From contig JAAZNF010000020.1 of assembly GCA_012798435.1 (NCBI GenBank), positions 1-40,375 of the forward strand: a stretch of DNA of 40,375 bases, given 5' to 3'. The notes below the pieces were generated by a model that did no database searches, was not told the origin of the DNA, and saw only the letters and a program-made list of their open reading frames with translations. Shown here in pieces: positions 1 to 40,375 of the stretch; the stretch's first letter is position 1; each line of letters starts with the position of its first letter. The translations under genes and the position numbers were made by a program. The DNA is from Myxococcales bacterium (GTDB lineage: Bacteria; Myxococcota; B64-G9).

Positions 1-1
1 C

Positions 2-994
2 CTTCAGGCGTTCCTTTTCCGGCACGGTGTGCGTTGCATCGTCTCAGGCGAGGCCGAATCGACGCTCCCGCGGATCGTGAGCGACTACCGGCGCGATGGT
101 CGGCTGCCCCCGCCGGGAACGGTCATCGCTGGAGAGGCCGCGCCCGATCTTGATTTGTTGCCGTTCCCGGAATTCGACAAGGATCGAAAGCTCGGCTGGA
201 TGCCGGTGGCCGCCTCGCGGGGGTGCGTGGCGCGCTGTCACTTCTGCGAGGAGTCACGCTTCTTCGCAGGTCTGCGCCACCGCTCGGTGGAGAGCGTGCT
301 CGAAGAGATCGAGCGCAACGTCGAGAGGTATCGCGCCCAGGGCATCCAGTTCCACGACTCGCTCATCAACTTCGATGAGAAGTGGCTCCTGCGGTTCTGC
401 CGCGGCTTGAAGGATCGGCTCGGAGGGTTCGAGTGGCAGGCGTTCGCACGTCCCGCGGGCCTGCCCGATCGGCTGCTCGATCGCCTACGCGAATCCGGCT
501 GCACCGCCTTGCACTTCGGCGTCGAGCACTTCTCGCAAGCCATGTCGGACGTGCTGGGCAAACACCTGAACGTCCAGGACGCCTTCCACGTCATCGAGCG
601 CGCCGCGGCGCACAAGCTCCCGGTCAAGGTGCTGATCATCACCGGCGTGCCCGGCGAGACGGAAGCGGACCACCGGGCGAACCTCGAGGCCCTGCAACGG
701 CTGATGGGCGACCATCCGGATCTGGTGGACTTCGCCGCCAACCCGCTCATGGTGACGCCGCACTCGCTGTACTTCCGCCGGCCCGAGAAGTTCGGCATCC
801 GGCTGCACCGTGACCGGTGGGGTCGAGGAGTTCGGGTACGCTTCGAGGACGGTCCCGATCCCGACACCATCCTGCGCCGGCTCTCGGAGCTACTCGCCAT
901 CAAACCCAAGGCGGCGCCGGGCCACGAGGGCTCGCCGGGGGCTTGGAAAAACCGGAAGGGATCGGCAGCGTCTCGATCTCGGGCGGCATCTTGA
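2..994 (+). CDS. Radical SAM protein, 5'-truncated by window edge
   Basis: The frame is open to the left edge, so the gene starts outside the window; the GTG at 29 is only an internal candidate. The visible part begins with the tail of what looks like a B12-binding-type N-terminal domain (VSGEAE, then DLLPFPEFD before the core). The radical SAM core follows with the Fe4S4 motif C-x3-C-x2-C in SRGCVARCHFC, coded near 224-250. Further on, GVEHFSQ and ITGVPGET fit the later beta strands of the radical SAM barrel. This layout matches the B12-dependent/MiaB-like radical SAM superfamily. The substrate cannot be told from sequence. The last 35 or so residues are basic and low in complexity. The gene ends 47 bases before a tRNA that has its own promoter. 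Confidence 0.85.
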   Translation, partial: LQAFLFRHGVRCIVSGEAESTLPRIVSDYRRDGRLPPPGTVIAGEAAPDLDLLPFPEFDKDRKLGWMPVAASRGCVARCHFCEESRFFAGLRHRSVESVLEEIERNVERYRAQGIQFHDSLINFDEKWLLRFCRGLKDRLGGFEWQAFARPAGLPDRLLDRLRESGCTALHFGVEHFSQAMSDVLGKHLNVQDAFHVIERAAAHKLPVKVLIITGVPGETEADHRANLEALQRLMGDHPDLVDFAANPLMVTPHSLYFRRPEKFGIRLHRDRWGRGVRVRFEDGPDPDTILRRLSELLAIKPKAAPGHEGSPGAWKNRKGSAASRSRAAS

Positions 995-998
995 ACTC

Positions 999-1027
999 TT
1001 GACACCTTCGCGCCCGTCGTTTATGGT
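999..1027 (+). promoter_or_regulatory. Sigma-70-type promoter of tRNA-Met
   Basis: A perfect TTGACA (999-1004), 17 bases, then TATGGT (1022-1027). The mature tRNA starts 15 bases after the -10 box, so transcription would begin just upstream of it. It is one of the best -35/-10 matches in the window and stands out in GC-rich surroundings. Confidence 0.75.
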
Positions 1028-1041
1028 CCTGCGCCGGTCGC

Positions 1042-1115
1042 GGCTGGGTAGCTCAGTCGGCCAGAGCAGGGGTCTCATAAGCCCCGTGTCGGCGGTTCGA
1101 TTCCGCCCCCAGCCA
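1042..1115 (+). tRNA. tRNA-Met (anticodon CAT), elongator type
   Basis: A complete cloverleaf is readable. The acceptor arms GGCTGGG (1042-1048) and CCCAGCC (1108-1114) pair fully. The D stem is GCTC/GAGC, the anticodon stem GGGGT/GCCCC closes the loop CTCATAA with CAT at the centre, and the T arm is GGCGG-TTCGATT-CCGCC. The discriminator is A and CCA is not encoded. A paired first base pair argues against the initiator tRNA. The U4-A69 pair is as in elongator tRNA-Met; tRNA-Ile2 substrates of TilS typically carry C4-G69 and C5-G68, so Met is preferred over Ile(CAU). Confidence 0.93.
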
Positions 1116-1129
1116 TTTTTCTTTTTTTT
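1116..1129 (+). terminator. T-rich tract directly after the tRNA
   Basis: Five T, one C and eight T follow the tRNA discriminator base. The T arm and acceptor stem of the tRNA lie just upstream, so this may end or trim tRNA transcription. There is no separate dedicated hairpin, hence modest confidence. The converging lipoprotein gene stops seven bases further on. Confidence 0.4.
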
Positions 1130-1135
1130 CGGGAA

Positions 1136-2701
1136 TCAATCCACCAGCACCGGCTCGGCGGGGATGGCCTCCAGCGCGAAGAAGCGCTTGGCCGTCTGCT
1201 TGAAGGCTTCGGGCGAGTGCGCCGAGACGATGAAGAAGTACCCCCGCTCCTGTCGTGGCACGGCCAGGATGACGCCCGCCTTGCGTGTGAGCAAGGTGGC
1301 CGAGCGCTCGAGCGCCTTCGGCAGGCCCGGAACGCCGGCGAACCGGTCGGGCAGCGCCTTGACCTCGGCCGGGGTGAGCAGGAGCAGCACCGAGCGCCCG
1401 GGGAAGTCGAGGAGCTTCTTGGGGTAGTCGTACTTTCGCGAGGGCGGAAACTTCCACACCGTCCAGCGGGCCACCTGGGACTTGAACAGCGAGACGGCGT
1501 CCTCCTCGCCGATCACCATCGAGCCGGTCACGTAGTCCGCCGGCCGCGGCGGGTTGGCCTGACGCTCGAGCTCGCCTGCGCGCAGGGCGAACTCGCCGTT
1601 GAGATCTCGCTGCGCCGCCAGCGCCTCGCGCAGCGGTGGCGTGAGGGCCTCGGCCAGGCGTTTGCGCGCCGCGTCCCCCGGCCAGGGCGGAACCTCCCCC
1701 GGGCCCGCGGCCATGAGCGGGGCGGCCAGGCCATGGCTGAGCGCGTCCAGCAGCCCCTCGACGAAGGCGAACGGTTCGCCCCGGAAGCCGGCCTTCTCGG
1801 CGAAACGCGTCGTGGCGACGGACTTCAGGGAGGGAGGCAGACGCGAAAGGAGCCAGCGCCCGGCCTCGTGCACCGAAAGCGCCGCCTGCTGCAAACCCGC
1901 CGCCTTCCCCTCCGGGACCGTCACCAGTACCCGATCACCGATGAGCATGGCCTCGAAGGGGGACTCCGGCGGCGCCCACACCGGGTGGACGTTGAGCGTG
2001 AGCGAGCCCTGCCGGATGTGCACGAACGTCATGAAGGCCCGTAGCAACTGCTGCACCGGGGCGGCGTCCAGTGAGGCCTGGATGCGCGCGATCTCGGAGG
2101 CGAAGTTCTGCACCGGGATCAGGAGCTGGCCGACCCGCGGCGCGAGGCGGGAGAGCAAGGTGGCGATGACCTCGGCGTCCTGCGGCTCCACGATGCCCGC
2201 CAGCGAGCGGCCCAGGGCGGCGGGTTCCGGGCTCGCCAGCACCGCGGCGGCGTAGCGGTCCGCCAGATCGGGCCGGGCGAGGGGGAAGCGCCCTTCCGGC
2301 CCGAAAGGATCCTCGAAACTGGGCTCCGGCGCCTCCTTGCGGGCTCTTGTCGCGATCTCGGCGCGGATCAGCGCGTATTTTTTCAAAAGCTCCCGATCGG
2401 TGTCGTCCAGCCCGAAACGATCCTCGAACGCCGCGCGGTAGGCGCGCGAGCTTCCCGGGCGCCAGCCACTGGCCTCCTCGGCCAGGTACAGGACGTTGGC
2501 CATCACCGACGGGCCGACCGAGAGCTTGAACGCCGGCCCGGTGGCGGTCGCGGCGGCGGCCGTATCCGAGACGGGTGCGGAGGCAGGCGCCGCACCCTGG
2601 GTGCCGTCCGGGGCGGAGTCGGGGACGGTTTGCGGCGCAGCGCAGGCGCCGAAATATGCCGCGACCCACAGGCTGCAGATGGCACGCAGGATATTGTGCA
2701 T
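1136..2701 (-). CDS. Putative lipoprotein, 521 aa, unknown function
   Basis: No family is recognised. The N-terminus (MHNILRAICSLWVAAYFGAC) looks like a lipoprotein signal with a candidate lipid-bearing Cys20; F at -3 is not ideal for a lipobox. An Ala/Pro/Ser/Thr-rich linker to about residue 55 follows, then a long, mostly helical domain with scattered acidic and basic residues and no membrane span. The ATG at 2701 has a good Shine-Dalgarno (GAGGGAG). It is the third gene of an apparent operon after a Ser/Thr kinase and a small lipoprotein, 12 bases behind the latter. Its transcript would run towards the tRNA in antisense. A cell-envelope location is likely; the role is unknown. Confidence 0.8.
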   Translation of the reverse strand: MHNILRAICSLWVAAYFGACAAPQTVPDSAPDGTQGAAPASAPVSDTAAAATATGPAFKLSVGPSVMANVLYLAEEASGWRPGSSRAYRAAFEDRFGLDDTDRELLKKYALIRAEIATRARKEAPEPSFEDPFGPEGRFPLARPDLADRYAAAVLASPEPAALGRSLAGIVEPQDAEVIATLLSRLAPRVGQLLIPVQNFASEIARIQASLDAAPVQQLLRAFMTFVHIRQGSLTLNVHPVWAPPESPFEAMLIGDRVLVTVPEGKAAGLQQAALSVHEAGRWLLSRLPPSLKSVATTRFAEKAGFRGEPFAFVEGLLDALSHGLAAPLMAAGPGEVPPWPGDAARKRLAEALTPPLREALAAQRDLNGEFALRAGELERQANPPRPADYVTGSMVIGEEDAVSLFKSQVARWTVWKFPPSRKYDYPKKLLDFPGRSVLLLLTPAEVKALPDRFAGVPGLPKALERSATLLTRKAGVILAVPRQERGYFFIVSAHSPEAFKQTAKRFFALEAIPAEPVLVD

Positions 2702-2713
2702 GCGAATCTCCCT

Positions 2714-3151
2714 CTAGGGTTGTTTTCCCGCTAGTTCGGGCGGCAAGGTCGGGGCCACCTTCCAGCGCCCCTCCGCCCGTACCATGGATACCCGGCTCAC
2801 CCGGCACTCCTGGTCCTTTCCGCAGGGGCCGGCCGCGATCTGGAGCGTGACCCGATCGGGTTCGCGCTCGAGCACCTCGACGCTCCGCAGCGGGCCGATC
2901 CCGTCGGCGGCGGAGTGCAACAAGAACAAGCGCAGGCCGTCGATGTCCGCTCCCCCGTCCCGCCGCAGCCGCTCGCCCATGCGGGCGAAGGCCTGGCGCA
3001 CTTCGGGGGACAGGTGCTCCGCCGCCCGCTCCAGCGAGTTCGCTGCCACCGCGTCGTAGAAGGCCCGGTAGGCTTCCTCGGGCGTGTTGCGCGGCTCCCC
3101 CCGGCAGGAGGCCAGCGAAAGCGAAAGGATCAATACCGAGACGGGTTTCAA
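2714..3151 (-). CDS. Small lipoprotein with possible NTF2/DUF4878-like fold
   Basis: 145 aa, TTG start at 3151 chosen because GGGGAGGAG sits just upstream and the signal sequence starts there. The signal peptide ends in a good lipobox LASC, so it is probably a lipoprotein. After it, TPEEAYRAFYDAVAANSLERAAEHLSP is typical of NTF2-like/DUF4878-type lipoproteins in which a short helix pair precedes a curved sheet, and the end (VSMVRAEGRWKVAP) fits the last strands of such a fold. It lies 18 bases after the Ser/Thr kinase stop and 12 before the next lipoprotein, so co-transcription is likely. Fold assignment is by pattern only; no catalytic residues are evident. Confidence 0.78.
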   Translation of the reverse strand: MKPVSVLILSLSLASCRGEPRNTPEEAYRAFYDAVAANSLERAAEHLSPEVRQAFARMGERLRRDGGADIDGLRLFLLHSAADGIGPLRSVEVLEREPDRVTLQIAAGPCGKDQECRVSRVSMVRAEGRWKVAPTLPPELAGKQP

Positions 3152-3169
3152 GGGCTCCTCCCCGGGGGC

Positions 3170-4321
3170 TCAACCCCCGTCTTGGGTCGGCGCGAGCCAG
3201 GTGGCGATGGTGGCCAGCGTGGCACGGGTCCAGTTCGGGGCGAACACGCCCACTGCCACCGTTCCCCCGGCGACGAGCAGGAGCGAGAAGATCACCATCA
3301 GCAGCCAGCGGCTCAGGCGCCGCAGCCGTGGCCGCGGCGTGGGCCCGATCGGCGTGCTGAATTTGAGCACGGTCTCGGGGCTGGTGATCGGGCTGGCGGC
3401 CGCCACCTCCTCGCTGGCGATGAGCGTCAGGCTGTCTTCCGAGATCTGGCCGCGCTCCTTGAGGAAGGCCACCAGCCTCGCCGCGGCGGAGCCTTTGAGG
3501 ATAGCGGCCAAAAGGTGCTCGAGGTCGCGGCGCAGCTCGGCCGCGCCCTGGTAGCGCCGGGCCGGATCCACCTCCAGACAGCGCTCCACCACCCGCACCA
3601 CCGACTTGGGCAAACGCGGGGCGATCTCCCGCAGGCGCTTGCGCTGGCCGCGGGCGATGGCGATCAGCAGCTCGGCCGTGTTCTGACCGGAGTGGGGGAG
3701 TTGGCCGCTGAGCATCTGGTACAGCAGCACGCCCAGGGAGAAGATGTCCGAGCGGGCGTCGGCGCGCTGGCCCGAGGCCTGCTCCGGGCTGAGGTAACGC
3801 GGCGTGCCGATGACCAGGCCCTTGCGGGTCAGGTCGTCCTGGGTGAGATCCTTGGCGATGCCGAAGTCGGTGAGCTTCACCTGCCCGCTGCGCGAGAGCA
3901 TGACGTTGCCAGGCTTGATGTCGCGGTGGATGACCCGGCGGAAGTGGGCGTGCTCCAGGGCCGCGGCCACGCCGGCGCCCACCAGCAGCGCGATGTCGAT
4001 GGGGAGCGGGCCGGCGCGCAGGATGGTCTCCAGGGTGACGCCGTCCACGTACTCCATGACCAGGTAGGTGCGCCCGAACTTCTCCAGCAGATCGTGGACC
4101 GCGATGATGTTTTCGTGCTGTAGCGCCGCCAGCGCCAGGGCCTCGCGCCGGAAGCGCTCCGTGGCCTCGGGATCTTCCTTGAGCTCCGGCAGCAGCGCCT
4201 TCACCGCCACCTTGCGCTCCAGCGGCTCCTGCACCCCCAGCACGACCTCGGCCATGCCGCCAGCGCCGAGCACCTCTCCCAGGGTGGTGCTGCCCACGCT
4301 TTTGGGTCGGACCGGAGACAT
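3170..4321 (-). CDS. Membrane-anchored Ser/Thr protein kinase (Hanks type)
   Basis: 383 aa from the ATG at 4321, which has AAGGAG 7 bases upstream; a longer reading from 4459 would overlap ispE and lacks support. Kinase landmarks are all present: glycine-rich loop LGAGGMAEV (18-26), VAVK with Lys41, HRDIKPGN with catalytic Asp134, DFG (152-154) and the SPE motif near 178. The domain ends near residue 270. A 60-residue linker leads to one transmembrane helix (about 338-361) and a short outer tail, so this is a PknB-like kinase without sensor repeats. It probably phosphorylates Thr/Ser in cytoplasmic proteins; FHA proteins at 38.7-40.4 kb are conceivable readers, but that link is inference. It leads an operon with two lipoproteins and is divergent from ispE. 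Confidence 0.95.
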   Translation of the reverse strand: MSPVRPKSVGSTTLGEVLGAGGMAEVVLGVQEPLERKVAVKALLPELKEDPEATERFRREALALAALQHENIIAVHDLLEKFGRTYLVMEYVDGVTLETILRAGPLPIDIALLVGAGVAAALEHAHFRRVIHRDIKPGNVMLSRSGQVKLTDFGIAKDLTQDDLTRKGLVIGTPRYLSPEQASGQRADARSDIFSLGVLLYQMLSGQLPHSGQNTAELLIAIARGQRKRLREIAPRLPKSVVRVVERCLEVDPARRYQGAAELRRDLEHLLAAILKGSAAARLVAFLKERGQISEDSLTLIASEEVAAASPITSPETVLKFSTPIGPTPRPRLRRLSRWLLMVIFSLLLVAGGTVAVGVFAPNWTRATLATIATWLAPTQDGG

Positions 4322-4340
4322 CGGGCTCCTTGCGCGCCTC

Positions 4341-4370
4341 TTGCGCGGCGCGGCCCGCATGCGGCACAAT
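4341..4370 (+). promoter_or_regulatory. Candidate promoter of ispE, close to the start codon
   Basis: TTGCGC (4341-4346), 18 bases, CACAAT (4365-4370). Eight bases separate the -10 from the GTG at 4379, so the transcript would start at or next to the start codon. No Shine-Dalgarno is seen before either candidate start (GTG 4379, ATG 4388). The match to consensus is moderate. Confidence 0.4.
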
Positions 4371-4378
4371 GCGCGGCC

Positions 4379-5263
4379 GTGGCCAGCATGGTCGTCAAAA
4401 CCCCAGCCAAGATCAACCTGTTTCTTCGGGTTCTGACCCGGCGGCCGGACGGCTACCACGAGCTGGATTCGCTGATGGCGCCGGTGGGCCTGTTCGACCG
4501 TCTATGCTTCGAGTTCCCACGGACGCCAGGTATGCGGGTGCTGTGCCCGGAGCATCCCGAGTTGGAGGGGCCGGACAACCTGGCCTGGCGGGCGGCGGAG
4601 TGTTTTTTCGGGGCGCTGGCTCGAGCGCCGCGGCTGCGGATCCGGTTGCACAAGGGCATCCCGGTGGCGGCGGGGCTCGGCGGAGGCAGCTCGGATGCGG
4701 CGGCGACGTTGCTTTCGCTGAACCGCCGCTTCGGCCGCCCCTTCGCGCCGGAGCGGTTGGCCGAGCTGGCCCTCTCGCTGGGTGCGGACGTGCCGTTCTT
4801 CCTCGGCCGCCGACCCTGCCGGGCGGGCGGGGTCGGGGAGCGGCTGCGGCCGGTGCGGCTGCCGGCGTTCTGGGTGATCCTGGCCTGTGCCCCGTTCGGC
4901 CTGTCCACCCGAGAGGTGTTCGAGCGCTTCGATCGGGCCCACCGCCTGGCGAATCGCAAAATTCGTTTGACAGAGCGCAGGGATAGTGCTAGGGAAAGGC
5001 CCTCCGGCGGTGGCTGGTCCCGCGAGCGGCTCGCCGTGAACCTGGTGAACGACCTGCAACGCATCGGCGAGTCGCTTCACCCCGAAATCGGCAAGGTTCG
5101 CCTGGAGCTGTTGCGCGCGGGCGCCGCCGGCGCTTCCATGACCGGGAGCGGCCCGACGGTGTTCGGGTTGTTCTTCTCCCGCCAGGGAGCGCAACGGGCG
5201 CTCCGGGCGGTGCGCCGGGAAGGCGGTTGGACGTACCTCGTGGCGAGAGGTGTTGCGATATAG
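4379..5263 (+). CDS. ispE: 4-diphosphocytidyl-2-C-methyl-D-erythritol kinase
   Basis: IspE phosphorylates CDP-methylerythritol at the 2-hydroxyl with ATP in the MEP isoprenoid pathway. GHMP-kinase signatures are clear: AKINLFL (10-16), RPDGYHELDS (22-31), the ATP-binding PVAAGLGGGSSDAA (95-108), GADVPFFL (135-142) and the C-terminal MTGSGPTVF. At 294 aa the length is usual for the family. The start is GTG 4379 or ATG 4388; both precede the conserved TPAKIN. Around residues 190-220 there is a basic, variable stretch (NRKIRLTERRDSARERP) whose DNA contains a strong promoter-like sequence. ispH, another MEP gene, lies at 18.8 kb. The kinase gene on minus is divergent with a 57-base gap. Confidence 0.97.
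   Translation: MASMVVKTPAKINLFLRVLTRRPDGYHELDSLMAPVGLFDRLCFEFPRTPGMRVLCPEHPELEGPDNLAWRAAECFFGALARAPRLRIRLHKGIPVAAGLGGGSSDAAATLLSLNRRFGRPFAPERLAELALSLGADVPFFLGRRPCRAGGVGERLRPVRLPAFWVILACAPFGLSTREVFERFDRAHRLANRKIRLTERRDSARERPSGGGWSRERLAVNLVNDLQRIGESLHPEIGKVRLELLRAGAAGASMTGSGPTVFGLFFSRQGAQRALRAVRREGGWTYLVARGVAI
4967..4995 (+). promoter_or_regulatory. Promoter-like sequence inside ispE
   Basis: Perfect TTGACA (4967-4972), 17 bases, TAGGGA (4990-4995), preceded by a short A/T-rich run unusual for this region. It sits in the variable part of ispE, about 335 bases before spoVG. It could drive spoVG and the downstream ribosomal/replication genes independently of ispE. Confidence 0.5.
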
Positions 5264-5329
5264 CCGGCGGACGAGCGGCAACTTGAGTCTCACCCCTGGG
5301 AGTCCCGGGGAGGGACAGGGAGGTCCGAC

Positions 5330-5689
5330 ATGGAGATCACCGAAGTCAGAGTATTCCCGGTAAACGAGGACAAGCTGAAGGCCTACGCCACCATCACCTT
5401 CGACAACTGCTTCGTGGTGCGGGATCTCAAGGTGATCCAGGGAAACAACGGGTTGTTCGTGGCCATGCCGAGCAAGAAGCGCAAGGACGGCACCTTCAAG
5501 GACACCGCGCACCCCCTGAACACCGAAACCCGCGAAATGATCGAGGCCCGCGTGCTCGACGAGTATCGCAAGGAGCTGGAGCGCATGGGTTCGCCGCCGC
5601 CGGAGGTGGGCAACCGCCAGCTCGACAAGGAGAAGGCCGAAGCTTCCCAGCCCCCCGCCGCGCCTGCCGACGAGGACGAGGAAGGTTGA
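5330..5689 (+). CDS. spoVG: SpoVG family regulator
   Basis: The first 95 residues carry the SpoVG fold: MEITEVRVFPV, KLKAYATITFDNCFVVRDLKVI, the GLFVAMPSKK motif and the following HPLNTETRE helix start. SpoVG proteins are small site-specific RNA/DNA-binding regulators, known from Bacillus, Staphylococcus, Listeria and Borrelia. The C-terminal 25 residues here are an acidic, Pro/Ala-rich tail. ATG at 5330 is preceded by GGGAGGTC. It sits between ispE and prs, an arrangement found in several bacterial lineages. No sporulation gene is in the window, so a role in general post-transcriptional control is more likely than sporulation as such. Confidence 0.95.
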   Translation: MEITEVRVFPVNEDKLKAYATITFDNCFVVRDLKVIQGNNGLFVAMPSKKRKDGTFKDTAHPLNTETREMIEARVLDEYRKELERMGSPPPEVGNRQLDKEKAEASQPPAAPADEDEEG

Positions 5690-5729
5690 CGCCGGGCCGC
5701 CCTGCGCGGCCGCGACGACGAGGTCACCC

Positions 5730-6677
5730 GTGTACCGGAGCGATTCGCCCCTGGTTTTTTCCGGTAGTTCCAACCGGCCGTTGGCCCAGGCCATCGCCGA
5801 CTACCTGAGTATCAACCTGGGCAAGGCCAAGGTCGGGGCCTTCTCCGACGGAGAGACCCAGATCGAGATCGGCGAGAACGTGCGCGGGCGGGAGACATTC
5901 GTGGTCCAGTCCATGTGCGCCCCCGCCGATCACCACATCATGGAGCTGCTCATCATGATCGACGCGCTACGGCGCGCCTCGGCCGACGAGATCGTGGCGG
6001 TGGTGCCGTACTACGGCTACGCGCGCCAGGATCGCAAGGTGGCACCGCGCACGCCCATCACCTCCAAGTTGGTGGCCGATCTGCTCACGGCCGCCGGCGC
6101 CACGCGAGTGCTATCGCTCGACCTGCACGCGGGGCAGATCCAGGGCTTCTTCAACATCCCCTTCGATCACCTGTATGCCGCCCCGGTGCTGCTGGAGGAT
6201 CTGCGCAAGCGCTTCGACATCCCGCCGGTGGTGGTGTCGCCGGACGCCGGGGGCATGGAGCGCGCGCGCGCCTACTCCAAGCGCCTGCAGTCCTCGCTGG
6301 CCATGATCGACAAGCGCCGGCCCGCCCCCAACGTGTCGGAGGTGGTCAACCTGGTGGGCGACGTGAGCGGCCGTGACGCGGTGCTCATCGACGACATCAT
6401 CGACACCGCCGGCTCCATCACCCAGGCGGCCGAGGCGCTGCGCCAGCGCGGCGCGCGGCGGATCTCCGCGTACGTGGTCCACGGGATCTTTTCCGGACCG
6501 GCCATCGAGCGGATCATGAAATCCTGCATCGAGGACGTGGTGGTGACCGACACCATCCCGCAAGAAACCCATATCGGTTGCTGCAAGAAAATCCGGGTCC
6601 TGTCGGTGGCCCCGCTGCTCGGCGAGGCCATCCGGCGGATCCACATGCACGACTCAGTCACATCGCTTTTCGTGTAG
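5730..6677 (+). CDS. prs: Ribose-phosphate pyrophosphokinase
   Basis: Makes PRPP from ribose 5-phosphate and ATP, feeding purine, pyrimidine, His, Trp and NAD synthesis. 315 aa, the usual length. Visible motifs: FSDGE (38-42), the flexible-loop YYGYARQDRK (94-103), LDLHAGQIQGFF (130-141) and the PRPP-binding loop DDIIDTAGSI (221-230). The start is GTG at 5730 with GAGGT five bases upstream; the N-terminal LVFSGSSNRPLA aligns with the family start. It is 40 bases after spoVG and 24 before rplY, so one transcript is likely. Confidence 0.97.
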   Translation: MYRSDSPLVFSGSSNRPLAQAIADYLSINLGKAKVGAFSDGETQIEIGENVRGRETFVVQSMCAPADHHIMELLIMIDALRRASADEIVAVVPYYGYARQDRKVAPRTPITSKLVADLLTAAGATRVLSLDLHAGQIQGFFNIPFDHLYAAPVLLEDLRKRFDIPPVVVSPDAGGMERARAYSKRLQSSLAMIDKRRPAPNVSEVVNLVGDVSGRDAVLIDDIIDTAGSITQAAEALRQRGARRISAYVVHGIFSGPAIERIMKSCIEDVVVTDTIPQETHIGCCKKIRVLSVAPLLGEAIRRIHMHDSVTSLFV

Positions 6678-6701
6678 GCGATCGATTCGCGGAGGACGAC
6701 G

Positions 6702-7451
6702 ATGGAACTTCCAGTGCTCAAGACCGAAGCTAGAACCGAAACCGGCAAGGGTCCAGCCCACCGGCTGCGCGCCCGCGGGCTCATCCCCGCGGTGTGCTAC
6801 GGCGCCAAGGAGAACCCACTGCCCATCGCGGTGTGCCCCAAGGAGCTGATGACCATCCTGCGGGGCCCCCGCGGGCTGAACTCGTTGATCCGGCTCCAGG
6901 GTGCCACCGACCGCACCGTGGTGGTGCAGGACTTCCAGCGTGACCCGGTGGAGCGCGAGCTGCTGCACGTGGACTTTCTGCAGATCGACACCCACAAGGC
7001 CATCCGGCGCGAGGTGCCGGTGGACTTCACGGGCAAGGCAGAGGGCGTCAAGGCCGGCGGCGTGCTGCAGGTGGCGCGGCGCTCGGTGCTGGTGGAGGCC
7101 CTGCCGACCGAGATCCCGGAAAAGATCGAGATCGACGTCAGCGCGCTGGCCATCGGCGACTCGGTGCACGTGGACGAGGTGAAGCTCCCCGCCGGCGTGA
7201 AGGCCCTGTTCGAGAAGGCCTACGCGCTGTGCTCGGTGGTGGCGCCCTCCGAGGAGAAGGCGCCGGTGGCCGAGGCCGCGCCGGCCGAGGGCGAGGCGGT
7301 GGCGGCCGAGGGCGAAGCCGCGGCGGCCGCTCCGGCGGATGGCAAGGCGGCCCCGGGCGCTGCCCCGGCGGCACCGGGCAAGGATGCGGCTCCGGCCGCA
7401 GACGGCAAGGGCGCCGCTCCCAAGAAGGAAGGTGGCGGCAAGAAGGGCTAG
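6702..7451 (+). CDS. rplY: 50S ribosomal protein L25 (TL5/Ctc form)
   Basis: L25 binds 5S rRNA in the central protuberance. The N-terminal domain starts ELPVLKTEARTETGKGPA and continues to about residue 95 (VVVQDFQRDPVERELLHVDFLQI). The TL5/Ctc C-terminal domain follows to about 180 (IPEKIEIDVSALAIGDSVHVDE). The last 65 or so residues are a low-complexity Ala/Pro/Gly tail ending in a Lys/Gly-rich stretch, longer than in most Ctc proteins. A GGAGG motif precedes the ATG. The next gene is pth, the common rplY-pth pairing. Confidence 0.96.
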   Translation: MELPVLKTEARTETGKGPAHRLRARGLIPAVCYGAKENPLPIAVCPKELMTILRGPRGLNSLIRLQGATDRTVVVQDFQRDPVERELLHVDFLQIDTHKAIRREVPVDFTGKAEGVKAGGVLQVARRSVLVEALPTEIPEKIEIDVSALAIGDSVHVDEVKLPAGVKALFEKAYALCSVVAPSEEKAPVAEAAPAEGEAVAAEGEAAAAAPADGKAAPGAAPAAPGKDAAPAADGKGAAPKKEGGGKKG

Positions 7452-7487
7452 CCCGGCGCGGCTGCCGCACCGGGCCTGGCGACCCGC

Positions 7488-8096
7488 ATGTTCTTTGTCA
7501 TCGTGGGACTGGGCAACCCCGGGCGAGGGTATCGAAGCCATCGCCACAACGCGGGGTTCATGGTGGTGGACCGTCTGGCCGAGAGCGGCGGGCTTTCCTT
7601 TGCGGAGTCCGCCTTCGCAGGCTGGGTGGCGGAGGGCCGAATCGCCGGGCGGCGGGTGCTGCTCTTGAAGCCCGCCACCTTCATGAACAAGAGCGGAGAG
7701 TGTGTGGCGGCGGCGATGCGCTACTACCGCCGGACGTCGGAGGATCTGTTGGTGGTCCACGACGACCTCGACCTCGAGTTGGGGCGCATCCAGGTGCGCC
7801 GTGCGGGTGGCAGCGGAGGCCACCGCGGGGTCCAGTCGGTGATGGATTCGCTGGGCGAGGGCGGCTTTTTCCGTCTACGCCTGGGCGTGGGTCGGCCGCC
7901 CGCGGAGCGAGACGCGGCCGACTGGGTGCTGGAGGGATTTTCCGCCAGCGAGGTGGCAGCCGCCCGGTCCATGATTGAGCGCGGCGCCCAGGCGGTCGAG
8001 GTTCTACTCCGCGAGGGCCTGACCGCCGCGATGAACCGTTTCAATCCCTGGCCCGCCGAGAGCCAGGACCCGGCGCCCGGAGAGGGCGTCGAATAA
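7488..8096 (+). CDS. pth: Peptidyl-tRNA hydrolase
   Basis: Releases peptides from peptidyl-tRNA that drops off ribosomes. 202 aa. The family start IVGLGNPGRGY (5-15) is followed by RHNAGF with the catalytic His, KPATFMNKSG, the HDDLDL acid motif and GGSGGHRGVQS. All known active-site residues (Asn in GNPG, His in RHN, Asp in HDDLDL, Asn in FMN) are retained. No Shine-Dalgarno is obvious before the ATG at 7488; coupling to rplY 36 bases upstream is possible. The C-terminal 25 residues are variable. Confidence 0.96.
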   Translation: MFFVIVGLGNPGRGYRSHRHNAGFMVVDRLAESGGLSFAESAFAGWVAEGRIAGRRVLLLKPATFMNKSGECVAAAMRYYRRTSEDLLVVHDDLDLELGRIQVRRAGGSGGHRGVQSVMDSLGEGGFFRLRLGVGRPPAERDAADWVLEGFSASEVAAARSMIERGAQAVEVLLREGLTAAMNRFNPWPAESQDPAPGEGVE

Positions 8097-8138
8097 CCGG
8101 CCGGCTCGCTACCGCAGGCGGCCCGGCCCCAACTCCTT

Positions 8139-8162
8139 GCCCCTGGACGATGGTCCTTGGGC
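8139..8162 (+). promoter_or_regulatory. Hairpin in the rpsF leader, possible autoregulatory element
   Basis: GCCC (8139-8142) and GGAC (8145-8148) pair with GTCC (8153-8156) and GGGC (8159-8162) around a GATG loop, leaving a 2x2 internal loop. A second weaker pairing lies at 8099-8104/8123-8128 with an ACCGC segment inside. These sit between pth and the rpsF Shine-Dalgarno. Leaders of rpsF in many bacteria bind the S6:S18 complex; whether this one matches that motif was not tested. Confidence 0.3.
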
Positions 8163-8183
8163 TTTATCCGGAAGGAGGCCTCC

Positions 8184-8696
8184 ATGAACCTGCGGGAATA
8201 CGAAACTCTGTATATCCTCAAGCCCGACCTGCCCGACGACCAGGTCGCCAAGCTCAACGAGAGGCTGACCGGGGTGCTCGGGCGCGAGGGCGCTCGCATC
8301 CTGCGCCTGGACGTGTGGGGCCGCAAGAAGCTGGCCTACGAGGTGCGCAAGAACCCGAAGGGGTTGTACGTGCACCTGTCCTACCTCAGCCAGCCTCAGG
8401 TGGTTGCCGAGTTCGAGCGCAACTTGCGCGTGATCGAGTCGGTGATCAAGTACCAGACCATTCGCATCGCCGACAACGTGGACGTGGAAGAACGCCTGCG
8501 CCGGCAGGAGGCCGAGGATCGCCTGCGCGCAGCCGAGGAAGCCCGCCGCGCGGCTGAAGGCCCGAAGGTCACGGAGAGCATATCCGAGACATCCGAGGAC
8601 AATCCCCGCGAGGCCCGCTCGCAGAAGACCTCAGACTCGGAAGCGGGTGAGGGGCGGAAGGACGAAGCGGAATTCGAAGGGCGCAAGGAGGACTAG
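8184..8696 (+). CDS. rpsF: 30S ribosomal protein S6
   Basis: S6 pairs with S18 on the platform of the small subunit. The start is ATG 8184 (MNLREYETLYILKP), preceded by GGAAGGAGG; an upstream in-frame ATG at 8157 has no such site. The S6 core runs to about residue 95 with RKKLAYEVRKNPKGLYVHL. The remaining 75 residues form a highly charged, low-complexity Glu/Arg/Lys/Ser tail (170 aa total against 95-140 in most S6 proteins). rpsR follows after three bases, the standard rpsF-rpsR-rplI order. Confidence 0.95.
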   Translation: MNLREYETLYILKPDLPDDQVAKLNERLTGVLGREGARILRLDVWGRKKLAYEVRKNPKGLYVHLSYLSQPQVVAEFERNLRVIESVIKYQTIRIADNVDVEERLRRQEAEDRLRAAEEARRAAEGPKVTESISETSEDNPREARSQKTSDSEAGEGRKDEAEFEGRKED

Positions 8697-8699
8697 GCC

Positions 8700-8963
8700 A
8701 TGAGAGACGAAGCCGACAAGGAAAAAGGCCGCAAGCCACGCCGTTCTTTCTCGCGCAAGAAGGTGTGCCGCTTCTGCGCGGATCGCAACCTCCAGGTCGA
8801 CTACCGCGACCCGAACACCCTGCGCCTGTTCGTGACCGAACGGGGCAAGATCATCCCGCGGCGCATCTCTGGCAACTGCGCGCAACACCAGCGCAAGGTG
8901 GCCGCCGCCATCAAGCGGGCGCGCCAGATCGCCCTGCTGCCCTACACCCAGAACGTCATCTGA
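8700..8963 (+). CDS. rpsR: 30S ribosomal protein S18, Cys-containing form
   Basis: 87 aa, with the full S18 signature: [28 protein letters not shown], and the end [13 protein letters not shown]. It keeps CxxC (VCRFC) and CxxH (NCAQH), that is the putative zinc-binding C+ form of S18, suggesting that no pressure for a zinc-free form has acted here. Shine-Dalgarno AAGGAGGA precedes the ATG at 8700. It overlaps nothing and lies three bases from rpsF and 19 from rplI. Confidence 0.97.
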
Positions 8964-8982
8964 GGCGGGACGGAGGCAAATC

Positions 8983-9426
8983 ATGAAAGTCATTCTTCGC
9001 GAAGACGTGCCCGCGCTGGGCAGCGTGGGCGAGCTGGTCAACGTCAAGGACGGCTACGCCCGCAACTTCTTGCTGCCGCGGGGACTGGCCCTGCCGGCCA
9101 ACGAGAAGAACGCGCGCCAGATCGAACACCAGAAGCGCCTGGTGGAGCAGCGCCGCCTCAAGCTGCAGAAGGACGCCCAGGCGGTGGCCGACAAGCTGCA
9201 GTCGGTTTCCTGCACCATCCCCATGCTGGTGGGCGAGCAGGACAAGCTGTTCGGCTCGGTGACCGCCAAGGACATCGAGGAGGCGCTGCAGAACGAGGGC
9301 GTGCGCATCTCGCGCAAGCAGATCCTGCTCGCGGAACCCATCAAGGCGCTCGGTGTGTACACCGTGGACGTGAAACTGCACGCCGACGTGGTGGGCAAGC
9401 TCAAGGTGTGGGTGGTGGCCAAGTAG
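8983..9426 (+). CDS. rplI: 50S ribosomal protein L9
   Basis: 147 aa, normal length. The N-terminal RNA-binding domain is seen in MKVILREDVPALG and VNVKDGYARNFLLPRGLA, followed by the long connecting helix rich in Lys/Arg/Gln (about 40-75) and the C-terminal domain (LFGSVTAKDIEEAL, ending VDVKLHADVVGKLKVWV). L9 bridges 23S rRNA to the exterior and affects frame maintenance. The dnaB start is 10 bases downstream, a conserved linkage in many bacteria. Confidence 0.97.
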   Translation: MKVILREDVPALGSVGELVNVKDGYARNFLLPRGLALPANEKNARQIEHQKRLVEQRRLKLQKDAQAVADKLQSVSCTIPMLVGEQDKLFGSVTAKDIEEALQNEGVRISRKQILLAEPIKALGVYTVDVKLHADVVGKLKVWVVAK

Positions 9427-9436
9427 CGGAGCGCGG

Positions 9437-10795
9437 ATGGCGGACGAGAGCACCTCGGGACGTTTGCCGCCCCAGAACCTGGACGCCGAGCGCTCCATCC
9501 TGGGCGGGGTCCTGCTCAACAACGCCGCCATGGACCAGATCTTGGATCTGGTCGAGGAAGAGGACTTCTACCGCGATGCCCACCGCCGCATCTTCGCGGC
9601 CATGCGCGAGATGTCGTCCCGGGGGGAGGCCATCGACTACCTCACCCTGGAGAACCAGCTCAAGGGGCAGGGAGTGCTGGACGAGGTGGGCGGCACTGCC
9701 TACCTGGCGGCGCTCACCGACGCGGTGCCGGCGACCGCCAACATCGTGCACTACGCCCGCATCGTTCGCGACAAGGCCGTGGCCCGGCGCCTGATCCAGG
9801 CGTCCAGCGAGATCCTGCAAAGCGGTTTCGAGAGCGGGGAGGATCTGGATGAGGTGATCGGGCGCGCCGAGAACCTCATCTTCGGGGTGGCCCAGAAACG
9901 CTTCCAGAGCGGTGTCAGCCACATCAAGGATCTGGTGCGCGAGAGTTTCGACGCCATCGAGCGGCTCTACGAGCGGCAGGAGCAGTACACCGGGGTGCCG
10001 TCCGGCTTCAAGGACCTGGACGACATGACCTCGGGGTTCCAGAAGGGCGATCTGGTCATCCTGGCCGCGCGGCCGTCGATGGGCAAGACCTCGCTGGCGT
10101 TGAACATCGCCCAGTACGCCGCCCAGAAGCTCAAACTTCCGTCGTTGGTGTTCTCCTTGGAGATGAGCAAGGAGTCGCTCTCCATGCGCCTGCTGTGCGC
10201 CGAGGCCCGGGTGGACTTCCACCGCATGCGCCAGGGGCTGCTGGGGGACGCCGAGTGGGGCCATCTGGCGCGGGCCGCCGGTGCGCTCAGCGAGGCCAGC
10301 CTGTACATCGACGACACCCCCTCGATCCGGGTGATGGAGATGCGGGCCAAGGCGAGGCGCCTGCAGGCCGAGCTGCGCAAGCAGAACCAGGAGCTCGCCC
10401 TCATCGTCATGGACTACCTTCAGCTGGGCAGCCCCCCGCGTGGAATGGACAGCCGGGAACGAGAGATCTCCGAGATCTCCCGCTCGCTCAAGGCGCTGGC
10501 CAAGGAGCTCAACGTGCCGGTGCTGGCGCTGTCGCAGCTCTCGCGCAAGCCCGAGGGCCGCGAGGAGAAGCGGCCCCAGCTGGCGGACCTGCGCGAGTCC
10601 GGCGCCATCGAGCAGGACGCCGACGTCATCCTGTTCATCTACCGCGACGAGATATATAACCCGGAGACGGAGGACAAGGGCGTGGCGGAGGTGATTATCG
10701 GCAAACAGCGCAACGGGCCGACGGGCAAGGTGAAGCTGCGCTTCTTCAACGAGTACACGCGATTCGAGAGCCTGGCCCGCGGCACGCAGGACTGA
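9437..10795 (+). CDS. dnaB: Replicative DNA helicase DnaB
   Basis: Hexameric 5'-3' helicase of the replisome. The N-terminal domain begins PPQNLDAERSILGGVLL (11-27). The RecA-like motor has Walker A ARPSMGKTS (211-219), Walker B LIVMDYLQL, and the QLSRKPEGREEKRP loop followed by LRESGAIEQDAD and KQRNGPTG, which are diagnostic. 452 aa with no intein or insertion. It ends the ribosomal run; a response regulator follows 23 bases later. Confidence 0.98.
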   Translation: MADESTSGRLPPQNLDAERSILGGVLLNNAAMDQILDLVEEEDFYRDAHRRIFAAMREMSSRGEAIDYLTLENQLKGQGVLDEVGGTAYLAALTDAVPATANIVHYARIVRDKAVARRLIQASSEILQSGFESGEDLDEVIGRAENLIFGVAQKRFQSGVSHIKDLVRESFDAIERLYERQEQYTGVPSGFKDLDDMTSGFQKGDLVILAARPSMGKTSLALNIAQYAAQKLKLPSLVFSLEMSKESLSMRLLCAEARVDFHRMRQGLLGDAEWGHLARAAGALSEASLYIDDTPSIRVMEMRAKARRLQAELRKQNQELALIVMDYLQLGSPPRGMDSREREISEISRSLKALAKELNVPVLALSQLSRKPEGREEKRPQLADLRESGAIEQDADVILFIYRDEIYNPETEDKGVAEVIIGKQRNGPTGKVKLRFFNEYTRFESLARGTQD

Positions 10796-10818
10796 GGACC
10801 CTTTCTGGGGGAAAGCCC

Positions 10819-11709
10819 ATGAACGCGGCCGAGCGGATCCTGGTGGTGGACGACGATCGCTTCAACTGCACCCTGATGCGCGAGCTGTGCGAGACGGCGG
10901 GGTTCTCGGTGGTGGAGGCGCACGATGGCATCGAGGCCCTCGAGCGCATTCGCGCCGAGCAGCCGCAGCTCGTGCTGCTGGACATCATGATGGGAGGCAA
11001 GGACGGCTTCCAGGTGCTGCAGGAACTGCGGCGGACGCCGGCCACCGCGCGGCTCCCGGTCATCGTGGTCACCGCGCTGAGCGATCTGGACAGCAAGGTC
11101 CGGGGGCTCTCGCTGGGCGCGGACGACTACGTGACCAAGCCCTTCCACTCCATCGAGCTACAGACCCGTATCCGCATCGTGCTGGACGCCCATCGCTATC
11201 GGGCCCAGTTGCAGGGGAGCGGCCAGAGCGAGGGGGCGCGCCTGCCGGCCGAGGTGCGCGGGTGCCAGGAGCTGGCGGAGGATCTGGAAATCGAATTCCG
11301 CCGTTCCGAGCGCTACCATCATCCGCTCTCCCTGGGATTGATCTTGCTGGACGACAACGGGCCGCTGCCCGCGGAGCCGGCCCAGGCCGCCAAGCTCGGC
11401 GACGAGCTGCTCACCGTGTTTCGCCGCACCTTGCGGGTGGTGGACCGGATCTACCGCCTGCAGCACGATCAGTTCGTGCTGCTGCTACCGGAGACCCCGC
11501 TGGCGGGCGCCCGGGTGGCGCTGCGCCGCGTGCGTGAGGGCTGGGGCGCGAATCGCGCGCAGCCGCCGCCGACGTTCTCCGCGGCCATCACCCACAGCCC
11601 GCACCCGTCCATCAACGCCTCGCAGCAGCTCCTGGAGCAGGCCTCTCGCCTGCTGCAGGACGCCCACTGGAAGGGCGGAGATCGGCTGCTCGAGCTGCCC
11701 CCTGCCTGA
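10819..11709 (+). CDS. Response regulator with degenerate GGDEF domain
   Basis: 296 aa. An intact receiver domain spans 6-125: acidic pocket DDD (11-13), phospho-acceptor Asp55 (LVLLDIMM), Thr85 and Lys107 (VTKP). From about 150 a GGDEF-like fold is recognisable (DLEIEFRRSERYHHPLSLGL, LLTVFRRTLRVVDRIYRL), but the active-site motif is QHDQF (215-219) in place of GGDEF, so diguanylate cyclase activity is not expected. It may act as a phosphorylation-controlled binding or oligomerisation module. No cognate histidine kinase is nearby. It follows dnaB by 23 bases with a weak GGGGGAAAG ribosome site, and may be co-transcribed with it. Confidence 0.9.
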   Translation: MNAAERILVVDDDRFNCTLMRELCETAGFSVVEAHDGIEALERIRAEQPQLVLLDIMMGGKDGFQVLQELRRTPATARLPVIVVTALSDLDSKVRGLSLGADDYVTKPFHSIELQTRIRIVLDAHRYRAQLQGSGQSEGARLPAEVRGCQELAEDLEIEFRRSERYHHPLSLGLILLDDNGPLPAEPAQAAKLGDELLTVFRRTLRVVDRIYRLQHDQFVLLLPETPLAGARVALRRVREGWGANRAQPPPTFSAAITHSPHPSINASQQLLEQASRLLQDAHWKGGDRLLELPPA

Positions 11710-11734
11710 GACAATCGGATTCTTCGAAAGCGTT

Positions 11735-12091
11735 TCAGCGCAACGCGGGAATGAGCCACTGGGCCAGTGTGCCCAGGGCCGACATGACGGCCGCGCCCAG
11801 CAGCGCGGCGCCTGCGCCCTGGACGCTCAGGCGGTCGGTCAGCGCGTCGGTGACCTTGAGCAGGATGGCGTTCACGATCCAGCGGGTGATGAAGGCGAGC
11901 AGCAAGCCCAGGCCCAGAGTGGCCACCGCGATCACGGTGAAGATCAGCCAGCCGATGAGGGTGTTGAGGACGCCGTAGATGGCCGCGGCCACCACCGCGC
12001 CCCAGAATCCCCGGACCTTGATGCCGGGAACGAGCAGCGTGGTCAGGTAGATGACGACCGAGAGCATCAACCAGTTCAGCAGCAGGGTCAT
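11735..12091 (-). CDS. Phage-holin-4-like small membrane protein (PF04020 type)
   Basis: 118 aa and almost entirely hydrophobic, with about four membrane segments (5-25, 30-52, 55-75, 95-115). The pattern LLNWLMLSVVIYLTTLLVPGIKV then GFWGAVVAAAIYGVLNTLIG is typical of the PF04020 holin-4 superfamily, which is widespread on bacterial chromosomes and usually not phage-encoded. Function in these settings is unknown. Its ATG overlaps the thiD stop by four bases, so it is the last gene of htrA-thiD-holin. It converges on the response regulator with a 25-base gap. Confidence 0.82.
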   Translation of the reverse strand: MTLLLNWLMLSVVIYLTTLLVPGIKVRGFWGAVVAAAIYGVLNTLIGWLIFTVIAVATLGLGLLLAFITRWIVNAILLKVTDALTDRLSVQGAGAALLGAAVMSALGTLAQWLIPALR

Positions 12092-12849
12092 GGTTCGAAC
12101 CGCCTTCCTCGCGACAGGAGCGTTTTTCTCAGGTACGCCCGCACCGTTCGCCGCGCCAGCACGACGGCGGAGCGGAGCGACAGCCCGCGGGCCAACCCGG
12201 CGGCGATCCCCGAGGTGAACCGGCAGCCGGTGCCCCGGGCCTGGACCGGGATCCGGGGGGCAGCATACGTCACTTCGCCGGACGCGTCGACCAGGAAGTC
12301 GCGAGGCCGGCCGGCGTCGTCTCCGGTGGTGATGATCGCCGCCCGCGCTCCCATGCGGACGAGGGCATGTGCAGCGCGGCGTACCGATTCGGTGTCCGGC
12401 AAGCGCTGCCCGAGGATGACCTCGGCCTCCCGTCGATTGGGTTTGAGCAAGGTGGCGCGAGGGATCAGCCGGTCGCGAAGCACCCGCAGGCCCGCGCCAT
12501 CCAGCAGGGGGGGGCCGGCGCTGGCGCGCAGCACCGGGTCGAGCACCAGTAAAACCCGATCGAGCTCTTCCAGGAGGCGCGCCACCTCGCGTGCCATGGC
12601 GGCGCTTCCCAGCATGCCGACCTTGACCACCCGCGGAAGGCCCTCGCGCAGCAGGCCCTCGGCCTGGCGCCGCAGCCAGGCGGGGGGCAGCGCGCGCCGC
12701 GCCAGGAACTCACGACTGTTCTGCGCGGTGAGCGAGGTGACCAGCGCGGCGGCCGGCACACCGAGCGCGTCGAACGCCATCACGTCCGCCAGGACGCCGG
12801 CGCCGCCGGAGGGATCGAATCCGCCGATGGCCCAGGCGCGGATCTTCAT
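12088..12849 (-). CDS. thiD: Hydroxymethylpyrimidine/phosphomethylpyrimidine kinase
   Basis: Phosphorylates HMP and HMP-P in thiamine synthesis. 253 aa, ribokinase-like fold. Family hallmarks: GGFDPSGGAGVLADVMAF (9-26), VTSLTAQNS (37-45), VVKVGMLGS, VLDPVLRAS, LLKPNRREAE and the anion-hole GTGC (about 206-209). The residue stretch after GTGC is RFTSGIAAGL where TLSAAIAA is more usual. No other thi gene and no obvious TPP riboswitch is seen. Its start overlaps the htrA stop by four bases and its stop overlaps the next gene by four, so translation is probably coupled. A stand-alone salvage role is plausible. Confidence 0.93.
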   Translation of the reverse strand: MKIRAWAIGGFDPSGGAGVLADVMAFDALGVPAAALVTSLTAQNSREFLARRALPPAWLRRQAEGLLREGLPRVVKVGMLGSAAMAREVARLLEELDRVLLVLDPVLRASAGPPLLDGAGLRVLRDRLIPRATLLKPNRREAEVILGQRLPDTESVRRAAHALVRMGARAAIITTGDDAGRPRDFLVDASGEVTYAAPRIPVQARGTGCRFTSGIAAGLARGLSLRSAVVLARRTVRAYLRKTLLSRGRRFEP

Positions 12850-14363
12850 TTGCCGATCACCAGGAACATCTGACCCTCGCCCCGTTGCACCAACAACAGC
12901 ACCTGCCGGTTCCTTCCTTTCGCCAGGGCGCGGCTTACGTCGTCAGGGCGGGTGACCCGCTGGCGGTTGACCTCCAGGATCACGTCCCCCGGCCGCAACA
13001 GGCCGCCGGTCGGGCCGTCGGGCTCCACCTGGACCACCACCACGCCGCGCAGCGCCGGATCAACTCCCAGGCGGCGGGCACGCTCCGGGGAGAGCTCGGC
13101 GACCTTGACGCCGAGGTCGGTGTCCTGCTCTTCGGTCTCCGGGCGATCCCGGGGCACGCTCGGCGCCCTCCCGGCGATCTGGGCCTCGCCCGCGTCGCGG
13201 TCGCCCAACACCACATTGAGCGTTTGGCGTTTCCCATCCCGCAACAGCTCGAGCTGAACCTTGCCACCGGGGGGCAGGCTGCCGATGCGGGCCGTGAGCT
13301 GACGGCCATCGGAGACCGGAACCCCGTTTACGCTCAGCACCACGTCGCCGCTCTTCAGGCCGGCCTTCTCCGCGGGGCTGCCCACGTACACCTGGGACAC
13401 CAGGGCGCCGCCGCCGCGGGTGGCGCCGAACTGCTCGGCCAGCTCCTCGTTGAGGTCCTGGATGCCGATGCCCAGCCAGCCGCGAACCACCTTTCCGGAT
13501 GAGCGCAGCTGCGGCAGCAGGCTCTTCACCAGGTTCACCGGGACCGCGAACCCGATGCTGGAGCCTCCCTGGATGATGGCGGTGTTGATCCCCACCACGT
13601 TCCCGGCGGTGTCGAACAGAGGCCCGCCGGAGTTGCCGGGGTTGATCGAGGCGTCGGTCTGCAAGAAGTCATCATACGGTCCATGACCGATCTGACGGTC
13701 CTTGCCGCTGATGATGCCGGCGGTGACGGTGTGGCCCAGTCCGAAGGGGTTGCCGATGGCGATCACCCAGTCGCCCACCTCCAGCCGATCCGAATCCCCG
13801 AGGTAAGCGAAGGGCAGGGGCGCCTTGGGGTTCACCTTCAACAAGGCGATGTCGGTGCGCGGATCGCCACCGATGAGTTTCGCCTCCAGGGTCTGCTCGT
13901 CCGCCAGGCGGACCTTGATCTCGCTGGCGTTCGCCACCACGTGGTGGTTGGTGACCACGTAACCGTCGGGGCTGATGATGACGCCGGAGCCGAGCGAGGG
14001 AGCCCGAAAACCACCCCGCGGCATGTCTTGAAATGGGTCTTCTCCAAAGAAGAATTCGAAGAAGGGGTCCATGCGGGGCAGGCCGCGCCGCATGCTGCCT
14101 CGGGAATGGATCACCTGAGTGGTGTGTATGTTCACCACCGCCGGCTTGAGTTGCTTGACCAGCCCGGACAGTGATGGAATCGGTGCGGTGCCGGGAGCCA
14201 GCAGCGGCGTACCTGGTGTTCGTTCCTGCCAGAACGCTCCTTCGGCTCGTGGGTCCGCCAGGACTCGCTGCCCGAAGAAAGCCATTAGAAGCGCGATGGG
14301 GACGGATGCCACGAGCAACAAGCGAAATCGTCTCATGGCCTGACCGTTACCGTGGGCTCGCAT
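12846..14363 (-). CDS. Do/DegP-family periplasmic serine protease with two PDZ domains
   Basis: 505 aa; the ATG at 14363 is supported by AAGGAGGA five bases upstream. A signal/anchor helix spans 12-30, so the enzyme acts in the periplasm. The trypsin-like domain has the triad His141 (TNHHVV), Asp171 (TDIALL) and Ser245 (GNSGGPL). Two PDZ domains follow, about 290-385 (GWLGIGIQDL start) and 420-500 (GVVVVQVEPDGPTGGLL). The loop before the catalytic His (about 88-122) is rich in Phe, Gly and Arg, as in DegP/MucD. The role is periplasmic quality control, perhaps stress signalling. A clear promoter lies 45 bases upstream. It leads an operon with thiD. Confidence 0.95.
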   Translation of the reverse strand: MRAHGNGQAMRRFRLLLVASVPIALLMAFFGQRVLADPRAEGAFWQERTPGTPLLAPGTAPIPSLSGLVKQLKPAVVNIHTTQVIHSRGSMRRGLPRMDPFFEFFFGEDPFQDMPRGGFRAPSLGSGVIISPDGYVVTNHHVVANASEIKVRLADEQTLEAKLIGGDPRTDIALLKVNPKAPLPFAYLGDSDRLEVGDWVIAIGNPFGLGHTVTAGIISGKDRQIGHGPYDDFLQTDASINPGNSGGPLFDTAGNVVGINTAIIQGGSSIGFAVPVNLVKSLLPQLRSSGKVVRGWLGIGIQDLNEELAEQFGATRGGGALVSQVYVGSPAEKAGLKSGDVVLSVNGVPVSDGRQLTARIGSLPPGGKVQLELLRDGKRQTLNVVLGDRDAGEAQIAGRAPSVPRDRPETEEQDTDLGVKVAELSPERARRLGVDPALRGVVVVQVEPDGPTGGLLRPGDVILEVNRQRVTRPDDVSRALAKGRNRQVLLLVQRGEGQMFLVIGK

Positions 14364-14407
14364 GGATTCCTCCTTCTATTTGTGCGGGCGCACCGGATTT
14401 CGGCGAA

Positions 14408-14435
14408 ATCATAATGCCGAGCGGGCGCGCGTCAA
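14408..14435 (-). promoter_or_regulatory. Promoter of the htrA-thiD operon with overlapping palindrome
   Basis: Reading the minus strand: TTGACG (14435-14430), 16 bases, TATGAT (14413-14408). A perfect odd palindrome, GATTTCG-G-CGAAATC at 14396-14410, overlaps the -10 and the likely start site, and could be a repressor or activator site. The rest of the gap to the Fis-type gene (14436-14599) shows nothing I can assign. Confidence 0.6.
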
Positions 14436-14599
14436 TGCCAACAACGACGCTGGAAGGAGTACTATTCCCAGGGTTGCCGCGGAGCGCCTTCTCCCTAGAA
14501 CGGAACTCGGGCGCACATGGCATTTCGCCGCGAGCGGCGCCCGGGATCCCCGCGGCCAGCGCCGGCGGAAAGGCTCCCGGAACCGGATTGGCAACCGCA

Positions 14600-14878
14600 T
14601 CAGGTTTCCCGGCGGCGAGGCGCGCGGGATCGCGCGAGGTTGAGCGTTTTCAGCCGCAGGCGAAGCGTGTTGCGGTGGATGCCCAGGATCTCCGAGGCCT
14701 CCGTCTGGCACCCGCTGGTACGGCCCATGACCTCCTCGAGCAGCGCTCGCTCCACCTCCTCGAGGACCCGTCGGTACAGGTCGGGCGCGCGGTGGCGTCC
14801 CAGCCGATCCAGCAACTGGGCCATCTTGATCCGTACCAGTTCCCCAAGGGGTAAACGCTCCACCTCGCTCGGTGTCAT
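14600..14878 (-). CDS. Fis-type DNA-binding protein
   Basis: 92 aa. The C-terminal half carries the Fis/HTH_8 helix-turn-helix: TEASEILGIHRNTLRLRLKTL (59-79), very close in pattern to the DNA-binding end of Fis and of NtrC-type activators. The N-terminal half is helical (VRIKMAQLLDRLG, LYRRVLEEVERALLEEVM) and would form the dimer. There is no AAA+ domain, so it is a stand-alone Fis-like protein. Its start overlaps the glycosyltransferase stop by four bases. Targets are unknown. Confidence 0.88.
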   Translation of the reverse strand: MTPSEVERLPLGELVRIKMAQLLDRLGRHRAPDLYRRVLEEVERALLEEVMGRTSGCQTEASEILGIHRNTLRLRLKTLNLARSRAPRRRET

Positions 14879-16047
14879 CGAGGCTCACCTCGCTCGTCGA
14901 AGACCGCCCGCCCTTTCCAGCGCACTGCACGCCCCGAAAGGTGCAGCCACGCCGAGCGCAACAGGATAAACACCGCGACCAGATTGCCCAGCGGTGCCAG
15001 CACGGCGAACGCCGGGTACCAGCGGTTGACAGCGCGCAACCAGGTTTGCAGCAAGAGCACCAGCGGGTAGATGCCGATGACCGTCCAGGCCATGCCGACG
15101 GACCCGGACTCGCTGGGAAGCGCCAGGGCCGCGGCCAGCGCCGCCAGCGGGGGCCACAGGCTCAACGCGAGTGAGGCGAGGGCGGCCAGCAAGACTCGGG
15201 TCGGGCGCGATCGCAGGATCAGGTGGAAGTTCTTGGTCCAGCCCGCCACCAGTTCGCGCAGCGAGCGGTACATTCGGGTAGAGAAAAGCTCCCGCCCGAT
15301 GGCCAGGCGCATCCGGAAACCGGCGGCCGTGATGGCGCGGGCCAGCTCCACGTCCTCCAGCACCTTGCCGCGAACCGCGGCATGGCCGCCGGCGCTCAGG
15401 TACGCCTGCCGGCGAACAAGCATGAACTGTCCGTTGGCGAACACCTCCGGTCGCGCCGGGTCGTTCACCCGGCGTGGGCGGTTGAACAACGCGATGAGCG
15501 CCGCCACGCTGGGTTGGACCACCCGCTCCCAGAAGCCGCGCGCCTCCAGATGTGGCACCAGGGTGAGCAGATCGACGGACTCGGAGGTGGCGTAGTCGAG
15601 CGCGGCGCCGACGCCATGGGGATGGTGGCGAGTGTCCGCGTCGGTGAAGAGCAGCCATTCACCCTTCGGTTGACCCTGGGTCACGCCGATGTGCAGGGCG
15701 TGGCACTTGCCGGTCCAGCCCGGAGGCGGTTCGGGGGCGGACAGCAGCCTCACCCGGGCGTCGCGGCCGGCGATGTCCCCGACGATCCGCAAAGTCGCGT
15801 CCCGTGATCGATCATCGATCACCAGGATCTCCTCGATCGGCGGTTCCTGCGAGAGCAGCGACTCGAGGCAAGGGCCGATGTTTTCGGCCTCGTCGCGGGC
15901 GGGGATCAACACACTCGGCATCGCCAGGGGCCGACGGGGGGCTCGCGGCGAGAGGCGAGGGGTGGCGCGGTGTTCGCCGAGGTTGATCAAGAACAGGGCG
16001 ATCCATATCGCGCCGACGGCAAGGGAGATGATCCACAAGGCGAGCAT
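14875..16047 (-). CDS. Family 2 membrane glycosyltransferase
   Basis: 390 aa from ATG 16047; a longer frame to 16101 is open, but a promoter lies in that stretch. An N-terminal membrane helix (1-23) precedes the GT-A domain: LIPARDEAENI (47-57), VIDDRS (76-81), the PPGWTGKCHALHIG acceptor-side motif (108-121) and the DAD motif (136-138), then the EDVELARAI segment. Several C-terminal membrane helices follow (about 275-370). PGWTGK plus these helices is typical of the HpnB/CrtQ-like GT2 group acting on lipid or carotenoid-type acceptors. The acceptor here is not known. It is the first gene of a two-gene unit with a Fis-type regulator. Confidence 0.88.
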   Translation of the reverse strand: MLALWIISLAVGAIWIALFLINLGEHRATPRLSPRAPRRPLAMPSVLIPARDEAENIGPCLESLLSQEPPIEEILVIDDRSRDATLRIVGDIAGRDARVRLLSAPEPPPGWTGKCHALHIGVTQGQPKGEWLLFTDADTRHHPHGVGAALDYATSESVDLLTLVPHLEARGFWERVVQPSVAALIALFNRPRRVNDPARPEVFANGQFMLVRRQAYLSAGGHAAVRGKVLEDVELARAITAAGFRMRLAIGRELFSTRMYRSLRELVAGWTKNFHLILRSRPTRVLLAALASLALSLWPPLAALAAALALPSESGSVGMAWTVIGIYPLVLLLQTWLRAVNRWYPAFAVLAPLGNLVAVFILLRSAWLHLSGRAVRWKGRAVFDERGEPR

Positions 16048-16062
16048 CCGGTGGGTTCGACA

Positions 16063-16089
16063 GTCATACGAGTACCCGCGCGCTGTCAA
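16063..16089 (-). promoter_or_regulatory. Candidate promoter of the glycosyltransferase gene
   Basis: Minus strand: perfect TTGACA (16089-16084), 15 bases, TATGAC (16068-16063). The spacer is short, so the call is tentative. Transcription would start about 8 bases before ATG 16047, and no Shine-Dalgarno is visible. Confidence 0.4.
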
Positions 16090-16148
16090 GCCATGTCGCA
16101 CCCCGCGCAGACTGGTCGTGTTTACACCTGAAATATCAACGATTTATC

Positions 16149-16177
16149 TTGACTCCCGCGCGAGGCCTCTCTACCAT
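16149..16177 (+). promoter_or_regulatory. Promoter of the PfkB sugar kinase gene
   Basis: TTGACT (16149-16154), 17 bases, TACCAT (16172-16177). It is followed by a leader of about 40 bases and a GGAGGAGGAG ribosome site before the GTG at 16223. Confidence 0.65.
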
Positions 16178-16222
16178 TGGTCCACGGCGGGGGCCTGGGC
16201 CGGAGGGGCTGGAGGAGGAGCC

Positions 16223-17116
16223 GTGGGATTCGAGGTGGTGGGTGTCGGTCATTGTGCTGCAGATTACCTCGGAGTCGTGGAGAGCTACCCGCAGCTCGAT
16301 ACCAAGACGGAGCTTTCCCAGTTCAGCATGCAGGGCGGCGGGCCGGTGGCCACCGCACTGGTGACGCTTTCCGCGCTGGGAGTGGAAACCAGCTTCATCG
16401 GCAAGATCTCCGACGACGAGTTCGGTCGCTTCATCCACCAGGGTCTACGGGAGGCCGGGGTGGACACGCGGGGGTTGGTGATCGAGCCCGGCTACATTTC
16501 GCCGTTCAGCTTCATCGCGGTGGAGTCCGGTAGCGGCAAGCGCACGGTGTTCTGGACCCGCGGCGATCTGCCGCCGCTGCGTCCAGACGAGGTGCGCCTG
16601 GACGTGTTGGAGACGGCCCGGGTGCTCCACGTCGACGGCCTGGCCATCGAGGCCCAACTCCACGCCGCTCGCCACGCCCGGAGCCGTGGCATCTCGGTGG
16701 TCTTCGACGCCGGTAGCCCTCGCGAGGGGATGGACGATCTGCTCAAACTGTGCGACGTGCTGGTGGCCTCGGAGCGTTTCGCGGCCGAGTACGGCGGCGG
16801 AGCGCTAGGCGAAAGCCTGAAGGCCCTGCGCGCACGCGGCCCGAAGACCGTGGTGATCACCATCGGCGCCGACGGCTCGGTCGGCATGGAGGGTGAGGAG
16901 ACCTATGTAGTCCCGGCGCATGCCGTGGAGGCGGTCGACACCACCGGCGCGGGAGATGTGTACCATGGGGCCTTCATCTTCGGCATGCTGCGCGGCATGA
17001 AGTTCCGCGAGCGTATGCACTTCGCCAACGTGGCGGCGGCGCTCAAGTGCCGTTCCCTGGGCGGGCGGGCCGGGATCCCCAGCCTGGAGGAGATCGACCG
17101 CGAGCTGGGCGAATGA
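16223..17116 (+). CDS. PfkB-family carbohydrate kinase
   Basis: 297 aa from GTG 16223, chosen for the GGAGGAGGAG just upstream; the frame is open much further left but that part is antisense to the glycosyltransferase. The PfkB pattern is complete: start VVGVGHCAADYLGVV, the sugar-binding GGGPVATALVTLSALG (38-53), and signature 2 DTTGAGDVYHGAF (239-251) with catalytic Asp245. The order and length fit ribokinase-like sugar kinases; the substrate cannot be inferred, and a sulfofructose or fructose-type sugar is as likely as ribose. It stands alone between a glycosyltransferase (divergent) and HU. A short T run follows its stop. Confidence 0.92.
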   Translation: MGFEVVGVGHCAADYLGVVESYPQLDTKTELSQFSMQGGGPVATALVTLSALGVETSFIGKISDDEFGRFIHQGLREAGVDTRGLVIEPGYISPFSFIAVESGSGKRTVFWTRGDLPPLRPDEVRLDVLETARVLHVDGLAIEAQLHAARHARSRGISVVFDAGSPREGMDDLLKLCDVLVASERFAAEYGGGALGESLKALRARGPKTVVITIGADGSVGMEGEETYVVPAHAVEAVDTTGAGDVYHGAFIFGMLRGMKFRERMHFANVAAALKCRSLGGRAGIPSLEEIDRELGE

Positions 17117-17190
17117 CTTTTTTTCGATCCGACGCTCGCGCAACCCGAGGTGGCGCAAGGACGGGAGAGGGCCGACCTCTTTCGGAGCCA

Positions 17191-17215
17191 GGCCCCATGC
17201 GGGCCCGGGCGTTTT
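17191..17215 (+). terminator. Weak terminator candidate between sugar kinase and HU genes
   Basis: GGCCC (17191-17195) can pair with GGGCC (17201-17205) over a CATGC-type loop, followed six bases later by TTTT (17212-17215). The stem is short and the T tract late, so this is a weak call. It lies just upstream of the HU promoter. Confidence 0.25.
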
Positions 17216-17220
17216 CTCTC

Positions 17221-17250
17221 TTGACAACTCGATGAGCGGCTGCGTACACT
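17221..17250 (+). promoter_or_regulatory. Promoter of the HU gene
   Basis: Perfect TTGACA (17221-17226), 18 bases, TACACT (17245-17250). It lies 67 bases before the HU start codon at 17318, in keeping with strong expression of a nucleoid protein. Confidence 0.7.
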
Positions 17251-17317
17251 GCCGCCGTTTCCAATCGCGGAAACGGCCGCCAATGCGGTGCGGCAGCGTA
17301 TTCACACGGGAGGATCC

Positions 17318-17596
17318 ATGACCAAAGCGCAGTTGATCGAGGCGGTGTTGAATTCCAAGAACATGCCCAGGATCACCAAGAAGGCCACGGGGGAGATCGT
17401 GGACGCGGTGTTCAATAACCTGGCCAAGGCCATTCGCAAGGACCGCCGCTTCGTGGTCCCGGGCTTTGGCACTTTCTCGATCCGCAAGCGCAAGGCCCGC
17501 ACTGGCCGCAACCCTCGTACCATGAGCGAGATCAAGATCCCGGCCAGCAAGACGGTACACTTCAAGCCGGCTCCGGATTTCAAGCAGAGCCTGTAG
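17318..17596 (+). CDS. HU-type nucleoid DNA-binding protein
   Basis: 92 aa from ATG 17318 (MTKAQLIEAV), with GGGAGG upstream. The HU/IHF fold is clear: dimerisation helices (ITKKATGEIVDAVFNNLAKAI), the FVVPGFGTFSIRKRKARTGRNPRT segment (GFGTF plus the DNA-binding arm with the RNP turn) and the closing FKPAPDFKQSL. It bends and compacts DNA. Length and motifs fit HU rather than IHF. Its own promoter and a hairpin after the stop suggest a single-gene transcript with possible read-through into the PEGA gene. Confidence 0.95.
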   Translation: MTKAQLIEAVLNSKNMPRITKKATGEIVDAVFNNLAKAIRKDRRFVVPGFGTFSIRKRKARTGRNPRTMSEIKIPASKTVHFKPAPDFKQSL

Positions 17597-17615
17597 CAAG
17601 GCTTCGCCGTCCGGC

Positions 17616-17631
17616 CCGGCGCTATCGCCGG
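17616..17631 (+). terminator. GC-rich hairpin after HU
   Basis: CCGGCG (17616-17621) and CGCCGG (17626-17631) pair fully around a CTAT loop. No T tract follows, so it may attenuate or protect the HU mRNA rather than end transcription. Confidence 0.35.
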
Positions 17632-17695
17632 AGTCCTGATGGGGACGGAACACAACCAACGCGCGGAGAGAGCTCATCGGGCGGAGTCGGCCCGG

Positions 17696-18829
17696 ATGGT
17701 GGGGCGGGAGGATCTACCCCTGAAGGTGGTATGGTCCCTGTTTCTGACCGCTCTTGTGTCGGGCGCGTGCTCCGGCGGCGGCGCGAACCTGCCCCCCGCG
17801 AGGGAATTGCAACAGCCGGTCCGCTCGCTGGCAGTCTTGCTGTGGCCCACTCTGGAGCTCCGGCCCGATCGGCTGGACGACCTGCTCCTCGGCCTGGGCG
17901 AGGCTTTTCGAAAGCAATACGGGTTCTTTCCGCTGACAGGGCTTTCCTTGAGCCGGGCGGTGTGGCGCGAACTGGACGCCGCCCCCACCGATTGTCGGCG
18001 CCAGTTTGATCGGGCCCTGGCCGAGGGGCGAAGCGCGCTGCAGGCTCTTCAGCTCACGCGGGCGAAACAGAGCCTGGAGCAGGCCGCGCAACACCTGCCC
18101 TGGTGCGCGGATGTCCTGCCGGCGGGATCCGCCATCGAACTGTTTGTCCGCCGGGGGATGCTTTCGTTGTCACAGGCCCAGCCGGGGCCGGCCGAGGCCG
18201 AGTTCCGCAAAGCCGTATCCCTGGACCCGGACGTCTTGGGGCAACGGTTTGCCCTCACCGCCGACGCAGTGGCCGTATTCGAGCGCGCACGGCGGCAGCT
18301 CCTCTCGGGTAAGCCGACCTCGACGGTGGTGTTCTCCTGGCCCGAGGGCGCGGCAGTCGAGGTCGACGGTCGGCCGGCGGGGCCGGCCCCGTGCACCCTG
18401 GCGCTGTTCCCCGGGATCCACACCGTGCGTGTGAGTCTGCCCGGGCATTCCTCCTGGACGCGGATCCTGCCGGACGATCTGCCCCCGGCGGAGCTCCGCG
18501 CCTGGTTGTTTCCGCTGCCCGCGTTCGGCCCCCCTCGCGCCTTGCTGGAGTACTCGCTTGCGGACGACGCCCTTCCGGCGAAAGCCCAGCAGCAGCTCGC
18601 CTCGCTGGCCCGCGAGTGGAGCGTGGACGGGGTGTTGCTCGTCGGACTGGGCCGAGGAGAGGGCGGGCTGGAGCTCCAGGTTCGCCTGAGCGTCCCCGGG
18701 CAGAACTACCTCGGAGAGTTGCGCGTGTTCCGGGTCAAGGATCCCCCCACTCCGAAGGAGCTGGGGATCGTGGTCCGGGCCCTGCGTGAGTTCAAACCAT
18801 CCGCCGCGGCGGGTCCGCCTCGAAAATGA
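17696..18829 (+). CDS. PEGA-domain protein, probably exported
   Basis: About 377 aa from ATG 17696; the start is uncertain (an in-frame ATG at 17639 and a GTG near the hydrophobic stretch are alternatives). A hydrophobic segment ending LVSGACSGGG may be a lipoprotein signal, though Ser at -3 is atypical. The middle holds TPR-like helices (about 110-210: ALAEGRSALQALQLTRAKQSLEQAAQ, AEAEFRKAVSLDPD). A PEGA domain follows at about 225-275 (WPEGAAVEVDGRPAGPAPCTLALFPGIHTVRV). The last 120 residues are unassigned. PEGA plus TPR lipoproteins are common in myxobacteria, and are thought to bind envelope components. It converges on ispH with a 16-base gap. Confidence 0.8.
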   Translation: MVGREDLPLKVVWSLFLTALVSGACSGGGANLPPARELQQPVRSLAVLLWPTLELRPDRLDDLLLGLGEAFRKQYGFFPLTGLSLSRAVWRELDAAPTDCRRQFDRALAEGRSALQALQLTRAKQSLEQAAQHLPWCADVLPAGSAIELFVRRGMLSLSQAQPGPAEAEFRKAVSLDPDVLGQRFALTADAVAVFERARRQLLSGKPTSTVVFSWPEGAAVEVDGRPAGPAPCTLALFPGIHTVRVSLPGHSSWTRILPDDLPPAELRAWLFPLPAFGPPRALLEYSLADDALPAKAQQQLASLAREWSVDGVLLVGLGRGEGGLELQVRLSVPGQNYLGELRVFRVKDPPTPKELGIVVRALREFKPSAAAGPPRK

Positions 18830-18845
18830 GACCGGGGGCGGGGCC

Positions 18846-19679
18846 CTAGGGCCCGAGTTCCGCCAGGCGCTGTTCGACCTCTTGGATGACCCAGTCTGGC
18901 GTGGACGCTCCGGAGATCAAGCCGACGCTCTCGACTCCAGAAAGGACGGAGGGGGCGAGTTCCATCGCCTGTTCGATCTGCTGGGTACGCGGCTGAAGGC
19001 GGCGGCAGATCTGGGTCAAGCGGCTGGTGTTGGCGCTCTCGCGCCCGCCGATCACCAGGACCAGGTCCACTTCGCCGGCCAGGCGGGACGCCTCCTCCTG
19101 GCGCCGGGCCGCATCCTGACAGATGGTGTCGCGGATGTCGGCGTCCGGGAAGCGGCGGCGCACCGTCGCCGCCAGCGCGGCGAAGGCTCGCCGCTCCTGC
19201 GTGGTCTGGGCCACCAGGCCGAGCGGGTGGGACGGGCGCAACGCCGCGAGGTCGTCCGGGCCCCGGATCACTTCGAGGCCGGCGGCGGCGAAACTCAGGA
19301 TGGCCTGGACCTCGGGGTGGCGGCGATCCCCGTGCAGGAGCACCTGGCGGCCCTCGTTCTGCAAGGAGAGCACGATCTCCTTGCAGCGCGTGACATGGGG
19401 GCAAGTGGCGTCCACCAGGGTGACGTTCAGCGCCCGGGCCCGGGCGATGTCCTCGGCTGTGGCGCCGTGCGAGCGGATGATCACGGTTTCATTGGCGCAG
19501 GACTCGATGGAATCCGCCACCCGGATGCCCAGGCTTTCCAGACGGGCGACCTCCTGGCGATTGTGGATGAGCGGCCCCAACGATCGAATGGGGCCACGCT
19601 CCGCCCGGCGCACCGCGAGGTCGATGGCGCGGCGCACGCCATAACAGAAGCCGATGCCGCGGGCCCGCACGATACGCAT
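18846..19679 (-). CDS. ispH: 4-hydroxy-3-methylbut-2-enyl diphosphate reductase
   Basis: Last enzyme of the MEP pathway, reducing HMBPP to IPP and DMAPP with a [4Fe-4S] cluster. 277 aa from ATG 19679 with GAGGAGG upstream; the long open frame above it is not coding. The three cluster cysteines are Cys12 (GFCYGV), Cys93 (ATCPHV) and Cys187 (TICQDA). The substrate histidines are in PLIHN, IRSHGA and RRHPEV, with the Glu of HPEV kept. The phosphate-binding segment reads GGRESANTSRL where GGKNSSNT is usual; the Ser and Asn that bind substrate are kept but Asn and Ser around them are Glu and Ala. yraN lies 20 bases upstream. Confidence 0.96.
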   Translation of the reverse strand: MRIVRARGIGFCYGVRRAIDLAVRRAERGPIRSLGPLIHNRQEVARLESLGIRVADSIESCANETVIIRSHGATAEDIARARALNVTLVDATCPHVTRCKEIVLSLQNEGRQVLLHGDRRHPEVQAILSFAAAGLEVIRGPDDLAALRPSHPLGLVAQTTQERRAFAALAATVRRRFPDADIRDTICQDAARRQEEASRLAGEVDLVLVIGGRESANTSRLTQICRRLQPRTQQIEQAMELAPSVLSGVESVGLISGASTPDWVIQEVEQRLAELGP

Positions 19680-19699
19680 CCACGCCTCCTCGATCCTGG

Positions 19700-20068
19700 T
19701 CAGCGTCCCGCCTCGAAGGCGTTGCGGATGAGCTCGATGGGGCCACGCTCGCCAAGCACCGCCACCACGTCGAAACGGATCATGGTGTCGCGCACCGTAT
19801 GCTTCTGGCAGTAGAGCATGGCCACCCGTACCACCTGCCGCTGCTTGCGGCGATTGACCGTGGCCGCGGGGTGGACCGCGCTGGCATCGCGCCGCGAACG
19901 GACCTCGACGAACACCAGCGTGTCCCCGTCCATGGCCACGATGTCCACCTCGCCCAGACGGGTGCGCAGGTTCCGCTCCAGGATACGATACCCTTGCTCG
20001 GTCAGGAAGGCGGCGGCCCTTTCCTCCGCCTCGTGGCCGAAGAGGTGCCGGGGATCGGAATCGCTCAT
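19700..20068 (-). CDS. YraN/UPF0102 family protein
   Basis: 122 aa. The family signature is readable: HLFGHEAEERAAAFLTEQGYRILERNLRT, GEVDIVAMDGDTLVFVEVRSR and the following AAATVNRRKQRQVVRVA. It has the PD-(D/E)xK nuclease-like core (E-D-VFVEVR), but its cellular role is unproven. Its start overlaps the stop of the zinc-ribbon membrane protein by four bases (20065-20068), so translation is probably coupled. ispH follows 20 bases later. Confidence 0.92.
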   Translation of the reverse strand: MSDSDPRHLFGHEAEERAAAFLTEQGYRILERNLRTRLGEVDIVAMDGDTLVFVEVRSRRDASAVHPAATVNRRKQRQVVRVAMLYCQKHTVRDTMIRFDVVAVLGERGPIELIRNAFEAGR

Positions 20069-21579
20069 TTCTCAGGCCCTTTTCCCAGCGGGGTGCGGTC
20101 GAAGGGACAGAAACGCGCCCCGGCAGGAAGCGTCCGGCCGCAGCTTGGACACGTCGGGCCGGCCGGCGGTGGCTCTGTAACCGCAGGGGCGGGAGCGCGA
20201 TCGAAGGGACAGAAGCGAGCCCCGGCAGGGAGCGCGCGCCCACACTCGGTGCAGAACGTCCGACCCGTGCCCGCATCCGGCGCTCTCGCGGCCGCGCGGG
20301 GGAGGGCCTGGACGGTGGGCAGCGATTCGAGGGGGACCTCTTGCGGCGGCGACGGGACGGTCGCGGGCAGGGCCGGACGGCTCTTCTTGCGCCGGCGAAG
20401 GCCGACGAACAAGGCGGTGCACAACAAGAGAGCGATGGCGCCTGCAACCGCGAACCAGGCCCAGCGAGGTTCGTCACCCGAGTCTTGGACGGGGGCGGGG
20501 GAAGGCGCGGCCTCGCGCTGGGCGGTGAGGGGCGCCATGGGTGGAGGCGAAGGCGGCGGCACTTGATCCGCCGCTGGAGCTTCGGCGAGCGGCTCCGATC
20601 CGTCGGAAGCTTCCGAGGGCGTGCTCGGTGGCATCTCTAGCGGGTGGGGCCGGGGCGTGCTGGGCTCCAGGCGACGCAGGATGACGAGCTGTAACGTGAC
20701 CCGTTGGCCCTGGGAGTGGATCTCGATCCGGCGCGTGCCGCCCGGGGCGCGCTCGGTCACGCGCAGGCATCCGTCCGGGGTCCAGACCACGCCGGGCAAC
20801 GGCTCGGCGGGGGTCGGTTCCGGGCGCACCGGGAGCGGACACCCGGCGTCGTCACGCCCTTCCAGCCGGGGGCAGAACACCTCCCCCACCAGCACCTGGG
20901 CCCGGTCGGGATTCACGCGCAGCGTACGCATCGGGCCCGGGGCCCGGCAGGGGTCTTGCGAGTCCGGCGGCGCGCCCGCGTCGGTGGCAGCGGCCTCGTG
21001 CGCCTCTGCTTTCGCGGGGACGGCCGGGCCGGCGTCGGTGGGCGCGGGGGGAGGTTCGGCGCCAGCCTCGCCGGCCGGGGCAGAGATGCGCCGGTAGCGG
21101 CGTTGCACCCGCCGGGTGTGCACGCACAGGGCGCCCGCGCTGGCGCGCGAATAACGGGTCGTCTCGCGGTACTCGATCACCTCCGGCGAGATCACCCGGA
21201 ACGAGTACAACCCGCTCTCGTAATCGAGGGCGTCGTCGGCGGTGGAGCAGTTCTTGAGGTACAGGCCCTCCTTGAGGGTCATTTCGCGAGGACGGATCCC
21301 GGGGTGGGAGGATTGGCAGTCGCTGGTGGAGAAGCTCTCTTGCGGCGACGAGAAACGCAGCTCCACCCCCCGGTCCTCCACGGTGAAGGTGCGCCCGCGG
21401 TCGCGTCGGCCCGGGCTCTGCGGGGCCTCTCCGCAACGGGTGTCCCACTGCTCCACCGAGCGGATGTCCTCCTCGAACTCCTCGCGCCATTGCCCCGTGA
21501 GGTTCTCCCGGGCCGGGGCCGGGCCGTCGCCAAGAAGCAGCACGACAAAGAACAGCCAGCGCATTTCGCGCCACGTCAT
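20065..21579 (-). CDS. Membrane protein with extracytoplasmic domain and twin C-terminal zinc ribbons
   Basis: 504 aa, no known family recognised. The N-terminal hydrophobic segment (7-18) resembles a signal peptide, followed by a charged domain with several cysteines (to about 230), a Pro/Ala-rich linker, and one membrane helix at about 373-394 (WAWFAVAGAIALLLCTALF) with Arg/Lys right after it. That would place the N-terminal part outside and the tail in the cytoplasm. The tail carries two near-identical zinc-ribbon halves, CTECGRALPAGARFCPFDR (about 443-461) and CPSCGRTLPAGARFCPFDR (about 477-495), each with CxxC and a third Cys. It lies six bases after ftsY and overlaps yraN. Function unknown. 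Confidence 0.82.
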   Translation of the reverse strand: MTWREMRWLFFVVLLLGDGPAPARENLTGQWREEFEEDIRSVEQWDTRCGEAPQSPGRRDRGRTFTVEDRGVELRFSSPQESFSTSDCQSSHPGIRPREMTLKEGLYLKNCSTADDALDYESGLYSFRVISPEVIEYRETTRYSRASAGALCVHTRRVQRRYRRISAPAGEAGAEPPPAPTDAGPAVPAKAEAHEAAATDAGAPPDSQDPCRAPGPMRTLRVNPDRAQVLVGEVFCPRLEGRDDAGCPLPVRPEPTPAEPLPGVVWTPDGCLRVTERAPGGTRRIEIHSQGQRVTLQLVILRRLEPSTPRPHPLEMPPSTPSEASDGSEPLAEAPAADQVPPPSPPPMAPLTAQREAAPSPAPVQDSGDEPRWAWFAVAGAIALLLCTALFVGLRRRKKSRPALPATVPSPPQEVPLESLPTVQALPRAAARAPDAGTGRTFCTECGRALPAGARFCPFDRAPAPAVTEPPPAGPTCPSCGRTLPAGARFCPFDRTPLGKGPEK

Positions 21580-21585
21580 GGGGCC

Positions 21586-23043
21586 TCAGGAGAAAAGCGC
21601 CTTGACGAAGGGCTCGGGCTCGAAGGGCCGCAGATCCTCCACCTGCTCGCCGATGCCGATGTAGCGGACCGGGATGCCGAAGGTGTCGCAGATGCCGATG
21701 ATCACGCCGCCCTTGGCCGTGCCGTCGAGCTTGGTGAGCGCGATGCCGGTCACGTTCAGCGAGGAGTGGAACTCCTTGGCCTGGTTGATGGCGTTCTGGC
21801 CGGTGGTGGCGTCCAGCACCAGCAGCACCTCGTGGGGCGCCCCCTCCATGGCCTTGCCGCAAACCCGGTGGACCTTGCGCAGCTCCTCGACCAGGTTCAC
21901 CCGGGTGTGCAGGCGCCCGGCGGTGTCGGCGATGACCACGTCCGCCTGTTGCGAGCGCGCCGCCGAGATGGCGTCGAACACCACCGAGGCCGGGTCGGCG
22001 CCCTCCTGGCCGCGGATCACCTGGGAGCCGGCGCGCTGACCCCAGATGGTGAGCTGTTCGGCCGCGGCCGCCCGGAAGGTGTCGCCGGCCGCCAAAATCA
22101 CCTTGCGCCCGGCGCGGGTGTGCTGCAAGGCCAGCTTGCCAATGGTGGTGGTCTTTCCGGTGCCGTTCACCCCCACGACCAGGATCACGTGCGGTCGGTG
22201 GACGCCGATCTCGGGCACGCGCGATGGCACGGCCAGGATCTGGCGGATGCGCTCCTGCAGGGCGGCGAACAGCCGGGCGCTGTCGGCGAGTTCCTTTCGC
22301 GAGAGCTCCTCCTGCACGAAGTCGATGAGCTTCTGGCTGGTACGCACCCCGATGTCCGCGGTGAACAGGATCTCCTCCACCTGCTCCATGTCGGCTGCGC
22401 TCAGCTCCTTGCGGCCGAACAGGCGGCCCAGGCGCGAGAAGACCCCCTCGCGGGTCTTCTGGAGCCCATCCTCGAGCGAGCGCGGCTTGTCGGCCGGTAC
22501 CACCACGGGACGGGGCGGTGCCGGGGACAACGCAGGAAGCGCCGGGGTGGGCACGGGTGCAGGGTCGCTGCTCGCCTCCGGCGCGCTCGCCGGCGGAGGC
22601 ACCGGGGCGGGCGCGGCGGCTGGCTCGAGCCCCGCCGGTGGGGCAGGGGGGGGCGGCGCCTCGGCCAGGGCGTCCAGCAAGACGTTGCGCGCCGGCGCGC
22701 TACGGGCCTCCAGGCGCTCCCGGGACTTCTGCAAGAGCTCGTCCTGCAACGCGGGAAGCTCTTCGGCCGGAGCGGACGCCTCCTCGTCCTCCTCCTCGTC
22801 CTCGGTGCGGCGGCGGGCCTCCGCCCACAGCCGCAGGTTCTCCGCGGCCTCGCGCTCGTCCTCGGTGAGATCCCCCAGCCGGCCGCGCACGTTGCCGAGG
22901 CGGCGCCGCACCACCGCCACCAAAAGCCACACGAAGAACGCCACCACGGCGCAGAACACCAGGATGGCCCACACGTCCCCGGACGAGGTGGCCGCCGGCT
23001 CCTCCGGAACGCTGGCGGCGGCGGCTGGCAGAAGGTGTCTCAT
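21586..23043 (-). CDS. ftsY: Signal recognition particle receptor FtsY
   Basis: 485 aa. SRP receptor GTPase that docks ribosome-nascent chain-SRP complexes at the inner membrane. An N-terminal membrane helix (about 23-45) is followed by an acidic then Pro/Ala-rich A region to about 190, then the NG core: G1 GVNGTGKT (291-298), the insertion with DTFRAAAAEQL, ADTAGRLH, the TKLDGTAKGG motif and IGIGEQVEDLRPF at the end. True transmembrane N-termini occur in several deltaproteobacterial FtsY proteins. The smc gene lies 59 bases upstream (a common smc-ftsY linkage); a separate promoter lies between them and no Shine-Dalgarno is seen. Confidence 0.97.
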   Translation of the reverse strand: MRHLLPAAAASVPEEPAATSSGDVWAILVFCAVVAFFVWLLVAVVRRRLGNVRGRLGDLTEDEREAAENLRLWAEARRRTEDEEEDEEASAPAEELPALQDELLQKSRERLEARSAPARNVLLDALAEAPPPPAPPAGLEPAAAPAPVPPPASAPEASSDPAPVPTPALPALSPAPPRPVVVPADKPRSLEDGLQKTREGVFSRLGRLFGRKELSAADMEQVEEILFTADIGVRTSQKLIDFVQEELSRKELADSARLFAALQERIRQILAVPSRVPEIGVHRPHVILVVGVNGTGKTTTIGKLALQHTRAGRKVILAAGDTFRAAAAEQLTIWGQRAGSQVIRGQEGADPASVVFDAISAARSQQADVVIADTAGRLHTRVNLVEELRKVHRVCGKAMEGAPHEVLLVLDATTGQNAINQAKEFHSSLNVTGIALTKLDGTAKGGVIIGICDTFGIPVRYIGIGEQVEDLRPFEPEPFVKALFS

Positions 23044-23049
23044 GCGGTC

Positions 23050-23078
23050 TTGCTACCCCGAAATCCGACGCGCATCAA
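23050..23078 (-). promoter_or_regulatory. Candidate promoter of ftsY, next to the start codon
   Basis: Minus strand: TTGATG (23078-23073), 17 bases, TAGCAA (23055-23050), then six bases to ATG 23043. The spacer contains CGGATTTCG, also present in the htrA promoter palindrome and the sctV inverted repeat. The mRNA would be nearly leaderless. Confidence 0.45.
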
Positions 23079-23102
23079 GGGGGAAGTGCCCTGCCCGGGG
23101 GG

Positions 23103-26100
23103 TCAGGCAGCCTGCTCGGCCTTCGGCGTATCGATGTCCTTGAGCTGGACCGCGATCATGGTGGAGACACCGGGCTCCTCCATGGTCACGCCGTACAGGC
23201 GGTCCACCGTCTCCATGGTGCGCTTGTTGTGGGTGATGATGATGAACTGGCTGGTCTTCGACATCTCGCGGATCATGGCGTTCACCCGGTCGATGTTCAC
23301 CTCGTCGAGCGGCGCATCCACCTCGTCGAGCAGACAGAAGGGCGTGGGTTTCACCAGGAAGATGGAGAACAGCAGCGACACCGCGGTCAGAGCCTTCTCG
23401 CCGCCCGACAAGAGTTCGATGTTCTGCAGCTTCTTGCCGGGGGGCTGGGCCACGATGTCCACCCCGGCCTCGAGCACGTCCTGCACTTCCTCGAGCGCCA
23501 GGTGGGCCCGACCGCCGTTGAACAGGCGCGGGAAGATCTCCTGGAACTTGAGGTTGATGGCGTCGAAGGCCTCGCGGAAGCGCTTGCGGCTGGCGCGGTT
23601 GATCTTCTGGATGACCGTCTCCAGTTTCTCCAGGGAGTCTTGCAGATCCCGGCTCTGCGTGGACAGGAACTCGTGACGCTGTTTGAGCCGCTCGTACTCC
23701 TCCACCGCGCCGGGGTTGACGTCGCCCATGCGCTCCATGGCCGAACGCAGCTTGGCGGCGCGGGCCAGAGCCTCCTCGTCTGGCGGCGGCATCAAGTGGA
23801 AGCGGCTGACGCACTCGCCAAGTTCGGTGCGGTGCGCGCGGCGAACGTCCTCCACCAGGTGCGAGAGCGCCAGCTCGCTCTCCTGGAGGCGGAGCCCGAT
23901 CTCGCCGAGCAGGGACCGGCCTTCGTCCAGCTCGCGGCGCTCGTTCTTCTGGAGCAATTCGTCCGCCCCGATGGAGGCCAACAACTCCTCGTAGCGCTGG
24001 CGCCGCAGCGCCAGCTCCTTCTGATCGCACTCCTTGCGGTTGAGGAGTGTCGCGATCTCCTGGCGGCTCTCCTCGATCTGGGAGCGGCTGCGAGTCACCT
24101 GCAGGTTGTCCTGGTTGACCTCCTGCCGCAGGCGCGAGAGCCGCTCCTGGATCTCGGCACGGGTGGCCTGCATGGCCTCTCTGCGCCGACGGGAGGACTG
24201 CAGCCGCTCCTGCCCGGCCGCCGCCCGCACCTTGAGGTCCAGGCACTCCTGGCTGAGGCGGGCCAGCTCGGCGCGCTCCCGCTCCAGGCGCTCGCGCAGC
24301 TCGCGCAACTCCTCGTCCAGTCGCGCCTGCTCCTGGCTCAGTGTCTCCTGCTGCCGCAGAAGCTCGCTGCGCTCCTCCCGGCAGCGGTCGCGCTGCGTCT
24401 CCTGCTCGAGCTTCTCCCGGCGCAGGCCGCCCAGGCGCTCCTCCTGTCGGGATATCTCCGCGTCCAGGTGGTGCAGGTCCTTCTCGCGATCCACGATGCG
24501 GATCTCTTCCTCGTGGGAGTTCTGGCGCAGCGAGTCGAGCGCCGAGTGCGCCGAGGAGAGCTGCGCCTTCATCTGGCCCATGGCCGCCTGCACCAGGGCG
24601 TGCTGGGCCTCGAGATCCTGGAGCGCATCGGAGAGTTCCCGGATCTGGCGCTTGTGGGCGAGCAGGTGGGCGCCCGGTCCTTCCAGGGAGCCGCCGGTGA
24701 GCACTCCCTCCGGCTCCAGCACCTCGCCGTCCAGCGTGACCAGGGTGGCCTTGTGCCCGTTGCTGCGCCACACGGCCAGCGCGCTGGAGAGGTCCTCCAC
24801 CACCACCACGTCGCCGAGCAGGTAACGCACCACGCCCTCGTACTGGGGCTCGAAGGCCATCAGCGTGCGCATGGGACCGATCACCCCGGGGCCGTGGACG
24901 GTCTCGGCGCTCACCTCGTACACCGGGTCGCGCAGCGATAGCGGGATGAAGGACGAGCGCCCCTGGGATTCGGCTTTCAGGTAGTCGATGGCCGCCAGGC
25001 CGGCCTCCTGGGAGCGCACCACCACGCCCTGCAGCCGATCCCCGAGCACCGCCTGCACCGCCGTTTCGTATCGTGGCGGGGCTTGCAGCACGTCGGCCAC
25101 CAAGCCCACCACCCGATCCTGCTGGGATTGCTCGCGCGCCTTCATCATGACCTGGCGCACGCCGTTCTGGCAGCCCTCGAAGTCGCGCATGATCTGCTGG
25201 AGCGAGCTCAGCCGCGAGCGCTTGTCGGAAATCTCCTCCCGCAGCGCCATGGCGCGGGCCTCGGTCTGGGCGAGCTGCGAACGCAGGTCGGCGAGCGAGT
25301 TCTCCTCGGCCGCGCGGCGCTCGGTGAGGTTCAAATGGAGCTGCTTGCGCTCGGATAGGTCCCGGCGGGCGTCGGTCCGCTGGCCGGCCAGGTCGCCGAG
25401 GTATTTCTCCAGGGCGGCGGCCTCCCCCTCCAGTTGTCCGAGGCGGGTTTCGCGGTCGATGAGGCGCTGCTCGAGCGCCGTCTGACGGCTGCGCAACTCC
25501 CCGGTTTCGGTCCCGAGCTGGAGCTGCCGGGCCCGGACACCCTCCAGCGTCGTCTCGATCTCGCGCACCCGGGACTCTTGCTGGCTCTGTTGCTCGGCGC
25601 GTTCCCGCAGGCGCAGCTCGGCCCCGCTCGCCTGGGCTTCCACCTCGGCCAGTTCCCGCTCGGCCTGCTCGGCCTCGCGCTCGATCTGCCCGATGCGCGC
25701 ATGCAGCGTCTCGATCTCGTTGGCCGACTCCTGGCTGCGGCTCCCGGCGGCCTGGATCTCTCGGTTCAAGAACTCCATGTTCTGCTCGTGCAGCCGGATC
25801 TGGTTGTCGGCCGAGAGCAGCCGCTCCTGCATCTCCGAGAGCCCGCGCTCTTCTTCCATCAAGACCAGGCGGCGTTCCTCGATGGAGGCCTCGCGGGACG
25901 CGATGCGCGACTGCAACGCCGCTCCCTGGTCGGCGAGCGCTTGCTGCTTCTGGGAGAGGTGGCGGCGGACCACGGAGAGCTCGAGGAAGCGGTGGGTGGC
26001 AGAGCGCAGCTCGACCTCGCGGACCTGTTCCTTCAGCTTGAGGTACCGGGCCGCCTTGCGCGCCTGGCGCTGCAGCGCGTCCAGGTTGCGGCCGATCTCG

Positions 26101-26696
26101 GTCACGACGTCGTTCACCCGCAGCAGGTTCTGCCGGGTGAGCTCCATCTTGCGCTCGGCCACCTTGCGGCGGGCGCGATACTTGCTCACCCCGGCGGCTT
26201 CCTCGATGACCACGCGGCGATCCTGCGGTTTCAGCGACACCAGCAGGCCGATCTGACCCTGGCCGATGATGGAGTAGGCCCGGGTGCCCACCCCGGTGCC
26301 CATGAACAGCTCCTGCACGTCCAGCAGGCGGCAAGCGGTCTTGTTGATGGAATACTCGCTCTCTCCGGAGCGGAACAGCCGCCGGCTCACCGTGATCTCC
26401 GAGTACTGGGCGTACTCCGGAGGCACGTTGTGGCCGTCGTTCTCGAAGGTCAGCGCCACCTCGGCCATCCCCATGGGAGGCTTGGACTCGCTGCCGGCGA
26501 AGATGACGTCCTCCATGTTCTTGCCGCGCAGCATACGCACGCTCTGCTCGCCCATGACCCAACGGATGGCATCGACCAGGTTGCTCTTGCCGCACCCGTT
26601 GGGGCCGACGATCCCCGTCATTCCGTCATCGAAGCGCAGGCGAGTACGCTCCATGAACGACTTGAACCCGAAAAGCTCCATCCGTCGCAGTTTCAA
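23103..26696 (-). CDS. smc: Chromosome segregation ATPase SMC
   Basis: 1197 aa from TTG 26696, chosen because GAGAGG precedes it and MKLRRMELFGFKSF is the family start; an upstream ATG at 26756 adds 20 residues with no support. Walker A is GPNGCGKS (31-38). Long coiled coils flank the hinge at about 500-680 (VVGLVADVLQAPPRY... DRLQGVVV; GPIGPM region). The C-terminal head has the signature LLSGGEKALTAVSLLFSIFL and Walker B FCLLDEVDAPLDEVN. SMC with ScpAB compacts and separates chromosomes; scpA/B are not in the window. A clean -10 (TACAAT) with a GTGAC-rich sequence lies upstream. ftsY follows. Confidence 0.97.
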   Translation of the reverse strand: MKLRRMELFGFKSFMERTRLRFDDGMTGIVGPNGCGKSNLVDAIRWVMGEQSVRMLRGKNMEDVIFAGSESKPPMGMAEVALTFENDGHNVPPEYAQYSEITVSRRLFRSGESEYSINKTACRLLDVQELFMGTGVGTRAYSIIGQGQIGLLVSLKPQDRRVVIEEAAGVSKYRARRKVAERKMELTRQNLLRVNDVVTEIGRNLDALQRQARKAARYLKLKEQVREVELRSATHRFLELSVVRRHLSQKQQALADQGAALQSRIASREASIEERRLVLMEEERGLSEMQERLLSADNQIRLHEQNMEFLNREIQAAGSRSQESANEIETLHARIGQIEREAEQAERELAEVEAQASGAELRLRERAEQQSQQESRVREIETTLEGVRARQLQLGTETGELRSRQTALEQRLIDRETRLGQLEGEAAALEKYLGDLAGQRTDARRDLSERKQLHLNLTERRAAEENSLADLRSQLAQTEARAMALREEISDKRSRLSSLQQIMRDFEGCQNGVRQVMMKAREQSQQDRVVGLVADVLQAPPRYETAVQAVLGDRLQGVVVRSQEAGLAAIDYLKAESQGRSSFIPLSLRDPVYEVSAETVHGPGVIGPMRTLMAFEPQYEGVVRYLLGDVVVVEDLSSALAVWRSNGHKATLVTLDGEVLEPEGVLTGGSLEGPGAHLLAHKRQIRELSDALQDLEAQHALVQAAMGQMKAQLSSAHSALDSLRQNSHEEEIRIVDREKDLHHLDAEISRQEERLGGLRREKLEQETQRDRCREERSELLRQQETLSQEQARLDEELRELRERLERERAELARLSQECLDLKVRAAAGQERLQSSRRRREAMQATRAEIQERLSRLRQEVNQDNLQVTRSRSQIEESRQEIATLLNRKECDQKELALRRQRYEELLASIGADELLQKNERRELDEGRSLLGEIGLRLQESELALSHLVEDVRRAHRTELGECVSRFHLMPPPDEEALARAAKLRSAMERMGDVNPGAVEEYERLKQRHEFLSTQSRDLQDSLEKLETVIQKINRASRKRFREAFDAINLKFQEIFPRLFNGGRAHLALEEVQDVLEAGVDIVAQPPGKKLQNIELLSGGEKALTAVSLLFSIFLVKPTPFCLLDEVDAPLDEVNIDRVNAMIREMSKTSQFIIITHNKRTMETVDRLYGVTMEEPGVSTMIAVQLKDIDTPKAEQAA

Positions 26697-26764
26697 GGTG
26701 TACCTCTCAATCGACTCGAGCCATCGGCACTCAGACACGCGTGCCACGTATGGCAAGGTATTTC

Positions 26765-26800
26765 ATTGTACCGTCACGAATGGTCACACCCAGGCGTGAC
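26765..26800 (-). promoter_or_regulatory. Putative smc promoter region with GTCAC/GTGAC repeats
   Basis: A -10-like TACAAT (26770-26765, minus strand) lies 68 bases before the smc start; no clear -35 is seen. Just upstream, CGTGAC/GTCAC elements occur three times between 26773 and 26800, including an inverted pair (GTCACG at 26773-26778 and CGTGAC at 26795-26800). This could be an operator replacing a -35. The remaining gap up to the TPR stop at 26869 shows nothing else. Confidence 0.35.
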
Positions 26801-26868
26801 AGTGGATGGGTGGACTCCTATCACAGGCCGGTCTTGCTGTAAAGCAGAAAATCCAATCCGCGGTATAT

Positions 26869-27723
26869 TCAGGCCAGGGGGACCACAACATCTGGTGGGG
26901 AAAGGCGGCAGAGCTCGATGAACTTCGGGTCTTTTCGAACCTCATCGAAGCGAGAGTCTTCGTCCAGCCAGTTTTGAACCGTCTGGATGTCCGAACGCAG
27001 CGCGGGTTCGAGGTGTTCGAAGCATTCCTCGGTGCGGTGCCGGAGGGCGGCCGCCGCCGCCAAGTTGTAGTGGGCGTAGAGGTTCTCGGGATCCCTCTTC
27101 AGCACCCGCGAAAGGTGCTGGGCGCCTTCTTCCAGGAAACCGGCCTGGACGAAGGCCACGCCCAGGTCGATGAGGATGTCGAGGTCGTCGGGCTGCATCT
27201 GGGAGGCGGCGCGGAGGAACCCGATGGCCTCGTGGACTCGCCCGGTATCCGCGAGCAGGTTGCCGAGCTCGTGGTTGGCGGTCGGATTGCGCGGATCCTT
27301 TTCGATGGCGCTTCGCAGGGCCTTTTCGGCGGGCTCGAACTCGCCGCGGTCCATGAGCGTGATGGCCAGCTGGATCAACGCGTCCACGTGCTCGGGCTCG
27401 TGGCGCAGCACGTGCTCCAGCTCCTGCACCGCGAGGTTGCTGCCGTGCACGCTCAGGAAGAACCCCAGGTGATAGCGGGCCGACTCGTTGTCGGGGGCCA
27501 CCCGCACCGCATCCACCAGGTCGGACAGGGCCTCCAGGAGCTTTCCCTGCTCGATGTACACGCTGGCGCGGTTGATGCGAGGGAACGGCGCCAGCGGATC
27601 CAGGGCCAGCGCGCGGGAGAACTCCTGCATGGCCTCGTCCAGGAAACCCCGGTCGGCGAGCTCGATGCCGTGGATGTTGTGGCTGTCGGGGTTGCCGGGC
27701 TCTCTTGTTCTTCGCCGTTTCAC
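26869..27723 (-). CDS. TPR-repeat protein
   Basis: 284 aa from GTG 27723 (reads VKRRRTREPGN). About seven TPR-like units follow one another: AMQEFSRALALDPLAPF, ALSDLVDAVRVAPDNES, AVQELEHVLRHEPEHVD, AEKALRSAIEKDPRNPT, AIGFLRAASQMQPDDLD, GAQHLSRVLKRDPENLY. No signal peptide is seen; the N-terminus is basic. TPR solenoids bind partner proteins, unknown here. A strong promoter ends seven bases before the GTG and no Shine-Dalgarno is present. smc lies downstream with 172 bases between; the upstream neighbour is the rhomboid gene, 50 bases away. Confidence 0.87.
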   Translation of the reverse strand: MKRRRTREPGNPDSHNIHGIELADRGFLDEAMQEFSRALALDPLAPFPRINRASVYIEQGKLLEALSDLVDAVRVAPDNESARYHLGFFLSVHGSNLAVQELEHVLRHEPEHVDALIQLAITLMDRGEFEPAEKALRSAIEKDPRNPTANHELGNLLADTGRVHEAIGFLRAASQMQPDDLDILIDLGVAFVQAGFLEEGAQHLSRVLKRDPENLYAHYNLAAAAALRHRTEECFEHLEPALRSDIQTVQNWLDEDSRFDEVRKDPKFIELCRLSPPDVVVPLA

Positions 27724-27730
27724 GGCGCGC

Positions 27731-27759
27731 AGTCTAGATCCGCGCGGATGGTGCGTCAA
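27731..27759 (-). promoter_or_regulatory. Promoter of the TPR gene, ending 7 bases before the start
   Basis: Minus strand: TTGACG (27759-27754), 17 bases, TAGACT (27736-27731), then seven bases to GTG 27723. With usual -10 to start-site distance the mRNA would begin at the start codon. It lies between the rhomboid stop (27774) and the TPR gene. Confidence 0.55.
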
Positions 27760-27773
27760 GCGCGCCGCGCCAG

Positions 27774-28928
27774 TCAGCGCCGGCGTTCGATGCGGACCAG
27801 GGCCTCCCGCGCGCGTTGGGCGGTCTCCTCGTCGGGCTTGTAGTCGAACACCGAGAGCAGGTGCTGGTAGGCCGTGGTGGGCTGGCCGCGGGCGAGCGCC
27901 AGCAGGCCGAGGTGCAGAAACACCCGCGCCAGATCGGCGCTGTCTCCGTGGGCCGAGAGGCAGCGCCGCAGGAGCCGGGCGGCCGCCACCGGGTGCCCCG
28001 CCTCGTGGAGCCAGTCGGCGAGCGCCACGCACTCGTCCGGGGACAGCCGGCCGAGCTCGCCCGGTGGCACCTCCTCCAGGGTGTGTATGGCGTCCGCGGG
28101 GCGCTGCTCGCGGATGGCGCTGCTCAGGCGCTCCAGCGGATGCGCCGCCCGGGGAGCGAACTCGCGTTTCTCCGGGCCGCGGTCCTTCCATGGCCAGGAC
28201 CAGCCGAGTGCCTCGCCGGCCAGCGCCAGTGCCAGGCCCGCCACGAACCCGCCCAGGTGGGCGCCGAAGGCCACGTTGGAATCCGAGCCGATAAGGAACG
28301 GCAGCAGGTTGTCGGCCAGGATGTAGAACCCCAGCACCCAGCGCACCGGCAGCAGCACGGTGTCGAAGAAGAACGGGAACAGCGCGACGAACACCTTCAC
28401 CCGGTTGCGTGGGAACAGCACGAAATACATTCCAATCACGCCGGAGATGGCCCCCGAGGCGCCGACCAGCGGGATCTGACCGTTCTTGGCGAACAGCGAG
28501 AAGGCCAGCGTCGATAGGATCCCGGTGCCAAGGTAGGCCAACAGGTAGCCGACCCGGCCCAGCCGGTGCTCGATGTTGTCGCCGAAGATCCACAAGAACA
28601 GCATGTTGCCGGCGAGGTGCAGCAGCCCGGCGTGCAGGAACATGCAGGTGACGAGGTCGAGGAACTCCGGCTGGGCGGGGCGGTAACCGTGGGCGAAGAC
28701 GAACAGGTCGTAGGCCGACAGCTCTCGCAGGGCAAGAAACGAGATTGGCTGATCCGGCATGAGCTGGCGAAGATACTCGGCCAGCAGCGGATCGCGTGGA
28801 TCCACCCCGGTTTGGGAGAGGGGCAACGCCACGGCGAGGTACACAAGGATGTTCACCCCCATGAGGGACCAGTTGACCCAGGGGCGGAAATATTGCGGGT
28901 TGGGCGTGTCGCCGAGCGGTATGAACAT
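27774..28928 (-). CDS. Rhomboid-family intramembrane serine protease
   Basis: 384 aa. The rhomboid core occupies about 15-245 with six or more membrane helices. The catalytic Ser159 is in GASGAISG and His224 in FGAHLGGF; HAGLLHLAGNMLFLWIFG (99-116) supplies the conserved His and Asn of helix 2. It cleaves membrane proteins within the bilayer. A 135-residue cytoplasmic C-terminal part is helical and TPR-like (LADWLHEAGHPVAAARLLRRCL, LARVFLHLGLLALARG), as seen in some other bacterial rhomboids. The ATG at 28928 has no Shine-Dalgarno but a promoter just upstream. It is divergent from the phosphatase gene. Confidence 0.94.
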   Translation of the reverse strand: MFIPLGDTPNPQYFRPWVNWSLMGVNILVYLAVALPLSQTGVDPRDPLLAEYLRQLMPDQPISFLALRELSAYDLFVFAHGYRPAQPEFLDLVTCMFLHAGLLHLAGNMLFLWIFGDNIEHRLGRVGYLLAYLGTGILSTLAFSLFAKNGQIPLVGASGAISGVIGMYFVLFPRNRVKVFVALFPFFFDTVLLPVRWVLGFYILADNLLPFLIGSDSNVAFGAHLGGFVAGLALALAGEALGWSWPWKDRGPEKREFAPRAAHPLERLSSAIREQRPADAIHTLEEVPPGELGRLSPDECVALADWLHEAGHPVAAARLLRRCLSAHGDSADLARVFLHLGLLALARGQPTTAYQHLLSVFDYKPDEETAQRAREALVRIERRR

Positions 28929-28934
28929 GGGGGC

Positions 28935-28963
28935 AGCCTACTCGCGGAGGCTTCTTTGCGCAA
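28935..28963 (-). promoter_or_regulatory. Promoter of the rhomboid gene, ending 6 bases before ATG
   Basis: Minus strand: TTGCGC (28963-28958), 17 bases, TAGGCT (28940-28935), six bases, ATG. No Shine-Dalgarno. Same layout as at the ftsY, TPR and phosphatase genes. Confidence 0.5.
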
Positions 28964-28991
28964 CCCGGTCGGCGGCGAGCGCATGAAGCTG

Positions 28992-29020
28992 TTGCGTCCC
29001 GGCTCAAAAAACAATAGCGT
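28992..29020 (+). promoter_or_regulatory. Candidate promoter of the tyrosine phosphatase gene
   Basis: TTGCGT (28992-28997), 17 bases, TAGCGT (29015-29020), then six bases to ATG 29027. There is no Shine-Dalgarno. Moderate consensus match, but the position matches the divergent rhomboid promoter. Confidence 0.4.
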
Positions 29021-29026
29021 TGCCAC

Positions 29027-29662
29027 ATGAATCAACGAAATCTCCAAGCGTGCATGCGCCGGTGGCTGTTTCGCCTGTCTCTGGTCGCGCTCATCTCGGC
29101 CGGCGGGTGGGCCATCACTCCGCCCACCTTCGCGGGAGAGCCCGCCAGCGCCGCCGCGCGGCCGGAGAGATACGCCAAGCCCCTCCAGGGAGAGGGCCTG
29201 TCCAACTTCTACAAGGTTTCGGACGCGCTCTATCGCGGGGCGCAGCCGGACAAGCAGGGCATGAAGACGCTCGAGAAGCTGGGCATCCGCACCGTGGTCA
29301 ATCTGCGCTCGATGCACTCCGATCGCAAGAAGCTCAACGGCACGAATCTCCGCTACATGCACATCCCCATCAACACCTTCGACATCAAGGAAGAGCACGT
29401 GGTGGCCTTCCTCAAGGTCATGGCCGACCCCGCCAACCACCCGGTGTTCCTCCACTGCCAGCACGGGGCCGATCGCACCGGCATGATGACGGCCTTCTAC
29501 CGCATCATGTTCCAGGGCTGGTCGCGCGAGGAGGCCATGCAGGAGATGCTCGAGGGCGGCTACGGCTTCCACTCCATCTGGAAGAACATCGTCTCGTTCC
29601 TTCGAAAAGCCGACCTCGACCGCATCCGCGAGAGGGCCGGCCTACCTCCGGCGAAGCCATAG
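29027..29662 (+). CDS. Exported dual-specificity/tyrosine phosphatase
   Basis: 211 aa. An N-terminal signal peptide (basic MNQRNLQACMRRW then hydrophobic, cut about FAG-EP) places the enzyme in the periplasm. The PTP active-site loop is HCQHGADRTGM with Cys144 and Arg150. GLSNFYKVSDALYRGAQP (57-74) and LGIRTVVNLR (85-94) are the usual entry to this DSP-like family. Asp119 is a candidate general acid. An alternative start at ATG 29054 would only shorten the signal. Periplasmic substrates are unknown. It converges on the MFS gene; a minus-strand terminator lies in the 49-base gap. Confidence 0.9.
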   Translation: MNQRNLQACMRRWLFRLSLVALISAGGWAITPPTFAGEPASAAARPERYAKPLQGEGLSNFYKVSDALYRGAQPDKQGMKTLEKLGIRTVVNLRSMHSDRKKLNGTNLRYMHIPINTFDIKEEHVVAFLKVMADPANHPVFLHCQHGADRTGMMTAFYRIMFQGWSREEAMQEMLEGGYGFHSIWKNIVSFLRKADLDRIRERAGLPPAKP

Positions 29663-29672
29663 CGGCAGGTCG

Positions 29673-29691
29673 AAAAATCGCGCCTGGCGCG
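29673..29691 (-). terminator. Intrinsic terminator after the MFS gene
   Basis: On the minus strand CGCGC (29691-29687) pairs with GCGCG (29683-29679) around a CAG loop, followed by ATTTTT (29678-29673). It begins 20 bases after the transporter stop codon, a suitable place for a terminator. Confidence 0.55.
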
Positions 29692-29711
29692 CCGCGCTCG
29701 GGGGTGTCCTC

Positions 29712-31151
29712 TTACTTTCGGATCGGGTAGCGGGTGAAGGCCAGGGCCGCGGCCAGCAGGCACAGCCCGGCCAGCGGGGGGGCCAGGCGGATGCCCAGGT
29801 TGTCCTGGGTGCTGCCGCCGAAGAACTGGAAGAGCAGCCCGGCGATGCCCGGCCCCAGCGCGGCGCCGGTCTTCTGGATGAGCCCCTCCATGCCGTTGTA
29901 GATGCCCTCGCGCCGGAGCCCGGTGAGCTTCTCGTCGGCGTCGATGACGTCGGCCAGGATGGGCCGGATGATCACCAGCGCGATGGCGAGGGGGAACGTC
30001 GCCAGCGCGAAGAGGACCAGCGCTTGCGACAGCGGCGTTAGAACCGGCCACAGGCCCAGCGTCGACATGAGGATGAGCACGATCCCCAGCCAGGTGAGCG
30101 AGAGGATGTACAGCGCGCGCTTTCCCATGCGTCGCGAAAGCAGCGACACCAGCGGGAACAGCAGCGCCGCGCCCAGCAGCACCAGCATCATGAGGTAGCC
30201 GGCCGCGAGCTCCCAGTCGACCGCGCCGTGCTCGCCGACGGCGCCCAGCGCCCCCAGGAGGGAGAGGTCGCGCTCCGTGGCGGGGTAGGAGCCCAGGATC
30301 TTGGTGGCCACGAAGGGCGTGACGAAGACGATGGTGGCCGCCGCCATGCGGTAGAAACCCGCGCCCAGGACGTAGGGGAGGAAGGCCGGGTTGCGGAACA
30401 CCGAGGCGAACTCGCGCAGGGCATCGCACACCGGCCGGCCGCCGCTCGGGCGCATCTCGGGCGGCCGGTAGCGTTCGCGGGTGAAGAGCGCGGCGAGCAT
30501 GAAGCACACCATGAGCGTGAGCGCGCCGATGAGCCCGGTCACCTGATAGCCGTTCGCGAGGAACAGCGCCCCCGTGGCGAAGGCGCCGGCGAAGACGGGC
30601 GGCAGGATGTTGCCGGCGGCGGTCCCCAGCACCTCGTGGATGCCCATGAAGGCGGAGATGCGGACCCGCTCGTTGTCGTAGGGCGTGATCTCGGGAAGCA
30701 GCGCGAGGTACGGCGCCACCACCACGGTGAAGAACAGCCAGAAGCCAAAGAGCGAAAAGAACAGGATGATCGCGTTGGCCAGCGACGGCTCGCCGGTCAC
30801 CGGCGTCCACAGGAAGAAGAAGCACGACCCGAGCAGCGGCGCGCCGATCAGGATCCAGGGGCGCCGCCGGCCGAAGCGCGAGCGGGTGCGGTCGCTGAGA
30901 TAACCCACGATGGGGTCGGTGAAGGCGTTGAGGAACTGCGTGGCGAACCAGATGACGCTGAAGGTGGCCGGGGCCAGGTACCGGATGGGCCGGCCGCCGT
31001 CCTCCTGGCCATAGAAGAAGTACCCCAGCCAGGCCGCCACGATGGTGGGGCTGAAGGCCACCCCGAAGTTCCCGAGCGCGTAGATGGACTGGGATAGAAA
31101 AGAGAGGCTCTGGCCCTCGCGGCGCTCCTCGGTCGGGACGGATTGTGTCAT
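29712..31151 (-). CDS. MFS transporter, GPH (melibiose/glycoside symporter-like) family
   Basis: 479 aa, twelve predicted membrane helices. The first loop has DPIVGYLSDRTRSRFGRRRPWIL (about 77-98), the classic GPH/MelB signature; IRPILADVIDADEKLTGLRREGIYNG in the second half is typical of the same family. GPH carriers take up sugars, glycosides or uronides with Na+ or H+. No sugar-metabolic gene is beside it, so the substrate is open. The ATG at 31151 is preceded by TAGGAAGG, which could serve either as Shine-Dalgarno or as a -10 box. It is divergent from ridA. Confidence 0.93.
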   Translation of the reverse strand: MTQSVPTEERREGQSLSFLSQSIYALGNFGVAFSPTIVAAWLGYFFYGQEDGGRPIRYLAPATFSVIWFATQFLNAFTDPIVGYLSDRTRSRFGRRRPWILIGAPLLGSCFFFLWTPVTGEPSLANAIILFFSLFGFWLFFTVVVAPYLALLPEITPYDNERVRISAFMGIHEVLGTAAGNILPPVFAGAFATGALFLANGYQVTGLIGALTLMVCFMLAALFTRERYRPPEMRPSGGRPVCDALREFASVFRNPAFLPYVLGAGFYRMAAATIVFVTPFVATKILGSYPATERDLSLLGALGAVGEHGAVDWELAAGYLMMLVLLGAALLFPLVSLLSRRMGKRALYILSLTWLGIVLILMSTLGLWPVLTPLSQALVLFALATFPLAIALVIIRPILADVIDADEKLTGLRREGIYNGMEGLIQKTGAALGPGIAGLLFQFFGGSTQDNLGIRLAPPLAGLCLLAAALAFTRYPIRK

Positions 31152-31191
31152 GCCGCCTTCCTATCAGGCGCGGCTGTAAAAATCCAATCAG

Positions 31192-31221
31192 TTGAATCTG
31201 GCGCGCCTGCTCTGGTAGGCT
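31192..31221 (+). promoter_or_regulatory. Candidate promoter of the ridA operon
   Basis: TTGAAT (31192-31197), 18 bases, TAGGCT (31216-31221), about 33 bases before ATG 31254. The ridA gene, unlike its minus-strand neighbours, has a strong Shine-Dalgarno in its leader. Confidence 0.45.
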
Positions 31222-31253
31222 GCGGCCAATTGCGCGAACCCAAGGAGGAGCCG

Positions 31254-31640
31254 ATGAGCCGTGTGAGCGTGGAGAGCCAGCAGGCGCCCAAAGCGGTAGG
31301 ACCGTACTCGCAGGCTTGCCGGGGCAGTGGCGGCCGGACCTTGTACCTCTCGGGGCAGATTCCCCTCGACCCCCGCACCGGGGAGCTGGTGGCGGGGCCG
31401 CCGGCGGCCCAGGCCGAGCGCTGCCTGGAGAACCTCAAGGCGGTGCTGGCGGCGGCGGGATTGGATTTTTCACACGTCTTGCGCTGCACCATCTACATGA
31501 CCGATCTTTCTCACTTCGGCGCGGTCAACGAGGTGTACGGCCGCTACTTCCAAAAGCCCTTCCCGGCCCGGGCCACGGTGCAGGTGGCCGCGCTGCCGAA
31601 GGGCGCCCAGGTGGAGATCGACGCCATCGCCGAACTCTAG
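31254..31640 (+). CDS. RidA/YjgF-family imine deaminase
   Basis: 128 aa from ATG 31254, preceded by AAGGAGGAG; the open frame runs further left without support. RidA proteins hydrolyse reactive enamine/imine products of PLP enzymes. Motifs: PKAVGPYSQACR (12-23), LYLSGQIPLDPRTGELV, the helix NLKAVLAAAGLDFSHVL, YMTDLSHF, and FPARATVQVAALPKGAQVEIDAIA with the carboxylate-binding Arg. It leads a tight run: the TonB-dependent receptor starts three bases after its stop. Confidence 0.94.
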   Translation: MSRVSVESQQAPKAVGPYSQACRGSGGRTLYLSGQIPLDPRTGELVAGPPAAQAERCLENLKAVLAAAGLDFSHVLRCTIYMTDLSHFGAVNEVYGRYFQKPFPARATVQVAALPKGAQVEIDAIAEL

Positions 31641-31643
31641 CGC

Positions 31644-33959
31644 ATGCGGCACCTTCCTCACGGGATGCTCCCGGCCCTGCTGGCCGTAGCCATCGCGGCC
31701 GGCGGGCTCGCGGAGGCGGCGGCGCCGGGAGGAGGGGAGGTGTCCGCCGCGCACGCCGTCATCGAGGGGGTGCTGCGGGACAAACAGAGCGGCGAGCCGC
31801 TGCCCGGATCGCCGGTCCAGCTCGATGGCAAGGACATCGCCATCACCGACGAGCGCGGGCGCTTCGTCTTCGAGCCCGTTGCGCCCGGCGCCCACGAGCT
31901 GTGGGTCCAGGACCCCGACCACGTCCCGCTGCGCGTGCACGTCACCGTGGCCGGGGGCCAGCGGCTGTCCCTGTCCTACGCCCTGGACCCCGCCGGCTCC
32001 GAGGAGCAGGAAGAGGTGGTGGTGGTCTCGAAGCGCCTCCAGGCCGAGGTCAGCAACACCGTGGTGCAGGTGGAGGAGGTCAAAAAGATCCCCGGCACCC
32101 AGGGCGACGTGGGCAAGATCGTGCAGAGCCTGCCCGGCGTGGCGCAGGGCATGGCCTTCTCCTCGGGGACCATGGGTCCGGGGCTGCTCATCCAGGGCGC
32201 GGCCCCGCAGGACAGCAAGATCCTGATCGACGGGCACCCGGTGCCGCTCTTGTACCACTTCATGGGGCTCACCTCGGCCGTCAACTCGGACATCCTGAAG
32301 AGCATCGACTTCATCCCCGGGGCCTTCGGCGCCGAGTTCGGCGAGGCCATCGGGGGCATCGTGGATACCCGCACCCGGCCCTGCGACCGGCGGGACTTCG
32401 GCGGCTACGTCAACCTGGGCATGATCGACGCCGGCGTCCTTTTGGAAGGCCCGCTGGGGCCGAAGGCCGGCTTCGTGGCCGCTTTCCGCCGTAGCACGGT
32501 GGACGTGTGGCTGCCCTCGGTGCTCGAGGACATCGAGGGCTTCGAGCTCACCGTGGCCCCAGTGTACTACGACTACCAGCTCAAGCTGGAGCTGCTGCCG
32601 GCGCGCGGCGATCACCTGACGCTGTTCGCCTACGGCTCCTCCGACGAGGCGCGCCTGGTGATGCAGAAGGCCGTCAGCGCCGACCCCGGCATGCTCGGCA
32701 CCTACCAGGACCAGATCCAGTTCCACCGGGTGAACCTGGCCTGGGCCCACTCGCCCGACCCGTCCTGGGAGTTCCGCACCTCGCTGGCCGGCGGCTACGA
32801 CCAGTACCACTTCCGCTTCGGGGCCGAGCGCTTCGTGCAGGCGCGGGTGTACTCCATGGCCAGCCGCTTCGACTGGGAGTGGCAGATCGATCGGCGCTGG
32901 TTCATCCACGGCGGGCTGCTCGCCTCGACCTGGTCCTACCAGTACTCCATGCGCATGCCCCGGCCGCCGAAGGAGGGCGAGGTGGTGGCGGACTTCGCCA
33001 GCCTGGAGATCCTGGAGGGGAGCGAGCGCACCGCCTGGATGTGGGGCGGTGCCTACGGCGTGCTCGGCTGGTCGCCGGCGCCGCCGCTGCTGCTCACGCT
33101 GGGCGCGCGGGTGGAGGCCTTCGACCTGCCGCTCAACCAGGCGGTGTTGCTCCCGCGCCTGTCCTTGCGCTACGAACCGCGGCCCGGCACCGTGCTCAGC
33201 GCGGGCTTCGGCATGTACGCCCAGGCCCCGGCCCCGGACGAGATGTCGCGCCTGCTCGGCAACCCCGATCTCGACATGGTGCGGGCGCGCCACTACGCCC
33301 TGCGCGTCCAGCAGGAGCTTCCGTGGCAGGGCCAGCTCGACGTGGAGGTGTTCTACAAGGAGATGGAGGAGCTGGTGGTGCCGGACGCGCGGGCCTTCTA
33401 CAGCAACGCCGGCCGGGGCAAGGCCTCGGGCCTGCAGCTCATGCTGCGGCGCGACGCCCGCGAAGGCCCCTTCGGCTGGCTGGCCTACACCCTGATGCGC
33501 TCCGAGCGGCAGGACGGCCCGGGCCAGCCGTGGCGGCTGTTCGACTGGGACCAGACCCACATCCTCACCATGGTGCTGGGCTACCTGCTGCCCACCGGCC
33601 CGGTGGTGCCCGCACACGGCCTTCGCGATGGCTGGCAGTTCGGGCTGCGCTTCTCGCTCGTCTCCGGCAACCCCACCACGCCGCTGCTCGGCGGCATCTT
33701 CGACGCCGACTACGACAGCTACCGGCCCATCCCGCTGGAGAAGAACAGCGAGCGCCTGCCGCTCAACCACCGCCTGGACGTGCGGGTGGACTACACCTGG
33801 GCCTTCGCGCGCTTCGCGCTCACCCTTTTTCTCGACGTGCAGAACGCCTACAATTACCGCTCGGTGGAAGGCATCCGCTACAACTACGACTTCACCGAGC
33901 GCGCCTACTTCCGGGGCCTGCCCATCATCCCGGCCCTGGGCCTGAAGGGGTCCTTCTGA
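31644..33959 (+). CDS. TonB-dependent receptor with CarboxypepD_reg-like N-terminal domain
   Basis: 771 aa. A signal peptide (1-26) is followed by a CarboxypepD_reg-type domain (about 38-115: IEGVLRDKQSGEPLPGSPVQLDGK... YALDPAG). A TonB-box-like EEVVVVSKR leads to the plug (about 130-250: VQSLPGVAQGM, LIQGAAPQDSKILIDGHPVPLLYHFMG, GAFGAEFGEAIGGIVD). A 500-residue beta barrel ends in GLKGSF, with terminal Phe as in outer-membrane proteins. It imports a ligand across the outer membrane using TonB energy; no tonB/exbB/exbD is in the window. The lipoprotein gene overlaps it by one base (TGATG). Confidence 0.93.
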   Translation: MRHLPHGMLPALLAVAIAAGGLAEAAAPGGGEVSAAHAVIEGVLRDKQSGEPLPGSPVQLDGKDIAITDERGRFVFEPVAPGAHELWVQDPDHVPLRVHVTVAGGQRLSLSYALDPAGSEEQEEVVVVSKRLQAEVSNTVVQVEEVKKIPGTQGDVGKIVQSLPGVAQGMAFSSGTMGPGLLIQGAAPQDSKILIDGHPVPLLYHFMGLTSAVNSDILKSIDFIPGAFGAEFGEAIGGIVDTRTRPCDRRDFGGYVNLGMIDAGVLLEGPLGPKAGFVAAFRRSTVDVWLPSVLEDIEGFELTVAPVYYDYQLKLELLPARGDHLTLFAYGSSDEARLVMQKAVSADPGMLGTYQDQIQFHRVNLAWAHSPDPSWEFRTSLAGGYDQYHFRFGAERFVQARVYSMASRFDWEWQIDRRWFIHGGLLASTWSYQYSMRMPRPPKEGEVVADFASLEILEGSERTAWMWGGAYGVLGWSPAPPLLLTLGARVEAFDLPLNQAVLLPRLSLRYEPRPGTVLSAGFGMYAQAPAPDEMSRLLGNPDLDMVRARHYALRVQQELPWQGQLDVEVFYKEMEELVVPDARAFYSNAGRGKASGLQLMLRRDAREGPFGWLAYTLMRSERQDGPGQPWRLFDWDQTHILTMVLGYLLPTGPVVPAHGLRDGWQFGLRFSLVSGNPTTPLLGGIFDADYDSYRPIPLEKNSERLPLNHRLDVRVDYTWAFARFALTLFLDVQNAYNYRSVEGIRYNYDFTERAYFRGLPIIPALGLKGSF

Positions 33960-34813
33960 TGCGCCGCGCCCTCGCCGCCGCGTTGTGCCTGTGCGCAGCC
34001 GCATTCGCGGCCGGCTGCGACAACCCCTTTCCGCCGGGGTCGCTGGTCGAGCGCCTGCGCGTGCTGGGCGTACGGGCCGAGCCGCCCGAGGTGGGCCTCG
34101 ACGGCGAGGTCGTGCTTTCGGCGCTGGTGGCCGATCCGCAGGGCGGCGGCCGGCCGCTTTCGTTCGAGTGGGCGGTGTGCCTGAGCGAGCTTTCCTACCA
34201 GGCCGCGGACATCGACTGCCCCGGCGCGGACGGTTATGCGCTGCCGGGGTCGGGAGACACGGCGCGTCTCTCCGTGCCCGAGCTGGTGGAGTTCGCGGCG
34301 GCGAACCTCCCAGCGGGCTCGTTCGGCGACCCTTCCGCCTGGAAGGACCTGAAGTGGTTCCCGCTCATCGTCGGCCTGCGGGCCCGGGCCGGCGGCGAGG
34401 TGGTGCGCGCCATCAAGCGGGTGCGGCTACGGCTTGCCACCGAGGAGCCCCCCAACGCCAACCCGCGTCTTCTGGGCCTCACGCTCGACGGGGCGGAGGC
34501 GCCGGATCTTGTGCAGGTGAAGGCGGGGGCGACGGTGTCGTTCCAGGCCCTGGTCGATCCGGCCACGCGCGAGCGGTACCGCCGGCAGGGCGAGAGCGAG
34601 GAGCGTGTCGAGGACGTGGTGTTCGCCTGGTTCGCGAGCGACGGCGAGTTCGAGGGCGACTACTCGGTACTGTCCGGCGACGGCACCAGCGAGTTCGACC
34701 GCAACCAGTGGACGGCGCCGGGCGAGCCCGGCCAGATCGAGCTGTGGGTGGTGGCCCGCGACGGCCGGTTCGGCGAGGACTGGCTGGAGCGGACCCTCGA
34801 GGTCGTACCCTAG
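33959..34813 (+). CDS. Lipoprotein paired with the TonB-dependent receptor
   Basis: 284 aa, ATG at 33959 overlapping the receptor stop. A clear lipobox FAAGC puts lipid on Cys20. The mature part (DNPFPPGSLVERLRVLGVRAEPPEVGLDGEVVLSALV) resembles surface lipoproteins with Ig-like beta domains; two repeats of a beta-sandwich pattern can be seen (about 40-160 and 165-280, the second starting PRLLGLTLDGAEAPDL). I do not recognise the family. Immediate coupling to the receptor suggests it caps or feeds it, as SusD-like or surface-binding lipoproteins do, but this is inference. murA starts 15 bases downstream. Confidence 0.85.
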   Translation: MRRALAAALCLCAAAFAAGCDNPFPPGSLVERLRVLGVRAEPPEVGLDGEVVLSALVADPQGGGRPLSFEWAVCLSELSYQAADIDCPGADGYALPGSGDTARLSVPELVEFAAANLPAGSFGDPSAWKDLKWFPLIVGLRARAGGEVVRAIKRVRLRLATEEPPNANPRLLGLTLDGAEAPDLVQVKAGATVSFQALVDPATRERYRRQGESEERVEDVVFAWFASDGEFEGDYSVLSGDGTSEFDRNQWTAPGEPGQIELWVVARDGRFGEDWLERTLEVVP

Positions 34814-34828
34814 GAAGGAGCGTGCCCC

Positions 34829-36112
34829 GTGGAAGCGTTCGTGATCGAGGGAGGCCGCCGCCTGAGCGGGAGCATCCGTCCCAGCGGCAACAAGAACTCC
34901 GCCCTGCCGCTCCTGGCCGCGTCTCTGCTCACCGACCAGCCGCTCGTCTTGCGCAACGTGCCGCGCATCCGCGACGTGGCCGCCAAGCGCCAGATCCTGG
35001 CCGCGCAAGGGGTGGCCTTCGACGAGCCGGGGGCCAACGTGCTGCGCATGCAGTCCGGCTCCATGCCCGCCATGGACCCCGATCCCGAGCTGTGTCGGCG
35101 CATCCGCACCTCCATCCTGTTGGCCGGCCCGCTGCTGGCGCGCCTCGGCCATGTGCGCCTGCCGCGCCCCGGCGGCGACCGCATCGGCCCGCGCCCGCTG
35201 GACACCCACTTCCAGGTGCTGCGCGCGCTGGGGGCCAAGGTCGAGATCACCCCGCACTTCTACGAGGCTCGCACCGACGGGCTGCGCGGCGCCGACATCT
35301 TCCTCGAGGAGATGAGCGTGACCGGCACCGAGCAGGCGGTGCTGGCGGCGGTGCTGGCCGACGGCGACACGGTCATCCGCAACGCGGCCTCGGAGCCGCA
35401 CGTGCAGGACCTGTGCCGCTGCCTGTGCGGCATGGGCGCGCGCATCGCCGGCATCGGCACCAACACCCTGGAGATCCATGGCGTGCCCAGGCTCGCCGGC
35501 GCGGACTTCACCCTCGGCCCGGACTACATGGAGGTCGGGTCGTTTCTGGGGCTGGCGGCGGTGACCGGCTCCGAGCTGCGCATCCAGGGGGCGCGCCCGC
35601 AGGAGCACCGCATGACCCGCATCGCCTTCGGCAAGCTGGGCGTGACCTGGCAGGACGATGGGGACGACATCGTCATCCCGGCCGGGCAGGAGCTGCGCGT
35701 GCAGGCCGGGCCCCACGGGGCCATCCCCAAGATCGATGACGCGCCCTGGCCGGGTTTCCCCTCCGACCTCATGAGCATCGCGCTCACCGTGGCCACCCAG
35801 GCCGAGGGCACGGTGCTGATCCACGAGAAGATGTTCCAGAGCCGCCTGTTCTTCGTCGACAAGCTCATCGACATGGGGGCGCGCATCATCCTGTGCGATC
35901 CCCACCGGGCGGTGGTGTCCGGCCGCTCCCCGCTGTTCGGCGAATCCCTCACCAGCCCCGACATCCGGGCCGGCATGGCCATCCTCATCGCCGCCTTGTG
36001 CGCCCAGGGGCAGTCGGTCATCTCCAACATCGAGCAGATCGATCGCGGCTACCAGGACATCGAGAAGCGTCTCGCCGCCGTCGGCGCCGCCATCCGGCGC
36101 GTGAGCCTCTAG
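34829..36112 (+). CDS. murA: UDP-N-acetylglucosamine 1-carboxyvinyltransferase with Asp at the Cys site
   Basis: Transfers enolpyruvate from PEP to UDP-GlcNAc, the first committed step of peptidoglycan synthesis. 427 aa, GTG start with AAGGAG upstream. Conserved points: GNKNSALP (20-27) with the catalytic Lys/Asn, IRTSILLAGPLLARLG (92-107), PGFPSDL, and IDRGYQDIEKRLAAVGA at the end. The loop that normally reads GGC-x-IG-x-RP is GGDRIGPRP, so residue 117 (codon at 35177-35179, GAC) is Asp instead of Cys115 of E. coli. Such Asp enzymes are active but insensitive to fosfomycin. It ends the ridA-receptor-lipoprotein run; co-transcription is likely but its own promoter is not excluded. Confidence 0.95.
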   Translation: MEAFVIEGGRRLSGSIRPSGNKNSALPLLAASLLTDQPLVLRNVPRIRDVAAKRQILAAQGVAFDEPGANVLRMQSGSMPAMDPDPELCRRIRTSILLAGPLLARLGHVRLPRPGGDRIGPRPLDTHFQVLRALGAKVEITPHFYEARTDGLRGADIFLEEMSVTGTEQAVLAAVLADGDTVIRNAASEPHVQDLCRCLCGMGARIAGIGTNTLEIHGVPRLAGADFTLGPDYMEVGSFLGLAAVTGSELRIQGARPQEHRMTRIAFGKLGVTWQDDGDDIVIPAGQELRVQAGPHGAIPKIDDAPWPGFPSDLMSIALTVATQAEGTVLIHEKMFQSRLFFVDKLIDMGARIILCDPHRAVVSGRSPLFGESLTSPDIRAGMAILIAALCAQGQSVISNIEQIDRGYQDIEKRLAAVGAAIRRVSL

Positions 36113-36130
36113 CCCGCCCATCCCCGCGCC

Positions 36131-36164
36131 GTCCGGATTTCGACAGCATGTTCGAAATCCGGAC
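36131..36164. repeat. Perfect inverted repeat upstream of sctV, possible activator site
   Basis: Arms GTCCGGATTTCGA (36131-36143) and TCGAAATCCGGAC (36152-36164) are exact reverse complements of 13 bases around an 8-base loop. It lies 19 bases after the murA stop and 53 bases before the -24 element of a sigma-54 promoter. No T tract follows, so a standard terminator is unlikely. The location suits an enhancer-binding protein site. Confidence 0.6.
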
Positions 36165-36216
36165 AGGATCGGCGACACCGTTTGTAAATCTATCTGAAAA
36201 ACAACGACAATTTTTC

Positions 36217-36232
36217 TGGCATCGATCTTGCT
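36217..36232 (+). promoter_or_regulatory. Sigma-54 (-24/-12) promoter of the sctV-like gene
   Basis: TGGCAT (36217-36222) and TTGCT (36228-36232); GG and GC are separated by exactly ten bases, the RpoN spacing. A T-run lies right upstream, and the sequence before it is A/T-rich in a GC-rich genome. Transcription would start about 20-25 bases before ATG 36266. No comparable -35/-10 pair was seen in the gap. Confidence 0.7.
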
Positions 36233-36265
36233 AGGACACCGGCCAAAGATCACGGGAGCGTGCTC

Positions 36266-38125
36266 ATGGAACTTGTGAGGCGTGTGGGCAGGATGCTTCT
36301 CGGTGGAGGCCGGATGGAGCGCGTCTTCGCCCTGTTCGTCCTCTCGGCGGTGGCCATCCTGATCCTGCCCATCCCTCCCGCCTTGATGGACCTGCTCCTG
36401 TGCGCGAACTTGGCCGGCTCGCTCACGTTGCTCTTGGTCTCGCTGGAGATGGGGGACGCGCTGCGGGTGGCCTCCTTTCCCACGCTGCTCCTGGTCAGCA
36501 CCGTGTTCCGCCTCACCCTGAACATCTCCACCAGCCGGTTGGTGCTGCTCCACGGCGACGCGGGCGCGGTGGTGCGGGCCTTCGGAGAGTTCGTGGTGCA
36601 GGGCAACCCCCTGGTGGGTGGCATCGTGTTCCTCATCATCACCGTGGTGCAGTTCGTGGTCATCGCCAAGGGGGGCGAGCGGGTGGCCGAGGTCACCGCG
36701 CGCTTCACCCTCGACGCCATGCCGGGAAAGCAGATGAGCATCGACGCCGACCTGCGCGGCGGGCTCATCGATGGCGTCGAGGCGGCACGCCGGCGCGGGC
36801 AGCTGGAGCGCGAGGCGCAGTTCTACGGCGCCATGGACGGCGCCATGAAGTTCGTCAAGGGTGACGCCGTGGCCGGCCTGGTGATCGTGGTGGTGAACAT
36901 CCTGGGGGGGCTGCTGGTGGGCGTGGGGCAGCATGGCATGGAACTACCCGCCGCGGTGGCCCACTACACCGTGCTCACCATCGGGGACGGGCTGGCCTCC
37001 CAGGTGCCGGCGCTGCTGGTGTCGGTGGCGGCCGGGCTGGTGATCACCCGGGTCCGGCCGGAGAAGAGCGGCGCGGGGCTGGGGAGCGAGGTGCTGCGCC
37101 AGGTCGGCGCGCACCCCGAGGCCCTGCTGCTGGCGGGAGGAGCGCTGTCCGGACTGGGGGTCATCCCGGGCATGCCCAGCGTCTCGTTCCTGGTCTTGGG
37201 TGGGGCGACGGTAACCTTGGGCTTGTGGCTGCGCACCCGGGGCCGGCGCGACCTCGCAGACTGCGTGGAGTCGGCGCCGCGCGAAGGCGGGCCGTGCTTG
37301 TTTTTGGATCCCGCCATCTCGCCGCAGGAGATCGCGCCGCGGCTGGAGGAGCTGCGGCGGGGGTTGGAGGAAGACCTGGGGATTCCGGTGCCGGCCGTGC
37401 GGCTCGCCGCCGGCGCGCCCGGACGCTGGCGCCTGGAGGTGGACCAGGCCCCCGTCGCCGCCGGGGCGCTGTCCGAGCGGAACGTTCCCTGGGCCCGGCT
37501 GGAACAGGTGCTGCGGGAGTCGGCCTTCCGCTTCGTGGGGGTGCAGGAGGTGCAGGATCTGCTGGATCGGCTCGAACGCACCCAGCCTGCGCTGGTTCGC
37601 GAGATCGTTCCGCGGCTCATCCCGCCGGTGCTCCTGGCCGAGGTGCTCTCGCGCCTGGTCGAGGAGGGGGTGCCGATCCGCAACCTCAAGGGCATCTTGC
37701 TCTCGCTGGCCGAGCACGCACGCCGCGAGTCCGACCCGGTCCAGCTCAGCGAGCGAGTGCGCGAGGCCCTGCGGCCGATCATCAGCCACCGCCTGGCGCC
37801 GGACGGCAGCCTGCAACCGCTCCTGCTGGACCCGGCCATCGAGGAGGCGTTGGCCAAGGGCCTTTCCCGTGAGGGCGCGGGGTCCTCGCTCTCGCTGCCT
37901 CCCGAGCAAGGGGAGGCCATTCTGAGCGCCCTCGAACGGGTGCTGCGCGCCAGCACGGGCAAGCCGACGGTGGTCCTGACCCGGCCAGAGCTGCGCCGCC
38001 CCTTCTGGAAACTGGCCACCAACCTGTGCCGTACAATCTTCGTGGTGAGCTACGGGGAGTTGGAGCCGACCGTCTCACTCAAACCCGCCGGCGTGATCCG
38101 CCTGGCCCTGGAGACAAAGAGATGA
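36266..38125 (+). CDS. FHIPEP-family type III export gate protein (SctV/FlhA)
   Basis: 619 aa from ATG 36266 with GGGAG seven bases upstream (a GTG at 36260 has worse spacing). Export gate of flagellar and virulence type III systems. Eight or so membrane helices fill the first 310 residues. The FHIPEP loop GERVAEVTARFTLDAMPGKQMSIDADL (near 136-162) is diagnostic. The cytoplasmic part (about 320-619) is shorter than typical FlhA (about 690 aa total) or SctV and keeps RNLKGILLSLAEHA and the closing ISHRLAPDGSLQPLLLDP. No flagellar gene is seen in the window, so non-flagellar SctV is preferred but not proven. A sigma-54 promoter drives it; a TPR lipoprotein overlaps its end by four bases. Confidence 0.92.
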   Translation: MELVRRVGRMLLGGGRMERVFALFVLSAVAILILPIPPALMDLLLCANLAGSLTLLLVSLEMGDALRVASFPTLLLVSTVFRLTLNISTSRLVLLHGDAGAVVRAFGEFVVQGNPLVGGIVFLIITVVQFVVIAKGGERVAEVTARFTLDAMPGKQMSIDADLRGGLIDGVEAARRRGQLEREAQFYGAMDGAMKFVKGDAVAGLVIVVVNILGGLLVGVGQHGMELPAAVAHYTVLTIGDGLASQVPALLVSVAAGLVITRVRPEKSGAGLGSEVLRQVGAHPEALLLAGGALSGLGVIPGMPSVSFLVLGGATVTLGLWLRTRGRRDLADCVESAPREGGPCLFLDPAISPQEIAPRLEELRRGLEEDLGIPVPAVRLAAGAPGRWRLEVDQAPVAAGALSERNVPWARLEQVLRESAFRFVGVQEVQDLLDRLERTQPALVREIVPRLIPPVLLAEVLSRLVEEGVPIRNLKGILLSLAEHARRESDPVQLSERVREALRPIISHRLAPDGSLQPLLLDPAIEEALAKGLSREGAGSSLSLPPEQGEAILSALERVLRASTGKPTVVLTRPELRRPFWKLATNLCRTIFVVSYGELEPTVSLKPAGVIRLALETKR

Positions 38126-38664
38126 AAGTTCCTCTCGTGACGACGCTCGCGGCCGTTGGGATGTGCGGGTGCCTGGCTCGGACGGCGGTCCACCCCGAGG
38201 CGGTGCGGCTCAACGGCGAGGGTGCCCGGGCCCTGGCCGAGGGGCGCGCGCGCGAGGCGCGGGTGCTGTTCGACCTGAGCCTGGAGTATGGCCCGTGCTA
38301 CGCCGAGGCCCTGCACAACCTGGGGGTCTGGCACCTGCTGCGGGGGGAGTTGCAGGCCGCCGCCCAGCGCGAGGAGGAGGCGCTGGTCTGCCGGCCGGAC
38401 CTGGTCCAGGCCCGCTGCGGCCTGGGAGTGGTCCGCTGGCGGCAGGGGGATCTCGACGAGGCGCGCGCGCTGTTCGAGGAGACCCTGCGGCTCGATCCCG
38501 GCGCGCTCGATGCGCGTCGCAATCTGGTGCTGCTCGACATCGAACAGGGGCGGACGGAGGAGGCGCGCGCCCAACTCGAGCGGCTCCAAGCCCTCTCTCC
38601 GCAGGATCCGATTCTGGAACGTCTGCCGCCGCAGGACGAGGCGGGTCTACCGGCGGACCGGTGA
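38122..38664 (+). CDS. TPR lipoprotein next to sctV
   Basis: 180 aa from ATG 38122, overlapping the sctV stop by four bases. The short signal ends VGMCGC; Cys17 is the likelier lipid site, Cys15 is an alternative. Four TPR-like pairs follow (GARALAEGRAREARVLFDLSLEY, ALHNLGVWHLLRGELQAAAQREEEALVCRPD, ARCGLGVVRWRQGDLDEARALFEETLRLDP, ARRNLVLLDIEQGRTEEARAQLERL). Translational coupling to the export gate suggests an envelope role in the same machine; small TPR lipoproteins serve as pilotins in some secretion systems. That role is inference. Confidence 0.85.
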   Translation: MKVPLVTTLAAVGMCGCLARTAVHPEAVRLNGEGARALAEGRAREARVLFDLSLEYGPCYAEALHNLGVWHLLRGELQAAAQREEEALVCRPDLVQARCGLGVVRWRQGDLDEARALFEETLRLDPGALDARRNLVLLDIEQGRTEEARAQLERLQALSPQDPILERLPPQDEAGLPADR

Positions 38665-38677
38665 GAGGGGGCGGGAC

Positions 38678-39484
38678 ATGGCATTTCGTTTCTTCATCGT
38701 GGGACAGGAAGCCACTGCGGCGGGGTTCTTCGCAGACGAGGTCCGCGCCGGCCCGGAGATCGTCCTCGGCCGGAGCGAGGACGCGCACATCGTGCTCTTG
38801 GACCCCTCGGTATCCCGGCGGCACTGCCGGGTGACGGGACATGCGGACGGGTTGCGGGTGGAGGACCTGGGCAGCCGGTTGGGCACCCGCCTGAACGGAG
38901 CCGCCCTGTCGCCGGGAGAGGCTGTCCCGCTGCGGGCGGGAGACGAGCTCAGTCTGGGGGTGTACCGGGTGATCTACGTGGGAGATGCCGGCGCCGCCCC
39001 CGATGAGACTCGCGCGGTGGCGCTGGCGCTGCAGGAGTTCCTCGAACAGTCCGATGCCATCGTCGAGGAGGCCTTCCTGGAGATCGAGAACGGGCCCGAG
39101 GTCGGGCGGCGTATCGAGCTGCCGGAAGAGGGCGTGCTGCGGCTCGGCCGCGGCCGCGAGTGCGAAATCCGCCTCGACGACGCACGAACCTCGAGAACCC
39201 ACGCGGTGATTCGGCTGCGCCGCAAGGAGGCCTGGCTGGAGGACGCCGGCTCCCAAAACGGCACCTTCGTGGGCGAGCGGCGAGTGCGAGGGGCGGTCCG
39301 GCTGGCGGACCGAGATCGGTTGCGCCTGGGTCGGATGGTCCTGCGCTTGCGGCTGCCAAAGCAGCCGCTCGATCTCGGGGCCGTCCTCGCGGCCCGGACG
39401 GGGCCGGCGCGGCGTCTGTGGCTTTCATCGCTCGCATTTCTGCTACTTGGGGTGGGCGGTCTTCTGCTGGCGGCGTGGACGTGA
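38678..39484 (+). CDS. Tail-anchored protein with two FHA domains
   Basis: 268 aa from ATG 38678 with GGGGGCGGG as a weak ribosome site. FHA1 (about 25-100) has LGRSEDAHIVL, SRRHCRV and a loop RLGTRLNG in place of the usual NGT. FHA2 (about 135-227) has the full set RLGRG, SRTHAVI and SQNGTFV. A single membrane helix closes the protein (about 248-267, LWLSSLAFLLLGVGGLLLAAW), so both FHA domains are cytoplasmic. FHA domains bind phospho-threonine. The N-terminal cytoplasmic FHA part of type III SctD is similar in general layout, but the periplasmic ring domains are absent here. It follows the TPR lipoprotein by 13 bases. Confidence 0.88.
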   Translation: MAFRFFIVGQEATAAGFFADEVRAGPEIVLGRSEDAHIVLLDPSVSRRHCRVTGHADGLRVEDLGSRLGTRLNGAALSPGEAVPLRAGDELSLGVYRVIYVGDAGAAPDETRAVALALQEFLEQSDAIVEEAFLEIENGPEVGRRIELPEEGVLRLGRGRECEIRLDDARTSRTHAVIRLRRKEAWLEDAGSQNGTFVGERRVRGAVRLADRDRLRLGRMVLRLRLPKQPLDLGAVLAARTGPARRLWLSSLAFLLLGVGGLLLAAWT

Positions 39485-39506
39485 CGGAGAGATGGGCGCG
39501 GGCGGC

Positions 39507-40375
39507 CTAGCTGAGGTCCACGCGGAGGACCTGGTTGCCGATCTGGACGCGATCGTCGTGGGAGAGCGGCGTGCTGCCGTTGATGCGAAGGTAGGTGCCG
39601 TTCGACGAGCCCAGGTCGCGCAAGAAGCAGTCTCCTTGCCGGTTGCTGAGAAGACAGTGGCGCGAGGAGATGTACCCGTCATCGGGGAAGCGCACCTCGC
39701 CTTCCTCCCGTCCGATCATGACCTCGGCCTGGGTGAGCAGGTGAATTTCCCCGATCTTTCCGCCTTCCAGGATCTGTACCAGGCGGGCCCACACCTGGGG
39801 CACTGGGCTCCCCCAGAACTGGCTGTCGTCGCCGGCCTTCGGTGGAGCCTCCAGGTCCTGGAAGCCCCCCGGCACCTCCAGCCTCAGCAGTTGCCGCCCG
39901 ATGCGAAAGCAGGTCCCCGGCACGATGGGCTCCTCGGCGGTCATCTTGCGGAAGATGCCGTTGAGGCTGTCGAGGTCGGTGATAGAGAGCTGGCCGTCCT
40001 TGAAAATGAGTTCGGCATGCCGCGGGGAGATGAACGGGTCCTTGGGGAACATGACGACCCCTTGGCTCCGCCCGAGCATGGTGCGCTCGGCGGCCAGGGT
40101 GAAGACCGTGCCCTCGGAGCCGTCGGGCTTGATCAGCACCAGGCGGGCGCGGGGTTTGCGAGCGGCGTCGGGGGAGGCCATGTGCATGAACATGGTGGCC
40201 CCCTTTGGTGCCGCCTCGCCTCCGGAGAGCCGTTGGCCGCAGCCGCTACAGAAGACGTCGCCGGGCTTGGCGGGGGCGTGGCAGCGCGGGCAGGCCGCGG
40301 GGGCGCCGGGCAGTGGCTCAGCGGCCGGGGCGGCGGCGACCGGCGCCGGCTCCGCAGGGGGAGGTGGCGGCGCCG
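39507..40375 (-). CDS. Zinc-ribbon and double-FHA protein, N-terminus beyond window
   Basis: Minus strand; the frame is open from the right edge to the TAG at 39507, with at least 289 codons. An ATG at 40193 is internal, since upstream codons continue as coding: a Pro/Ala-rich stretch, then CPRC...CSGC (about 40280-40225 on the map), a CxxC-CxxC zinc ribbon, then QRLSGGEAAPKGAT before the ATG. Two FHA domains follow: LGRSQGVVMFPKDPFISPRHAEL with LDSLNGIF, and IGREEGEVRFPDDGYISSRHCLL with LGSSNGTYL, both with the phospho-Thr binding residues GR, S-x-RH and NG. It converges on the other FHA gene with a 22-base gap. Likely a soluble phospho-Thr reader. Confidence 0.88.
   Translation of the reverse strand, partial: APPPPPAEPAPVAAAPAAEPLPGAPAACPRCHAPAKPGDVFCSGCGQRLSGGEAAPKGATMFMHMASPDAARKPRARLVLIKPDGSEGTVFTLAAERTMLGRSQGVVMFPKDPFISPRHAELIFKDGQLSITDLDSLNGIFRKMTAEEPIVPGTCFRIGRQLLRLEVPGGFQDLEAPPKAGDDSQFWGSPVPQVWARLVQILEGGKIGEIHLLTQAEVMIGREEGEVRFPDDGYISSRHCLLSNRQGDCFLRDLGSSNGTYLRINGSTPLSHDDRVQIGNQVLRVDLS

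Follow-up and report, generated by a model that had tools for sequence, protein, structure and literature searches.

A predicted RpoN-dependent promoter with a two-dyad activator site before a type III export gate gene in a Myxococcales bacterium, and its recurrence at secretion, recombination and transposase genes

Positions 36131-36232 of the window, meaning the whole 40,375-nucleotide stretch of DNA analyzed here, very probably constitute the regulatory region of an RpoN-dependent promoter with a two-dyad activator site, which the sequence comparisons place within a wider regulon. The predicted sigma-54 (RpoN) promoter would drive an operon encoding SctV, a TPR lipoprotein, and an FHA-domain protein. 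An upstream palindrome would serve as the activating sequence. It comprises a pair of 15-bp dyads separated by two turns of the helix, to which a single NtrC-type activator probably binds as two dimers or as an oligomer. A short DNA loop would then bring the bound activator into contact with sigma-54 RNA polymerase, and ATP hydrolysis would drive promoter opening. The sequences show the elements themselves, that they recur, that related genera conserve them, and that their spacing is helically phased; binding and activation, like the identity of the activator and its inducing signal, are what we infer.

Within this genome, the type III operons would respond to the same activator, as would radC and an L,D-transpeptidase gene. 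The predicted targets of this activator extend to recA and comM in relatives and to two multicopy Y1 transposase (RAYT-like) families that carry the site at their 5' ends. Because the site recurs before type III, recombination, and transposase genes, one activator probably switches the whole set together. A single palindrome thereby leads to a testable regulon across the family, for which the putative binding site is defined, the geometry is strict, and the targets include uncharacterized secreted-type proteins.

Promoter architecture and operon context of sctV

The features of the region are as follows.

34829..36112, forward strand: EPSP-synthase family gene, murA-like (Pfam PF00275), ending 18 nt before the activator site
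36131..36164, no strand: entire putative upstream activator site, an exact 13+13 inverted repeat (arms 36131-36143 and 36152-36164, 8-nt spacer)
36131..36145, no strand: distal dyad GTCCGGATTTCGACA of the putative activator site, centre at about -105, fitting the GTCCG-N5-CGGAC consensus
36150..36164, no strand: proximal dyad GTTCGAAATCCGGAC of the putative activator site, centre at about -86
36216..36232, forward strand: predicted sigma-54 promoter CTGGCATCGATCTTGCT (-24/-12), near-consensus, with a putative transcription start at about 36243
36266..38125, forward strand: sctV, type III export gate (FHIPEP; Pfam PF00771, E=5e-180)
38122..38664, forward strand: TPR lipoprotein of the same operon, overlapping the sctV stop codon (from its translation; TPR Pfam matches in the G006 homologue)
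38678..39484, forward strand: double FHA-domain protein with a C-terminal membrane segment (Yop-YscD_cpl/FHA, from Pfam)
39507..40373, reverse strand: zinc-ribbon/FHA gene, convergent and outside the sctV transcript, open at the contig end

Sigma-54 boxes lie near the pattern TGGCAC-N5-TTGCW, with GG at -24 and GC at -12 separated by ten bases. The sequence TGGCATCGATCTTGCT at 36217-36232 shows this arrangement, since TGGCAT (36217-36222) and TTGCT (36228-36232) place GG (36218-19) ten bases from GC (36230-31). Upstream activating sequences of NtrC-type activators are typically dyad-symmetric, often tandem, and located roughly 80-150 bp before the start. The sctV dyads, centred at about -86 and -105, agree in symmetry, tandem arrangement, and distance. 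The initial annotation had described both a box with GG-N10-GC spacing and an exact 13+13 inverted repeat upstream that lacked a T tract. Both descriptions were borne out, and the gap between palindrome and TGGCA is 52 nt. In 100 dinucleotide shuffles, the expected count per window was 0.04 for perfect 13-bp arms with a loop of at most 20 and likewise 0.04 for a TGGCAYN5TTGCW box, and one of each was observed. No T tract, terminator-like match, or sigma-70-like match was found around the palindrome, and the sctV upstream region gave no Rfam match.

The most suitable reading of the palindrome is a pair of neighbouring 15-bp dyads of the form GTCCG-N5-CGGAC, with 19 bp between their centres. The distal dyad of the sctV copy is imperfect, retaining 7 of the 10 outer bases. 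Relatives carry two distinct dyads of 15-17 bp rather than one long hairpin, as in G008, which reads GTCCGGAATCCGGAC-CGCCT-GTCCGGGATTCGAGC. Since relatives have a separate dyad in each half, the 13-bp arms of the sctV copy are a by-product of two similar dyads.

Translation of SctV likely begins at ATG 36266, which follows GGGAG, rather than at GTG 36260, judging from ribosome-site spacing. A separate flagellar-type gene set, recognized from translations, is present on another contig of the genome (C128), and sctV is therefore not the flagellar gene. Among named sequences, the best SctV matches come from MAGs that carry the labels Archangium and Deltaproteobacteria, at about 40%. The zinc-ribbon/FHA gene is kept beside sctV across the family. 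A Ser/Thr kinase gene (L211:7239-9110 and L214:418-2229) and FHA/zinc-ribbon proteins adjoin sctU-sctV in two relatives, and the G007 copy of this kinase contains a zinc ribbon and TPRs. Such kinase and FHA neighbours hint at phosphorylation control.

Conservation in related genera and spacing geometry

This SctV is encoded in seven of the nine family genomes, at 52-58% identity. The sites and box precede sctV in the genome under study (G000) and in G002, G006, G007, and G008. They precede sctU in G001, G006, G007, and G008. Five further genera of the family thus have the two-part site and box at sctV and/or sctU, and in G005 there is only a degenerate version. The same elements stand before a needle-like/SctI-like/YscJ/FliH/ATPase operon in G000, G006, and G007, which between them contribute needle-like, inner-rod-like, YscJ, FliH-like, and T3SS ATPase genes. 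The G006 needle-like gene has a weak Pfam needle match (E=0.0076), and its inner-rod match is also weak (E=0.0018). A second promoter of this kind in G006 heads an operon with FliMN_C and FliP. Outside the family, tandem GTCCG dyads were found upstream of sctV in none of the 20 named loci scanned.

Two further observations concern type III genes. Proteins of about 200-235 aa with needle-like C-termini are encoded behind the same promoter at L262, L264, and L301, and are candidate extra needle, rod, or tip proteins. An unrelated deltaproteobacterial MAG (L043, around 6820-6910) has a sigma-54 box, TGGCACAAAAGTTGCA, before sctV, and its upstream inverted repeat differs (CGTCACC...GGTGACG).

Spacing was compared across 57 promoters. 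Dyad centres are mostly 19-21 bp apart, and the distance from proximal dyad to box clusters near 51, 61, 71, 82, and 104 bp, with a fitted period of 10.55-10.75 bp (about 10.6). Against a smoothed null, none of 20,000 draws reached the observed periodicity (54 sites kept). With the main cluster left out, the periodicity gave p=1e-4; the phasing p is optimistic because orthologous sites are not independent. Such phasing is as expected if activator and polymerase must make contact over a short DNA loop. As with NtrC-type upstream sites, the element is common to several sigma-54 promoters and its spacing is compatible with looping. Recurrence at sctV and sctU of other genera, together with helically phased spacing, hence supports the initial proposal of an RpoN promoter with an enhancer-type site.

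Genomic copies, transposase elements and the predicted regulon

The host genome (5.05 Mb, 129 contigs) was searched with the sctV upstream region, which revealed some twenty further copies of the palindrome. The site occurs about 27 times, with 20 copies inside transposase elements. The suggestion that it might be a unique, dedicated element is rejected by these many copies. They fall into two groups, one single-copy and the other contained in two multicopy elements that break the assembly. All single-copy sites examined have a downstream sigma-54 box or a near-match. The palindrome lies exactly 52 nt before the box at the L,D-transpeptidase gene (C63) and at a Cys-rich lipoprotein gene (C101). 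The gap is larger at radC (C114, 62 nt) and at the needle-like operon (C112, 96 nt), and at C69:20487 there is a near-match to the box only (TGGCACGAAAATTGAA). Some other copies sit between divergent genes or in transposase promoters. Exact TGGCAYN5TTGCW boxes number 49 in this genome; the pattern in reverse, by comparison, occurs 2 times.

Two multicopy Y1 (RAYT-like) transposase families have the activator site and sigma-54 box 5' of their genes. Their elements were located on C5, C41, C53, C57, C63, C75, C94, C116 (L134, L139, L164, L168, L169, L171), and C125 (L135). In RAYT1 (at least eight copies), the palindrome is followed by 52 nt, TGGCATCGTTCTTGCT, and a Y1/IS200-like transposase gene. 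Six aligned copies of this element have a common block with a GGGGACAGGCCC repeat at the upstream edge, and their outer sequence differs. RAYT2 has a left part common to 12 contig ends, in which the palindrome is followed by 97 nt, TGGTATGACAATTGCT, and a further Y1 gene whose complete sequence was read at C125 only. Among the papers searched, none came up for RAYT together with sigma-54.

To delimit the regulon, genomes were searched with two profiles, R1 (9 sequences) and R2 (15 sequences). R2 matched 166 times in the 9 family genomes and 22 times in 49 genomes outside the family, counts that differ from promoter numbers because both strands were counted and multicopy elements were included. 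Some profile matches were training sequences, family sites are not independent, and several matches have one clear dyad only. The sites at sctU of G001 and G008, recA of G007 and G008, comM of G003 and G008, and radC of G003 and G006 were outside the R2 training set. The genomes are drafts, and the target sets per genome derive from the matches listed.

Downstream genes recur by orthology across genomes. The L,D-transpeptidase gene follows the site in at least three genomes (G000, G007, G008). Site and box precede radC in at least three (G000, G003, G006; L218, L310, L324), comM-type genes in at least three (G003, G004, G008; L267, L303, L311), and recA in at least two (G007, G008; L316, L256). 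The initial annotation had assigned the sctV unit a dedicated activator, and this part of the proposal is not supported. Development, contact, or predation had been raised there as possible occasions for the switch. The same promoter type precedes other type III operons, the L,D-transpeptidase gene, recA, radC, comM, and transposase genes, so the activator is not dedicated to the sctV unit.

Additional families occur behind the site. An uncharacterized family of about 150 aa (MSxRxKxxK...) was seen in at least five genera (L250, L300, L302, L319, L323), with no Pfam match where tested. A Cys-rich lipoprotein family was seen in at least three genera (L217, L254, L333), including G003, where SctV was not detected. 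Site matches without a detected SctV also characterize G004 and G017. Half of the R2 matches outside the family, 11 of the 22, come from G017 (family f10), where one match precedes a beta-CASP metallo-hydrolase gene (L313). Given these 11 matches in G017, a genome from a different family in which SctV was not detected, the activator may be older than its association with type III secretion. A single-contig 9.0-Mb genome from another family of the phylum (G049) has one R2 match, near the cut-off.

Sigma-54 polymerase requires an AAA+ activator bound upstream. The host genome encodes one RpoN and 35 Sigma54_activat proteins. A search beside these promoters found no activator gene. The type III loci retrieved contain none either, apart from one in G002 that lies about 5 kb away from the sctV operon. 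The host-genome activator regions inspected, 18 of the 35, showed no autoregulatory tandem dyads. At least one FHA-type activator gene is encoded (L371), and no tie between it and the activator site was found. The dyad TGTCCG-N5-CGGACA fits TGT-N11-ACA, one common half-site arrangement of activators in D. vulgaris (PMC4641369).

Alternative readings and relation to known systems

Several other explanations of the palindrome and its recurrence deserve consideration. Its position 18 nt past the murA-like stop codon and its possible 13-bp stem would fit a terminator or mRNA hairpin ending that gene. This reading is scarcely credible, as no T run follows the stem-loop and neither a terminator nor an Rfam match was obtained, on which grounds an intrinsic terminator or RNA element was rejected. 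Other copies, moreover, lie between divergent genes or in transposase promoters, and relatives have paired dyads in place of a long hairpin. Palindromes are commonly associated with RAYTs, and in this genome most copies do belong to a pair of multicopy Y1 transposase elements found at contig ends. The palindrome might then be a REP-like or transposase-recognized hairpin, spread by RAYT transposases and adjacent to a sigma-54 box by chance. However, each single-copy example examined has a box or near-match downstream, and the transposase copies likewise have the box between site and start codon. RAYT1 is flanked by a different repeat (GGGGACAGGCCC), the sctV and sctU sites of relatives have no adjoining transposase, and site-to-box distances are helically phased. 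This origin is accordingly judged very unlikely. No set of solitary, promoter-independent palindromes was found, and the non-transposase copies examined precede boxes or near-matches, which makes REP spread without a promoter role unlikely as well.

Other readings accept the shared promoter and differ in its purpose. A natural-competence regulon that joins killing to DNA uptake, like TfoX/QstR over type VI in Vibrio cholerae (PMC6237807), would account for site and box at recA, radC, and comM. Yet neither dprA nor comEC had site and box upstream in any of the nine family genomes, so a full competence regulon is not supported, and this reading is improbable. An activator responding to DNA damage or genome stress, with type III secretion and transposases under secondary control, appears similarly improbable. 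The site shared by recA, radC, and transposase genes would suit it, as would G003, G004, and G017 with their site matches and undetected SctV. On the other hand, the clearest recurrent targets in the family are type III secretion operons, and no other SOS-type genes lay downstream of the matches examined.

Beyond the predicted RpoN promoter and its regulon, a broader scenario can be put forward tentatively. One sigma-54 activator may co-activate a needle-bearing T3SS, the cell-wall L,D-transpeptidase, and recA/radC/comM, and two transposase families may have acquired the same enhancer-promoter, which would confine their expression and spread to times when the injection programme is active. If this is true, a class of regulators not known for such a role would couple contact with other cells to the transfer of genes or to change in the genome. 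The site could serve as bait for the activator and as a guide to likely substrates of this so far unstudied type III secretion system. It also allows one to ask whether injection, recombination, and transposition come on together.

Sigma-54 control of type III secretion has already been reported. The new features here are a predicted site of tandem dyads whose spacing is phased, recombination genes among the targets, and transposase genes fronted by the same enhancer-promoter. In Desulfovibrio vulgaris, DVUA0100 exemplifies direct control of type III secretion operons by sigma-54 and an activator (PMC4641369). The likeness lies in sigma-54 promoters and an upstream activator motif before type III operons and an unlinked predicted secreted protein. 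However, the DVUA0100 gene lies inside a type III operon, and its reported regulon comprises three operons (PMC4641369). No activator gene was found within a type III operon in the type III loci fetched here, and the present system has a tandem dyad pair, with recombination genes and transposases in its predicted regulon.

Sigma-54 and activators also govern type III secretion in the HrpR/HrpS-sigma54-hrpL system of Pseudomonas syringae (PMC5263251). In that system sigma-54 exerts its effect via a second sigma factor, HrpL, whereas here the site and box stand directly before structural genes. CtcC/sigma-54 of Chlamydia trachomatis similarly ties a single activator to type III effectors and envelope genes; the lineage is unrelated, and the parts of the account consulted do not report recombination genes or mobile elements in the CtcC regulon (PMC7482065). 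The needleless T3SS* of Myxococcus xanthus (PMC12075869) is a type III-like export apparatus in a possibly related predatory lineage. It lacks the needle, unlike the family described here, in which needle-like and inner-rod-like genes head an operon. Finally, TfoX/QstR of Vibrio cholerae (PMC6237807) offers a case in which one regulator joins a secretion machine to recombination genes, although machine, regulator class, and sigma factor differ, and comEC and dprA are absent from the set found here.
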